Below, one piece after another: positions 1 to 64,000 of a DNA stretch of 64,000 nucleotides; position 1 is the stretch's first letter, and each line of letters begins with the position of its first letter. The notes beneath the pieces are model-generated. The model saw only the letters and a list, made by a program, of their open reading frames with translations, did no database searches and had not been told where the DNA came from. The position numbers and the translations under genes are program-made. The stretch is from Cyanobacteriota bacterium (GTDB taxonomy: Bacteria > Cyanobacteriota > Cyanobacteriia > PCC-6307 > Cyanobiaceae), in the NCBI GenBank assembly GCA_026389335.1, contig JAPLIB010000084.1, positions 1 through 64,000 of the forward strand. The letters are read 5' to 3'.

Positions 1-90
1 CAGGGCCGGGATACCTGGCAGTTCCTCGAGCAGGCCTGGATTGCCCATCACCGCGGTGGCGTAATGCCTTCTTTACTACCGGATACCTGA
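1..90 (+). mobile_element. C-terminal end of an IS66-like transposase ORF (5' end outside window)
   Basis: Frame 1 reads QGRDTWQFLEQAWIAHHRGGVMPSLLPDT*, resembling the C-terminus of IS66-type transposases (..CR.QGR...FL......G...PSLLP). Partial at window edge. Confidence 0.6.
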
Positions 91-136
91 GTTCAGCAGC
101 AAGAGCAGCACGGCTTCTTTGACCGCTCGGCGTTGA

Positions 137-1240
137 GCGATCAGGCGTGCATTCGCGCGGCGGTTCGTCCCGACCCCTGAATGGGTACCGAACGCCACCA
201 CGTTCAACTACGACGTTCAGCTCACGTTTGACACCAGTTTCAACGGCAAAGACCTGCTGCGCACCAATCTCCGGGCCGGCAACTTCGGCGACAGTGTGTT
301 TGGCGGTGAACCCCATTCCCTGGGCCTTTCGGAGCTTGAGATCGCCTATCAGGAGGATTGCGGCGCAGCCGATTGCGGCGATGTCGTCGCCATTGACAAA
401 CTCTTCTATCAATTCCCGCTCGGCAGTGGCTTCACCGCCACGATCGGAGCCCGCGTCGGCCAGGAAGACATGCTGGCTCTCTGGCCCAGTGTCTACCCAG
501 CCGACAGCATCTTGAATGTGATGACAGTCAATGGTGCACCCGCGGCCTATAACAAGAACCGTGGCGCCGGTGCCGGTCTTTGGTGGGAGAGAGACAACTT
601 CAGCATCAGTGCCAACTATGTGGCCACCAATGCCGATGTGGGTGATCCAGCTGCAGGAGGTATCGGCACCAAGGGATCCGGTGCTACGGGTACCGTTCAG
701 TTCGGCTATGCCGGAGAACAGTTTGGGCTGGCAGCCATCTGGAGTTATGTGCAACCCGAAACGGAGTTTGTGCCTGGCACGACACCCTTCACCCATTCAG
801 CGATTGATCACAATGCCGATGCCCGCACCAATGCCTTTGGCCTGAGTGGCTACTGGCAGCCGCTGGAAAGCGGCTGGTTGCCTTCTCTGAGCCTGGGCTG
901 GGGCATCAACAGCACCACCTTCCTCACCAGTCAGAGTCAAGGCAGCCTCAGCACCAGCCAATCCTGGATGGCCGGACTGCAGTGGACCGATGTCTTCGTC
1001 AAAGGCAATGATTTCGGCATGGCCGTGGGCCAACCTGTCTTTGCCACAGCTCTCACGGGTGGCATCACTCCCGATGATGGCGGTGTCGTATGGGAGTGGT
1101 GGTACAAGTTTCAGCTGACGGACAACATCAGCGTGACGCCAGCCATCATTTACCTCAGTCGCCCCCTGGGACAGAACACACCCAATGGTGAAACCTTCAG
1201 CCAGTTCGGTGGGCTGATCAAGACCAGCTTCAAATTCTGA
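137..1240 (+). pseudogene. Iron-uptake/OprB-like outer membrane porin, 5'-truncated
   Basis: Open frame from after a stop at 134-136 to 1240. Porin-type beta-barrel sequence ending ..GGLIKTSFKF*. No signal peptide or SLH-type N-terminus; homology-like reading appears to start near NATTFNYDVQLTFDTSF just after the IS tail. Confidence 0.7.
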
Positions 1241-1271
1241 CCGACTCTAGCTCAAAAACATAATCTTAAGG

Positions 1272-1302
1272 AGCGGGCTGATCATCACAGCCCGCTTTTT
1301 TT
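1272..1302 (+). terminator. Rho-independent terminator downstream of porin
   Basis: Perfect 9-bp stem agcgggctg/cagcccgct with 7-nt loop followed by T7. Confidence 0.9.
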
Positions 1303-1312
1303 CGTTGATTCC

Positions 1313-1624
1313 TCAGAGACCTGGCGTAAGTGCCGGGGTCAGAGTTTTACCGTCAACGCTCGACGATGCTGGCGACACAGCAGTGGGAGTCGTGGCTTGA
1401 GCATGACGATGCCCGGGCTTGGGGGGACGCCGATAAGCGCCGGAGCCACCACCACCACAGGCCAGCCAATCAGGGACCTCGAGATGAGGACTACGGGCTT
1501 CTGTCTGGTTGAATCCGGCCTGCGCCGAGAGGTTGGACGAGCTAACGAGAGAGAGAACCAATCCCGACAGCAGGATCAAGGATTTCGTCGCGATGTGCAT
1601 CAAGGTCTTGGTGACTTTTGCCAT
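1313..1624 (-). CDS. Small secreted hypothetical protein
   Basis: Internal ATG in ORF 1313..1909 gives MAKVTKTLMHIATKSLILLSGLVLSLVSSSNLSAQA.., a plausible signal peptide. Confidence 0.45.
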   Translation of the reverse strand: MAKVTKTLMHIATKSLILLSGLVLSLVSSSNLSAQAGFNQTEARSPHLEVPDWLACGGGGSGAYRRPPKPGHRHAQATTPTAVSPASSSVDGKTLTPALTPGL

Positions 1625-1709
1625 CCTAAATGTCCTTCCATCAAGCCGAGCCTGCCGGTCGGTTTTTGAGCACCATCGTTGCTCTTTAGCGAGGAAAAGT
1701 GTCGCAGGC

Positions 1710-2174
1710 TCAGGGAGCTGGATGCTCCTGGCAGGGCATCCACAGCGACCCCATGGCATGCACGCCCTCGCAGCCCAGCTCCTTCGCCTTCTGGAGGGCC
1801 ACCTGCTTGCTCGGGTAGGCGTAGAGATTGGATCCCGCCGATTGATGGTGGTGTTGCTGCTCAATGGCGTTGGCACCAGCACCGAGTCGGTAGAGCCCCA
1901 TGCCCTCAACCCCGACCCACCAGATCCCCATCACATTGACACCGGCAACCAGCAGGCCCATGCCAACGGCACAGACATTGATCAGGCCCATCCCCACGGC
2001 GCCGAAACTGATCACACCCATCGGTACCACACCGATACTCACCACCCCCATCGGCACGATGCCGATCGAAATGATGCCCAGAGGGGCGATGCCGATCGCC
2101 AGCAGCCTGGGCTTGCCGCCGCAGCCCCCTTGCTGGCCATCGGCGCCTGAGGACCCAGTCGTTTCGATCCTCAT
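1710..2174 (-). CDS. DUF3721-like protein with hydrophobic pentapeptide-repeat segment
   Basis: MRIETTG..IGIAPLGIISIGIVPMGVVSIGVVPMGVIS..; C-terminal AYPSKQVALQKAKELGCEGVHAMGSLWMPC matches the DUF3721-type motif. Start overlaps the upstream stop (TGATG). Confidence 0.7.
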   Translation of the reverse strand: MRIETTGSSGADGQQGGCGGKPRLLAIGIAPLGIISIGIVPMGVVSIGVVPMGVISFGAVGMGLINVCAVGMGLLVAGVNVMGIWWVGVEGMGLYRLGAGANAIEQQHHHQSAGSNLYAYPSKQVALQKAKELGCEGVHAMGSLWMPCQEHPAP

Positions 2175-2437
2175 CAAGGCGTCATCGGCATAGCGGTGCC
2201 ATGGCCACCGGTGGCAGCGCCGTGATTGGCGCAGGGCATCCATTGCTTGCCCATCGGATGGGCACCCGTGCAGTGGAACGCTGGCGCGGCAGCCTCCGCC
2301 TCCGCCTTGGTGTTGAACATCGCCTTCTGAGGCGCCTGGCCACTGGGTTGCTCGGCCCAGACCTGGGTTGGGGTCAGCCCGCTGAGACATCCGCCCAGGA
2401 CGGCACAAAAAATTCGGCGTCGGCATTGGTGCGGCAT
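2174..2437 (-). CDS. DUF3721-like secreted protein
   Basis: Signal-peptide-like N-terminus; KAMFNTKAEAEAAAPAFHCTGAHPMGKQWMPC motif. Confidence 0.7.
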   Translation of the reverse strand: MPHQCRRRIFCAVLGGCLSGLTPTQVWAEQPSGQAPQKAMFNTKAEAEAAAPAFHCTGAHPMGKQWMPCANHGAATGGHGTAMPMTP

Positions 2438-2521
2438 GGAGTTCGATCGACGCGGCAGTCGATTCTGACGTAGAGGAGTTGAGCCAAGGGGGGAGATCCG
2501 GGCCCCGCGGGTGGGTGCCGT

Positions 2522-3411
2522 TCAGACCAGGCAGGATTCCAGCCTGGCTTCCCCTCGAGCCAGGGCTGTGGCCTCAGCCAGGCTGGAGCAGATCCTGAAC
2601 AGATAGTCACCATCGTCGAGTCCGGCTGCGTCGAAGGCTTGCCTCACCTGGGGCTGGAGATCGGTGACAATGACACGAATGTGCCGGTGGTTGGTGCACT
2701 CCTGCAGGAAGCGGTGAAAGGCCGAGGCGGCACCAGCATCGAAGATGGTGATGCCATCGGCATAAAGAATCAGGTTCGAATCAGCTTCGGTGCTATCGAG
2801 CAGATCCCGCAGGATTCCCTCAGCCGCTGCGAAGAACATGGCCCCGGTGATTTTCACCATGCGCCAGCCCCGTGGCAAGGGCTCCTGGCTGTAGTGACGG
2901 TTAGTGCTGATGTCACGAATCTGGGTGAAGCGAGCCAGATCGCGCAGCAACAGCATCGTCGCGAAAATGCAGCCGACACAGATGGCGATCACCATATCGA
3001 ACGTCACGGTGAGACCAACACAGGTCAGGAAGACAAACCGGTCGGCTCGAGGAGCGGTGCGCAGCAGCCGGAGTGCCCGGCCATGCCATGGCGCGCGCTG
3101 ATCGGCGCCAGCAGCACGATGAACGCGGCCGTCGGACCGGAAATACTGAACCGTGAGCCGCCGAAGCTGGCGGCCAGGATGCCGCCGACGATGGCGGAGT
3201 TCAGTCCGTATTGAGGCGGCACCCCGCTGGCAATTGCCAGAGCCATGGCCAGCGGGATGGCGATCATCGCGACCGAGAGCCCAGCCAGAAGATCCGCCCG
3301 CAGACCGCTGCAGCCATACCAACCCTGGGAGAACTGATCGCGCAGAGCACTCATCGGCCGCAGCGCTCCCATCGACCGCTCGTGCACGGAACTGACTCGC
3401 ATCAACCCCAC
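2522..3411 (-). pseudogene. SulP-family anion transporter remnant (internal deletion plus frameshift)
   Basis: ORF 3025..3411 carries the SulP N-terminus (DLLAGLSVAMIAIPLAMALAIASGVPPQYGL..SGPTAAF). ORF 2522..3322 in another frame carries the last TM region and STAS domain. The ~250-300 aa core is missing. Confidence 0.85.
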
Positions 3412-3563
3412 CTCTTTTGATGTGAAATAAATGATACTTAGTATTTGAATGCCGCCATTTTTCTAGGCTGCGTACTGGCTAGCTCTGAAGGCCACCGCGT
3501 CAGCGAGCCTTCAAGGCCGCCGGCACAAAAAGCACAGAATCGGAACTTAATCAGGCGCTGCGA

Positions 3564-3830
3564 CTACGTGGCCGAAACTTTGACAGGGTTGAGAATAGTG
3601 GGATCGGCGGGCGCCGAAGGATCGGGATCCTGAATCAGCATGTGCTGAAGAACCCGCTCAGCGCGTTCGCTGTCGCGCCAACGAATCAGGTAAGCCGGCA
3701 TACTCGTGCCCCGGGCATTGATCTGCTCCACCGGTGCCATCACCCAGCCGCGGCGGGAGCGCCCCTGGGGATTGCGCTTGATCACAGAGTCGCCCTGTTG
3801 ATAGCGGAAGCCGATACGTTCTGCGCTCAT
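3564..3830 (-). CDS. Small conserved-looking hypothetical (possible SH3/chromo-like barrel)
   Basis: MSAERIGFRYQQGDSVIKRNPQGRSRRGWVMAPVEQINARGTSMPAYLIRWRDSERAERVLQ.., codirectional with the RHH gene. Confidence 0.6.
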   Translation of the reverse strand: MSAERIGFRYQQGDSVIKRNPQGRSRRGWVMAPVEQINARGTSMPAYLIRWRDSERAERVLQHMLIQDPDPSAPADPTILNPVKVSAT

Positions 3831-3877
3831 TTGATTCTCAGCATTAGGACTCAATTGTTGACGGAGGAACATTCAGC

Positions 3878-4144
3878 TCAGCCGTCGGCTTCCGGTCCCG
3901 AACCGAGCACTTGCTCCTGCCAGTCGGGACCCATTCTGGCTTCGATGAAATCACGAATCAGCTGACGGACCACCTGAGAGGGGGTGACGTCTTCCTGTTT
4001 ACAGAGCGCCTCAAAACAGGCCTTTTTCCTGGGGTCGATCAGGACGCTCAGACGGGCCGTCCGCTCTTCGCTGGGCAACGGGGAAGACTCCTGCTGGACA
4101 CGGTGCTGCATTAAGCCTACGGATCCATTACCCACCACATGCAT
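3878..4144 (-). CDS. Ribbon-helix-helix (CopG-like) DNA-binding protein
   Basis: TARLSVLIDPRKKACFEALCKQEDVTPSQVVRQLIRDFIE resembles RHH folds. True start may be an internal Met. Confidence 0.65.
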   Translation of the reverse strand: MHVVGNGSVGLMQHRVQQESSPLPSEERTARLSVLIDPRKKACFEALCKQEDVTPSQVVRQLIRDFIEARMGPDWQEQVLGSGPEADG

Positions 4145-4398
4145 CTCAGGTACGGATCAGATAATATCCTATAGCAACAGAGAGAGCAGCGCGGCCCGTG
4201 CTGCGGGGCTGTGAAGCCAAGCCCGGAGGCGTGAAGCTTCATGCCAACCGCCTCAGCGCCGAGCACGAGCCTGTACGAGCAGCAGGTTGCTCACCCAATC
4301 CCTTCCGGGGCGCTGGAGACCCTGCTGCAGCCAGAGCCGGACAGAGTCAGGAGGGGAAATGGGCTGACAGAGGGCCTGACAGCAGGAGCACCAGCGGC

Positions 4399-4731
4399 TC
4401 AGTTCTCGCCGCCACTGCTTTCAGGCTTGGGGCTTTCAGGCTTGGGGCTCTCATTGGTGCCGCTGCTGCCGCTCTCACCGGCGGTTTGTGTCTGTGGCCT
4501 GGGTTCCATCGTGACGCCCAGGCTGCGGCAGATGCCGATCGGATCGACACCCGGTGCCAGGCCCAGGGCTTTGCGCAGCGTGTCGAGCTGGGCCACGGAC
4601 TGCAGATCAATCGTGGCGGCGACCTGCCCGCAGGCCAGCTTTTTCAGGGCCTGGGTATCGGGACGCCCACAGCCTGCCAGCAGCGCCACAGCGATGCAGG
4701 CACCAACAGCACCAACCCTGGTCATCGTCAA
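4399..4731 (-). CDS. Small lipoprotein
   Basis: MTMTRVGAVGACIAVALLAGCGRP lipobox; C-terminal SPKPESPKPES repeat. Confidence 0.65.
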   Translation of the reverse strand: MTMTRVGAVGACIAVALLAGCGRPDTQALKKLACGQVAATIDLQSVAQLDTLRKALGLAPGVDPIGICRSLGVTMEPRPQTQTAGESGSSGTNESPKPESPKPESSGGEN

Positions 4732-5456
4732 CCTTTCGGACCTTGGGCCAACGTAGACAAAACAGCCAACGGCTGCCCTACTGGAGGTCGGCCCCCAGCC
4801 AAGGGCATGGTCCAGCAGGGCACCGGCCCGGTGTCAGCGACGGAGGCGGCGGCAAACATCCACGCCATGGGGGACGTCGATCAGCGGCCGCGAGCAAACC
4901 AGCGCTCGAAGACGCACGCCGCTCTCGCCCGGAGCAGGAGCAGCGCGATGAACAGCACTGAATTCGATCGCAGCATGAGTCGCCACCGTTGCAGATCGTC
5001 TTGGAGCGATGCTTGGATCCTGATGTGATCAGGTCGATCCCAGGGCTCTCCTTGATCATCAACAATCGTGGGGGCAATTACGTTAGCCAGGGTTAAACCC
5101 CAGCATCCTGTAGATATCTGGTGGCTGCCCAACCAAAAGGACTTTTGCCATCACTAGGGTTACGGCCTGTTGATGGGACTGAGGTGTGGCTACCCGAATT
5201 ACATGATCTCAAGCCAGCTGATCGAACGGAGCTGCGCGTTGGCCTGCGACCATTCCGCATGGGATCTGTCCGTCTGGAACTGGATGATCAGGTCATCCTT
5301 CACAACTACTGCCATGGGGGCTCCGGCGTGTTGCTCTCCTGGGGTTGTGCGACCCAGGTCCATCACCTCCTGCGCCGCCGCTGGGCGACAGCTCCGGTGT
5401 GAGCCACGGTTACCCCCCACTGCAGCGGGAGGCGAAATCCATAGCAATCAGCCAGA

Positions 5457-7709
5457 TCAGCCGCGCAGCAGGCGGTTGGGGAAATACCTCACTTGGGGGT
5501 CAGTGTCTCGCTCAGAGTCGGGGTGAGGATCAGATTCAGCAGCAGGTCCCTGCGCCGCCAGCACCTCCACCCCATGGACGGCCAGCCCTTCGCTACAGCG
5601 CTGGATGAATTCCTGCCGCAAAGCCACCGGCTGTTCGATGCGGATGCCGCCGCCGAACGCAAACAGCCAGTTGCGCAGGTCGATGTCGGCGGCCACCGTC
5701 CAGCGGGGCAGATCGAGCTCCACTGGGTAGGGATGGCTATCGCTTTTGGCGTTGGGTTCGAGCACGTGGGGGGCACCGGGGTGATGCCACCAGCGATCGC
5801 CGCTCAGCGGGCGCGAAAAACGGGTCTGCTCCAGGGGATAGCGGCCGGCACCTTCGCGCAGGAAGGCAAAGGCCCAGGGGGTGCAGGAGAAGCGCAGGGT
5901 CTCCAGCTGGCTGATCCGCAGTTGGGCTGAGGCACTGGCCAGAGCTAACTGAGCCTCGAGATCGTCGCCGAAATAGATGCCGCCCGTGTGGTGTAGCAGT
6001 TTCTCCAGCCGCTGCAGGGCCTTTTGCTGTTGCTCGGGGCTGCGGCGCAAGTCGCTGTCGTGCTGCCGCAGGGCGAGGCGATCGAGACGTTCGCTGCGGA
6101 TCAGTCCCTGCTCCCGGCCGATGGCGTCCTCCTCATAGATGAGGTACCAGCCGATGTTGTGGAAGATCAATTGCAGCGGCCACACCCGCAGCTCGCCATC
6201 GGGGCTGCCGGGGAAGCTGGCGGCGGAGGCATAGCGCTCCAGCCGCACCCGCCGCTGCTCAAAGATCGCCCGCTCGATCGCCTCCGCCCGCTTGGGGGCG
6301 GCGAGACTGTCGGCTCGCACCAGCCCAGCGTCGACAACGGCATGGCGGGCATAGCTGCGCACCGGTGCCTTGGACGCGGTGTCGATACCAGCCCAGGCGA
6401 GGCGCTGGTCGAGCTCCTGCAACAGATCCTGCGCCGAGGGATCCGCCAGGCGGCCGGCCGCCTGCTGCAGCACCGCATGCACCTCCAGCAACCTTGGCGG
6501 CGGCAGCAGGGCTGTGCCCAGGGCGTAGCCATGGCGCACGTTGTCGTGGCGGGAGCGGAAGCCGTAGGGGGTGAGGATCTTCTCGATGTCCTTGCGCAGG
6601 CTGGCACTTTCGCCTGGCAGGTAGGCGCCGGGGATGGTTTCGGTGGCGGCGATCAGGTGCTGGTGCAGGTTGCCGCCTTTGCTGGGGTCCCGATCAAAGG
6701 GGTTCTGCAGCAAGTGGCGCAGCAACGTCATCACTCGCACAAACACCGGCCCATCACCCATCGGCGGGTAGCCGCCATGGACCCCGCCGGCCGCTGGCGG
6801 GCGTAGGCGACGCAAGGGTTGATCGGCGGCTTTCGCCTCGGCCAGTTGAATCGGCGCCGTCACCGCCAGGGCGCTGGTGAAACCGTTGGCTTCCAGCCAG
6901 TCCAGATCACGGCGCAGGGCGTCGACATCGGCGTAGCAATCTCCGTGCAGACGTCGCAGGAATGCAGCGGCTCGATCCGCCAGATCGCCTGACGGCAGCG
7001 GCGATAGCCAGAGCTCCAGCTCCTCCCGGGTGCCGGGATCGTTCGCCTCCAGGCCTGGATAGCGACTGAGCAGGCGAATCAGGAACAGCAGCCGCTCCAG
7101 ATCCAGCAGCCGCGAATAGCCATGCAGCTGCAACTTGTTCTCACGGGCGCGGGCCGAGCGGATGCGTTTGTCGAGAGCAGCCAGTTCGGCCGCCAACACC
7201 GGCGTCAGCTCCTGGTGATGGCTGGGCACCACGGCGCAGATCGCCGCGAATCCTTCCGCTCGGCAGGGCCCGAACTGTGGATCGGCCAGGGCGGCGGCCA
7301 TCTCCTGAATCACCGGTACCGGCACCTGGCGATCGCGGGTGCGGTTCCACTCCAGACAGGTGGGCAGGGGCGTGTAGAGCCACCAGCCGATCCACTCCAC
7401 TGGCGCCGGCAACGGCAAGCCCTGGGTGATCGCCAGCCGCCAGGCCCTTTTGGCATGGGTGGCATCGACGATCACCGGCCGCCCCTCGGCCACGGCTTCC
7501 AGCAAACGCTGCTGCAGCCGCTGCTGAATCTCGGGCCAGGGGCCTTGCACGGCGGCGTCACCGAACACCTCGGCGCGGATCCCATCGGTGGAGAGCACCA
7601 GCGCCGGCAGTTGATCGGGGCCGCTGAGCAGGGGCGCCAGCGCCCAGGCCAGGGTGGTCTTGCCGCTGGCGGGCGGACCGATCAGCAGGTGGCAGCGCAG
7701 CGGAGCCAT
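5457..7709 (-). CDS. P-loop kinase (AAA_33/PNK-like) fused to a WYL-domain regulator
   Basis: ATG at 7709 (MAPLRCHLLIGPPASGKTTLAWAL..). Walker A and VIVDATHAKRAWR kinase motif; C-terminal half has a WYL-like region (RAIFEQRRVRLERY..VWPLQLIFHNIGWYLIYEE). Confidence 0.8.
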   Translation of the reverse strand: MAPLRCHLLIGPPASGKTTLAWALAPLLSGPDQLPALVLSTDGIRAEVFGDAAVQGPWPEIQQRLQQRLLEAVAEGRPVIVDATHAKRAWRLAITQGLPLPAPVEWIGWWLYTPLPTCLEWNRTRDRQVPVPVIQEMAAALADPQFGPCRAEGFAAICAVVPSHHQELTPVLAAELAALDKRIRSARARENKLQLHGYSRLLDLERLLFLIRLLSRYPGLEANDPGTREELELWLSPLPSGDLADRAAAFLRRLHGDCYADVDALRRDLDWLEANGFTSALAVTAPIQLAEAKAADQPLRRLRPPAAGGVHGGYPPMGDGPVFVRVMTLLRHLLQNPFDRDPSKGGNLHQHLIAATETIPGAYLPGESASLRKDIEKILTPYGFRSRHDNVRHGYALGTALLPPPRLLEVHAVLQQAAGRLADPSAQDLLQELDQRLAWAGIDTASKAPVRSYARHAVVDAGLVRADSLAAPKRAEAIERAIFEQRRVRLERYASAASFPGSPDGELRVWPLQLIFHNIGWYLIYEEDAIGREQGLIRSERLDRLALRQHDSDLRRSPEQQQKALQRLEKLLHHTGGIYFGDDLEAQLALASASAQLRISQLETLRFSCTPWAFAFLREGAGRYPLEQTRFSRPLSGDRWWHHPGAPHVLEPNAKSDSHPYPVELDLPRWTVAADIDLRNWLFAFGGGIRIEQPVALRQEFIQRCSEGLAVHGVEVLAAQGPAAESDPHPDSERDTDPQVRYFPNRLLRG

Positions 7710-8432
7710 CGGGGCAGCGGGAGACAGAGGCGTCGGCAGAGCACCTTGATCATCGCAGTCTTTCGCAGGAAAACCCGTGCCGCTAGCGATCGGTGCGTAG
7801 ACGCTGGTTGAACGTTGGATGCAAAGGCAGCGTGGCCGGCTCCAACTCCGTTCAAACCCAGCCTGGATCTGCTGGAGCTCACTGCTAGGCAGCCCAAGGC
7901 GGGTCAACCTCTGGCCCTGTTGCCAACCACACGCTGCCGCTGAATCCTGAGTGGGCGGGTGGAGTAACAGCGGTCAACCGTGGCCGATACAGGTTTTCAA
8001 CGGTTTCTTAGGCCGAAAAACCGGAGTTGCCGGACAGGCCATGGAGGTGGAGGACGGCGCTCGTCGTGGCCGTCTCCCTGAGCGAGGCCGATGCCCCCAT
8101 CAGCCACGCCCTGGCCCGAAGCGCTCTTGCTCGCGATCGATCAGCCCGCGGTTGCAGGCTTCTGTTGGCTTCGCCACCTCAAGCCCCGCTTGACCATGGC
8201 CTGGCGTTGCATGGGTTGGCTGCGGCTGCTCCCCCGGCCTGAGCTGCTTGCAGCCACCCGGCTCCACGCCGAACCGATACTCTGCCCGGGCCCTGCACCG
8301 TCCGCTCTCCACGCTCGCCAGCCATCGCAGCTCAGTTCTGATACCTGCTGAGCGCTCCTGACTGCCCCCGCTGAGATCGACACCCCTGCTCCTCTGGATC
8401 CAGCTCCTTTGGTTGCCCCGTCCCCTGACACC

Positions 8433-10067
8433 ATGACTTTTGATGCGGTTGTCGTCGGCGCTGGCGCCAACGGCTCGGTGGCTGCCATGGTGCTGGCCGA
8501 AGCGGGGATGCGCGTGCTGCTGCTGGAGGCGGGGCCTGCATTGACGCCGGGCCAGGCCCGCGGCAACGAACCACTGGACAGCCTGCGACGCCTTGCCCAT
8601 CTCGCCAGCGGCCGCCATCGCAGCCAGGCCAACCATCCCGGTTACTGGAAACACAATCCGGAGCTGTTCATCGATGAACGGCTCCATCCCTACACCACGC
8701 CTCCAGATCAGCCGTTTCTGTGGACCCGTGGCCGCCAGGTGGGCGGCAAAAGCCTCACCTGGGGTGGCATCACCCTGCGGCTCTCACCGACGGAGTTCCG
8801 CGCCGCTGATCGGGACGGCCATGGTCCTTGCTGGCCCATTGGCAGTGCCGAGCTGGCCCCGTTCTATGGCCGCCTTGAACGCCTGCTCGGCATCCATGGC
8901 CATGCCGATGGACTGCCCCAACTGCCGGATGGGGAGTTCCTGCCGCCCCTGCCCCTCACCCCCGGCGAAGCCCATCTACGGCGGGCCATCGGCCGGGAGC
9001 TGGATCTGCCGCTGATCCATTCCCGGGGTTTTGCACTGTCCCAGCCCACGGCCAGCCAACCGTGGCCCCGCTCCAGTGCCCAGGGGGTGACGCTGGCCAG
9101 GGCTTTGGCTACGGGCAGGGTGCGGTTGCGCCCCAACGCGCTGGTGAGCCATCTGCAGATGAAGACCGGCGAGGACCGGGCTGAGGCCGTGGTGCTGATC
9201 GATACCTGCAGTGGTCAGATGGAGCGGGTGGCGGCCCCGTTGGTGGTGCTCTGTGCCTCCACGATCGAGTCGGTGCGCATCCTGCTGAACTCGCAGGAGG
9301 GCCAGCAGAGCGGCGGCCTGATCGATCCCTCCGGTTGCCTGGGCCACTACCTGATGGATCACATTTCCACCTGCCGCTTCTTTTCGATTCCAGACCTCGC
9401 CAGACCCGAAGGTCCCGTGGAGCTTTCCGGAGCAGGTAGCTGCTTCATCCCCAATACGGTCAATCTGCAGGGCAACGACGGGCTTGGCTTTCAGCGGGGC
9501 TACGGGATCTGGACCGCGCTGCAGCGCTTCGATCCACCGCGGCCGCTGCAACGCCGTCCGCAGGACGCCACTGGCTTCCTGATTGCCCATGGCGAGGTGC
9601 TGCCCGAGGCCAGCAATCGCATCAGCCTCGATCACAGGGTGCGCGATCACTGGGGCCTGCCGGTGCCCCACATCAGCTGCCGCTGGGGCAGCAATGAGAG
9701 CGCCATGGTGGCCCACATGCATGGCCGCATGGAGGCCGTGGTGGCTGCTGCCGGCGGGACGATCCGGCCGCTGGCAGACCTGTTCAGATTGCCATTGCTG
9801 GAACCGCTGATCTTGCGCACTGCAGCGGTGCGGCCGGAGGTGCCTCCGCCTGGCTACTACATCCATGAGTTGGGCGGAGCCCGCATGTCGAGCGATCGGG
9901 CGGGCGGCGTCGTTGATGCCTGGAACCGCTGCTGGGGCGCCCGCAATGTGTTGGTCACCGACGGCGCCTGCTGGCCGAGTGCCGGTTGGCAGAGCCCGAC
10001 GCTGACGGAGATGGCCGTGACCTGGCGCGCCTGTGCCGCCGCCGCTGCGGCCATGGCCCAGGCGTAG
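8433..10067 (+). CDS. GMC-family oxidoreductase
   Basis: FAD-binding VVVGAGANGSVAAMVLAEAGMRVLLLEAG; C-terminal ..GGARMSSDRAGGVVDAWNRCWGARNVLVTDGACWPSAGWQSPTLTEMA. Confidence 0.85.
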   Translation: MTFDAVVVGAGANGSVAAMVLAEAGMRVLLLEAGPALTPGQARGNEPLDSLRRLAHLASGRHRSQANHPGYWKHNPELFIDERLHPYTTPPDQPFLWTRGRQVGGKSLTWGGITLRLSPTEFRAADRDGHGPCWPIGSAELAPFYGRLERLLGIHGHADGLPQLPDGEFLPPLPLTPGEAHLRRAIGRELDLPLIHSRGFALSQPTASQPWPRSSAQGVTLARALATGRVRLRPNALVSHLQMKTGEDRAEAVVLIDTCSGQMERVAAPLVVLCASTIESVRILLNSQEGQQSGGLIDPSGCLGHYLMDHISTCRFFSIPDLARPEGPVELSGAGSCFIPNTVNLQGNDGLGFQRGYGIWTALQRFDPPRPLQRRPQDATGFLIAHGEVLPEASNRISLDHRVRDHWGLPVPHISCRWGSNESAMVAHMHGRMEAVVAAAGGTIRPLADLFRLPLLEPLILRTAAVRPEVPPPGYYIHELGGARMSSDRAGGVVDAWNRCWGARNVLVTDGACWPSAGWQSPTLTEMAVTWRACAAAAAAMAQA

Positions 10068-10227
10068 CCATGCATCAGGCGTAACCATGCACCAGGCCTG
10101 GTCGCTGGGCGGACTGTCAGCTATTACCCATCAAGGGCTCAGCTGGTGTCAACGACAACATTCCGCGCCAACCTCCCTGATCACAATGACGAGGCGACCT
10201 TTCACAGGGTCGGGCAAGGGAGTACAT

Positions 10228-10258
10228 AGCGAGGGTTGGCCCCCTCGCTTTTTTTTTG
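10228..10258 (+). terminator. Rho-independent terminator downstream of GMC oxidoreductase
   Basis: agcgaggg/ccctcgct perfect 8-bp stem plus a long T run. Confidence 0.9.
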
Positions 10259-10328
10259 GTCTGCGCTCCAACCGGGCCTCAGCGTCTCGAGCCAGTTCCA
10301 CACAGGACCGCAGCGCCGCATCTGTTCG

Positions 10329-10393
10329 CCGATCTCGATCCCCGATTTCGATCCCCGATCTCGATTGCCGCCCTCAATCCCCGCTCTCGATTG
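10329..10393. repeat. 13-bp tandem repeat, 5 degenerate units
   Basis: ccgatctcgatcc|ccgatttcgatcc|ccgatctcgattg|ccgccctcaatcc|ccgctctcgattg. Confidence 0.9.
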
Positions 10394-10544
10394 CCGGCTG
10401 CTTCTGGGGTGGTGTCAGGCCAGGCGTCTTGCCGTGGTGGACCACCACCCAATCTGTATTCACGCACGCAGCGGCGTCAGGCCCATTCCTGGTTCGGCGA
10501 CTGGGGGCGCCATGCTTGGACTGGCTCCAGCCCAAGGCCTGCTT

Positions 10545-10859
10545 TCACTGCAGGCGCGTCAACACGCGGAAACGCTTTAGCCATTGGTTGACCCGTCGCC
10601 GCAGCCGCGGCGGCACCTCCTGCACCAGTTGGCCCAGCTCCCGCGCCGCCAGCCGATGCAGGCAGCGCACATCCACCGACCAGAGCACCTCTGCTTCGCG
10701 AATCAGTCGCGCCCAGCTGCGGGCAGCCTGCCAGCGGCGCAGGCCCGGACCCAGGGAGCACCCCGGCGGTATCGAACTGGCTGGTGGCCTGGGGAGCATG
10801 GGTCGGGAAACCCGGCGATCTGCCCCAGCTTGGCCAGACTTCGCCTTGCTGGCAGCCAT
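10545..10859 (-). CDS. Hypothetical protein
   Basis: Basic 104-aa ORF in an otherwise unassigned interval, codirectional with the upstream exonuclease gene. Confidence 0.4.
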   Translation of the reverse strand: MAASKAKSGQAGADRRVSRPMLPRPPASSIPPGCSLGPGLRRWQAARSWARLIREAEVLWSVDVRCLHRLAARELGQLVQEVPPRLRRRVNQWLKRFRVLTRLQ

Positions 10860-10940
10860 GGTCCGGCTCGCTGGCCTGGCTCGCTGGTCTGGCTCCCTGT
10901 TGTTGTTGTTGGCGAGCGAGTGCCTGGCCGTAGGTGATGT

Positions 10941-12425
10941 TCAGGCCGTGCGCGGCAGCACCCCGTCCAATGGATCCACGGGTTCGACAACAAAGGAGAG
11001 CGATTCCACCTCCCGCTCGCTCAAGCGCCGGCACCAGGCACCACGCACCGGTTCATTCCAGCGGAAGCCAGCCTCCTTGGCCCGATGGCGCTCGGCATAG
11101 CCGAGACAGGCGCGATAGAGGCGGCGGGGCTCCAGGGCCAACTGCAGCAGCAGCTCCAGATCGGGCGACCGTTCAAACACCTGAATCAGATAAATGCAAT
11201 CAGTGAGGGCCCGATGGGCGGCCCAGACCGGGATGCCATAGGCCAGGGCCAGATCCCGCACCGACGGGGTGGCCCGCAAGTGGCGCTCAGCGGGCCAGCG
11301 GATGTCCTCCATCGAACAGATCCAGGGTTTGGTCAAGGGCGGCAGGGGGCCGTGACCGAACCACTGGCGATCGAAGCTGACGTTATGGGCGACCACGGCA
11401 TCGGCTGCCGCCACCATGGCCTCGAAACAGGTCAGGCCGGCCTGCCAGGGCTGGTTCAGCCGACTCACCTCAGCGGCGATGCCATTGATCGGTTCCGCCG
11501 GATTGCTGGGGCAGGGCAGTAGGAACGACACCTGCATCAGCACCGCCCGGCTGGGCACATGAAACAGCACGGCCCCCACCTCGATGCATTGCCCCTGGTC
11601 GCGGCTGAGGGCCGTGGTTTCGGTGTCCAGCACCAGCAACCGTTCCGGGCAGCTGGGCAGGGAAAGCCCTGGGGACGCCGCCAGCGGGGTGGGGGCCAGC
11701 ACCGGCACGGTCAGCATCGGCACGGCCAGCATCGCCGCGGAAGGCGATGCGGTAGTTGGTGCGGCTGCGGCTGCGGTCTGGGAGCGGCCCCCACGCCGGG
11801 CTGGGGGCTCAGCTGCCGGCTCCGGGGGCTGAAAAGCGAGGGATAGATCAGGGGCAGGAACGGATTGCAGCGGGCCGCCAGCTCCGCAGCCGCCATCCAG
11901 GGATCTTTGATCCTCGGATCTGTGATCCTCGGATCTGTGATCCACCGCTCCCTGGACCAGGGCCCTGGCTGTCGCTGCCACGGCAGCCAGGGGCTGAGGA
12001 GCGGAAGGCCTGGAGGCCACGGGCGGGGACTCAGCCCGTGCCGACTCCACTGAGGCCGAGGTCACTGGCTTAGGTGGCACGGCTTGGGATGACTCAGCTG
12101 TGGATGGCACGGTGGCGGATCGAAGCGAGGCCGCGGGCTCGGAATCCGCTGCGGTGCTCTCCGGGGAGTCGGTGTCGAGCGCCGGGCGCGCCGGTGGGGG
12201 CAAAGGCTGCGAGGGCAGGTCCTGGGCCGCTGCCGGGCCGGGTGGCGGCGATGGTTCAGCGGCTGGAGGCCGCGGTCGCTCGGCCGCCGGGCCCTGGCCC
12301 TGATCGCTTGCGGGGCTGGCCGCGTCGATCAGGGCCAATAGATCAGGTTGTTCCCAGAAGCTGGCTTGCTCCGCCATGGCCCACCGCTCGACACCTCCCA
12401 TCGTCCCAGCTGACGCAAATGACAA
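10941..12425 (-). CDS. DnaQ-like 3'-5' exonuclease with long Pro/Ala-rich N-terminus
   Basis: LLVLDTETTALSRDQGQCIEVGAV..VVAHNVSFDRQWF..AAHRALTDCIYLIQVF: ExoI/II/III-like motifs. Confidence 0.8.
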   Translation of the reverse strand: MSFASAGTMGGVERWAMAEQASFWEQPDLLALIDAASPASDQGQGPAAERPRPPAAEPSPPPGPAAAQDLPSQPLPPPARPALDTDSPESTAADSEPAASLRSATVPSTAESSQAVPPKPVTSASVESARAESPPVASRPSAPQPLAAVAATARALVQGAVDHRSEDHRSEDQRSLDGGCGAGGPLQSVPAPDLSLAFQPPEPAAEPPARRGGRSQTAAAAAPTTASPSAAMLAVPMLTVPVLAPTPLAASPGLSLPSCPERLLVLDTETTALSRDQGQCIEVGAVLFHVPSRAVLMQVSFLLPCPSNPAEPINGIAAEVSRLNQPWQAGLTCFEAMVAAADAVVAHNVSFDRQWFGHGPLPPLTKPWICSMEDIRWPAERHLRATPSVRDLALAYGIPVWAAHRALTDCIYLIQVFERSPDLELLLQLALEPRRLYRACLGYAERHRAKEAGFRWNEPVRGAWCRRLSEREVESLSFVVEPVDPLDGVLPRTA

Positions 12426-12474
12426 AGCGTCGGCGCCGCCCTCTCCTTAGGGTTGAGCTTCTGATTCTGGATCC

Positions 12475-12954
12475 ATGCCCAGCTCCCTGGCCAGCGGTGA
12501 TCGCGCCCCCCAGATTGCCCTGGTCGATGCCAACGGGGTGGAGCGCCGCAGCGAGGCCCTCGCCGGCAAGGCCCTGGTGCTGTTTTTTTATCCCAAGGAC
12601 GACACCCCCGGCTGCACGATGGAGGCCTGCGCCTTCCGCGACAGCTACAGCGATCTGCAGGCCCTGGGGGCCGAGGTGTGGGGGGTGAGCGGTGATGACG
12701 CCGGCAGCCATCGCCGCTTCGCCAGCAAGCACCAGCTGTGCTTTCCGCTGTTGGTGGACAAGGGCAACGGCCTGCGTAAGGCCTTCGGTGTGCCCAGTGT
12801 GCTCGGGCTGCTGCCGGGTCGGGTCACCTATGTGATCGACGGCGCCGGCGTGATTCGCCATGTGTTCAACAACCTGCTGGATGGGCCGGCCCATCGCCGC
12901 GAGGCCCTGGCGGTGCTGCGGCAGCTGCGGGATGAAGCGGGTACGGATGGCTGA
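12475..12954 (+). CDS. bcp: Peroxiredoxin, Bcp/PrxQ type
   Basis: VLFFYPKDDTPGCTMEACAFRDSY active-site motif. Confidence 0.9.
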   Translation: MPSSLASGDRAPQIALVDANGVERRSEALAGKALVLFFYPKDDTPGCTMEACAFRDSYSDLQALGAEVWGVSGDDAGSHRRFASKHQLCFPLLVDKGNGLRKAFGVPSVLGLLPGRVTYVIDGAGVIRHVFNNLLDGPAHRREALAVLRQLRDEAGTDG

Positions 12955-13717
12955 AACCACGGACTGGTTTCAACGGGGTCCGCTCTGGTGTCTTGAACCG
13001 GCCAACGCTGACCTCCATGGCCCGGGCCGTGCCGACCGGCTGGAGTTCATCGGCGGCAGCTACCTCGCCGCCACCCCCCAGCTCAGTTACCGGCGCCTGC
13101 TGGAGGCCTTCAGCCTGCAGGGCTGGAGTGTGCGGGCCTGGAGTTATGTGCCGGGTTTTGATCATCAGAGCCAGGCCAATGAGGCCTGGCGCGCCCTGCG
13201 CCGCGATCGCCTGCAGGGCGAGGCGGCACCCGAGCCTGGCCAGCGGGTGCTGCGCCTGGGCCACAGCCTTGGCTGCAAGCTGCATCTGCTCGCCCCCGAC
13301 GGCGGCAGGGGCTGCGTTGGCCTGACGGCCCTCAGTTTCAATAACTTTTCGGCTGAGCGTTCGGTGCCCCTGCTGGCCGAGATGGGCCAGCAGTTTGGCT
13401 TTCGCAGTGAGTTCAGCCCTTCGCCGCAGGAAACTCTGCGCCAGGTGAGCAGCGACTACCAGCAACCCCGCAACCTGCTGGTGCGCTTCCGCCGCGATGA
13501 GCTCGACCAGAGCCCCAGGCTGCTGGAGGCCCTGGGGCGCCGCAGCCAGGATGCCAGTGAACTGCTGGAGTTGCCCGGTGATCACCTCACCCCGGCCAGT
13601 GCCGGTCTGCGCCGCCAACTGCTGGGGGCCTGGGCGGATGATCCCTCCAGGCAGCGCCAGATGGAACGGCTGGTGGAAACGATCAGCGGCTGGGGTCGCG
13701 AGCCGAAACGGGGTTGA
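12947..13717 (+). CDS. DUF1350-family protein (alpha/beta-hydrolase-like)
   Basis: MAETTDWFQRGPLWCLEPA..RLEFIGGSYLAATPQLSYRRLLEAFS..LRLGHSLGCKLHLL; 8-bp overlap with the peroxiredoxin gene. Confidence 0.75.
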   Translation: MAETTDWFQRGPLWCLEPANADLHGPGRADRLEFIGGSYLAATPQLSYRRLLEAFSLQGWSVRAWSYVPGFDHQSQANEAWRALRRDRLQGEAAPEPGQRVLRLGHSLGCKLHLLAPDGGRGCVGLTALSFNNFSAERSVPLLAEMGQQFGFRSEFSPSPQETLRQVSSDYQQPRNLLVRFRRDELDQSPRLLEALGRRSQDASELLELPGDHLTPASAGLRRQLLGAWADDPSRQRQMERLVETISGWGREPKRG

Positions 13718-13769
13718 GCGCAGCCTGGTGTGAGCCCCGAAGCGCCGCCGTGCAGCCTGGTTTCAAGGC

Positions 13770-13801
13770 CGATCGCCAAAGGCGATCAGCTTTGGCGATC
13801 G
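13770..13801. repeat. 12-bp perfect inverted repeat (stem-loop), no T-run
   Basis: cgatcgccaaag-gcgatcag-ctttggcgatcg. Confidence 0.85.
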
Positions 13802-13915
13802 CTGGACCTTCGGCCCGTGGCAAGGCTCAGGCCCCTGAAGAAGCAACCCGAAACGCTGCTTGCCATTGACTGCTTGAAGGCTTGCCAGCATCCTTAGTGG
13901 GAATCACTGTTCACC

Positions 13916-14242
13916 ATGAACTCTTTGATCGACGCCTTCAGCGCTGCCTGGAGCCGCTCTTTTGACTACAGCGGCCGCTCCAAACGCGGCGATTATTGGT
14001 GGTTCGTGCTGGCCAACGCGATCATCTCGGTGGTGCTGCTGGTTCTCAGCCAAGTGGCCGATCTTTTCGGCGCGATCTACACGATCTGGGCTGTGGCCAG
14101 CATCGTTCCCTCCCTGTCCTTGCTGGTGCGCCGTCTGCGCGACGTCGGCAAGGGCTGGGGTTGGATCTTCATCGGCCTGGTTCCGCTGATCGGCAGCATC
14201 TGGCTGATCTACCTCTTGGTTCAACCCTCCCTCGCCCTCTGA
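13916..14242 (+). CDS. DUF805 membrane protein
   Basis: FDYSGRSKRGDYWWFVLANAIIS..VRRLRDVGKGWGWIF. Confidence 0.85.
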   Translation: MNSLIDAFSAAWSRSFDYSGRSKRGDYWWFVLANAIISVVLLVLSQVADLFGAIYTIWAVASIVPSLSLLVRRLRDVGKGWGWIFIGLVPLIGSIWLIYLLVQPSLAL

Positions 14243-14520
14243 GGCGTGGCGGGGGCTGTGGCCGCCGAGTGGATCCAGGGGGGAGGCGGACTTGTCTGGG
14301 CGGCCACGGGCTGATGGTTCCCGTCGGCCTCAGGACTCAAGACCTGTGGGTATGACTCGCTATGCAGCTCACCCTGGCCTCAGGACCCACGACCCCCAGG
14401 CAAAGGATGGGCTGGGCAAGGGGTGGACTTTGCCTCCAGCAATGGGAGATGGGAACTCGCCTGAGAAGCCACACGATTGCCGTGCGCATCGCTTGGCCCT
14501 TTCAGGCTTCCTGGACGTAG

Positions 14521-14561
14521 CTCCCTGCCGGCAACCACCAGTGGAGGCTGCCGACAGGGAG
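14521..14561. repeat. 13-bp inverted repeat with one mismatch
   Basis: ctccctgccggca / tgccgacagggag, 15-nt loop. Confidence 0.8.
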
Positions 14562-14651
14562 TCTTGGTGGAGGGCTTTTTTACCGATGCCGATCAGTCCA
14601 AGGTCTTTGTGGAAGTCGTCGGCATGAATATAAAAGTATCCGCAGATGAAT

Positions 14652-16200
14652 TTAGAGCAATTTAACTTCGTCTACAGAATCAATAAAATCTAGTTCCAAA
14701 TTTTTGGCCGTTTTTTCCATATCTTTTATAGCTTTTCCGCTGTCATCAACGATTTTAACTTCCACGTCTTCGTAGAAGCTGCCCGCCTCTTTTTTGAGAT
14801 CCTTGGCGAGCGATTCTTCCCATTCGACTGTCTCATTTCTGGCACTGTAAGCAATTTCCGCTTCTTCCTGCTTGGCTGATTCTTTAGCCATTGACTCAAA
14901 CTCTGGCGCTTTTTCTCTTACCTTGCCAACACAAAATAAGTCTATTTTTTCTTGAATGTCTGCATTCTTTAGTAAAATGTCATCAAAAATATCTTCTTGA
15001 AGTTGGACTTTGATTTTATACTCTCCTTCTACTGTAATTTCATTGGCGAAATTGGCCTTGTCTTTGTCGACGCTATTCTTAATCAACTCTTTGTATCTGG
15101 CAGTGAGCTTTTTCGCCAAAGGGTTACGCAGTTCATTGTTTGTAATGCCGCTCTGAAATTTTGCCCAGCCTTCTGAATAGTCTTTCTTGAATTGTGCTGA
15201 GTTATTAATTTTTTTCAAGCATCGCCAAGTTACCTTTAAACTTGCCTTCAATGATTTGTTCGGCATAGGCATCGATTTGACGTTCGCTATCCCTGAGGAG
15301 ATCAGGGTTCTCTTTGAGGAGTTTTACGGTATGCTCTTTGAGGAGTTTTTTGATGTCAGATGATTGATGATAAAGTCTGGTAGTTTCGTTTTCCATCAGA
15401 TCTTTTCCATAGCTCTTAGTAAAAAGTTCCTGATGAGCGGTATTGAAGTCCAATGCTGTCTTCGCGATATCTTCATCGAAAATATTCCGAACATCTTTTT
15501 TGAGGGTGATTGCACCGCCTTCTTTCAACTGGTGTACCTCTGGAAAGGCTTCTCTCTTCAAGCGCTCGGCTTGGGCTTGGGGATCTTCTTGCACCACGTT
15601 CACCGCTTCCCTCTCGTCGCCCCTGGCTTCAGCATGTGCCATCTCGCTTCCCCTGACCACTTGACGCTCTACAACTACTTCCGCTGGTTGCCTGCACCTC
15701 TGATAAATCTTGTAGATGCCAAAGCAAACTATGGCCCCAGCCCCAGCCTCTGCTGTGTGGATCCCTACTTTTTTTATGTTCACGCCGCCGGCCCTGGCGT
15801 TGAGAACCTGAAGCTGCTCCTGGCGGGTTTGCTCAATTTTCAGAATCTCCTCCAACAGAACAGGATCGATCTCGTTGAGGTGATCGATCGCCTGCTGCAT
15901 GCCCTCGGGCTGGTCAGCCCTGGCGCTCGCTGTGGCCTGCAGCTGGGCATAGGTTGCGGCGTCCAGCTGCTGACGGCAGAGACTCTGCAAGGCCTCGACG
16001 AATTGGCGCCCGTCGTATCCCTCGTCCTCCAGCCACTGCAGCCAGCCGTTGAGGCTGTGGGATTCCGCCGCCGCTGTGGTGTGCAGTTCGTTGGAGATGG
16101 CAATCAGGCCATCGCCGAGGGCCACGATCGCCGCGGGGCTGAGGCGGGGCTCACCGCTGCTACTGGTGCTGGCTGGAGTCGGCAGGGCTGAGGTGGACAT
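14652..16200 (-). pseudogene. Orphan TM/coiled-coil protein gene split by a frameshift at an A7 run (or recoded gene)
   Basis: ORF 15205..16200 ends ..GNLAMLEKN* at GAAAAAAATTAA. The alternative frame (14652..15272 ORF) continues KINNSAQFKKDYSEGW.. without loss of character. Run at 15209-15215. Confidence 0.65.
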
Positions 16201-16392
16201 GGTCGAATCCGCTCATTACTTGAATGCGATTTAAGCTGAGTACGGATTGATTTGACAAGCCCCGAACCTCCTGCCCAGACCGCCGAATCGGGCCCAGTCG
16301 GTTGGCCAATCGACCATGGCCTGAAGAGCAGGTGAATCGGCTATCAGCCGCCGCCGCCTGCTGTGGCGATGCCCTTATGGCGATGCCCCGGT

Positions 16393-18381
16393 TTACACCC
16401 GCAGGCTGTCCAGCACCGAGCGGTCCTCCAGGGTGGAGGTGTCGCCGCTCACCTCCTGGCCGGCGGCCAGGGAGCGCAGGATGCGCCGCATGATCTTGCC
16501 GCTGCGGGTTTTGGGCAGGGCATCGGTGAACTTGATCAGATCGGGGCGGGCGATCGGACCGATCTCCTTGCCCACATGCTGCTTGAGCTCGGCGATCAGG
16601 GCCTCATCGCCGTTGCGGCCGGTTTCGAGGGTGACGAAGGCGACGATCCCTTCGCCCTTGAGCTCATCGGGCCGGCCGACCACGGCGGCTTCGGCTACGG
16701 CCGGATGGCTGACCAAGGCACTCTCAATCTCCATCGTGCCGAGGCGATGGCCCGACACACTGATCACGTCGTCGACGCGGCCCATCACCCAGAAGTAGCC
16801 GTCGCCATCGCGGCGAGCGCCATCACCGGCGAAGTAGAGCCAGCTGCCATCGGCCGGCCGGATCTCCTCCCAGTAGCTCTTGCGGAAGCGCTCCGGATCG
16901 CCGTGCACCGTGCGCATCATCCCCGGCCAGGGCCGGCGGATCACCAGATAGCCGCCCTGATCCGCCGCCTGGGAATGGCCTTCGTGGTCGACCACGTCAG
17001 CGGCGATACCCGGCAGGGGCAGGGTGGCGGAGCCGGGCTTGGTGGCAGTGGCACCGGGCAGGGGGCTGATCATCACGCCGCCGGTTTCGGTCTGCCACCA
17101 GGTGTCCACCACCGGGCAGCGATCAGCGCCGATCACGTCGCGGTACCACATCCAGGCTTCGGGGTTGATCGGTTCGCCCACGGTGCCGAGGATGCGCAGG
17201 GTGCTCATGTCGTACTGATCCGGCACCTCGCGACCGCTCTTCATGAAGGCGCGGATTGCCGTGGGCGCGGTGTAGAAGATCGACACCTTGTGTTTCTGGA
17301 TCACTTCCCAGAAGGCACCGGGCTTGGAGGGGCGCGGTGCCCCCTCGTACATCACCGTGGTGGCGCCATTGGAGAGGGGCCCGTAGACGATGTAGCTGTG
17401 ACCCGTGATCCAGCCCACATCAGCCGTGCACCAGTGGATGTCGTCCTCACGGATGTCGAAGATCCACTGGAAGGTGAGATGGGCCCAGAGGTTGTAGCCG
17501 GCGGTGGTGTGCACCACCCCCTTGGGCTTGCCGGTGGAGCCGGAGGTGTACAGCACGAACAGCCGATCTTCACTGGCCATCGGCTCGGCCGCACACTCAG
17601 GACTCTGGGCCGGCACCAGCTCATGCCACCACTGGTCGCGCCCTGCCACCATGGCGGTGGGTTGCTCGGTGCGCCGCACCACCAGCACATGCTCCACCGT
17701 TGGGCAGGCACCACCTTCCAGGGCCGTATCCACCGCCGGCTTGAGCGCCACGGCCTTGTCCTTGCGGAAGCCGCCATCGGCCGTGATCACCGCCTTCACC
17801 GCACCATCGATCAGCCGGTCCCGCAGGGCCTCGGCCGAAAAGCCGCCGAACACCACCGAGTGGGGAGCGCCGATGCGGGCGCAGGCCAGCATCGCGATCG
17901 CCGCCTCCGGCACCATCGGCATGTACAGGGCGACCAGGTCGCCTTTGCCGATGCCCAGGGCTTTGAGCGCATTGGCCGCCTTGCACACTTCGGCGTGCAG
18001 CTGGCGGTAGGTGAAGCTGCGGCTGTCGCCGGGTTCTCCCTCCCAGATCAGCGCTGTCTTTTCGGCCCGGGGACCGTCGAGATGGCGATCGAGGCAGTTG
18101 TAGGAGAGGTTGGTGCTGCCGCCTTCAAACCAGCGGGCAAAAGGCGGATTGCTCCAATCCAGCACCGTGTCAAAGGGCTGGAACCAGTGCAGCTGGCTGC
18201 GGGCCTGCTCGCCCCAGAAGCCATCGGGATCGCTCTGCGCCCAAGCCACCAGCTCCCCATAGGCCGCCATGGACGGAATGCGAGCGCCGGCCGCCAGTGC
18301 TGCCGGGGGGGCGAAGCTGCGCTGCTCCTGCAGCACCGATTCGATCGTGTGGGCCGGATCGCCGCTGGGAACCTGGGTCAT
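16393..18381 (-). CDS. acs: Acetyl-CoA synthetase
   Basis: [70 protein letters not shown]. Confidence 0.95.
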
Positions 18382-18540
18382 GGAAGGTACGGAAGCCGAA
18401 GCATTCAAGCCCAGCTCCTCGCTCCTGACAGCGATGCGCACAGAGATCAGCAGCCCTGATCGAAGTTGGCGCTGCCGTTAGCTTGCAAACCTGGCCCAGC
18501 GGCATTAGCAGGAAGGAATGACGGTGGTCGAGAACACACC

Positions 18541-18855
18541 ATGACGAACAACAACCCCGTCACGCCCCATGCCGGTCCCACCCTCGATGGCAATGGCCAT
18601 CTCAGCTACATCGGCGATGATGGCTGCCGCTACGTGATCGGGCTGCCACCGGAAATCGACGACGACAGCATTGAGCGGGTGATGACGATGCTGCGCAGCA
18701 GCAGTCCCCTGTTTCAGAGCATCGAACACCTCTGTCATCGCTGGATCAAGGACGTGAGCAGTGAAGAACTCGATGCCAGGGCGGCGCTGGTGCTGCTGCT
18801 CACCACCCTGGAGACAGCTCTGGAGGATTCCTATCCGGACTCCAGCTTTGACTAG
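18541..18855 (+). CDS. Conserved-looking hypothetical protein
   Basis: MTNNNPVTPHAGPTLDGNGHLSYIGDDGCRYVIGLPPEIDDDSIERVMTMLRSS.. Confidence 0.65.
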   Translation: MTNNNPVTPHAGPTLDGNGHLSYIGDDGCRYVIGLPPEIDDDSIERVMTMLRSSSPLFQSIEHLCHRWIKDVSSEELDARAALVLLLTTLETALEDSYPDSSFD

Positions 18856-18892
18856 TGCCCTGGCGAGCGGTCGTTAGGGCAGGCTGGGATCC

Positions 18893-19546
18893 ATGCCTCG
18901 CCCCGCCGCCTGCCTCTTTGACCTCGACGGTCTGCTGCTGGACACCGAACCCAGCCACGCCGAGGCCTGGAGCCAGGCGGCGGCCCGATTCGGCCTGCAG
19001 CTCACCGCGGTGCAGTTGCAGCAGCTGCGGGGGCGGCGGCGCCTGGACTGCGCGCACCAGGTGCAGGCCTGGATTGCAGAGGGCCGCTCCATCCAGGTGA
19101 GCAGCGAGCAGCTGCTGGCCGTGCGCCAACCGATTGCCGAAACACTGCTGGCCCTGGCAGCGGCGATGCCCGGCGCCCAGGCCCTGGTGCAGCGCTGTCA
19201 GGCGCTGGCGATCCCGATGGCGCTGGCCACCAGCAGCAGCGCCGCGGCCGTGGCCCTCAAGGCGGCTCCCCATCCCTGGCTGGCGGCCATCACCACCCGC
19301 GTGCATGGTGATGATCCCCAGCTCCAACACGGCAAGCCGGCACCGGACGTGTTTCTGCTGGCGGCTGAACGCCTGGGGGTGGCCGCCAGCGACAGCTGGG
19401 CCTTCGAGGATTCACCGGCCGGTGCCCAGGCGGCGCTGGCGGCCGGCTGCCAGGTGCAGGTGCTGCGACCCGCTGGCATCGCGCCATCGCTGTATCCGCC
19501 CGGGGTTCACTGGCTGAGCTCCCTGGCGGCCGTCTCGCTGACATGA
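18893..19546 (+). CDS. HAD-superfamily hydrolase (phosphatase/phosphomutase type)
   Basis: CLFDLDGLLLDTEPSHAEAW, ATSSSAAAV, FEDSPAGAQAALAAG. Confidence 0.88.
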   Translation: MPRPAACLFDLDGLLLDTEPSHAEAWSQAAARFGLQLTAVQLQQLRGRRRLDCAHQVQAWIAEGRSIQVSSEQLLAVRQPIAETLLALAAAMPGAQALVQRCQALAIPMALATSSSAAAVALKAAPHPWLAAITTRVHGDDPQLQHGKPAPDVFLLAAERLGVAASDSWAFEDSPAGAQAALAAGCQVQVLRPAGIAPSLYPPGVHWLSSLAAVSLT

Positions 19547-19669
19547 ACCATGGCCTGCCCCCCAGGCCTCGGGCTCAGATCGTTGTTGGCGTCAGTGGGC
19601 TGGCTTCATCGGGTTCGTCGGGGATGCGGATTCCGCGGGGATGCCGCCGACCCAGGGCGAACGGCCAGC

Positions 19670-20641
19670 TCAGTAGAGGCGGCTGAGCACGAACTCCGGC
19701 AGAGCCCGCAGGGCGCTGCGGGGCTCGGAGGCGGGCAACCATTCGATCGCCCCATGGGCGTCGCGGGCAAACTCCTCGGCCAGCAGCCGCGAGCGGGGGA
19801 TCGCCTCGCAACCGCGCACCAAGGCCAGGGCCTGCTCCAGATCGCCGGTCTCGCAGAACTCCCGCTCGATCAGGCCGGCCAGGGCGGGGCGCTCCTCCAG
19901 GGCATAGAGCACCGGTGCCGTCAGATACCCCGAGGCCAGGTCGCTAGCGGCGGGCTTGCCCAGCTGCTGATCGCTGCCGGTGAAATCGAGGATGTCATCC
20001 ACCACCTGGAAGGCCAGACCCAATTGGCGACCAAAGCGATAGAGGTCGTCGAGATGGCTGCCGCTGCGCCCCGACAGCACCCCGGCGGCCCGGGCGCTGT
20101 TGGCAATCAGTGAAGCGGTCTTGCAATAGCTCTTTTCGAGATAGGTTTCGAAACTCTGGCCCGTGTCGTAACGGAATAGCCCCTGCTTCACCTCGCCATC
20201 GGCGAGATCCATGATCACGCGCGAGAGCAGCTTCACCACCTCCAGATCATCGAGGTTGGCGAGGTGCCAGCTGGCCTGGGCGAACAGGAAATCACCGGCC
20301 AGCACGGCCACCCGATGGTTGAAGCGGCTGTGCACCGTGGCCACGCCGCGGCGGGTGTCGGCGCCATCCACCACGTCGTCGTGCACCAGCGAGGCGGTAT
20401 GGATCATCTCGGTGATCTCGGCCAGGCGGCGATGGCGCGGGCTGAGCTCACCATCCGCCGCCATCGCCCGCGACAGCAGCAAGACGATGCCGGGCCGCAG
20501 GCGCTTGCCCCCGGCGGCAAACAAATGTTCAGCTGCCGCCTGCAAAATTGGATGACCAGCGCCGATCAGACTGCGCAGATCGGCCAGCAGGGCATCGAGG
20601 TCGGCCTCGACCGGCTGGAGCAACTCGGCGACCGTCGACAC
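19670..20641 (-). CDS. sds: Solanesyl/polyprenyl diphosphate synthase
   Basis: GGKRLRPGIVLLLS, LVHDDVVDGADTRRG, FQVVDDILDFTGSDQQLGKPAASDL. Confidence 0.9.
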   Translation of the reverse strand: MSTVAELLQPVEADLDALLADLRSLIGAGHPILQAAAEHLFAAGGKRLRPGIVLLLSRAMAADGELSPRHRRLAEITEMIHTASLVHDDVVDGADTRRGVATVHSRFNHRVAVLAGDFLFAQASWHLANLDDLEVVKLLSRVIMDLADGEVKQGLFRYDTGQSFETYLEKSYCKTASLIANSARAAGVLSGRSGSHLDDLYRFGRQLGLAFQVVDDILDFTGSDQQLGKPAASDLASGYLTAPVLYALEERPALAGLIEREFCETGDLEQALALVRGCEAIPRSRLLAEEFARDAHGAIEWLPASEPRSALRALPEFVLSRLY

Positions 20642-20665
20642 ATGATCTCCTGGATGAAGTGGATA

Positions 20666-21532
20666 CTAGAAGGGTCGTGGTGGTGAGTGCAGGCACGGGG
20701 GCGAGAGCTCGTCATCACGGCCGTCCTGAACCAGCCAGGCAATCGAGGCGCTGGCCGTTTCGACGGCGATCAGGCGTCGGGCATCGCGATCGAACTGCCC
20801 GGCTTCGCCGGTGGTGAAGAAGCGATGGCTGGCCGTTCCCGCTGGGGCCTGCATGGCGTAGTGATGCAGCAGGGAGCCCAGATGGCGGGCCACCGCCGGC
20901 GCCGGATCGATCACGGCCACATCCGGACCCACCAGCCGGCGGATCGCCTCGATCACAAAGGGATAGTGGGTGCAGCCCAACACGATTGTGTCGGCTCCAG
21001 CCGCCAGCATCGGTTCCAGAAAGCTCAACAGCAAGGCATCGGTCCGGGTTCCGGCTAGGTCTCCCGCTTCGACCAGGTCGGCCAGTCCCAGGCACACCTG
21101 CTCCACCACCTGCACACTGGCGGCATGACGGCCCACGGTGGCTCGGTACAGCCGGCCCTGGAAGGTGGCCGGCGTGGCCATCACGCCGACCACACCGCTG
21201 CGGGTGATCGCCACTGCCGGCTTGACCGCCGGCTCCAGGCCCAGGATCAGGCAAGCCGGGAAGCGTTCGCGCAGATGGTGCAAAGCCACTGCGGAGGCGG
21301 TGTTGCAGGCCACCACGATCACCTTGCAGCCGGCCTCGGTGAGAGCCGTGCAGATGGCCTCGCTGTAGGCGCGGATCTCCTGGGGCTGGCGGCCGCCATA
21401 GGGCACATGGGCCCGATCGGCGAAGTAGACGGTGGATTCATCGGGCAGCTGCTGCACGATCTGGCGCCAGACGCTGAGCCCACCCAGGCCGGAATCGAAG
21501 ATGCCGATCGGCACAGGGGAATCCTGGGTCAT
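20666..21532 (-). CDS. murI: Glutamate racemase
   Basis: IGIFDSGLGGLSVWRQI, VVACNTASAVAL, VLGCTHYPF. ATG at 21532 overlaps the upstream stop (ATGA). Confidence 0.93.
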   Translation of the reverse strand: MTQDSPVPIGIFDSGLGGLSVWRQIVQQLPDESTVYFADRAHVPYGGRQPQEIRAYSEAICTALTEAGCKVIVVACNTASAVALHHLRERFPACLILGLEPAVKPAVAITRSGVVGVMATPATFQGRLYRATVGRHAASVQVVEQVCLGLADLVEAGDLAGTRTDALLLSFLEPMLAAGADTIVLGCTHYPFVIEAIRRLVGPDVAVIDPAPAVARHLGSLLHHYAMQAPAGTASHRFFTTGEAGQFDRDARRLIAVETASASIAWLVQDGRDDELSPPCLHSPPRPF

Positions 21533-22689
21533 CGGTTGAGATAGGCCAGGATGCCCCTGGCCACGGCCTGGGCCAGACGGCGGCGGAAATTGGGATCCGC
21601 CAGCCGCGGCGCGTCGATCTGGCCGGTGACAAAACCCATTTCGGTGAGCACCGACGGCATGGTCGTGCGGCGGATCACGTAGAAGCGGCCGGGCCGGGCG
21701 CCACGGTCTGGGGTACCGGGGGAGACAGCCATCAGCTGATCCTGAATGATCACCGCCAGATCGCGGGAGCTGCCTCCCTCGAAGAAGAAGGTTTCCACCC
21801 CGTTCACATCCGGCCTGTCCATGCTCAATGCATTGGCATGGAGGCTGACGAACACATTGGCGCCGATGCTGTTGGCCAGGTTGACCCGCGGGGGGAGGTC
21901 CACATCCACCTCCGAGGTGCGGGTCATCGAAACGGTCACGCCACGGGCCTGGAGCAGCTGGGCCACCTGCAGGCTCACATCCAGCACCACATCGGTCTCG
22001 CGCAGGCCGTTGATGCCCACAGCCCCCGGATCCGGCCCGCCATGGCCCGGATCGATCACCACCCGGAAACGGCCGCGGGGCACCAGCGGCAGACCCTCCG
22101 GATTGAGGGGCTGACTGGAGGTGCCGCGACCACTGTTGGCGTAATCCGAGCCAATTTTGGCGTAATCCGAGCCGAACCGGGGCGGACTCCAGCGGCTCCT
22201 GACGATCGCGGCCGGGGCCTCCATATCGCCTTCGCCGACGCTCTGCAGGCTGCCGGCCGGCACGCCGGTGAGTTCCATCCGCCAGCGATCGCGGGCGGTG
22301 CCCACCAACCGCAACTGGCGCGGATCGAGGCGGGTGCCGGGCTGGAACTCCAGCACCAGGCGCGTGGTGCCGTTGTCGGGTTTGCCGATGCGCACCTCCC
22401 GCACCGCACCAGCGGACGGCAGCACCCGGGCGCGGGTGGGTGCCCCGGGCAGATCTACCCACACCCGGGGACCCTGACCATTGCGCCCCTCCTCGAAGAA
22501 GGCCTGCAGCGGAATCCCAGGGCTGGTGCGCAGCTCGAGGCTGCCGTCGCGCCCGATGCGCCAGGCCGAGAGGCTGCTGCCCGCCCAGGACGGCAGCTCG
22601 GCCGCCAGGGCCAGTCCCAGGACCAGCAGGCCGCGGCCGACCACGGTGCCCAGGTTGGCGCCACGCAGGGGGGAGCGAAAAGCCATCAA
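21529..22689 (-). CDS. N-acetylmuramoyl-L-alanine amidase (AMIN-like plus Amidase_3)
   Basis: VVIDPGHGGPDPGAVG, NSIGANVFVSLHANAL, VLTEMGFVT. Confidence 0.9.
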   Translation of the reverse strand: MMAFRSPLRGANLGTVVGRGLLVLGLALAAELPSWAGSSLSAWRIGRDGSLELRTSPGIPLQAFFEEGRNGQGPRVWVDLPGAPTRARVLPSAGAVREVRIGKPDNGTTRLVLEFQPGTRLDPRQLRLVGTARDRWRMELTGVPAGSLQSVGEGDMEAPAAIVRSRWSPPRFGSDYAKIGSDYANSGRGTSSQPLNPEGLPLVPRGRFRVVIDPGHGGPDPGAVGINGLRETDVVLDVSLQVAQLLQARGVTVSMTRTSEVDVDLPPRVNLANSIGANVFVSLHANALSMDRPDVNGVETFFFEGGSSRDLAVIIQDQLMAVSPGTPDRGARPGRFYVIRRTTMPSVLTEMGFVTGQIDAPRLADPNFRRRLAQAVARGILAYLNR

Positions 22690-22694
22690 CGCGC

Positions 22695-23579
22695 TCAGAA
22701 CAGGGCCGGGCGTCGATGCTGCAGGCTCGGCATCTGGCTGCGGATGCGCTGACCGTGGGCAATGTCCACCGGCGCCATGGCCAGGCCAGGCCCCTGGCCC
22801 GCATCGGCCAGCACCGTGCCCCAGGGATCGATCACCAGCGCATGGCCATGGGTCTGACGGCGGCCGTAGTGCAGACCGGTCTGGGCCGGAGCCAGCACGT
22901 AGGCGGTGTTTTCGATTGCCCGGGCCTGCAGCAGCACCTGCCAGTGGTCCTTGCCGGTGTAGGCCGTGAAGGCAGCGGGCACCATCAACAACTCGGCGCC
23001 GGCGCTGGCCAGGTAGCGATAGAGCTCAGGGAAGCGCACGTCGTAGCAGATCGACAGGCCGACGCGGCATAGCCCCGGCACCTCGACCACCGGCGGCAAG
23101 GCTTGGCCCGGCTGCACCGTGGCCGATTCCCGATAGGTGGTGCCGTCGGGGATATCGACATCGAACAGATGAATTTTGTCGTAGCGGGCCAGCAGCTGAC
23201 CTTCCACCCCCACCAGTTCGGCGCGGTTGTAGGTGAGGGATTCCCCCGCCGGCACCGGAAAGCCACCGCCCAGCAGGGTCACCTGATAGCGCCGGGCCAT
23301 GGTGACCAGGAAGCGGCTGCAACGCTCCGCCAGGCTGGGGGCCAGCTCAATCCGGCGTAGATCGTCGCCCATGAAGGCGAAATTCTCCGGCAAGCCCACC
23401 AGCTCGGCACCGCGCCGCGCCGCCAGCTCAATCTGCTCCTCGGCCGCCGCAAAATTGGCATCCGGATCCGGCGTGCTGGTCAGTTGCAGGGCTGCCGCCA
23501 AAAAACTGCTCACCGACTCACCCGAAGCGACCGGCGAACTGTAAGGGGAGGGGGCAGCGGCGGCCAGCGCTGCCCTCAC
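22695..23579 (-). CDS. Carbon-nitrogen hydrolase (Nit/nitrilase superfamily)
   Basis: LVGLPENFAFMG, YDKIHLFDVDIPDG, LSICYDVRFPELYR. Start uncertain (a downstream GTG, VSSFLAAALQ, is possible). Confidence 0.88.
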   Translation of the reverse strand: MRAALAAAAPSPYSSPVASGESVSSFLAAALQLTSTPDPDANFAAAEEQIELAARRGAELVGLPENFAFMGDDLRRIELAPSLAERCSRFLVTMARRYQVTLLGGGFPVPAGESLTYNRAELVGVEGQLLARYDKIHLFDVDIPDGTTYRESATVQPGQALPPVVEVPGLCRVGLSICYDVRFPELYRYLASAGAELLMVPAAFTAYTGKDHWQVLLQARAIENTAYVLAPAQTGLHYGRRQTHGHALVIDPWGTVLADAGQGPGLAMAPVDIAHGQRIRSQMPSLQHRRPALF

Positions 23580-23588
23580 CGGCTCGGA

Positions 23589-24344
23589 TCAGCTGGCCCG
23601 CAGCACCCCGGGCTCCGCCTGGATCGGCACGATCTCCAGGCTGTCGACGGCGGCGCAACAGGCGAAATCGGCGTCGTGATCGCCCAGGCCCAGCAGTCGC
23701 TGGCCATGGCTGGCGGCCCGCAGGCAGGTTTCGGTGTCCAGCCGCCAGCGCTGCCAGAGGGCCAGGGCCGCCAGCATTTCGTCATTGCCGCAGCTCACCC
23801 CCACATGGGGGGCCACGGCCAGCTCCATCGCCGCCGAGGCCACCGCCCCGGCCGCCAGGCTGTCCTCCAGGGAGTAGTCGCCCTCCCAGCCACTGCCGAC
23901 GATCCAGACCCGCTCACAGCCGCGTTCCAGCAGCCGCCTGGCCACGGCCGTGCGATTCGGCAGGGCTGCCGTGACCAGCAGCGGCACCGCCCGCACCGCC
24001 GCCAGGGAGCGGGTGCCATTGGTGGTGCTCATGAAGATGCGCTTGCCAGCCACCAGCTCGGGAGTCACCGCCAGCGGCGAGTTGCCCAGGTCGTAGCCGG
24101 CCACTCGCTGGCCGCCGCGCTCACCGGCCCGCAGGCGCTGCTGGGCCGGCCAGGCGGCGGCGGCGGCCTCCAGGGAGTCCAGATCGGCAAAGGCCTCGAT
24201 CGCCTCGGCACCGTTCTGCAACGACCAGGCGATCGTGGTGGTGGCTCGCAACACATCGATCACCACCGCGGCATCAGGGCCACCCTCCGCCGGACCCAGC
24301 ACCGCAGGCACGGCCTCAGACGTGTGGAAGTAGGAAATCAGCAC
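23589..24344 (-). CDS. comB: 2-phosphosulfolactate phosphatase (ComB family)
   Basis: GTG start [47 protein letters not shown]. Confidence 0.85.
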
Positions 24345-24387
24345 AGGCCGCGGCGCGATGAGAGGTGCGTCACAGTAAGCAGCCCAG

Positions 24388-26007
24388 GTGGATGAAGGCG
24401 CGGTGGCGACCAGCAGCACAGGTGCGGGCGGCCCGATCGCCCCGACCGCCGGCAAGCCCGGCCGCCAGCGCGACCTACGCGATTTTTTGCGGCTGCTGGA
24501 GCAACGCGGCCAGCTGCGCCGCATCACCGCTCCGGTGGACCCGGACCTGGAGCTGGCGGCAATCGCCGACCGGGTGCTGGGGCTGGGCGGACCGGCCCTG
24601 CTGTTCGAGAACGTGATCGGCTCCTCGATGCCGGTGGCCGTGAACCTGCTGGGCACGGTGGAACGGGTGGTGTGGAGCATGGGCATGGAGCGCCCCGAGG
24701 AGCTCGAGGCCCTGGGCGAACGGCTGGCCCTGCTGCAGCAGCCCCGCCCCCCCAAGGGCCTGGGTGAACTGAAGACCTTCGCCGGGGTGCTCTGGGATCT
24801 GGTCAAAGCCCGGCCCGACCGGGACCTCACCCCCCCCTGTCACCAGGTGGTGCTCAAAGGAGAGCAGGTGAATCTCGATGCCCTGCCCCTGTTGCGCCCC
24901 TGGCCGGCTGATGCGGGCGGCGTGATCACCCTGGGGCTGGTGATCACCAAGGATCCGGAAACCGGCGTGCCGAATGTGGGCGTGTACCGCCTGCAGAAGC
25001 AATCCGCCACCACCATGACCGTGCACTGGCTGAGTGTGCGCGGCGGCGCCCGCCATCTGCGCAAGGCGGCAGCCATGGGTAAAAAGCTGGAAATCGCCAT
25101 TGCCATCGGCGTCCATCCGCTGTTGATCATGGCGGCGGCCACGCCGATCCCGGTGCAGCTGAGCGAGTGGCTGTTTGCCGGCATTTATGCCGGTGAAGGG
25201 GTGCGTCTGGTGAAGTGCAAAACCCTGAACCTGGAGGTGCCCTCCCACAGCGAAATGGTGCTGGAGGGCACGATCACCCCGGGCGAGCAGCTGGCGGATG
25301 GCCCCTTCGGCGATCACATGGGCTTTTACGGCAATGCCGAGGATTCGCCCCTGGTGCGCTTCCACTGCATCACCCACCGGCGCGATCCGGTGTTTCTCAC
25401 CACCTTCAGCGGCCGGCCCCCGAAGGAAGAGGCGATGCTGGCGATCGCCCTCAATCGCATCTACACGCCGATCCTGCGCCAGCAGATCCCGGAGATCGTC
25501 GATTTCTTCCTGCCGATGGAGGCCCTCAGCTACAAGCTGGCGGTGATCGCCATCGACAAGGCCTATCCGGGCCAGGCCAAACGGGCGGCGATGGCCTTCT
25601 GGAGTGCCCTGCCCCAGTTCACTTACACCAAGTTCGTGGTGGTGGTGGACCAGGCGATCAACATCCGCGATCCGCGTCAGGTGATCTGGGCGATCAGTGC
25701 CCAGGTGGATCCCCAGCGCGATCTGTTCGTGCTCGAGGACACCCCCTTTGACTCGCTCGATTTCGCCAGCGAGCGCCTGGGGCTGGGAGGACGGCTCGCC
25801 ATCGATGCCACCACCAAGATCGGTCCGGAAAAAAGGCATGACTGGGGTGAGGCCCTGAGCCGCCCCGCCGCCCTCGAGGCCCAGGTGGACGGGCGCTGGG
25901 CTGAACTGGGCCTGGCCGATCTCGGCCAGGAGGAGCCGGATCCGGCCCTGTTCGGCTACACGCTGGAGGCCCTGCTGGCCCGACTGGCGGCGACGGCCAG
26001 GGGCTGA
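24388..26007 (+). CDS. UbiD-family decarboxylase
   Basis: [59 protein letters not shown]. Confidence 0.9.
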
Positions 26008-26021
26008 GCGGGGCTGTACCC

Positions 26022-26588
26022 ATGCTCGGCCGCAGCGCCCTCCATGCCATCCGGGCCCTGCTGGAGCTGGCCGAGGCGCCGCAGCGCTGGCGATCGGTGC
26101 CGGATCTGGCAGCGGCCCAGCAGCTGCCTGAGGCCCTATTGGAGCAACTAATGCTGCGGCTACGTCGTGCCGGGTTACTGGAGGCCCGGCGTGGCCGTCA
26201 GGGCGGCTACCGCCTGGCCCGGCCCGCGGCGGCGATCCCGTTGGCGGCGATCCTGGCGGCCGTGGCTGCCAGCCGCCCCGGGTCGGGCGAGGTGGCCGCC
26301 CCGGCCGCGACGGCTGGCAGCACGAACCGGCAGCACAGCAAGGCTGAGGTGGGATTGGCCGGGCTGGGATTGGCAGCGCTCGGATGCGCCGAGGCGGGGC
26401 TTGCCGATGGGGCGACGGCCAGGGGCGCCAATCACGAGGCGGCCTCCCAGGTGACGGCAGTCCTGGAGCGCCGGTTGCAGCAGGCCCTGGAGCGGGAACT
26501 GGCCCGCTTCACCCTCGAAGAACTGCACCACGATCTGCGCAGTGCCCGCGCGGCCCTCAGCGCAGACGGCGGCCTGTTGCTGGGCTGA
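26022..26588 (+). CDS. Rrf2-like transcriptional regulator
   Basis: SALHAIRALLELAEAP..LPEALLEQLMLRLRRAGLLEARRGRQGGYRLARPAAAIPLAAIL. Confidence 0.8.
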   Translation: MLGRSALHAIRALLELAEAPQRWRSVPDLAAAQQLPEALLEQLMLRLRRAGLLEARRGRQGGYRLARPAAAIPLAAILAAVAASRPGSGEVAAPAATAGSTNRQHSKAEVGLAGLGLAALGCAEAGLADGATARGANHEAASQVTAVLERRLQQALERELARFTLEELHHDLRSARAALSADGGLLLG

Positions 26589-26695
26589 AAGCGGTCCCCG
26601 GCGGCAAGCTCGGCCCGTCACCTCGATCCGTTGCACCACTGGTGGCCCTTCGGAGCCACGCCGGCGGTCCAGTCCAGTCCTTCTAGGCTGATCAG

Positions 26696-27037
26696 ATGCC
26701 ACCAGAGGATGCCCTTCCCGATCCCGCTGCCCTGCTGGAGCAGGTGCTCAATCCGCTGTTGGATGATTTCGCCGCCTCCTTCGAGCGGGGGCTGCTGCTG
26801 CTGCAGCACTGTCCGGAGCGGGTTTTGTCGCTTGCGGCCCAGCTGAGCCTTGAGGGCAGGCTGCTGGAGGCCCGCGCCGAACTGCGGGCGGCTCGGGCCC
26901 TGCGGGCGGCCACGCCGGCACCGATGGCTCTGGACATGGCCACGATCACTCCGTGGCATGCGCTGCTGGTGGAGGTGTGGTCGCTGTCGGCCAGTCTGCG
27001 GGCCGCTGGCATCAGCGTGACCGGACCGGCTCCATAG
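26696..27037 (+). CDS. DUF2605-like protein
   Basis: LLEQVLNPLLDDFAASFERGLLLLQHCPE.. resembles cyanobacterial DUF2605. Confidence 0.65.
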   Translation: MPPEDALPDPAALLEQVLNPLLDDFAASFERGLLLLQHCPERVLSLAAQLSLEGRLLEARAELRAARALRAATPAPMALDMATITPWHALLVEVWSLSASLRAAGISVTGPAP

Positions 27038-27064
27038 GATCGGCTTCTCCCTGCCGCTGCCGGT

Positions 27065-28435
27065 GTGCCCAGCCCCGAGATTGCGCTTCCAGGTCCGCTG
27101 CCCCATCCAGGCAGTGGTGCCGCCCTGCTCACGCCGGAGCTGCGGCTGGCCGCCGGCGGCAGCCTGCGGGGCCACGTCAGGGTGCCGGGGGATAAGTCGA
27201 TCTCGCACCGGGCACTCTTGTTTGGTGCCATCGCTGAAGGCGACACCCGCATAGAAGGATTGCTGCCAGCGGAGGATCCGCTCAGCACCGCCGCCTGCCT
27301 GCGGGCCATGGGGGTTGAGGTGTCGGCGATCGAGCGGGATCGGCCCGTGCTGGTGCGGGGGGTGGGTCTCGATGGTTTCCAGGAGCCGGCCGACATTCTC
27401 GATTGCGGCAACTCCGGCACCACGATGCGGCTGATGCTGGGACTGCTGGCTGGGCGCAGCGGCCGTCACTTCGTGCTCACGGGTGATGCCTCGCTCCGGC
27501 GTCGACCGATGCGTCGGGTCGCCGGCCCCTTGGCTGAGATGGGCGCCACGATCGCCGGTCGCCGCAGCGGCGAGCTGGCACCGCTGGCGATCCAGGGCCG
27601 CTCCCTGCACGGCGCCACGATCCGCACACCGGTGGCCTCCGCCCAGGTGAAGAGCGCCCTGCTGCTGGCCGCCCTCTCCGCCACGGGGCCCACCACCGTG
27701 ATTGAACCAGCCCTCTCCCGCGATCACAGCGAGCGCATGTTGCGGGCCTTCGGCGCCGATCTGCAGGTGCATGGCCCCGGCGGCACGGAGGTCACGGTGA
27801 GGCCCGGCCCCAGCCTGCGCGGCCAGGCGGTGACCGTGCCGGGGGACATCAGTTCGGCGGCCTTCTGGCTGGTGGCCGCCGCCATCACCCCCGGCGCCGA
27901 TCTCACCGTGCAGAACGTCGGGCTCAATCCCAGCCGCACCGGCATCCTCGAGGTGCTGGAAGCCATGGGAGCCCGCCTGGAAATCCTCGATCGCCGCGAT
28001 GTGGCCGGGGAGCCGGTGGGCGATCTGCGGGTCTGCCATGGCCCCCTAAAAGCCTTCACGATCGGCGGCGATCTGATTCCGCGGCTCGTGGATGAAATCC
28101 CGGTGCTGGCGGTGGCGGCCTGCTGCGCCGCAGGAGTGAGCCGCATCAGCGGCGCCGAGGAGCTGCGGGTGAAGGAGACAGATCGCCTGGCGGTGATGGC
28201 GCGCCAGCTCGGGGCGATGGGGGCCCAGCTGGAGGAACACCCGGATGGCCTCAAGATCGCCGGTGGGGTGCAGCTGCATGGCGCCACCGTGAACAGCGAA
28301 ACCGATCACCGGGTGGCGATGAGTCTGGCGGTGGCCTCCCTGGTGGCCCGCGGCGACACCTGGCTGCTGGATCCGGAGGCCGCGGCCGTGTCCTATCCGG
28401 GCTTCTGGGATGACCTTGAACGCCTGCGGGCCTGA
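27065..28435 (+). CDS. aroA: 3-phosphoshikimate 1-carboxyvinyltransferase
   Basis: [54 protein letters not shown]. Confidence 0.95.
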
Positions 28436-29489
28436 GCTGGGGCTGCGGCGAACCGGCGACGGCAGTTTCAGCCTCTACAGCCCGGAGTTCGGCGAGGGCT
28501 TCCACTGCGCTGATGGCGCCCTGGCCGAGGCCCGCCGGGTGTTCGTGGCGCCGGCCCAGCTGGAGCGTTTCAGCCCTGGCAGCCGCCTGCGGGTGCTGGA
28601 GGTGGCGGTGGGCACCGGCACCAACACGGCGTCCCTGCTGCAGGCCTCTCGAGAGCGGCAGCTGGAACTGGACTGGTGGGGGCTGGAGCTCGATCCGTTG
28701 CCACTGCAACTGGCCCTCGCCGATGCCGGCTTTCGCCATCAATGGCCGGAGCCGGTGTTGGTGCAGTTGCAAGGGCTCACCAGCAGCGAACGGCTGCTCT
28801 GGGGTGAGGCCCGCAGCCGTCTGCCGGAATTGCAGAGCCGCCTCGGCGGCGATTGCGACCTGGTGTTGCTCGATGCCTTCTCGCCGCGCCACTGCCCCCA
28901 GCTCTGGTCTGTGGAGTTTCTGGCGGATCTGGCCGCTTTGCTGGCCCCCGAGGGCCGGCTGCTCACCTACTGCTCGGCGGCGGCGGTGCGCCGGACCCTG
29001 GGGCTGTCCCACCTGCAGCTGGCGGCCATTTGTAGCCCGGTAAGCAATAGTCCGGCAAGCAGTGGCCCGGCAACCAGTGGCACGGCAGCCAGTGGCACGG
29101 CCACAAGTAGCCCAGCAGCCAGTGGCCCGGCAACCAGCACCGGCGCAACAACGGACGGGCTCTCCGCCATTGAGCCGATGGCCTGGAGTGCTGGCACCGT
29201 TGCCAGCCCCACGGCGCTGCCGATGGCCGGAGTGCTGCGGCCGTTGAGCCCGATGGAGCTGGAGCATCTGGCCTGCCGGGCCGGCGAGCCCTACCGGGAT
29301 CCCTCGCGCCAAGGCACCGCGGCCGAGATCCTGGCGCGGCGTCAACAGGAGCAACGGCTGAGCACCGCCGAAGCCAGTCGTCAGTGGCAACGCCGCTGGG
29401 GCCTGGCCCGCCGCCATCACCAGCACCAGACAAGCGCCGAACTGGGCCCTGACCCAGCGCCACCGGATCGCGCCGAGCGGGCCCGGTAG
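28410..29489 (+). CDS. MnmC-like SAM-dependent methyltransferase with Ser/Ala/Pro/Thr repeat insertion
   Basis: [69 protein letters not shown]. Confidence 0.8.
29043..29147. repeat. 15-bp tandem repeat, 7 units, in frame within MnmC-like gene
   Basis: Units such as agcagtggcccggca, accagtggcacggca, gccagtggcacggcc, acaagtagcccagca. Confidence 0.9.
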
Positions 29490-29517
29490 ATTCCGCCGCA
29501 GCCATCCCCGCCCGCCG

Positions 29518-30864
29518 ATGCTCGCCGTTGCCGTTCTGGCTGCCGGAAAGGGAACCCGGATGAAAAGCGACCTGCCCAAGGTGCTGCAGCCCCTGGCGGG
29601 CTCCACCCTGGTGGAGCGGGTGCTGGCCAGCTGCGAGCATCTCCATCCCGAGCGCCGGCTGCTGATCGTCGGCCACCAGGCCGAGCGGGTGGCCAGCACC
29701 CTGGCGGCTCACAACGGGCTGGAGTTTGTGCTGCAACAACCCCAGCACGGCACCGGCCATGCCGTGCAACAACTGCTGGAGCCCCTCCAGGGCTTCGAAG
29801 GCGAGTTGCTGGTGCTCAATGGCGATGTGCCGCTGCTGCGCCCCGAAACCCTCGAGCAGCTGCTGGCCCAGCATCGGCGCAATGGCGCTGCCGTCACCCT
29901 GCTAAGTGCCCGCCTGGCCGATCCCAGCGGCTACGGGCGGGTGGTCGCCGCGGCGAATGGTGCGGTGAGCGCCATCATTGAGCATCGCGACTGCTCCGAC
30001 GAGCAGCGCCGTAACACCCTCACCAATGCCGGCATCTACTGCTTCGACTGGCTGAAGCTGGCGGCGGTGTTGCCGAACCTGGCCAGCGACAACGACCAGG
30101 GGGAGCTCTATCTCACCGACACCGTCGCCATGCTCAGCCCGGCCATACACCTGGAGGTGGCCGATGCCGATGAGATCAACGGCATCAATGACCGGCTGCA
30201 GCTGGCCCAGTGCGAAGCGGTGCTGCAGGAGCGGCTCCGGCGGCACTGGATGGCGGAAGGCGTCAGCTTCACCGACCCACTCAGCTGCACCCTCAGCGAG
30301 GGCACCCGCTTCGGCCGCGATGTGGTGGTGGAACCCCAGTGCCATTTCCGCGGCGACACCCAGATCGGTGCGGGCTGCCGCATCGGTCCCGGCAGCCTGA
30401 TCGAAAACAGCCGCCTGGATAGCGGCGTGGAGGTGCTGTTCTCGGTGCTGCGCGATGTGGAGGTGGAGCAGGGCTGCGTGATCGGCCCCTACGCCCAGCT
30501 GCGCGCCGGTGCCCACCTCGGCGCCGACAGCCGCATCGGCAACTTCGTCGAAGTCAAGAACAGCCGGCTGGGCGAGGGCGTCAAAGCCAATCACCTCAGC
30601 TATCTGGGGGATGCCGATCTCGGCGCTGGCGTCAATGTGGGCGCCGGCACCATCACCGCCAACTACGACGGCGTGCGCAAACACCGCACCGCCATCGGTG
30701 CCGGCAGCAAGACCGGCGCCAACTCCACCCTGGTGGCACCGATTCGCCTGGGCGAGAACGTGACAGTGGCGGCGGGCTCCACCCTCACCATGGACGTGCC
30801 CTCCAGAGCCCTGGCCTTCGGGCGGGCGCGCCAGGTGGTGAAGAAAGACTGGGCTGAGGCCTGA
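29518..30864 (+). CDS. glmU: Bifunctional GlcNAc-1-P uridyltransferase / GlcN-1-P acetyltransferase
   Basis: [25 protein letters not shown]-terminal left-handed beta-helix hexapeptide repeats. Confidence 0.95.
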
Positions 30865-31189
30865 ACCGGGAGCCGTCGCTGCTCCCTGAGTCCAGATCGG
30901 CCAGGGGCAGCTCAACGGCGCCGGGCCCTGGTGGCAGACGGAACGCGGACGACTCAGGTCCAAGCCCAAGCCAGGCCTGCCCAGAGCAGGAGATCAGCGA
31001 TGGATCGGGAGGCCGCTGTGGCTCGAGGGAGCGGACGAATCAGCCCCCCCCGGGCCGCTCAGGCCCACAGGCTGACGACCCAGGTGAACTCAGCGTGGTG
31101 GGCAGCCGTGCAGGTTGAGGGCGGGGGTTGGCGGCGGACATTGACGCCGGGAGCGTTGTGGCAGCGGCAACGCTGCTGGTGATTCGGGT

Positions 31190-31423
31190 TCAGGGGCAGG
31201 CAGCGTGCCGCCCCTGCCAGAGCCCGGGAACCTGGCCGGCGGCGAAATAGCGGTGCGGCTCCAGGGCCTGGTTGAACTGGCGCTGCTCTGCGGATCCATT
31301 CCAGGCCAGAGTCAGGGCTGGGGCAGACACGTCGCAGGGTGGCATCACCGCGGCGAGAGCCAGGGGTCCCAGCAGCCGGACTGGACTACGCAAACCGGAA
31401 CTACGCAAACCTGGACCTCTCAA
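31190..31423 (-). CDS. Possible small secreted protein following murF (TTG start)
   Basis: Overlaps the murF stop; moderately hydrophobic N-terminus. Confidence 0.3.
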   Translation of the reverse strand: MRGPGLRSSGLRSPVRLLGPLALAAVMPPCDVSAPALTLAWNGSAEQRQFNQALEPHRYFAAGQVPGLWQGRHAACP

Positions 31424-31426
31424 ACC
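31382..31426. repeat. 15-bp tandem repeat, 3 units, spanning the murF stop codon
   Basis: tggactacgcaaacc|ggaactacgcaaacc|tggacctctcaaacc. Confidence 0.9.
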
Positions 31427-33213
31427 ACTGCCGCCGCCAGCAACGGCAGCAGTTGCTCCAGAGCCACGCCACGGCTGGCCTTGAGCAGCAGCAGATCCCC
31501 AGGTGCCAGCCAGGCCACCAGCGGTTCGGCGGCCTGGGCGGGGGTCTGCACCCGCACCAGCCGGGCCATGCCGGCGGCACCGGCCAGCATGGCGTCGCCC
31601 TCGTCCCCCGCCGCCACGATCACCAGCCCATCGAGGCCCAACTCCCGGGCCCGCTCGGCCACCTGCCGATGCAGCGCCAGGCTTTGATCACCCAGCTCCA
31701 GCATCGTGCCGAGCACAGCGTAACGGCGGCGCGGCCCGGCGCTCTCCACGGTGGCATCAGCTGGTTCAGCAGCCAGCAGCGCCAGGGCCGCCAACATCGC
31801 TTCCGGCGAGGCGTTGTAGGTCTCATCCAGCACCTCGATACTCCCGAGTCGCAACCGGCGACTGCGGCCGCCCGGCACCGCCACCTCCAGGGCTGTCAGC
31901 GCCTGCTGGGGCACCCCCAGCTCCTGGGCCACGGCCACGGCCAGCAGCAGATTGCGGGCGTTGTGCCGACCGGCCAGGGGCAGGGGAATCTCGGTGCCAT
32001 CGCTCAAGCGCAGCTGCTGCCGGCGAGCAGATGGCGCAGCGGCCGCTGGCGGGGCAGTCAGTGGCGAAGCCGTCAGTGGCGAAGCCGTCGCGGTGCCTGC
32101 GTTGGCCTCAGCTGGGGGTTCAACGGTTGGCTCCACTGTTGACTCCACTGTTGGCTCCACTGTCGGTTCAACCGTTGTGTCAGCTGGGGCTTCAGCCGTT
32201 GGCTCAGCTGTTAGGTCAGCCGTTAAGGCAGAAGCGCGATCCAGCGGTTGGTCGCTCCGGGAAACGCTCTGCTGGCCGGCGGTTCGGGCGGTGTATGGAT
32301 CCACGGCTCGCTCGGCGATGCGATCAAGTGACAGATCGCTGGGCTGCTCCGAGGGTTCAGACCAGGCCTGCCCACCCCAGGCCTCCAGGGCCCCGACGAG
32401 ATCGGCCGCCGGCAGGGCCGGATCCCAGCCCCCGAGCTCATCGGCCAGACCGACCCGCCGCACCCGTCCGCTCCAGACCGCCGCCAGGGCCCGCTCCAGC
32501 AGCGGATCGCCGGCCGGGATCACCACCAGGCCATCGGCCCTGAGGGCGGCCGTGATTTCGCATTTGGCCTGGGCGATCGCCTCGCGGCTGCCGAGGCGGC
32601 CGATATGGGCCGTGCCGATGTTGGTGATCACCGCCAGATCGGGCTGGGCGCAGCGGCTGAGCCGTTCGATCTCACCCAGGCCCCGCATGCCCATCTCCAC
32701 CACCAGGACCGCCGTGCTCTCCCCGGCTTTGCTCAGGGTGAGGGGCACGCCGATATCGTTGTTGTCGTTGCCGCTGCTGGCCACCACCGGCCCCAGGCTG
32801 GCCAGGCTGGCGCGGATCAGCTCCCGGGTGGTGGTCTTGCCGGCGGAGCCGGTAACCGCCACCACCGGAGCCGTGAGCCCCAGACGCCAGAGGCGGGCGA
32901 GCTGTTGATAGGCGAGCAGGGTGTCGTCCACGGGCCAGATGGGCCGGCCCAGGCGCTCGGCCAGGGCCTGAACCACGGCGGGCTCGATGCGATCGCGCTG
33001 AACCACCGCCGCCGCCGCCCGCGTCAGGGCCGCCTCCAGGAAGCGATGGCCATCGAAGCGTTCCCCCACCAGCGGCACGAACAGGGCGCCAGCCAGTTCA
33101 GCCCGGCTGTCGGTGCTGATGGCCTGGATCAGTTCGCAGCCGGCGGCGTCTGGCAGCGGCCCCCAGGGCTCACCCCAGAGCGCCAGCAACGGATCGAGGC
33201 GCAGAGCCATCAC
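31420..33213 (-). CDS. murF: UDP-MurNAc-pentapeptide synthetase MurF with low-complexity insertion
   Basis: VTGSAGKTTTRELI, NNDIGVPLTLSKA, VEMGMRGLGEIERL, NARNLLLAVAVAQELG, LDETYNASPEAMLAAL. Confidence 0.93.
   Translation of the reverse strand: MMALRLDPLLALWGEPWGPLPDAAGCELIQAISTDSRAELAGALFVPLVGERFDGHRFLEAALTRAAAAVVQRDRIEPAVVQALAERLGRPIWPVDDTLLAYQQLARLWRLGLTAPVVAVTGSAGKTTTRELIRASLASLGPVVASSGNDNNDIGVPLTLSKAGESTAVLVVEMGMRGLGEIERLSRCAQPDLAVITNIGTAHIGRLGSREAIAQAKCEITAALRADGLVVIPAGDPLLERALAAVWSGRVRRVGLADELGGWDPALPAADLVGALEAWGGQAWSEPSEQPSDLSLDRIAERAVDPYTARTAGQQSVSRSDQPLDRASALTADLTAEPTAEAPADTTVEPTVEPTVESTVEPTVEPPAEANAGTATASPLTASPLTAPPAAAAPSARRQQLRLSDGTEIPLPLAGRHNARNLLLAVAVAQELGVPQQALTALEVAVPGGRSRRLRLGSIEVLDETYNASPEAMLAALALLAAEPADATVESAGPRRRYAVLGTMLELGDQSLALHRQVAERARELGLDGLVIVAAGDEGDAMLAGAAGMARLVRVQTPAQAAEPLVAWLAPGDLLLLKASRGVALEQLLPLLAAAVV
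32057..32236. repeat. Mixed 15-bp (x2, 32057-32086) and 12-bp (about 11 units, 32105-32236) tandem repeats inside murF
   Basis: gtcagtggcgaagcc x2; gttggctccact-type 12-mers encoding LTAD LTAE PTAE..TTVE PTVE PTVE STVE PTVE. Confidence 0.9.
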
Positions 33214-34031
33214 ACCCTGGGCATGGGATCGAACAGGATCATGCCCGATCCCACCAGGGCCTTCCGGCCCAGGGGGCGCTGCTGTTCATCCACCAGCTCG
33301 AAGCGTTCATAGCCGAGGTCCTGGGCCTTCTGGCACCAGCGATCCACCCACTGGTGGCGGCTGGCTGCCGGCAGCTCAGCAAAGGCTGGTTCGAGGGTGA
33401 GGCGCAACAGGGCCAGGGCCGGCTCGGGATGGGCCGACACAATCCAATGGTTGGGATCGGCCTCGGCGAGCATCTGCAGCAGGGGATCCAGCGCCAGCGC
33501 CAGCGGTGCGGCTGTGGCTGCCGGTTCGCCCGGCAGCATCGTTCCAGCCGGCGGCGACAACTCTGGTGGCGCAATCGTGGGCGCGGACAGCGTGGGCGCT
33601 GACATCGCGGGTGCGACATCCAACTCGGCGACTGTTGGCGCTCCGGCTTCGAGCGAAACCCTGGACCTGCTGCCTGGCGGTGCCTGGGACGGAGCTGGTT
33701 GCAGCGGCTCGGCCGGCGGCAAGGGCCGTTGCGACCCAGGCGCTGGCGTGGCGGCCGACCCAGGACCGCGGCTCAGCAGCCGCCAGCCGATCCAGGGCAT
33801 GGCCAGCAGCAGGGCAAGAGCCAGGGGCCAGAACAGGGCCTGCAGGGGGCGGGGCCAGAAGCCAGGCACCGACAGCTCCCCTGCGCTGTTGCGGCGCCAG
33901 AGGGCCCGCAGCTGCAGGCCAAGATCGGCGACCACGGCCCTGAGATCCTGGCCGAGCAGGCCCCAGGGGTTCTGGTAGGTCGCCGGCAGATCGGCTGAGC
34001 GCGGGCGATCCGGCGGTTCAGCCGTCACCAC
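33210..34031 (-). CDS. Single-TM hypothetical protein
   Basis: [21 protein letters not shown] segment; stop overlaps the murF start (ATGA). Confidence 0.7.
33562..33621. repeat. 15-bp degenerate tandem repeat (about 4 units) in hypothetical gene
   Basis: gtgggcgcggacagc|gtgggcgctgacatc|gcgggtgcgacatcc preceded by a degenerate unit. Confidence 0.8.
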
Positions 34032-35574
34032 GGCGCAACAACTGGGCCAGGGGGTTGCGGGACTTGGCCTGGGGCTGGGCCCGACGGACCGCGTCGGAGG
34101 ACGCCACCGCCGCCTCCCGTTCGGCGTCGCTGTGCAGGCTCGGATCGGCCCCCTGGCCCTGGGAGAAGCGCTCCACCTGGGCGGCGTCGGGGCTCGGCAT
34201 CTTCACGCCGCACACCTCGCTGTACATGGCCTCATATTCCCGGGCGGAGCGATCCCAGCTGTAGTTCTGGGCCATCGCCCGTACCTGCAATTCACGCCAG
34301 CTATCGGCATGGCGATAGGCCTCCCAGGAGCGCACGATCGTGGTGTAGAAGTCCACCGGCTCGTAGCGATCGAAGCAGAAGCCGCTGCCCGTGTGGGCGC
34401 GAGGATTGTGGGGCGGCACCGTATCCACCAGGCCGCCCACCTTGCGCACCACCGGAATCGAGCCGTAGCGCATCGCCAGCAACTGGCTGATGCCGCAGGG
34501 CTCAAAGCGACTTGGCATCAGGAACGCATCCGTGCCGGCATAGATCAGCCGCGACAGGGCGTCGTCGTAGGTGAGGAAGACGGCGAAGCGGCCGGGATGG
34601 CGCGCCGCCAACTGCCACAAGCCGGACTCATAGCCGCGATCGCCGGTGCCCAGCACCACGAATTGGCTGTCGGTGTAGGCCAGCACTCGGTCCGCCACCT
34701 GCAACAGCAGATCCACCCCCTTCTGATCCACCACCCGGCCCACCATGCCCATCAGGTAGGTGTCGGGATTGACGGTGAGACCCATGCGCTCCTGGAGGGC
34801 CCGCTTGTTCGCGGCCTTGCCGCTCAGGTCAGCGGCACTGAAGTTGGCGGGCAGAGCCTTGTCGGTGGCAGGGTTCCAGTCCTCGTTGTCGATGCCGTTG
34901 AGGATGCCGCGCAGCTTGCCGCTGATGTAATTAAGCAATCCCTCCAGCCGTTCGCCATATTCGGCCGTACGAATTTCGGCGGCATAGGTGGGTGAAACCG
35001 CATTGACCCCATCGGCATAAAGCAGCGCCGCCGCCATCGTGTGATCGCCCTGCATGTACCAGGGGCACCAGGTCATGCGATCCAGCTTCCAGCGCCAAGG
35101 GCCCTGGTATTTGAGGTTGTGGATCGTGAAAACCGTGCTGATCTCCGGGTCCTGATGCATCCACACCGGAATCATGCCGGTGTGCCAGTCATGGCAATGG
35201 AGCACCTGGGGCTTCCAGACATTCCAGGCGAATTCTGCGGTGGCGCTGGCGAAGAAGGTGAAACGCCAATCTTCATCTTCACCGCCATAGATGCGTTCCG
35301 GATCAAAGACCGGATGGCCGACCAGATAAATCGGCAGCCCATTGGTGGGATGGCGCGTCTCGAAGATCGAGAAGTCGGTGCCCATCGTGTGGCCACGCCA
35401 CAGCGGTTCGGCGGGTATCTGCAGACGGCTCCAGAGCTTGCCGTAGCCCGGCAGGATCAGGCGCACGTCGTGGCCGAGGGCGGCAAGGGCCGGTGGCAGG
35501 GAACCCACCACATCGCCCATTCCCCCCACCTTGATCATCGGGGCACATTCGGCCGCGGCGAACAGGATCCGCAT
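34018..35574 (-). CDS. glgA: Glycogen synthase
   Basis: [63 protein letters not shown]. Confidence 0.95.
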
Positions 35575-35662
35575 GGGGTTCAGGCGCCGTAGGGCGCGGT
35601 GGTCTGGCGGGCGCAACTCTACGGGGCACATCAGAGCCCCCCTGCATCAGAGACCCTGGCAT

Positions 35663-36571
35663 TCAGGGCAGCACGGTCACCGGTGTGCCGATCTGCACCA
35701 GATCAAACAGTTCCTGAACGTTTTCGTCATACAGGCGCACACAGCCGTGGGATACGGCACGCCCGACGCTGGCCCGGTTCGGCGTGCCGTGGAAACCGGC
35801 GATCACACAGCCCTTCAGCTCCAGATGCTGCTGCCCGTTGAACCCCTTGCGACCGCGGCAATCACGATGGAAACCGATCCAGCGGCTGCCGAGGGGATTG
35901 TCGGGACCCGGCTTGAACTTGGCGCCGGTGGCCGGATGTTCCCAGACCGGATTGGCCGTCTTCTCGATCACCTCGAACCTGCCGACGGGGGTCTCCCAGC
36001 CCGGCATGCCCACCGCCACCGCATAGCGATGGCGCTCCTGGCCGTTGTCCAGCACCAGCAGCAGACGCCGCTGGCGATCGAGCACCAACTGGCGTGAGGG
36101 CTTGGCACTGACCGCCGCCGCCGGCGGGGTTCCGGATCCGGAGGGAGCGCCAAGGTTGGCCGCAGCGCCAGGTCCAGCCAGCACCCGCTGCCGCTCAGGG
36201 GCGGCAGGGGCAGGGGCGGCCGGCGTTTCACCCGGCCATTGCAGGGGGCCGGAGACGAGCGGCAGATTGATTGGCCCGGTCTGCGGCAACCGCAGGGTGG
36301 GCCCAAGGCGGCCGGAGGCGGCCGGTTCAGGGGCCGTGAGCACCTGGGGCGGCACCAGCAGTCCGGCCGCAGCCGGCAACGCCTGGGCCCAACCAGCCCC
36401 GACATTGAGCTGGAGCACCACGCCCACGACAAGCCCAGCACTGCAGAGGCGGCCAGGGGTCACAGGGGCGGGCCTGAGGATCACGGACCCGGCAATCGCT
36501 GAAACAACTAGGCGCAGATTAATCAGCCCCGTGGCAGGGCAGGGCCAGCCCAAGCTCTCAAGCCCAGCCAC
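35663..36571 (-). CDS. L,D-transpeptidase (YkuD domain)
   Basis: HGTPNRASVGRAVSHGCVRLYDENVQELFDLV. Confidence 0.9.
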   Translation of the reverse strand: MAGLESLGWPCPATGLINLRLVVSAIAGSVILRPAPVTPGRLCSAGLVVGVVLQLNVGAGWAQALPAAAGLLVPPQVLTAPEPAASGRLGPTLRLPQTGPINLPLVSGPLQWPGETPAAPAPAAPERQRVLAGPGAAANLGAPSGSGTPPAAAVSAKPSRQLVLDRQRRLLLVLDNGQERHRYAVAVGMPGWETPVGRFEVIEKTANPVWEHPATGAKFKPGPDNPLGSRWIGFHRDCRGRKGFNGQQHLELKGCVIAGFHGTPNRASVGRAVSHGCVRLYDENVQELFDLVQIGTPVTVLP

Positions 36572-36585
36572 GCTCAGCCAGATAC

Positions 36586-36650
36586 TTCAAGGCAGCCTGT
36601 TCACGGCAGCTAATTCAAGGCAACCAATTCAAGGCAGCTTCAAGGCAGCC
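36586..36650. repeat. 14-bp (then 11-12 bp) tandem repeat abutting the menB stop codon
   Basis: ttcaaggcagcctg|ttcacggcagctaa|ttcaaggcaaccaa|ttcaaggcagc|ttcaaggcagcc. Confidence 0.85.
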
Positions 36651-37533
36651 AGGGCGAAGCCGAGAAGTCGGGGTCACGCTTTTCCAGAAAGGCGTTGCGG
36701 CCTTCCTGGCCCTCCGCCGTTCGATAGAAGAGATGGGTGGCCTGACCCGCCAGCTCCTGCAGGCCGGCCAGCCCATCGGTTTCGGCATTGAAGGCCGCCT
36801 TGAGGCAGCGGATCGCCGTGGGACTGTGTCCGAGGATCTCCCGGGCCCAGCTCACCCCCTCGGCCTCCAGCTGCTCCAGCGGCACAACCCGGTTGACCAG
36901 TCCCATCGCCAGGGCCTCTTCAGCGTTGTAGCGGCGGCAGAGGAACCAGATCTCGCGCGCCTTGCGCTGGCCCACCACCCGGGCCAGATAGCCGGCGCCG
37001 AAGCCGCCATCGAAGCTGCCGACCCGCGGGCCGGTCTGGCCGAAGACGGCATTCTCGGCCGCCAGGCTGAGATCACAGAGCAGATGCAGGACCTGGCCGC
37101 CACCGATGGCATAGCCCGCCACCAGGGCAATCACCACCTTCGGCAGGCTGCGGATCAGGCGCTGCAGGTCCAGCACATTCAGCCGCGGCAGGCCGTCCTC
37201 ATCCACATAGCCGCCATCGCCGCGCACGCTCTGGTCGCCGCCGGCACAGAAGGCCCAGCCGCCATCGGCCGCGGGGCCGGCGCCGGTGAACAGGACCACG
37301 CCGATGGCCGTGTCCTCGCGCACCCTGGTGAAGGCGTCGCATAACTCCTGCACGGTGCGCGGCCGGAAGGCATTGCGCTTTTCGGGGCGATTGATCGTGA
37401 TGCGGGCGATGCCTTCGTCGCTGCGCTCGAAGCGGATGTCCTGATAGCGGCCCACGCTCTGCCAGCTCACCGCGCCGAGCGGCGGCGGGGCCTCTGGCGA
37501 GCTGGCGGGGGAGCGGGCGCTGGTGGGGGTCAT
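36640..37533 (-). CDS. menB: 1,4-dihydroxy-2-naphthoyl-CoA synthase
   Basis: [69 protein letters not shown]. Confidence 0.95.
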
Positions 37534-39371
37534 GGACGCAGGAGCTGCCGGGACGCCATTGTGCGCAGGCCACGGCGCAGCTCGGCATCGGCGCGGCGAT
37601 CGGTGCGCACTTCCACCAGGGCCAGCGGTTGGGCCAGGGCCCAGTCCAGCGCCGCTGGCAACTCCTCGGGCCGTTCCAGCCGGCGGCCGGCGACGCCATA
37701 GGCGGCGGCCAGGGCCAGCTGGTCGAGGCACTGGGGCATGGCGAACAGGCGCTCGAAATCCAGGGCCGACGCCGGTTCGGTGCGAATCGGCAGCTGCTCG
37801 AAGATGCCGCCGCCACCGTTCTCGATCAACACCACGGTGAGCCGTCCGCGCAGCTGCCGCTGCCAGAGCCAGCCATTGGCATCGTGCAGGAGGGCCAGAT
37901 CGCCTGTCACCAGCACCAGCTGCCCATGGGCTTCGGCCAAGCCACAGGCCATCGACAGGGTGCCATCGATGCCTGAAGCACCGCGGAAGCCGTGGATCAG
38001 GCGGGGCGGCGCCGCCGGATCGCCAAAACTTTCCCAGTCCCGCACCGGACTGCTGCTGGCCAGCATCAAGGGCAGATCCGCTGGCAACAGGCGGCTCAGG
38101 CTGCGGGCCAGCCAGACCTCCCCCAGCCGATCCGGGGCCGCGAGCTGCTGATCCAGCAGGCCCTGCATGGCCGCATCCGCGCGGCACCAGCGCCGCTGCA
38201 GGTCCAGGCCGGCGGCGGCGGGCGGCGCGTCAAGCTCCGGGTCGGGCCGGGCCGCCAGCCAGCGGGCCAGCCCGGCGCTCCATTGCCCATCGGCGGGCAC
38301 CGTGCCGAGGGGATCCAGGCGGCGGCGATCGCCCTGGCTCACCAGCACCTGATCGCCGCCCAGGGCCAGCAGCCACTGCTGCAGGCGGCGACTGGCGGGC
38401 AGCGAGCCCAGGCGCAACACCTGGTCCACCGCCAGCTCGGCCGGGGGAGCCTCCAGGATCAGGTCATAGGCGCCCACCAGCGGCAGATCCACCAGGCCGC
38501 GCAAACCCGAGAGGGGGTCGGCGAGCAGGGGCCAGCCGCTGCGCCGCAGCCAGCGCCGCAGGGCCGCAAGATGGCCGGGCCACTCGGCCGGAGTGCCCCG
38601 CCAGGGCCCCGCCACCACCACCCCGGGCCGGTCGGGATCCAGAGCCGCGGGGCCGGTGGCGGCGCCAGCGCCTGCCAGCGAGGGGATCGCCACGGGCGCC
38701 GGATCAGCGTCCTGGCGCTGATCCGCTGGCAAGCCATCCAGGGCCAGGGCGGCAAGGGCCGGCCCGGCGATGTGCAGCGGTTCCTCAAAGGGGAGATTGA
38801 GATGGACTGGTCCGGCCGGGACCCCCAGGCCATCGCCGCAGGCCGCCGCCAGCGCCCGGGCCGCCAGCGCCTGCAGTTCGGCGGCAGCCATCAAGGCCAG
38901 GCCGCCGCTGGCACCCAGGCCTACCCAGCGGCAACAGACCGCCAGGAACTGCTCCTGGGGCACGGACTGATTGGCGCCACAGTTCTTGAGCCGCGCCGGC
39001 CGATCGGCGCTGAGCAGCAGCAACGGCACCGTACCGAGATCGGCTTCCACCGCCGCCGCCAGCAGCTGGGCCACCGCCGTTCCCGAGGTGGTGATCACGG
39101 CCGCCGGCCGGCCCGTCGCCTTGCCATGGCCGAGGGCGAAGAAGGCGGCGGAGCGCTCATCGATGGCCGTCAGCAGTCGCAGGCCCCGGGCTTCCAGCAG
39201 CGCGGCGGCCTGGGCCAGGGGTGCGGAGCGGCTGCCGGGGCAGAGCACCACCAGATCCAGTCCCTGGCTGTGCAGGGCCGCCAGCAGCAGCAAAGCTGCC
39301 TGCACATTCGCGGCCGCCGGATCGGCTGGAGCCGAGGCGGGTGACGGCGGCAGGGAATCGCTCAGGGGCAC
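37530..39371 (-). CDS. menD: SEPHCHC synthase MenD
   Basis: [71 protein letters not shown]. Probable GTG start. Confidence 0.92.
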
Positions 39372-39450
39372 CGGCAGGCAACCTTCGCTGGTCAGGATGG
39401 AGTGATCATCCCAACTCCGGCTCCAGCCGGCGCGGCCTCCCCCACAGCCC

Positions 39451-40065
39451 ATGTCTCTCCCGTCGCCAGTGTCCCAGCCGATCCCTGCCCCGCCGGGCGG
39501 CAGCGCCCCAGAGCCGAACGGCCTGATGCGCCAATTGCGCTCGGTGGCGGTGTGGCTGCTGCTGGCGCTGCTGCTGCGCTGGATCGTGGTGGAACCCCGC
39601 TGGATCCCCTCCGGCTCGATGCTCCCCACGCTGCAGTTGCAGGACCGGATCCTGGTGGAAAAGCTGCGACCCAAGTTCAACCGCCCCCTGCCCAGCGGCA
39701 CGATCGTCGTCTTCCATCCACCGGCGACCCTGCAGGCTGCCGGCTACGACCCGAAGGCGGCCCTGATCAAGCGGGTGGTGGCGGTCGCCGGCGACCGGGT
39801 GGCGGTGCGCGATGGCCAGTTGCACCGCAACGACTTGGCCGTTCCAGAGAACTGGCGGCGCGAACCGATGGACTACGACCTGGCCCCACTCACGGTGCCA
39901 ACCGGCCACGTGCTGGTGCTGGGAGACAACCGCAATGCCAGCCTCGATTCCCATCTCTGGGGGCCGTTGCCGTTGGAAGATGTGATCGGTACCGCCGTCT
40001 GGCGTTACTGGCCCCTGGAGCGTTTCGGTCCGATTCGGTTCTCCGCTGCAGCCCCGCTCGGCTGA
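39451..40065 (+). CDS. lepB: Signal peptidase I
   Basis: WIPSGSMLPTLQLQDRILVEKL, ALIKRVVAVAGDRVAVRDG, VLVLGDNRNASLDSHLWGPL. Confidence 0.94.
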   Translation: MSLPSPVSQPIPAPPGGSAPEPNGLMRQLRSVAVWLLLALLLRWIVVEPRWIPSGSMLPTLQLQDRILVEKLRPKFNRPLPSGTIVVFHPPATLQAAGYDPKAALIKRVVAVAGDRVAVRDGQLHRNDLAVPENWRREPMDYDLAPLTVPTGHVLVLGDNRNASLDSHLWGPLPLEDVIGTAVWRYWPLERFGPIRFSAAAPLG

Positions 40066-40134
40066 CCCGATCTGCTGCGTTAAGGTTTCATCCGTGTCGC
40101 GAGACACACCCGTCGACATGCTCGGGAGATCCAC

Positions 40135-40494
40135 ATGTTCAACCCGGAGTTCCTGACCAGCGACAACGAGGCGATCAGTGGCAATTCGCTGATTCAGTAC
40201 CTGCAGGATCAATCTCCTGATGTACTGCAGCGGGTTGCCCGCTCCGCCAGTGGCGACATCCAGGACATCATTCGCCACAATGTCCAGGGTCTGCTGGGGA
40301 TGCTTCCCGGCGAACAGTTTGAAGTGAAGATCCAGGCCAGCCGCGACAGCCTCGCCGGCCTGCTGGCCTCGGCGATGATGACCGGCTACTTCCTGCGCCA
40401 GATGGAACAGCGCATGGAACTGGAAGCCACCCTGCTGGGCAGCGGCGGCTTCGGCGAGGAAGCCTGTGACGATCCGGGTGAGCTGCACCTCTGA
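40135..40494 (+). CDS. DUF760 protein
   Basis: NSLIQYLQDQSPDVLQRVARSASGDIQDIIRHNVQGLLGMLPGEQFEVKI.. Confidence 0.8.
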   Translation: MFNPEFLTSDNEAISGNSLIQYLQDQSPDVLQRVARSASGDIQDIIRHNVQGLLGMLPGEQFEVKIQASRDSLAGLLASAMMTGYFLRQMEQRMELEATLLGSGGFGEEACDDPGELHL

Positions 40495-40825
40495 ACGCCT
40501 GCCACCCCGAACCCAGATCATCTCTGCGATCAAGTAGCAAGCTCCCCAAAATCCCCCCTTCGGGGCCGTTGGGCAGGAGCAAAACCCTAGCCCAGACATG
40601 ATTCTGGAGCTGAGCGACTCGACAGCAGCACGTTCTGGCGATCAAGACTCACCTGGCGACTGAAGTCCAGACGGGTCTGAAGCCAGTCCAGCCCCGATAG
40701 CGCTCAGCAGCAAGCCAGAAGCTGCCTTTTGTGCCCAAACCAGGCCCGGTGCAAGCGCGGCCTTGCTACCCCATCAGGCTCCGGTCCCGACATCCCCTGC
40801 AGCGCCCCAGTGGCGTGTTCAACCC

Positions 40826-42049
40826 TCAGGGCTCGCCGGGCACCAGGCCAAAACGCAGCAGCGCCCGATCGACTCCGGCCAGAAAAGCCCAGTTGCCTTC
40901 ATCCGGCGCCCAGGGCCTGGCTTCCAGCTGGGCCGCCAGGGCCTGCAGCTGGGAGGGGGAACAGGCCACCGGTGCCTCGTAGTGAGCCGGGATCAGCCAG
41001 CGCACCTCACCCACTGCCGCCAGCTGCCGAACCCAGGCCACCAACGCGGCTCGCTGCCGCGGAAACACCAGCCGCTCCAACACCGCCGCCACCTGGATCC
41101 CCTCCGGGCCACCGGGCATCAACTGTTCAGCCTCACGCTGCCAGCCGGGGCGCCAGCGGAAGGGGTACAGACCGAAGTGGGCCCGGGGGCCCCGACAGCC
41201 CGGAGCCAGGCTGTGGCGCAGCAGTTCGGGCAAGGGCGCGACATCTAGGGGGGCGGGACGCAGGAAGTTGGCAAACAGCACCAACCGCTGCCAGCCGCGG
41301 CGACGCTGCTCGGGGCTGTCGCGCAGGGGCTCATCGCCCCGCTCCCGGGCGTGGAACAACAGGGGCGTGGGATCGGCATCGAACAGCGCCGGCGGTTCCG
41401 GCGGTATCGCCACCAGGGCATCGGTGAGCACCAGAGCACCGGTGGCCTGGTCAAAACAGCCGTATTCCAGGAAGGTGCCCAAGCCCAGATCCAGCGGTCC
41501 CAGGGGCAGCCAACGCAGCTGGTCGGCGTGGGGCAGACCGTCGTCGCCCAGCACCTTGGTGCGGCCCGGTGGAAACCCCAGCAGCCGCGGCGGCAACGCC
41601 AAAGGGAAGCTCCACTGGTTCGGCGTGATCCACACCTCGGCCTGGGGAAAGGCCCGGGCCATGGCCGGCACCGGCAGTTTGTGCTCCAGCCCCGACGCCG
41701 TCGGCAGCACGATCGTGAGCACTGGACCATGGCGGGCCTCCAGCTGCCGCAACTCGCTCCGCACCTCGCCGGTCACCGCCACCGGGGCGTAGAGCACCAG
41801 GCCACCGGCCACCTTGATCACGGTCATGCGGATCGGCACCGCGACGTACCAGACCCCCTGCAACTGCTCGAAACTCCAGATCCTGCCGGGAATCAACTCC
41901 CGCACCAGGGTGCGACGGCGCCCATAGGGATAGAGGGGCAACAGGGGCCACCAGGGCCAGCGCTGAGCCGCGCGAGCGTCGTGATCTGGCCTGCAGAGAG
42001 GGGCATGGGGTGGTTTCACGGCGAGCAATCTCTCCCTGGGCGACACCAT
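40826..42049 (-). CDS. DUF4336 protein (MBL-fold-like)
   Basis: RIWSFEQLQGVWYVAVPIRMTVIKVAGGLVLYAPVAVTGEVRSELRQLEARHGPVLTIVLPTASGLEHKLPVPAMARAFPQAEVWITPNQWSFPL. Confidence 0.8.
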   Translation of the reverse strand: MVSPRERLLAVKPPHAPLCRPDHDARAAQRWPWWPLLPLYPYGRRRTLVRELIPGRIWSFEQLQGVWYVAVPIRMTVIKVAGGLVLYAPVAVTGEVRSELRQLEARHGPVLTIVLPTASGLEHKLPVPAMARAFPQAEVWITPNQWSFPLALPPRLLGFPPGRTKVLGDDGLPHADQLRWLPLGPLDLGLGTFLEYGCFDQATGALVLTDALVAIPPEPPALFDADPTPLLFHARERGDEPLRDSPEQRRRGWQRLVLFANFLRPAPLDVAPLPELLRHSLAPGCRGPRAHFGLYPFRWRPGWQREAEQLMPGGPEGIQVAAVLERLVFPRQRAALVAWVRQLAAVGEVRWLIPAHYEAPVACSPSQLQALAAQLEARPWAPDEGNWAFLAGVDRALLRFGLVPGEP

Positions 42050-42419
42050 GGTGAATGGCTCAGGGACACGGATGGCTCACGGAGGCTGGAACCACCACCG
42101 CTGCTGTGGAGTACGCCAGCGGTAGCGCAGGGTTATGAAGGGCGCCGGCTGCGGTTGAGCCGGCCCCAGTGGGTCCAGCGGTAGCGAAGTCCCAGCAGGC
42201 GACCTGAGCCATGGGCGGCCTTCACGGGCACGGAGCGGAGCCTCACGATCACAGCCATGGTCGACGCTGTTCAAGGCAACGCTGCACCATTAGCAGGTCA
42301 CTACTGGTGCTTTCGACGACTCTCAGGCACCGAGAGCGACGTGGGAACCGGCCTGGTCCATTCTCCTGCGATTTGCGATCGGCGGCTCTCGAACTGGCCA
42401 ACATGAAAGCAGCGCGTTC

Positions 42420-43148
42420 ATGAGGTGCACCATGGTGATCCAGACCGATCGCTCACGCTGGGGCAGCGCACCCTGGCTCGGCACGGCCGCGGGAGCCGCG
42501 GTATTGCTGGCGCTGACTCCTCTGGCCCATGCCGGCCCGGATGCCGTTGATGCCCCCATCCCGGCAGCGGCGCCCGGGATCGGCTGGGGGAGAGGAACGA
42601 GCGCTCTGCGTTCCGCCGATGCCCACTTCATCGTGATGATGATTCCCCATCACGATGGCGCAATCGCGATGGCGGAGCTGGCCAAGAGCCGGGCGCGTCG
42701 GCCGGAGATCAAGGCCCTGGCTCAGAGCATCGCCGCCAGCCAGAGCCGTGAGATCACCCAGATGCGCCAGTGGTACCGGCAGTGGTTCGGCACGGAGGTG
42801 CCGGGCTGGAATCGTTCAGACAGCTACCGGATGGGCATGGGCCCTGGTTACGGAATCGGTCCCGGCATGGGCATGGGTCGGGGTAGGGGAGGCGGCATGG
42901 GCTGGGGGCTGCCGGGGATGGCGACCAGCCTTGAGGCGCTCAAGACCGGCCCCGATTTCGATCGCGCCTTCATCGAGCAGATGATTCCCCACCACCGCAT
43001 GGGCGTGATGATGGCCTCCCATGCCCAATGGGGAACCGTGCACCCCGAGCTGCGAAAACTGGAGGCGGCCATGGTGCGGGTACAGAGCGAGGAGATCGAG
43101 CAGATGGCGAGCTGGTATCGCCAGTGGTTCCCCGCTGCTGGAACGTGA
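42420..43148 (+). CDS. Secreted protein with two DUF305 domains
   Basis: Signal peptide; HFIVMMIPHHDGAIAMAELA and AFIEQMIPHHRMGVMMASHA, each followed by EI.QM..WYRQWF. Confidence 0.88.
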   Translation: MRCTMVIQTDRSRWGSAPWLGTAAGAAVLLALTPLAHAGPDAVDAPIPAAAPGIGWGRGTSALRSADAHFIVMMIPHHDGAIAMAELAKSRARRPEIKALAQSIAASQSREITQMRQWYRQWFGTEVPGWNRSDSYRMGMGPGYGIGPGMGMGRGRGGGMGWGLPGMATSLEALKTGPDFDRAFIEQMIPHHRMGVMMASHAQWGTVHPELRKLEAAMVRVQSEEIEQMASWYRQWFPAAGT

Positions 43149-43275
43149 AGCGGACTGCTCAGCGCTGCGTTCGTCTGCTCGATCGCACCAGCTTGGACCC
43201 GGATCCTGTTCTGCCAGGCGGTGCAGCGGCAAAAGCCCGAACGCCGGGATTCCAAGACCTGGGCACGTCCTGCAG

Positions 43276-43560
43276 ATGAGCCCTGCTCAGATCCAGGCGA
43301 TGCAGATGATGAACTCCATCCCCACGGCCACCACTCGGGTGAGGTGGTTCCTGGAAGGGATGCTTCAGCACCACGGCGGCGCGCTGATCATGGCCCACGA
43401 CGCCCTGAACAAGAGCACCAATCCCTCGATCAAGCGCCTGGCGCGAGCGATCATCGTGGCGCAGCGAGGCGAAATCATCCAGCTGCGCAGGATGCTCCAG
43501 CACGATGGGCTCAACAAGCCTGAGTATCACCAGTACGACAGCCTGTTCTCCTTGAACTGA
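43276..43560 (+). CDS. Short DUF305-like protein, possibly truncated
   Basis: FLEGMLQHHGGALIMAHDALNKSTNPSIKRLARAIIVAQRGEIIQLRRML; no signal peptide seen. Confidence 0.6.
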   Translation: MSPAQIQAMQMMNSIPTATTRVRWFLEGMLQHHGGALIMAHDALNKSTNPSIKRLARAIIVAQRGEIIQLRRMLQHDGLNKPEYHQYDSLFSLN

Positions 43561-43593
43561 AACGACCGGCTTCCATTGTTGTTATCAACTTAG

Positions 43594-43680
43594 GGTCTGG
43601 CCACGTTCCTGCGGGTGCTGGGCCCGGGCTATCTGGTGGTGGTTGGCTACATGGACCCGGGAAACTGGGCCACTGCGCCT
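43594..43680 (+). pseudogene. mntH: N-terminal relic of an NRAMP/MntH metal transporter
   Basis: In-frame LATFLRVLGPGYLVVVGYMDPGNWATA matches the NRAMP N-terminal signature, then homology ends. Confidence 0.8.
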
Positions 43681-43700
43681 GCCCCTTTATCCACCGATAT

Positions 43701-44540
43701 TCAACGGCGCCGCTGGGCCAGCAGCCCGTGGCGGGGGGCGAACAGGAAACTGAGCAGAAACAGCCCCGTCTGCACCAGCACGATGCAGCCCGCCGTGGAG
43801 GCATCCATCCAGTAGCTCCAGTAGATGCCCAGCGCGCTGGAGAGCACGGCCGAGCCGATCGCAATCCAGGTCATGCGGTCGAAACGATCGGTGAGCAGGT
43901 AAGCGGTGGCGCCCGGAGTCACCAGCATCGCCACCACCAGGATGATGCCCACGGTCTGCAGTCCGGCCACCGCCGCCAGGGAGAGCACCGAGAGCAGCAG
44001 GTAGTGCAGGAAGCCGGTGTTCAATCCGATCGAGCGGGCGTGGGTGGGATCGAAGCAGAACAGGATCAGGTCGCGGCGGAACAGCAGCAGCAGCACCAGT
44101 ACCAGCACACTGATGAGCACGGTCTGGCGGATGTCATCGCCGCTGATTCCCAGCACGTTGCCGAAGAGAATGTGGGTGAGATCAATGGTACTGCGCACTT
44201 TCGAGATCAGGGTGAGACCGAGCGCGAAGAAGCCGGTGAAGACCAGGCCGATCACGGCGTCTTCCTTGATCCGGGTCGTCTGCTTGATGTAGCCGATCAC
44301 GGCCACCGAGCCCACCCCGAACACGAAGGCCCCCAGGGCGAAGGGCAGGTTGAGCGCGTAGGCGATCACCACGCCAGGCATCACCGCGTGCGAGACCGCA
44401 TCCCCCATCAGTGCCCAGCCCTTGAGGGTCATGAAGCAGGAGAGCAGTCCACAGACACCCGCCACCAGGGCGCTCACCAGCAGCGCCCGCACCATGAAGT
44501 CGTGGCGCAGGGGCTCCAGCAGCCAGCTCAGGGGCTCCAT
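43701..44540 (-). CDS. mntB: Metal (Mn/Zn) ABC transporter permease
   Basis: ABC-3-type permease: MTLKGWALMGDAVSHAVMPGVVIAYAL..VGIILVVAMLVTPGATAYLLTDRF. Confidence 0.88.
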   Translation of the reverse strand: MEPLSWLLEPLRHDFMVRALLVSALVAGVCGLLSCFMTLKGWALMGDAVSHAVMPGVVIAYALNLPFALGAFVFGVGSVAVIGYIKQTTRIKEDAVIGLVFTGFFALGLTLISKVRSTIDLTHILFGNVLGISGDDIRQTVLISVLVLVLLLLFRRDLILFCFDPTHARSIGLNTGFLHYLLLSVLSLAAVAGLQTVGIILVVAMLVTPGATAYLLTDRFDRMTWIAIGSAVLSSALGIYWSYWMDASTAGCIVLVQTGLFLLSFLFAPRHGLLAQRRR

Positions 44541-45358
44541 CAGCGCTCGCTCCCCCAGGGTTCCCGCCCCGGCTCCGGGCGGGGCGCGAGGCTCGGGCTG
44601 GTGAGCCGCTGGGCGGGGCTGCCCCCGAAGGTGCGCGCCAGGTTCTCCTCGGTGAACACCTCGGAGGTGTCGCCGTAGGCCAGAACGGTCTTGTTGATCA
44701 GCACCACCTCATCGCAGAAGCCGGTGACATGGGAGAGGTCGTGGGTGGAGATCAGCAGGGTGCGGCCCTCGGCGCGGAACTGCTGGAACAACTCGATCAT
44801 CAACCGCTCGGTGCGGATGTCGACGCCCGCGAAGGGCTCATCGAGCAGCAGCACGGACGCGCCCTGGGCCAGGGCCCGCGCCAGGAAGGCACGCTTGCGC
44901 TGACCGCCGGAAAGTTCACCGATCTGGCGGTGGCGCAGGGGCCAGAGCTCCACCCGCTCCAGGCTCTCGCGCACAGCGCGGTGGTCGTCGCGGCCGGGAA
45001 TCCTCAGCAGGTTCATGCCGCCGTAGCGACCCATCATCACCACGTTGGCCACATGGATGGGGAAGTTCCAGTCGACGCTCTCCATCTGGGGGACGTAGGC
45101 CACCGCCTGGCGGCGCAGGGCCTGGCGCAGAGGCAGGCCGTTGATGCTGATCTCCCCCTGGGAGGGCCGCACGAAGCCCATCAGCGCCTTGAACAGCGTG
45201 GATTTGCCGGCGCCGTTGGTGCCCACCAGACCACAGATGATGCCGGCCTTCACCGTCAGAGTCACGTCATGGAGAGCCACCACGCCGTGGTAACTGACGC
45301 AGAGGTGGCTGACGCAGATGCGCTCGGCGCTGGGGGGGGGGTCGGGATAGCTGGCCAT
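44540..45358 (-). CDS. mntA: Metal ABC transporter ATP-binding protein
   Basis: LVGTNGAGKSTLFKALMG, LSGGQRKRAFLARALAQGASVLLLDEPFAGVD. Confidence 0.9.
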   Translation of the reverse strand: MASYPDPPPSAERICVSHLCVSYHGVVALHDVTLTVKAGIICGLVGTNGAGKSTLFKALMGFVRPSQGEISINGLPLRQALRRQAVAYVPQMESVDWNFPIHVANVVMMGRYGGMNLLRIPGRDDHRAVRESLERVELWPLRHRQIGELSGGQRKRAFLARALAQGASVLLLDEPFAGVDIRTERLMIELFQQFRAEGRTLLISTHDLSHVTGFCDEVVLINKTVLAYGDTSEVFTEENLARTFGGSPAQRLTSPSLAPRPEPGREPWGSER

Positions 45359-45362
45359 GCGA

Positions 45363-46316
45363 TCAGCTCCCTTTCAGGCCCTGGATCAAGGTGCGCACGT
45401 TGTGGCGCTGCAGCTTCAGCAGGGTCGGCGCCTCCCCCTGGGGGCTGGAGAGCGAATCGACGTAGAACACACCACCGAAGCGGGCCCCCGTCTGCTCGGC
45501 CACCTGACGCTGCACCTTGTCGCTGACGGTGCTCTCGCAGAAGACCGTCGGCACCTGACGCTGGCGCACGGTGGCGATCAGCCTCGCCATGCGCTGGGGT
45601 GTGACCTGGGACTCGGAATTCACCGGCCAGAGGTAGGCCTCATCGAGGCCGTAGTCATGGGCGAGGTAGGTGAAGGCCCCTTCGCAGCTAGCCAGCACCC
45701 GCCTGGGTCCAGGGATCGTGGCCAGCTCACGGCGCAACTCCTGGTCGAGGGCCCGGAGCTGGGCCCTGTAGGCCCCGGCGCGGCGGCGGTAATCCTCGGC
45801 GTTGGCCGGATCGAGCTGGCTGAACGCCTGGCGGATGTTCTCCACGTAGATCTCAGCGAGGCGGGGGGACATCCAGGCATGGGGATTGGGCTTTCCCCGG
45901 TAGGCATCTTCGGTGATCGGCAGGGGCTTGATCCCAGCGGTGAGGGTCGACCGCTTCAGGTTCGGCATGCCGGCCAGGAAGCGATCGCTCCAGCGTTCCA
46001 GGTTCAGGCCGTTCTCCAGCACGAGCGAGGCCCCCGCGACCCGACGCAGATCGCTGGGGGTGGGTTCGTAGCCGTGAATCTCCGCCCCCAGCTTGGTGAT
46101 CGATTCCACCCTCAGGTGATCGCCAGCCACATTGCGGGCCATGTCGGCCAGCACCGTAAAGGTGGTGATCACCAGGGGACTCTCCTGGGTCGCCGGGCCG
46201 GAACCGCGACAACCCGCCAAAATAGGGAGCAGCATGACGGCGATCAGCCAGCCCATGCTCCCGGCGGGACGGTACCGGCGTGGGCTCCTGGAGTCTGCAC
46301 CGATCCGAGCTGTCAA
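45363..46316 (-). CDS. mntC: Metal ABC transporter substrate-binding lipoprotein
   Basis: LLPILAGCRG lipobox; VITTFTVLADMARNVAGDHLRVESITKLGAEIHGYEPTPSDLRR..NPHAWMSP. Confidence 0.88.
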   Translation of the reverse strand: MTARIGADSRSPRRYRPAGSMGWLIAVMLLPILAGCRGSGPATQESPLVITTFTVLADMARNVAGDHLRVESITKLGAEIHGYEPTPSDLRRVAGASLVLENGLNLERWSDRFLAGMPNLKRSTLTAGIKPLPITEDAYRGKPNPHAWMSPRLAEIYVENIRQAFSQLDPANAEDYRRRAGAYRAQLRALDQELRRELATIPGPRRVLASCEGAFTYLAHDYGLDEAYLWPVNSESQVTPQRMARLIATVRQRQVPTVFCESTVSDKVQRQVAEQTGARFGGVFYVDSLSSPQGEAPTLLKLQRHNVRTLIQGLKGS

Positions 46317-46360
46317 ACACCGTTCTCATCCGCGATTGAATCTAGGGGCCCAGCCAGCAG

Positions 46361-46384
46361 AAAGCCCCCGCTGGGGCAGGGGCT
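46361..46384 (-). terminator. Likely terminator downstream of psbA
   Basis: On the minus strand AGCCCC..GGGGCT stem followed by TTTCT. Confidence 0.5.
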
Positions 46385-46421
46385 GAGGGGATCCAGGCTC
46401 CGGCCACGGGGGCCGGCGGGA

Positions 46422-47498
46422 TCAGCCGATGGCGGGGGCGGTCAGTGCCAGGGGCACGACGGCGGTGGCGGCCAGATCCAGCGGGAAGTTGTGGGCATTG
46501 CGCTCATGCATCACTTCGATGCCGAGGTTGGCGCGGTTGATCAGATCGGCCCAGGTGTTCACCACCCGGCCCTGGGAATCCAGGATCGACTGGTTGAAGT
46601 TGAAGCCGTTGAGGTTGAAGGCCATGGTGCTGATGCCCATGGAGGTGAACCAGATGCCCACCACCGGCCAGCCAGCCAGCAAGAAGTGCAGGCTGCGGCT
46701 GTTGTTGAAGGAGGCGTACTGGAAGATCAGCCGACCGAAGTAACCATGGGCGGCCACGATGTTGTAGGTCTCCTCCTCCTGGCCGAACTTGTAGCCGTAG
46801 TTCAGGGACTCGGTTTCAGTGGTTTCACGCACCAGCGAACTGGTCACAAGGGAGCCGTGCATGGCCGAGAACAGGCTGCCACCGAACACACCGGCCACCC
46901 CCAGCATGTGGAAGGGGTGCATCAGGATGTTGTGCTCAGCCTGGAACACCAGCATGAAGTTGAAGGTGCCGGAGATGCCGAGCGGCATGCCATCGGAGAA
47001 CGAACCCTGACCAAACGGATAGATCAGGAAGACCGCGAAGGCGGCCGACAGCGGTGCGCTGTAGGCAACGCAGATCCAGGGGCGCATGCCCAGGCGGTAG
47101 GAGAGCTCCCATTGGCGGCCCATGTAGGCGGAGATGCCGATCAGGAAGTGGAACACCACCAATTGATAGGGGCCACCGTTGTAGAGCCACTCATCAAGGC
47201 TGGCGGCTTCCCAGATCGGGTAGAAGTGCAGGCCGATGGCGTTGCTGGAGGGAATCACCGCGCCGGAGATGATGTTGTTGCCGTAGAGCAGGCTGCCGGC
47301 CACGGGCTCACGGATGCCGTCGATATCGACAGGGGGGGCGGCGATGAAGGCCACAACGAAGCAAATGGTGGCCGCCAAGAGGCAGGGGATCATCAGCACA
47401 CCGAACCAACCGATATAAATACGGTTGTTGGTGGATGAGACCCACTGGCAGAAGCTTTCCCAGCTTCCGGTGCGGCCGCTGCGAATGGCAGTGGTCAT
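46422..47498 (-). CDS. psbA: Photosystem II D1 protein, Gln-130 form
   Basis: Full-length D1; motif [17 protein letters not shown] places Gln where D1:2-type proteins have Glu (GREWELS). Confidence 0.97.
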
Positions 47499-47687
47499 GG
47501 CAAAAGAGCGAGGGTGTGGACTGGATGGAGTCCCATGGCGAATAACTCACCAAGGATTTTTTGATGCTATGGCGAAATCTTGACGCCACTCGTCTCCTTC
47601 AAAGGTGCACGAGAATCGTCAGCTTTATTCATGAAGTTATTTGAAGCTATGCGGGGCCCGATTGGGCTCAGGCCGGCGCAGATGGGC

Positions 47688-49097
47688 TCAGGCCGCCGCA
47701 GGCTGTTGCTGCAGCCACAGCCTGCCCTGGTTGACAAAACCACTCCAGTTGAGTTTTTCGCTCTCGGCCGCCTGGGCCACCAGCACGGCGGCCCGCCGGC
47801 GGATCTGTTCCAGATCCGGTTCACTCACCCCGCAGGACTGGGCCAGCACATCGGCCATCGCCCGGCCCACCACCCGGGTCAGGTAGGCCGCACTGAGGGC
47901 CTGCACCGCCCCCGCCACCAGCCAGGTGGCGCCATGCAGCTTCAGCAGCGTCAACAGGGCCTGGCTGCTCCACTCCACCAGCCCCTGGGCCAGGGCGGCG
48001 CGGCCCAGTTCGGTGGCGGCGGCACGCAGCTGCTCCAGGCTCCAGGGGCAATCCCAGAGGCGGGCCATCTCCTGCAGCATCAGGCCATTGGCGATGGCCA
48101 GCACCACCAGATCAACGCTGGGCAGCGGAGACGCAAACACACCAGCCGCCACGATCCATTGGGTTCGCTGCTGCAAGCCCTGCCACTCGCGCCGCCGCAG
48201 CAGCTCCAGCTCCGCCTGCCAGCGGCCATGCATCAGCTCAAAGCTGCGCAGGGCGGTGCCACTGCGCAGCGATGGGCCTTGCCGCGCCAGCCACAGGGCC
48301 AGAGGCTCCAGGGCTGACGCCAGGGTCGGCTCGCTTCCATCCCAGAACAGCACCTGGGCGGAGTCCAGGGCGGACCACTGGCTGGCCAGTTCCTCCAGCA
48401 GTGCCGCACGATCCAGCGGCAGGGGCACCTGGATCAACAACCAGATCGGTTGGTTGTGGCGACTGCTCTGGCTGCTGGCCTGCGCTTGCAACCAGAGCAG
48501 ATCGGCGGCACTGAGGGGCAGATGCAGGTGAAACAGCAGGCCATCGGCCTGCTCCAAGGCCAGGGGCCAGCGCCAATCCAGGCTCTTGCTGGGCAGCGGT
48601 TCAGCCCAGTGCAGGCTCAGATGGCGGTTGCCGCGCAGGGCCTCGGCAAAGCGGGGCTGCAGCTCGGCCGCGGGCAGGCGACAGCCCGCCAGGGCCAGGG
48701 CCAGCTCCTTCCGTGCCAGGGAGGCACTCAGGGTCTCCAGCTCGGCGCGCCGCTGCCGTTGGTCGTTGTCACCCTCCGGCTCCAGCCGCTCAAACTGGCG
48801 GATCACCGCGTCACAGCGGGCGATCCAGCCCTCCAGGTTCAGGGGCAGCGTCGCGGCCACGGGTCGCCGCCGCCGCGACAACAGCCACCAGCCCCCGGCC
48901 AAGGCGCCGATCCCCAGCAGCGAGCCGCCATCGAGATGCAGCAGATGGCTCAGGCCGTCGCCTGCAACCAGGGCCACACCGCCCAGCACGACCGGTCGGC
49001 GCCAGAGGGGAGCGGCGGCGCCCTCGGGTTGGGCCTGGAGGGCATCGGCCTGGGCGTGAAGGGCCACGGGGCCAAGACTGGAATCCGAGCGGGTCAC
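47688..49097 (-). CDS. DUF697/YcjF-like membrane protein
   Basis: C-terminal PSVDLVVLAIANGLMLQEMARLWDCPWSLEQLRAAATELGRAAL; N-terminal TM segments. Confidence 0.65.
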   Translation of the reverse strand: MTRSDSSLGPVALHAQADALQAQPEGAAAPLWRRPVVLGGVALVAGDGLSHLLHLDGGSLLGIGALAGGWWLLSRRRRPVAATLPLNLEGWIARCDAVIRQFERLEPEGDNDQRQRRAELETLSASLARKELALALAGCRLPAAELQPRFAEALRGNRHLSLHWAEPLPSKSLDWRWPLALEQADGLLFHLHLPLSAADLLWLQAQASSQSSRHNQPIWLLIQVPLPLDRAALLEELASQWSALDSAQVLFWDGSEPTLASALEPLALWLARQGPSLRSGTALRSFELMHGRWQAELELLRRREWQGLQQRTQWIVAAGVFASPLPSVDLVVLAIANGLMLQEMARLWDCPWSLEQLRAAATELGRAALAQGLVEWSSQALLTLLKLHGATWLVAGAVQALSAAYLTRVVGRAMADVLAQSCGVSEPDLEQIRRRAAVLVAQAAESEKLNWSGFVNQGRLWLQQQPAAA

Positions 49098-49239
49098 GGG
49101 GGGCGCCGGGGGCTGTGCCTGTTTAGCTCAGTTGATGGGAGCCGCACCAACCCGGTGCCACGGGCGACACCTTCCGCCATTGCTCCGGCCCCATAGCCTG
49201 CAGGGGCGTACGGCGTCCTGTTCGGAGGCTCAAGGCTTG

Positions 49240-49770
49240 ATGGTGGATGCCCTGATGTGCCTGCGACCTCACCAGAGGGAGGAGTTGCAACGTTGTCTGG
49301 CCCAGCAACAGCAGGAACAGCGCTGGCATGGCGGATTGCCAGTGCTGCTGCTCGATCGCTGCTGGCTGCGGCTGGACAGCGTGCGCATCGATCAGCTGGC
49401 CTTCCGGCTTCCCCCCGATGCCAGCCGCGATGCTCCCGAGTTGGGTCGCTACCGCGAGCTGCTGGCGGCAGGCCTGCAGGGATGGCAGGCCCAGCAGCAG
49501 TGCTGGCACGAGTTCGGCAGTGAGGCCTGTCGTGAAGCACTGCAGCGCTTCTGGCTGGCCCAGGAGCGGGGCAACCAGGGCTGGACCCTGGAGCGCTATC
49601 TCGCCCTGGTGCAGGAGTACCGCCTGCGCTTTCAGAACCAGGGACATCGGCCCCTGCCGCTGCTGGTGCTGGCCCGAGCGGCGATCCCGGCGGCCAGTCG
49701 GCATGGTCTGCACTGGCTTCACGCCGAAGGAGATCCCGCCCGTCGGTCGATGCGCCACACTTGCGCCTGA
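49240..49770 (+). CDS. Hypothetical protein
   Basis: MVDALMCLRPHQREELQRCLAQQQQEQRW..; 176-aa ORF with no competing ORF resembling a known family. Confidence 0.6.
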   Translation: MVDALMCLRPHQREELQRCLAQQQQEQRWHGGLPVLLLDRCWLRLDSVRIDQLAFRLPPDASRDAPELGRYRELLAAGLQGWQAQQQCWHEFGSEACREALQRFWLAQERGNQGWTLERYLALVQEYRLRFQNQGHRPLPLLVLARAAIPAASRHGLHWLHAEGDPARRSMRHTCA

Positions 49771-50511
49771 ATGCGTGCTGCGGGCATGGCCGACGACTCC
49801 AACACTCCCCAGTCCAACGCTGGTTCCGAGGACTCGGGCCGCGGTCGTCGGGATCGGGGCTCGCGCGAAGGCGGCCAACGGGAAGGCGGCCAGCCCCATG
49901 GGGGCCAGCGCGATACCGGTGGTTTCCGCATCCGCCTGAGCGATAACGAGCTGCAGGCCGCCAGAGCTCTGCAGGAAGCTTTCGGACTGCGCTCCACTGT
50001 GGCGGTGCTTGGCTTTGCCTTGCGCACCCTGGCCCAGCAATTGGAAGCGGGCCAACTGCAGGAACTGGTGGCCCAGCAGCGCGCCCAGGGCGACCAACGA
50101 CCTCCCGCTTCCCGTGGCGGCGATGCCAGTGGCGGTGCTGGTGCTGAACGGGATGGCCGTCGCAGTGAGGGACGCCGTCAGGTTGGCGGCGGCGGCCGCA
50201 GCCAGCGGATCGATCCCTTCGCCAGACCGAGTCGTCCGGCACCGGCCAGTGCTGAGCCGGCCGCCGCAGATCCAGAAGCTTCGGAACCGGCCGACACCGA
50301 AGTCTCAGCCAGCGCGGCGCCAGTTACCGAAGCGGCAGGCGTTGAGTCCAGCCTGCACGAAGGCGGTGGCAGCCCCACGCTGTCCGAACCGCAGTCGGCT
50401 GCTCCAGAGCAGGCCACTGCCAACGGCGACTTGGCCAACAGCGACTTGGCCAGCAGTCCCTCGGCCAGCCCGGAGGCCGAAGCCACCGCGATGAGCCCCG
50501 GCGACGCCTGA
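49771..50511 (+). CDS. Hypothetical protein with short ordered core and low-complexity flanks
   Basis: Core FRIRLSDNELQAARALQEAFGLRSTVAVLGFALRTLAQQLEAGQLQELV flanked by Gly/Arg- and Ala/Ser/Glu-rich tails. Confidence 0.65.
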   Translation: MRAAGMADDSNTPQSNAGSEDSGRGRRDRGSREGGQREGGQPHGGQRDTGGFRIRLSDNELQAARALQEAFGLRSTVAVLGFALRTLAQQLEAGQLQELVAQQRAQGDQRPPASRGGDASGGAGAERDGRRSEGRRQVGGGGRSQRIDPFARPSRPAPASAEPAAADPEASEPADTEVSASAAPVTEAAGVESSLHEGGGSPTLSEPQSAAPEQATANGDLANSDLASSPSASPEAEATAMSPGDA

Positions 50512-50524
50512 AGAAGCCAGCGCA

Positions 50525-51619
50525 ATGTCAGTGCCCGTTGCCAGCTCAGTGCCCGTTGCCAGCGCCAGCCCTGCTGGCGCTGGCAGATCAATCGAGCGGC
50601 CGCGGGTGCTTTCCGGGGTTCAACCCACCGGGGCCCTGCATCTCGGCAATTGGCTCGGCGCCATCCGCAACTGGGTCGCCCTGCAGAGCGACCACGACAC
50701 CTTTTTCTGTGTCGTTGATCTGCATGCGATCACGGTGCCCCATCAGCCGGAGCGGTTGGCGGAGGACACCCTCAGCACCGCGGCCCTGTATCTGGCCTGT
50801 GGCATTGATCCCCAAAAGGCCACGATCTTCGTTCAGAGCCATGTCAGCGCCCACAGCGAACTCTGCTGGTTGCTGAACTGCGTGACGCCGTTGAACTGGC
50901 TGGAGCGCATGATCCAGTTCAAGGAGAAGGCTGTGAAACAGGGGGCCGACGTGTCGGCTGGTCTGCTCGACTACCCCGTGCTGATGGCGGCCGACATCCT
51001 GCTCTATGACGCGGATCGGGTGCCGGTGGGAGAAGACCAGAAACAACATCTCGAATTGGCTCGCGACATCGCCCAACAGCGAATCAACGCCCGCTTCGCT
51101 TCCCGGGACAGCGCTGGTCAACCGATCCCGATTCTCAAGGTTCCCCAACCCTTAATTCTCAAAGAAGGCGCCCGGGTGATGAGTCTCACCGACGGCCGCA
51201 GCAAGATGAGCAAAAGCGACCCGAATGAAGGCTCACGGATCACCCTGCTGGATCCAGCGGAGCTGATCACGCGCAAAATCAAGCGGGCCAAGACCGATCC
51301 GCAGATGGGTCTGGAGTTCGGCAATCCGGAGCGACCGGAGGCAGACAACCTGCTGGGGCTCTATGCGCTGCTGGCTGGCCGTAGCCGTGAAGCCGCAGCC
51401 GCTGAATGTGGCTCCATGGGCTGGGGCAGCTTCAAGCCGCTGCTGGCTGAGGCCACCGTGGCCGCCCTTGCGCCGCTGCAGGCGCGCTATCACGAATTGC
51501 GGGCCGATCCCCAGCACCTGGGCGAGGTGCTCTCCCAGGGTCGCGAACGGGCCAGTGCCGTCGCCGAGGCCACCCTGGAGCGGGTGCGCCAGGCCCTGGG
51601 CTTTTTGGCCAGCAGCTGA
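50525..51619 (+). CDS. trpS: Tryptophanyl-tRNA synthetase
   Basis: RVLSGVQPTGALHLGNWLGAIRNWV; MSLTDGRSKMSKSDPNEGSRI. Confidence 0.95.
   Translation: MSVPVASSVPVASASPAGAGRSIERPRVLSGVQPTGALHLGNWLGAIRNWVALQSDHDTFFCVVDLHAITVPHQPERLAEDTLSTAALYLACGIDPQKATIFVQSHVSAHSELCWLLNCVTPLNWLERMIQFKEKAVKQGADVSAGLLDYPVLMAADILLYDADRVPVGEDQKQHLELARDIAQQRINARFASRDSAGQPIPILKVPQPLILKEGARVMSLTDGRSKMSKSDPNEGSRITLLDPAELITRKIKRAKTDPQMGLEFGNPERPEADNLLGLYALLAGRSREAAAAECGSMGWGSFKPLLAEATVAALAPLQARYHELRADPQHLGEVLSQGRERASAVAEATLERVRQALGFLASS
50528..50563. repeat. Perfect 18-bp direct duplication at the trpS start
   Basis: tcagtgcccgttgccagc x2. Confidence 0.95.
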
Positions 51620-51656
51620 GCCTGGCGTCAGCCAAACTGCGCGCGCAGGTCATGGA

Positions 51657-52148
51657 TCAGGGTTCGCGGTAGACCACCCGGCCGCGTTCGTCATTGCCCA
51701 CATCCAGCAGTTGGCGGTGGAGCAAGCGCTCGATCTCAGCGGACACCACCTCGCTGTCGGCATCGCGGGGGAGCTGGAGTTCCAGCAGGGCATCGTTGAT
51801 GGTGAAGCCCAGGCGACCCGAACGGCGGGCCAGCTGCAACAACTGCCGCTCCAGCGGAGGCAAGGAGGAGGTTGTCGCCGCGTCGAGGGCCTCTTGCAGC
51901 CGCAAAGGTTGGTTGGCCCGCTGCACCAGATCCGGGATCAGCAGCAGATCCACCATTTGGCCCACAAAGCAGAGGCCAAAGGTGAGCAGCCAAATAGTGC
52001 CGCTGATCGGCCTTCGGTTGTAAAAGCGCTGCAGGCCGCACACCCCCACCAAGGAGATACACCAGAGCAAATAGCTCACGGCAATGCTGCGGCGCTCGGC
52101 TCCAGCCGCCAGGGCGGACAGGGAAGAGGGGAAAGGACGAAGGGTCAC
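51657..52148 (-). CDS. TM2-domain protein
   Basis: SIAVSYLLWCISLVGVCGLQRFYNRRPISGTIWLLTFGLCFVGQMVDLLLIPDLV. Confidence 0.82.
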   Translation of the reverse strand: MTLRPFPSSLSALAAGAERRSIAVSYLLWCISLVGVCGLQRFYNRRPISGTIWLLTFGLCFVGQMVDLLLIPDLVQRANQPLRLQEALDAATTSSLPPLERQLLQLARRSGRLGFTINDALLELQLPRDADSEVVSAEIERLLHRQLLDVGNDERGRVVYREP

Positions 52149-52323
52149 CGCAGCCGATGGGGGCCGGTTTCACCGTAGAGCCCCCATCAGCCGGAAGGCT
52201 GCCATCAGTCGGCACACTGCCAACCGCGCGGCAAGGTGGCGCCTTAGCCGTGGCCTGGTGGGGCCCGCCCAGGCCTGAACCGACTCCGTAGGATCCAAAC
52301 CTCATCAAACCACCTGTGATTCC

Positions 52324-54153
52324 GTGACCAGCGCCCCGATGGCCGTCAGTCCCCAGGCGGCAGCGACCGAGAGCGGCACGGCGGTGCTCCATCTGCCCAA
52401 AACCAGCGACAGTCCGGCGTTGCTGCGCATCCGCCATTCGATGAGCCATGTGCTGGCCATGGCGGTGCAGCGATTGTTCCCGAAAGCCCAGGTCACCATC
52501 GGTCCCTGGACCGAAAACGGCTTTTATTACGACTTCGACAACCCCGAGCCCTTCACTGAGGCCGATCTCAAGGCGATCCGCAAGGAAATGCTCAAGATCA
52601 TCGGCTCCCGCCTGCCCCTGGAGCGCATCGAAGTCAGCCGCGAGGAGGCGGAACGCCGCATCAGCGAGCAGAACGAGCCCTACAAACTGGAAATCCTGGC
52701 TGGCCTGCAGGAGCCGATCACCCTGTACACCCTCGGCGAAAGCTGGTGGGATCTCTGCGCCGGTCCCCACGTGGCCAACACCAGTGAGCTCAATCCCAAG
52801 GCCTTCGCCCTGGAAAGTGTGGCGGGGGCCTACTGGCGCGGGGATGAGAAACGGGCCCAGCTGCAACGCATCTACGGCACCGCCTGGGAAACGGCTGAGC
52901 AACTGGCCGAGCACCAGCGCCGCAAGCAGGAGGCTCTGAGGCGTGACCATCGTCGTCTGGGCACCGACCTGGAGCTCTTCTCGATCGAAGACGAAGCTGG
53001 TGCCGGCCTGGTGTTCTGGCATCCCCGCGGCGCCCGCATGCGGCTGCTGATCGAGGACTTCTGGCGCCAGGCCCACTTTGACGACGGCTACGAGCTGCTC
53101 TACACCCCCCATGTCGCCGACATTGAGCTGTGGCGCACTTCCGGCCATCTCGACTTCTACGCCGAGAGCATGTTCGGGCCGATGCAGGTGGACGAACGCC
53201 AGTTCCAGCTCAAGCCGATGAACTGTCCGTTCCATGTGCTCACCTATGCCAGCCGGCTGCGCTCCTACCGCGAACTGCCGATCCGCTGGGCTGAACTCGG
53301 CACCGTCTATCGCTACGAACGCCCTGGGGTGATGCACGGGCTGATGCGGGTGCGGGGCTTCACCCAGGACGACGCCCACGTGTTCTGCCTGCCGGAGCAG
53401 ATCGGCGATGAAATCCTGCGGGTGCTCAATCTCACAGAGCGCATTCTCAGCACCTTTGATTTCCGCCAGTACGAGATCAACCTGTCGACACGACCGCAGA
53501 AATCAATCGGCGACGATGCCGTCTGGGACCTGGCCACCCGGGGCCTGATCGAGGCCCTCGAACGCAAGGGCTGGTCCTACAAGGTGGATGAGGGGGGCGG
53601 TGCCTTCTACGGCCCCAAGATCGATCTCAAGATCGAAGATGCCATCGGTCGCCTCTGGCAGTGCTCCACGATTCAGCTTGACTTCAACCTGCCGGAGCGC
53701 TTCAACCTTGCGTATGTGGCGGCCGATGGCAGCCGCCAGCGACCGATCATGATTCACCGGGCCATCTTTGGCTCGCTGGAGCGCTTTTTCGGCATCATGA
53801 CCGAGAACTATGCCGGTGATTTTCCGTTCTGGTTGGCACCGGAGCAGATCCGACTACTGCCGGTCACCGATGAGGTATTGCCCTATGTCGAATCGCTGCA
53901 GCAGCAGCTGCAGCAGCAGGGGGTGCGAGCCACGATTGACCGCAGTGGTGATCGACTCGGCAAACTGATTCGCAATGGTGAACAGATGAAGATTCCGGTA
54001 CTGGGTGTTATCGGCGCCAAGGAAGCTGAAACCGGAGCGATCAGCCTGCGCAGCCGTCGCGATGGCGATCTCGGTGCCCTGCCCCTGGCCACCTTGATCA
54101 ACCGGGCTGTCGCGGCCAACCAGCAACGGCTGCCGGGCCTGGGTGATGGCTGA
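52324..54153 (+). CDS. thrS: Threonyl-tRNA synthetase
   Basis: HSMSHVLAMAVQRLFPKAQVTIGPWTENGFYYDF; MNCPFHVLTY; RGFTQDDAHVFC; HRAIFGSLERFFGIMTE. Confidence 0.95.
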   Translation: MTSAPMAVSPQAAATESGTAVLHLPKTSDSPALLRIRHSMSHVLAMAVQRLFPKAQVTIGPWTENGFYYDFDNPEPFTEADLKAIRKEMLKIIGSRLPLERIEVSREEAERRISEQNEPYKLEILAGLQEPITLYTLGESWWDLCAGPHVANTSELNPKAFALESVAGAYWRGDEKRAQLQRIYGTAWETAEQLAEHQRRKQEALRRDHRRLGTDLELFSIEDEAGAGLVFWHPRGARMRLLIEDFWRQAHFDDGYELLYTPHVADIELWRTSGHLDFYAESMFGPMQVDERQFQLKPMNCPFHVLTYASRLRSYRELPIRWAELGTVYRYERPGVMHGLMRVRGFTQDDAHVFCLPEQIGDEILRVLNLTERILSTFDFRQYEINLSTRPQKSIGDDAVWDLATRGLIEALERKGWSYKVDEGGGAFYGPKIDLKIEDAIGRLWQCSTIQLDFNLPERFNLAYVAADGSRQRPIMIHRAIFGSLERFFGIMTENYAGDFPFWLAPEQIRLLPVTDEVLPYVESLQQQLQQQGVRATIDRSGDRLGKLIRNGEQMKIPVLGVIGAKEAETGAISLRSRRDGDLGALPLATLINRAVAANQQRLPGLGDG

Positions 54154-54209
54154 GGGCCGGGCACCCCAATCGCGTTCAGCCACACTGCTGTTCTGACTGC
54201 CCTGCGGCC

Positions 54210-55259
54210 ATGACCACCTTGCTGGCCGGTGACATCGGCGGCACCAAGACCCTGCTGAGCCTTCACGACGCCGCCAGCCTGCAGCCCCTGGCCAGCAGCC
54301 GCTACCCCTCCGCCGACTGGGATGACCTGGGGGCGATGGTGCGTGATTTTTTGGCGGACAACGAGGATCGCGGCCTGGCCAGGCCCGCCGCCGCCTGCCT
54401 GGCGGTTGCCGGCCCGGTGCACGGCGGCCGCGCCCAGCTCACCAACCTCAGCTGGATCCTCGAAGAGCAGGAGCTGGCGCACTCCTGCGGCATCCAGCGG
54501 TTGGAGCTGGTCAATGACTTCGCTGTACTGATCTACGGCCTGCCCCATCTGGAGGCCGCTCAGGTGGTTCCCGTGTGCAGCGGCGCCACGGTGGCGGGCG
54601 CCCCTTTGCTGATCCTCGGCGCCGGCACCGGGCTGGGGGTGGCGCTGGGGGTGCAGACAAGCACGGGGCTGCAGGCCCTGGCCAGCGAGGCCTCCCATGG
54701 GGAGTTCGCGCCGCGCAGCCAGCAGGAGTGGGAGCTCAAGCAATGGATCCAGGCGGATCGTCAGCTGGAGCGGCTGTCGATCGAGCGGGTGGTGAGCGGC
54801 ACGGGCCTCGGGGATGTGGCCCGCTGGCTGCTGGCCAACCGTGATCCCCAGGGACTGCATCCCCTGCAGGGTCATGCCAGCCGCTGGCTGGCCAGAGGCC
54901 AGGAGCCAGACGTCGTCGGAGGTGCCAACGCCGAACCGGCCGATCTGCCTGCCGCCGTGGCCGAGGCGGCCGCCGCTGGCGATCCGCTCGCCTTTGAGGC
55001 CCTCGATCTCTGGTTGGGGGCCTACGGATCGGTCTGCGGCGATCTGGCCCTGGCCAGCCTCAGCCGTGGTGGCATCTGGCTGGGCGGTGGCACGGCGGGC
55101 AAGTTGCTGGCGGGACTGCGCTCGCAGCGCTTCCGCCAGGCCTTCCTGGCCAAGGGCCGCTTGGCGGCGGTGCTGGAGCCGATGCCGATTCAGGCCGTGA
55201 TCGATCCAGCCTTCGGCAGTTTCAGCGCTGCCTGCCGGGCCCGGATGCTGCTGGATTGA
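54210..55259 (+). CDS. glk: Glucokinase
   Basis: LLAGDIGGTKTLLSL; AGAPLLILGAGTGLGVALG; GLQALASEASHGEFAPRSQQEWELKQW. Confidence 0.9.
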   Translation: MTTLLAGDIGGTKTLLSLHDAASLQPLASSRYPSADWDDLGAMVRDFLADNEDRGLARPAAACLAVAGPVHGGRAQLTNLSWILEEQELAHSCGIQRLELVNDFAVLIYGLPHLEAAQVVPVCSGATVAGAPLLILGAGTGLGVALGVQTSTGLQALASEASHGEFAPRSQQEWELKQWIQADRQLERLSIERVVSGTGLGDVARWLLANRDPQGLHPLQGHASRWLARGQEPDVVGGANAEPADLPAAVAEAAAAGDPLAFEALDLWLGAYGSVCGDLALASLSRGGIWLGGGTAGKLLAGLRSQRFRQAFLAKGRLAAVLEPMPIQAVIDPAFGSFSAACRARMLLD

Positions 55260-55304
55260 GGCCGACCCATCGGCTGCAACACTGGGCCCAGTAAGACGAC
55301 CTAG

Positions 55305-56258
55305 ATGGCGCGCCCAAGCCTCGGCCAAGGGGTGGTGGTTGAGGTCCCCGCCACCACTGCCAACCTCGGCCCCGGTTTCGATTGCCTCGGAGCGGCGCTG
55401 GAGCTGGGCAACCGCTTCGAACTGCGGGTGATCGAAGGCGGTGGTGATCGCTTCGATCTGATCATCGAAGGCAGCGAAGGGGCCCATCTGCGCGGTGGCC
55501 CCGACAACCTCATCTACCGCTCCGCCCAACGGGTGTGGAAGGAAGCCGGCGAGGAACCGGTGGCGCTCGAAGCCAGGGTGCAACTGGCCGTGCCGCCGGC
55601 CCGCGGACTGGGCAGCAGCGCCACGGCGATCGTCGCCGGCCTGATCGGTGCCAATGCCCTGGTGGGCGAACCGCTGAGCAAGGAGAAGTTGCTGGAACTG
55701 GCGATCGATATCGAGGGCCATCCCGACAACGTCGTGCCCTCCCTGGTGGGTGGCCTCTGCCTCACCGCCCGCGCGGCCTCCAATCGCTGGCGGGTGGTGC
55801 GCTGCGAATGGGCGAGCAGCATTCAGGCCGTGGTGGCCATCCCTTCCATCCGGCTCAGCACCTCGGAGGCGAGACGGGCGATGCCACGCAGCATCCCGAT
55901 CAGTGATGCGGTGATCAATCTCGGTGCCCTCACCCTGCTGCTGCAGGGCCTGCGCACCGGCAATGGCGATCTGATCGCCGACGGCATGCACGACCGCATC
56001 CATGAGCCCTACCGCTGGGGCCTGATTCAGGGGGGTAAGGCGGTGCGGGAGGCAGCCCTGGCCGCGGGCGCCTGGGGTTGCGTCATCAGTGGTGCCGGAC
56101 CCACCCTGCTCGCCCTGGGAAGCGCCTCCGTCGCCGAAGCGGTGAGCGAGGCCATGGTGGAGGCCTGGCGCCGGGAAGGGGTGAGCAGCCGCGGCGCCGT
56201 GCTCCAGCCCCAGTACGCGGGCAGCAGCTGGGGCCACCTGCCCCGACTGAGCTTTTGA
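55305..56258 (+). CDS. thrB: Homoserine kinase
   Basis: VEVPATTANLGPGFDCLGAAL; PPARGLGSSATAIVAGL. Confidence 0.95.
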   Translation: MARPSLGQGVVVEVPATTANLGPGFDCLGAALELGNRFELRVIEGGGDRFDLIIEGSEGAHLRGGPDNLIYRSAQRVWKEAGEEPVALEARVQLAVPPARGLGSSATAIVAGLIGANALVGEPLSKEKLLELAIDIEGHPDNVVPSLVGGLCLTARAASNRWRVVRCEWASSIQAVVAIPSIRLSTSEARRAMPRSIPISDAVINLGALTLLLQGLRTGNGDLIADGMHDRIHEPYRWGLIQGGKAVREAALAAGAWGCVISGAGPTLLALGSASVAEAVSEAMVEAWRREGVSSRGAVLQPQYAGSSWGHLPRLSF

Positions 56259-56372
56259 CCCCTTAGCACAGGCCATGAGTACTTCTACTCAGCTGATAGA
56301 TTCCTGCACCGAAGGATCCGGCCCGCCCCCAAGGCTCGCGGTCGATCATCCCCAAGTCACCAGCCGGACGTA

Positions 56373-57950
56373 GTGATGGACGCCACCCTGCCCCTTTCGG
56401 CCGCGTCGACGCTCTCTGCGGCTTTTCCCTGGCTCAGCCTGATCGTGCTGCTGCCGGCGGCGGCGGCCCTGATCATGCCCCTGCTGCCGGGCGATGCGGA
56501 CGATCCCAGCCTGCCCCGGCTTCTGGCTCTGGGGGTGCTCGGGGTTGATCTTGCCCTGATGCTGTGGGTGTTCAGTCGCCATTTCGATGGCAGCGTCGCC
56601 GGCCTGCAACTGGTGGAGCGCATCCCCTGGGTGCCGGCCCTCGGCCTGGAATGGTCCCTGGCGGCCGATGGACTCTCGGCTCCGTTGGTGGTGCTCAGCG
56701 GGTTGGTCACCCTGCTTGCGGTTGCCGCCAGCTGGAACATCAAGCGCAAAACCCGCCTCTATTTCGGCCTGCTGCTGCTTCAGGCTTCGGCCCAGGGTCT
56801 GGTGTTCCTCTCCCAGGACTTCCTGCTGTTCTTCCTGGCCTGGGAACTGGAGCTGGTGCCCGTCTATCTGCTGATCGCCATCTGGGGAGGTAAGCAGCGG
56901 CAGTACGCCGCCACAAAATTCATTCTTTACACCGCCTCAGCCTCCCTGCTGATCCTTATCAGTGGCCTGGCCCTGGCCTTCTCCGGCGATAGCTTCACCC
57001 TTAATCTCTCGGAACTGGCGACCCGGTCCCCAGGTGGCACCTTCGGACTGCTCTGTTACCTCGGTTTCCTGGTGGGCTTCGGCGTCAAGCTACCGATTTT
57101 CCCCCTGCACACCTGGCTTCCCGATGCCCATGGTGAGGCGAATGCGCCGGTGTCGATGCTGCTTGCCGGCGTGCTGCTGAAGATGGGGGGCTATGCCCTG
57201 CTGCGCTTCAACGTGCAGATGCTGCCCGAAGCCCATTTGCTGCTGGCCCCCGCCCTGATCGTCCTGGGGATCGTCAACATCATCTATGGCGCCCTCAACG
57301 CCTTCGCCCAGGACAACGTCAAACGCCGCATCGCCTGCAGCTCGGTCAGCCACATGGGCTTCGTGCTGCTCGGCATCGGTGCCATTGATGCTCTGGGCAT
57401 GAGCGGCGCGATGTTGCAGATGATCAGCCATGGCCTGATCGCCGCCTCGATGTTTTTTATCACGGGCGTGTTCTACGACCGCACCAAGACACTTTCAATC
57501 CCCAACATGGGCGGCCTGGCCAAGGCGTTGCCGATCACCTTTGCCTTCTTTCTGGCCAGTTCCCTGGCTTCCCTGGCGCTGCCGGGCATGAGTGGCTTCG
57601 TCAGCGAGATCACGATCTTCCTAGGTGTCACCGCCAATGACGGCTTCACCATCCCCTTCCGGGTGCTGACGATCGTTCTGGCCGCGATCGGGTTGGTGCT
57701 CACCCCCGTTTATCTGCTGTCTCTGTGCCGACGGGTGTTCTTCGGCCCCAGAATTCCGGCTCTGGCGGTGGTGGGCGACATGACGCCGCGCGAACTGGTG
57801 ATCGGCCTCAGCCTGCTGGTGCCCACCCTGGTGATCGGCTTCTGGCCGCGGGTGGCGATCGACTTCTATCAGGCCAGCACCAACGCCTTGTCGATCGAAC
57901 TCAGCCACACCAGCCAGCTCGCGCTCAGCCATCTGCCGATGCTGGGCTGA
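56373..57950 (+). CDS. ndhD: NAD(P)H-quinone oxidoreductase chain 4
   Basis: [45 protein letters not shown]. Confidence 0.93.
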
Positions 57951-58044
57951 AGGGCCTTGGGCTGATCACCGCCCCCTGGAGGAGCCACGCTGGCTGCGCT
58001 TTTGGGCTGAAATGGCCTGAGCGCGTTGCCTCCAGCGAACACCC

Positions 58045-60198
58045 ATGCCCCTTGATCTCCAGAACCGACCGGCCCTGCTGGCCGGCGCCGGGCTGCCCCA
58101 GTTCGAGCTGATCACACCGGAACAGGTGAGCCAGCACATTCCGGAGCTGATGACGGAACTGGAGCGGGAGCTCTCCACCCTCGAAGTCCAGCTCGATGGC
58201 CTCTGCCAGAGCGGCCAGGCGCTGCACTGGTCCGCGGTGATGGAGCCCCTGCATCGGCTGAATGAACGGCTGCGCTGGAGTTGGGGAGTGGTAATCCATC
58301 TTAATGGCGTCTGCAATTCGCCGGAGTTGCGCCAAGCCCATGCCCAGGAGCAGGCGGCCGTGGTGGCCTTCGGCAATCGCGCCGGCCAGAGCGAAATCCT
58401 CTACCGGGCCTTGAAACTGTTGCAGGCGCGCCCGGATCTGGATGCCACCCAACAGCGCATCCTGACGGCCGAGCTGCGCGACATGGACCTGCGCGGTGTT
58501 GGGCTGGAAGGAGCCGAGCGGCTGGCCTTCAACGCGGCCAGCCAGCAGCTGGCCGAACTCTCCACCAGTTTTGGCAACCGCCTGCTCGATGCCACCAACA
58601 ACTGGACCTTGCGGCTCACCGAAGAGGCCGATGTGGCGGGGCTGCCCCAGAGCCTGCGCGAACAACTGGCCCAGGCGGCCCGCCAGGCCGACCCGGCCGC
58701 TGCCGAGGCCACGGCCGAGTCGGGCCCCTGGCTGCTGGGGCTCGATTACCCCCGCTTCGGGCCATTCCTGCAGTACAGCCCCCGCCGTGATCTGCGCGAA
58801 CGTCTCTACAAGGCCCAGGTGAGCAGGGCCTCAGGCGAGGCCCCCACTCCCCAGAGCGAGACGGCTCAGCGCAGCACGGCCGAAAGCAACTGGCCGGTGA
58901 TTGAGAAGATTCTCAGCCTGCGGCTGGAGCAGGCCCGCCGGCTGGGTTACGCCAACTGGGCGGAACTCAGCCTGGCCGCCAAGATGGCTGAGTCCGTCCA
59001 GGAGGTGGAAGCGCTGCTGGAGGACCTGCGCGTCGCCGCCTATCCGATGGCCATCCAGGAGCTCGCCGATCTGCGGGCCTGCGCCGAGCGTCATGGTGCT
59101 GTTGAAGCCGCCGATCTGCAGCCCTGGGATGTGAGCTTCTGGGCTGATCACCTGCGCCGCGAGCGCTTCGATCTCGACAGCGAGGCCCTGCGGCCCTGGT
59201 TCCCCTTGCCGCAGGTGCTCGCTGGCCTGTTCAGCCTCTGTGATCGCCTCTTCGGGCTCACGATCACCGCCGCCGATGGTGAAGCGCCGATCTGGCATCC
59301 GGATGTGCGCTTCTTCCGCGTCCACGATCGCGACCAGGGCCGACCGATCGCCGCCTTCTATCTCGATCCCTACAGCCGGCCGGGCAGCAAGCGCGGTGGG
59401 GCCTGGATGGACGAGTGCCTCAGCCTCTCGCGCTCGGCCGATGGCCAGCCGGTACTACCGGTGGCCTATCTGGTGTGCAATCAGAGTCCGCCAGTGGGCG
59501 ACACCCCCAGCCTGATGACCTTCCAGGAAGTGGAAACGCTCTTCCATGAGTTCGGCCATGGCCTGCACCACATGCTCACCACCGTCGAGCACCCCCAGGC
59601 GGCTGGCATCAACAACGTGGAGTGGGATGCGGTGGAGCTACCCAGCCAGTTCATGGAGAACTGGTGCTACGACAACGCCACCTTGCTGGGCCTGGCGCGC
59701 CACTGGCAGAGCGGGGAACCGCTGCCCGAGGGCGAGTTCGCCAAGCTGCTCGCGGCTCGCACCTTCATGGCCGGCGCCGCCAGCCTGCGGCAGGTGCACT
59801 TCTCGCTCACAGATCTGCGACTGCACAGCAGCTGGACGCCGGACTGCGGCCAGAGCCCTGAACAGGTGCGACGCCAGATCGCCGCCAACACCACGGTGCT
59901 GGAGCCGATCGAAGAGGATGCCCTGCTCTGCTCCTTCGGTCACATCTTCGCTGGCGGTTATGCCGCTGGCTATTACTCCTACAAGTGGGCCGAAGTGCTC
60001 AGCGCCGATGCCTTCAGTGCCTTTGAAGAGGGTGGCCTCGATAACGAGGATTCGATTCGCGCCACCGGCCGCCGCTTCCGCGACACCGTGCTGAGTCTGG
60101 GCGGCAGCCGCCATCCGGCCGAGGTATTCGAAAGCTTCCGGGGCCGGCCTCCCTCCACCGAAGCCCTGATCCGCCACACGGGCCTGGTCACCAGCTGA
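58045..60198 (+). CDS. prlC: M3-family oligopeptidase
   Basis: Zn-binding motif FHEFGHGLHHML; FESFRGRPPSTEALIRHTGL. Confidence 0.92.
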   Translation: MPLDLQNRPALLAGAGLPQFELITPEQVSQHIPELMTELERELSTLEVQLDGLCQSGQALHWSAVMEPLHRLNERLRWSWGVVIHLNGVCNSPELRQAHAQEQAAVVAFGNRAGQSEILYRALKLLQARPDLDATQQRILTAELRDMDLRGVGLEGAERLAFNAASQQLAELSTSFGNRLLDATNNWTLRLTEEADVAGLPQSLREQLAQAARQADPAAAEATAESGPWLLGLDYPRFGPFLQYSPRRDLRERLYKAQVSRASGEAPTPQSETAQRSTAESNWPVIEKILSLRLEQARRLGYANWAELSLAAKMAESVQEVEALLEDLRVAAYPMAIQELADLRACAERHGAVEAADLQPWDVSFWADHLRRERFDLDSEALRPWFPLPQVLAGLFSLCDRLFGLTITAADGEAPIWHPDVRFFRVHDRDQGRPIAAFYLDPYSRPGSKRGGAWMDECLSLSRSADGQPVLPVAYLVCNQSPPVGDTPSLMTFQEVETLFHEFGHGLHHMLTTVEHPQAAGINNVEWDAVELPSQFMENWCYDNATLLGLARHWQSGEPLPEGEFAKLLAARTFMAGAASLRQVHFSLTDLRLHSSWTPDCGQSPEQVRRQIAANTTVLEPIEEDALLCSFGHIFAGGYAAGYYSYKWAEVLSADAFSAFEEGGLDNEDSIRATGRRFRDTVLSLGGSRHPAEVFESFRGRPPSTEALIRHTGLVTS

Positions 60199-60218
60199 GC
60201 TGAACCGGGCCCGTTCGC

Positions 60219-60815
60219 TCAAGGCCGCAGCAACTCCGCTATCAGGAGTTTCAATCCCTGGGGCGCCACCATCATCCGGTCGTGGCGCCACACCGGCAGC
60301 AGCTGGCGGCGGCCCACCGGCAGCACCCCCAGCCAACCGGGGAAGACCGTGAGATCGCTGGGGGAATAAAAACTGCAGCAGTCCAGGCGCCGCAGGGGTT
60401 CGAGATCGGCATTGAGCCGCCTCAGCAGCGCACTGCCGGGCTTCATGTCGGCGATGCCGGCCAGCCACAGGCCCGGCCACGGCACGGCTGTCAAGGTGCC
60501 CTGCTGGGGGCTGGCGACGCTGATGAAGCGGCGGGTGCGGGAGGCACCCCCCAGCAACTGAATCCAGCTGCGGGCGATCAGGCCACCCATCGAAAAGCCC
60601 AGCAGGTCGATCGGCTGATCGGCCCCGAAGGCCGATCGAATCGCCTCATCGAGGCGCTGGGCCAGATCCAGCATCGGCTTGGAACCCAGCCCATGGGTTA
60701 GATGGGGCAGCAGCAGCGGATCACGGCGGTGGTTCAGATCCCGCAGCAGGGTGCGGAACACCTTCGGCGTGTCCCAGAGCCCGTGGATCAGCACCAGGGG
60801 AGTCGCCTCAGCCAT
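60219..60815 (-). CDS. Alpha/beta hydrolase (lipase-like)
   Basis: LVLIHGLWDTPKVFRTLL; LLGFSMGGLIARSWIQLLGG. Confidence 0.85.
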   Translation of the reverse strand: MAEATPLVLIHGLWDTPKVFRTLLRDLNHRRDPLLLPHLTHGLGSKPMLDLAQRLDEAIRSAFGADQPIDLLGFSMGGLIARSWIQLLGGASRTRRFISVASPQQGTLTAVPWPGLWLAGIADMKPGSALLRRLNADLEPLRRLDCCSFYSPSDLTVFPGWLGVLPVGRRQLLPVWRHDRMMVAPQGLKLLIAELLRP

Positions 60816-60830
60816 GGCGGCCTGGCGCCG

Positions 60831-62138
60831 TCACAGCGGCAGGGGGCGATGGCTGAACTGGCGGTCACCGCGGGCGTAATCGGCGGCGATGTGGCCCTCA
60901 CCGCGTAGTCGGTAGCGATAGGTGACCAGACCCTCCAGTCCCACCGGCCCCCGCGGCGGCAGGGTCTGGGTGCTGATGCCCACCTCGGCGCCGAAGCCGT
61001 AGCGGAAGCCATCGGCGAAGCGGGTGGAGCAGTTGAGATACACCCCGGCACTGTCCACCGCCGCCAGGAAGCGCTCGGCCGCCACCGGGTCGGTGGTGGC
61101 GATGGCGTCGGTGTGGCGGGAGCCGTAAGTGGCGATGTGCTCCAGGGCCTGCTCCAGGTCATCCACCACCCGCACGCTCAGGATCAGATCGGAGTATTCC
61201 GTGCGCCAGTCCTCCTCCCGGGCGGCGTGCGGCACCCCCAGGGCACAGGCGGCCGCATCGCCCCGCAGTTCAACGCCTGCGGCAGCGAAGGCCGCGATCG
61301 CCGCCGGCAGAAAGCACTCGGCGATCTCACGGTGCACCAGCAGCGTCTCGATGGCGTTGCAGGCGGCCGGGTACTGGATTTTGCTGTCGAGGGCGAGGCG
61401 CAGCGCCTGCTCGCGATCGGCGTTGCGATCCACGTAGAGATGGCAGATGCCATCGGCGTGACCCAGCACCGGTATGCGGGTGTTGTCCTGGATGAAGCGC
61501 ACCAGGGCGTTGGAACCGCGCGGAATGATCAGATCCACCAGGCCATCGAGCTTCAGCAGCCCCAGGCTCTCCTGGCGGCTGGTGAGCAGGGCCAGGGCCT
61601 GGGGATCGACGCTGGTGGTCGCCAGGCCGCGGTGCAGAGCGGCCAGGATGGCAACACAGCTGTGGCTGGCCTCCCGTCCGCCCTTGAGCAGGGCACCATT
61701 GCCGGAGCGGATCGCCAGGGAGGCGATCTGCATCACCGCGTCCGGCCGGGCCTCGAAGATCACACCCAGCACCCCCAATGGCACGCTGATCCGCTCCAGC
61801 ACCAGCCCCTGATCCAGCTCGGTGTGCAGCTGGCGGCGGCCCAGCGGATCGGCCAGGCCCGCCACCTGACGCACCCCCTCAATCGCCGCGGCCAGCTTGG
61901 CTGGATCGAGCTTGAGCCGGGCCACCAGCGCCGGTGCCAGACCATCGGCTGCCGCCGCCTCCAGATCGCGCTGGTTGGCCGCCAGGATCGCGGCGCCATC
62001 AGCCTCCAGGGCCGCGGCCATCGCCTGCAGGGCCTCGCAGCGCTGACCATCGGTGCTTTGGCCCAGCGCCAGGGCTGAGCGGCGCACGGCCAGGGCCCGC
62101 TGCAGCAACTCGGGCGAGGGGTCGGGAATCTCGGTCAT
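60831..62138 (-). CDS. proA: Gamma-glutamyl phosphate reductase
   Basis: [54 protein letters not shown]. Confidence 0.94.
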
Positions 62139-62145
62139 CGCTCCA

Positions 62146-63126
62146 TCATCCCAAGCGATCCAGCGCCAACCGGGCGGCGCCGAGCCGGCCGGCCCCGTTG
62201 CCGAGGGCACAGGGCCGGATCTCCAGCCCCACGCGGGACACCGCCAGCACCCGCTGCTCCAGCTCAGCCCACACCGCCGGCAGGAAATGGTGACTGGCGC
62301 CACTGAGGCCACCACCGAGCAGCACCAGCTCCGGCGTGAGCACATAGAGCAGGGAGCTCAGGCCGATGCCCAGCAGCTGGCCGTAGCGCGTCCACACCGC
62401 CAACGCTGCCCTGTCACCCGCATCAGCCAGCCGGCAGAGCTCAGCTGGCTCGAGCGGGCTCAAGCGGCCCAGGCCGGCGATGCTGCAGTACTGCTCCAGG
62501 GAGCCGCGATTGCCACTGCGGCAGGGGGGACCGTCGGGATCAAGCCCGATCAGGCCGAGTTCACCGGCGGCGCCGCCATGGCCGGTGAACAGGCTGCCGC
62601 CCAGCAGCACGCCGCCGCCGACGCCGGTGCCGAGGGTGAGCAGGATGGTGTCGCCACAGGCGCGGGCGGCCCCGAGCCAGGCCTCGCCGAGCAGGGCGCA
62701 GTTGGCGTCATTGCCCAGAGTGACCCGCCGTTGCAGCCGCGACTCCAGCCAATCCGCCAGGGGCACATCCAGCCAACCGGGCAGATTGATCGAAATCCGG
62801 GCCAGGCGCGCCGCCCGATCCGTGGGCCCCGGCAAACCCACCCCGACCCGATCAGCCCGCCGCTCGGGATCGAGCTGGTCCACCGCCTCGGCGATCGCCA
62901 TGGTGACTGCCCCCGGCAGCGCCGGCTGGGGCGTGGCCACCTCCAGTTCGGCCAGCAGCTGGCCCTGGTCATCAAAACGGCCGAGTTTGATGGCGGTACC
63001 GCCGAGATCAACCCCGATCACCTGACGAGAACGCGCCGGTGCCGACAGCCCAGGCTCAGGGCTGGAGCCAGCTTCCGGCCCGCGCACCGAGGGATCAATG
63101 CTGGGGGCATCGCTGGACTGGTTCAT
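62146..63126 (-). CDS. ROK-family sugar kinase
   Basis: [53 protein letters not shown]. Confidence 0.9.
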
Positions 63127-63201
63127 GTCGAGAGGGCAGGGTGTGGCTGAGTGGATGGGTGGACCTGGAACCGCAACACCGTTGGCTGGCCGCGGCAGAG
63201 T

Positions 63202-64000
63202 TCAGAACCGGAAGAACACCTGGAGCAGGCTTTGCCAAGCCCCCTGGCTGTCCACCGAGCCCTCCACATTGAAGGTTTCGGAGGCCTTGTAGGTGAGGGT
63301 CACCTGGGGCGCCACATCGGAGCGGTTGGGCGCCACCAGCAGGGAGGCATTGAAGCGATCAGTGATGTCGTAGCCCACCTCGGATGCCAGCACCAGCTGG
63401 GGGGGAACCTGGCCGGAGCGCAGCTGGCTGCGCACGGCGATCGAAGGATTCACATAGGTGGGATAGAGGGCCAGGCTGATGCGCTGCCCCAACGCATCGC
63501 TGAACGAGGCCAGCAGGGGAGAGAGCAGCGACTGGCCAAGCACGGTGGCCAGGGCCGTACCGGCCTGGGCCCCGTTGAGCCCCGCCAGCGAGTTGCCGCC
63601 GATCAGGGCCACCAGGCGCTCCTGGGGCAGCGGTGGACTGCTGCGCAGGCGGATGTTCTCGGCGATCCGATCGGCTGGGCCGCTCACACTCACGGTGACC
63701 AGAATCAGATTCAGTTGATTCAGGGACGAGAACCCCCCCTGGGACTCCGTCTCCACCAACGAGGAATAGCCCGAACCACTCCCGCCGCCCTGGCCCACCC
63801 CACTGGGAGCGATCACGTTGAGGCTGTCGGCGATGCGGGTGCGCAGGGCGATGTCGAGGTAGGGAACCAGACCCAGTGAGGGGGTGAACACGGCCACGTT
63901 GGGTGCATCGGGATCGAGGTTGAAAGTGGTGGTGAACAGATTGAGCCGCCCCCGCAGCAGGCGCACCACACCGGAGGCCCGCAGCGAGGGATCGAGCTGG
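63202..64000 (-). CDS. TamB-like (DUF490) translocation/assembly protein, C-terminal part
   Basis: Reads through the window edge (..QLDPSLRASGVVRLLRGRLNLFTTTFNLDPDAPNVAVF..); ends in a beta-rich ..LQVFFRF*. Confidence 0.75.
   Translation of the reverse strand, partial: QLDPSLRASGVVRLLRGRLNLFTTTFNLDPDAPNVAVFTPSLGLVPYLDIALRTRIADSLNVIAPSGVGQGGGSGSGYSSLVETESQGGFSSLNQLNLILVTVSVSGPADRIAENIRLRSSPPLPQERLVALIGGNSLAGLNGAQAGTALATVLGQSLLSPLLASFSDALGQRISLALYPTYVNPSIAVRSQLRSGQVPPQLVLASEVGYDITDRFNASLLVAPNRSDVAPQVTLTYKASETFNVEGSVDSQGAWQSLLQVFFRF

Follow-up and report, generated by a model that had tools for sequence, protein, structure and literature searches.

A polynucleotide kinase-type module fused to tandem wHTH-like repeats, WYL and WCX domains in a candidate cyanobacterial regulator of defence genes

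How bacteria silence and induce their anti-phage operons is only starting to be understood, through controllers such as CapW/BrxR, CapH+CapP and CapK+CapS. In DriD, PafBC and CapW, binding of single-stranded DNA (ssDNA) to the WYL domain acts as the switch, and the WYL domain of TePif1 is reported to bind the 5′ end of ssDNA (PMC9964779). The enzyme RtcA makes cyclic-phosphate ends that are sensed by the regulator RtcR (PMC7790460). The main text of Makarova et al. (2014) lists fusions of WYL domains to enzymes, none of them a kinase, and in the open literature that we searched, neither the kinase–WYL fusion studied here nor its pairing with a LysR-like gene is described.

We analysed a 64,000-nucleotide stretch of cyanobacterial DNA (the window) encoding a polynucleotide kinase (PNK)-type module fused to wHTH-like repeats, a WYL domain and a WCX domain. 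The protein shares with CapW/BrxR the wHTH–WYL–WCX order, the fold as judged by Foldseek, and diverse defence neighbours (PMC9122588, PMC9122601), but CapW/BrxR has one wHTH and no enzyme domain, whereas the fusion carries a PNK at its N terminus and the wHTH-like unit twice, has a LysR-like partner and is distributed among cyanobacteria. Given the kinase and the second repeat, we do not regard it as a plain CapW/BrxR member. The position beside a defence operon that marks CapW/BrxR is found for many relatives of the fusion and not for the copy in the window. DriD and PafBC, the best structural matches to the C-terminal two thirds of the protein, lack a kinase and govern DNA-damage regulons, whereas the fusion is tied to defence cassettes.

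Other systems share part of this design. CapK with CapS, an ssDNA-activated kinase and a repressor (PMC13373217), is alike in outline, as a kinase and a DNA-binding regulator of an adjacent exchangeable defence operon; however, its GHKL protein kinase and STAS protein are not homologous to the fusion, in which a P-loop PNK shares its polypeptide with WYL and for which neither Pfam nor NCBIfam gave a GHKL kinase or STAS match. RtcR sets a precedent, since the nucleic-acid end that it senses is the product of its partner enzyme (PMC7790460), but it is a CARF-containing AAA+ sigma-54 activator whose enzyme is separately encoded and makes 2′,3′-cyclic phosphate ends. Pif1–WYL helicases join an enzyme to a C-terminal WYL domain that binds the ssDNA 5′ end (PMC9964779), yet they are helicases without a wHTH and are not regulators. 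Csx3′, a Csx3–kinase/transferase fusion of cyanobacterial type III-B systems, is CRISPR-associated and has a C-terminal kinase-like domain (PMC7371418), partnered by a ring nuclease domain where the fusion has wHTH–WYL. The resemblance to CapH+CapP is functional, that of a controller beside exchangeable immune operons.

We propose, with confidence evenly divided for and against the proposal as a whole, that the fusion regulates transcription of defence genes and brings with it an enzyme that modifies nucleic-acid ends. If so, it would extend the known controllers to freshwater picocyanobacteria and, elsewhere among cyanobacteria, to type III-B CRISPR, and a nucleic-acid-end enzyme would be built into the sensor itself.

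Domains of the fusion protein

The fusion gene (positions 5457..7709, minus strand) is a single unbroken open reading frame of 750 amino acids from an ATG at 7709 to a stop at 5457. An alternative TTG at 7907 would give a longer frame; relatives favour the ATG. A preliminary description of this DNA had placed a kinase–WYL fusion in one protein of about 750 residues at 5457–7709, without giving a strand. The coordinates were correct, and the fusion is borne out by the unbroken frame, the Pfam AAA_33 match (E = 1.9e-18), the PADLOC WYL match and Foldseek. An assembly or sequencing error as its origin, raised at the same time, is ruled out by copies in closed plasmids and genomes. From N to C terminus, Pfam, PADLOC, Foldseek and hhalign place a PNK-type kinase, tandem wHTH-like repeats, a WYL domain and a WCX domain. 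Two AlphaFold2 models reached modest confidence (pLDDT 64.8 and 71.5; pTM 0.41 and 0.48), and structural matches therefore back up the sequence evidence here and do not substitute for it. A single-sequence search against solved structures returned no match for the fusion protein, an Rfam scan of the window returned none, and a tRNA scan of the window's first 20 kb was likewise empty.

The kinase module (amino acids 1–157; 7239..7709, minus strand) was identified by Pfam, profile search, Foldseek and alignment. Its AAA_33 (PF13671) match scores 67.5 bits against a cut-off of 27. With a profile of 24 relatives, the kinase of the Clostridium thermocellum polynucleotide kinase/phosphatase was the top match (8.5e-18), followed by seryl-tRNA(Sec) kinase, Pnkp1 and T4 polynucleotide kinase; Foldseek with the predicted model also led to the C. 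thermocellum polynucleotide kinase, the closest solved relative. The Walker A motif GPPASGKT (G11–T18), D42xxR45, D82-A-T-H85 and the lid arginines R125/R127 all align with that enzyme. Walker A, D42/R45 and R125/R127 are conserved except in degenerate paralogues, and catalytic residues are otherwise kept among relatives down to about 30% identity. The module is predicted to phosphorylate 5′ ends of nucleic acid.

Two other kinase identities were considered and set aside. Selenocysteine-tRNA kinase, indicated by weak NCBIfam similarity only, was taken as remote P-loop kinship. For a zeta toxin, the Pfam scan gave no PF06414 match in the protein and no epsilon-type partner gene was recognised. 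A broader version of the latter idea is a stress-activated effector or toxin, whose kinase would modify a small molecule or tRNA in the manner of zeta toxins or CPT, with the WYL domain as sensor. Some relatives do give weak Zeta_toxin and CPT profile matches, Foldseek returns a weak zeta toxin match (E = 0.04), and there is the similarity to PSTK. We assign this reading little likelihood: the PNK matches are far stronger, orphan copies stay intact under selection without an antitoxin partner, and wHTH repeats are present.

The middle region, flagged earlier as a place to look for a wHTH, appears to contain it twice, at amino acids 190–308 (6786..7142) and 312–405 (6495..6776), both on the minus strand, with a helical linker leading from the second repeat to the WYL domain. 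As hhalign profiles, the two repeats match each other with a probability of 96% (E = 2.7e-9), against at most 0.9% for six control pairs taken from other segments. No wHTH HMM matched the middle region; the models show helical repeats there, with a poorly modelled wing, and Foldseek leads to BrxR/CapW.

The WYL domain (amino acids 472–557; 6039..6296, minus strand) is an Sm-like barrel containing W521, Y522 and L523 and the arginines R538, R541 and R544. Its assignment holds by PADLOC, whose CRISPR-associated WYL model matches the protein at 7.2e-17, and by Foldseek, model and alignment, and falls short in Pfam alone (PF13280, 19.6 bits against a cut-off of 21.8). The WCX domain (amino acids 602–711; 5577..5906, minus strand) also scores below the curated Pfam threshold in this protein (18.6 against 23.9; E = 0.0025); all 24 relatives examined match it at E ≤ 0.1, the strongest at 7.1e-7, and it is backed by a PafC profile match and the model. 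Barrel strands of the WYL domain and the WCX fold are visible in the AlphaFold2 models, and Foldseek searches with the predicted C-terminal part return PafBC, DriD bound to ssDNA, BrxR and CapW.

Relatives and their defence neighbourhoods

Among 42 genomes from the genus (Cyanobium / Synechococcus / Vulcanococcus), 38 gave a match to the fusion, often as several paralogues, with up to eight matches per genome when fragments are included. The genome from which the window comes (4.05 Mb) has five, on contigs C50 (the window copy), C35 (75%), C162 (73%, shortened), C58 (38%) and C170 (a fragment). Of 292 genomes sampled across the phylum, 42 have a match at E ≤ 1e-60, full-length and partial together; 33 cyanobacterial genomes outside the genus hold 36 full-length or near-full-length fusions, and the fusion is also present on closed cyanobacterial plasmids. 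The viral contigs searched held no relative of the fusion, and the sole match in a phage collection was to the kinase module, in Bacillus phages. The contig of a 92–93% identical fusion (L031, CALPNT020000229.1) bears the record title Bifidobacterium breve, which evidently reflects wrong assignment of a cyanobacterial bin.

The preliminary description had reported an absence of defence neighbours, which is right for the window copy and wrong for the family. Outside the genus, cmr4 of type III-B CRISPR lies within about 8 kb of 18 of the 36 copies; each genome spans several megabases and has one to three cmr4 genes, so that well under one copy would be expected there by chance. On cyanobacterial plasmids the fusion adjoins type III-B cas10–cmr3–cmr4, and in three surveyed non-genus genomes a reverse-transcriptase gene lies within 1 kb of it.

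On plasmids of PCC 7002 and Geminocystis (L087:7981-12055 and L096:7500-11540), the fusion comes directly after a reverse-transcriptase gene and an unassigned gene of about 270–300 amino acids; this reverse transcriptase is the one lying within 1 kb of the fusion in the three surveyed genomes. Stand-alone versions of the kinase sit within CRISPR-Cas loci (L091:9986-10501, on pSYSA, and L132:9128-9739), so the kinase travels with CRISPR on its own too. In two genomes, the CRISPR islands L111:5914-19670 and L115:10807-19149 hold several more AAA_33-like proteins, of 320–550 amino acids, adjoining cas1/cas2.

Within the genus, the commonest neighbour is a divergent gene of about 300 amino acids, present at 33 independent loci. 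Of 26 members, 17 gave a LysR-type HTH_1 match at E ≤ 0.1 (the strongest at 1e-4; the member shown falls below the cut-off), a LysR substrate-binding domain was matched in one of the 26, and an NtcB match is weak (0.0066); because the LysR-type HTH matches are weak, we call the partner LysR-like. Short 'LysR' matches at the 5′ end of the fusion in many genomes were discounted as artefacts, produced in antisense because the LysR query ORF was too long. Among the 32 loci that have both the fusion and the LysR-like gene with at least 3 kb of sequence downstream, 25 carry a defence module downstream of the LysR-like gene. PADLOC identifies this cargo as DISARM DrmD and DrmMI, Druantia-type DruE, Hhe, HmaA with HmaB, type IIG and type III restriction-modification, Septu PtuA and type I methyltransferase. 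A LysR-like gene lies within 2 kb of 6 of the 18 complete DrmD genes in the genus, far above chance.

LysR-like loci without the fusion also bear defence modules, such as BREX PglZ–BrxD–BrxHI at L160 and type I restriction-modification at L161. The divergent gene at these loci is often an RNase_T-family exonuclease, with other defence modules after the pair (L143:4696-6916, L145:5820-7871, L160:8083-10263 and L161:6267-8417), and these loci may represent an alternative form of this controller. At L107, L108, L142, L143 and L161, the far side carries recurrent cyAbrB (AbrB-like) and thermonuclease-like genes, which are found at 12 and 8 independent loci respectively.

Since its relatives stand beside many anti-virus systems, the fusion probably switches such defences on or off, and we are fairly confident that it regulates defence genes. 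The direction of this regulation may be either activation or repression.

An orphaned copy and its upstream motif

We looked for cas, DISARM and restriction-modification homologues and for an intact LysR partner near the window copy and found none. Upstream of the gene, on the opposite strand (7812..7940, plus strand), lies a probable decayed remnant of the divergent LysR-like partner, seen as a 38-residue profile match (17.6 bits, E = 3.6e-4) and as 40 bp at 82.5% to the corresponding region of the paired loci L047 and L082. In the tree, the window copy is nested among LysR-paired fusions, and its sister L031 (support 99) retains a shortened LysR-like gene. These comparisons indicate that the window copy was probably orphaned by loss of its LysR-like partner. 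An RNase_T-like ORF at 10941–12425 was considered as the LysR-associated exonuclease and had no significant similarity to it; a local III-B link was dropped, as the genome has no cmr2.

With a decayed partner, no defence cargo and other fusion fragments in the same genome, the window copy could be a non-functional leftover of a lost defence island. We hold this to be very improbable. The frame is intact, and dN/dS against six relatives is 0.13–0.26; each domain is under purifying selection (0.11–0.29), none is relaxed, and against the closest relatives the values are about 0.13–0.2 in all domains. The upstream motif is intact as well. The window copy is best read as an orphaned defence-operon controller that is probably still functional.

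This conserved motif, CTGCGAAAGACTG (7756..7768, minus strand), emerged from upstream comparison and a genome scan; it lies roughly 50 bp ahead of the start codon and is probably regulatory. Of 50 regions upstream of fusions, 36 contain its core, [CG]TGCGAAANA, mostly 34–65 bp 5′ of the start codon; among random 160-bp windows the figure is 1.1%. The L053 clade has two copies facing each other, and the older branches L120, L116, L121 and L075 are without the core. The fuller pattern STGCGAAAKASTG has exactly five sites in the genome, none of them away from fusion or LysR-like loci. One precedes the window gene, two are at the fusion/LysR loci C35 and C162, and two are at C64 and C132, which have a LysR-like gene without the fusion. 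The reversed pattern, used as a control, has 0 matches there. Across twelve genomes, 14 of 19 matches fall at fusion or LysR-like loci; the other five lie within predicted coding sequence and were treated as chance. As the motif was derived from fusion upstreams, matches at fusions are circular and common descent adds to its conservation, which leaves the LysR-only loci C64 and C132 as the informative sites.

The motif is perhaps bound by the wHTH part of the fusion; the LysR-like protein could be the binding factor instead. The window copy may act on distant targets, as the preliminary description supposed, since four further sites in the genome carry the exact motif; two of these are LysR-like loci that lack the fusion, and one of the two (C132) is followed by drmD of DISARM. 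The proposal predicts that related controllers govern several defence loci linked by one motif across the genome.

This layout also bears on whether the protein is a nucleic-acid repair or processing enzyme, in which the PNK would heal 5′ ends, the WYL domain would only dock the substrate, and the gene would be carried in defence islands as a remedy for collateral damage. Among solved kinases the C. thermocellum RNA-repair PNK stands nearest, the fusion is followed by methyltransferase and AlkB genes on PCC 7002 plasmids, and WYL–Pif1 helicases provide a precedent. The two wHTH-like repeats and the WYL–WCX order are, however, those of transcription factors, and the divergent LysR-like layout and conserved upstream motif suit regulation; no module for a ligase or phosphatase came to light. 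We consider a repair role unlikely.

Proposed signalling logic

Building on the domains, conservation, defence association, orphaning and motif distribution established computationally, we outline how a defence-gene regulator of this kind could work. The WYL/WCX part would sense nucleic-acid fragments arising from infection or DNA damage, as DriD, PafBC and CapW do with ssDNA. The tandem wHTH part would bind DNA, and its site is perhaps the TGCGAAA motif that precedes both the fusion gene and LysR-like defence loci. Phosphorylation of the fragments' 5′ ends would fall to the PNK module, which would so make or erase the end that WYL reads. In most of the genus, the fusion and the divergent LysR-like protein would jointly control an exchangeable defence operon; the window copy has lost its partner and operon, selection would have preserved it, and its targets may be itself and the motif-bearing loci found elsewhere in the genome.

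The union of a PNK-type kinase with a WYL regulator is supported, and the coupling of nucleic-acid ends to regulation that was suggested at the outset is the most plausible function. Provided that the fusion does regulate defence genes, we lean towards a kinase that acts on the sensed nucleic acid. With the WYL domain of Pif1 reported to bind the ssDNA 5′ end, a predicted 5′-end kinase in the same chain suggests that the protein alters the end it senses, much as RtcA does for RtcR. A more speculative extension, which we advance tentatively, is a single-chain immune controller able to edit the signal it receives. Its PNK would phosphorylate or re-mark 5′ ends of nucleic-acid fragments derived from viruses or damage, and its WYL domain would read those ends and switch exchangeable defence operons, DISARM and type III-B CRISPR among them, both locally and, from orphan copies, in trans. 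This raises the testable question of whether WYL sensors read the chemical state of a 5′ end; our search of the open literature found no test of 5′-phosphate recognition by a WYL transcription factor.

Joint residue loss suggests that the kinase and WYL modules are coupled. In six relatives with damaged kinase residues (L109, L117, L118, L119, L123 and L110), R544 of the WYL domain is gone in all six, against one of 21 relatives with an intact kinase; the losses amount to about two independent events on the tree and are for that reason suggestive. The same paralogues bear on whether the protein is a WYL repressor or activator with the kinase as a mere structural or ATP-sensing appendage, as they are full-length despite their lost catalytic residues. 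Yet R544 has gone with those residues, which elsewhere are conserved to about 30% identity, and we judge an appendage role improbable.

Five of these relatives (L109, L117, L118, L119 and L123) form a divergent paralogue clade that has lost both kinase catalytic residues and WYL arginines (aligned positions 42, 82, 541 and 544). Several of them adjoin a gene for a 439-amino-acid protein of no known family and one for a collagen-like protein that matches phage tail-fibre families.
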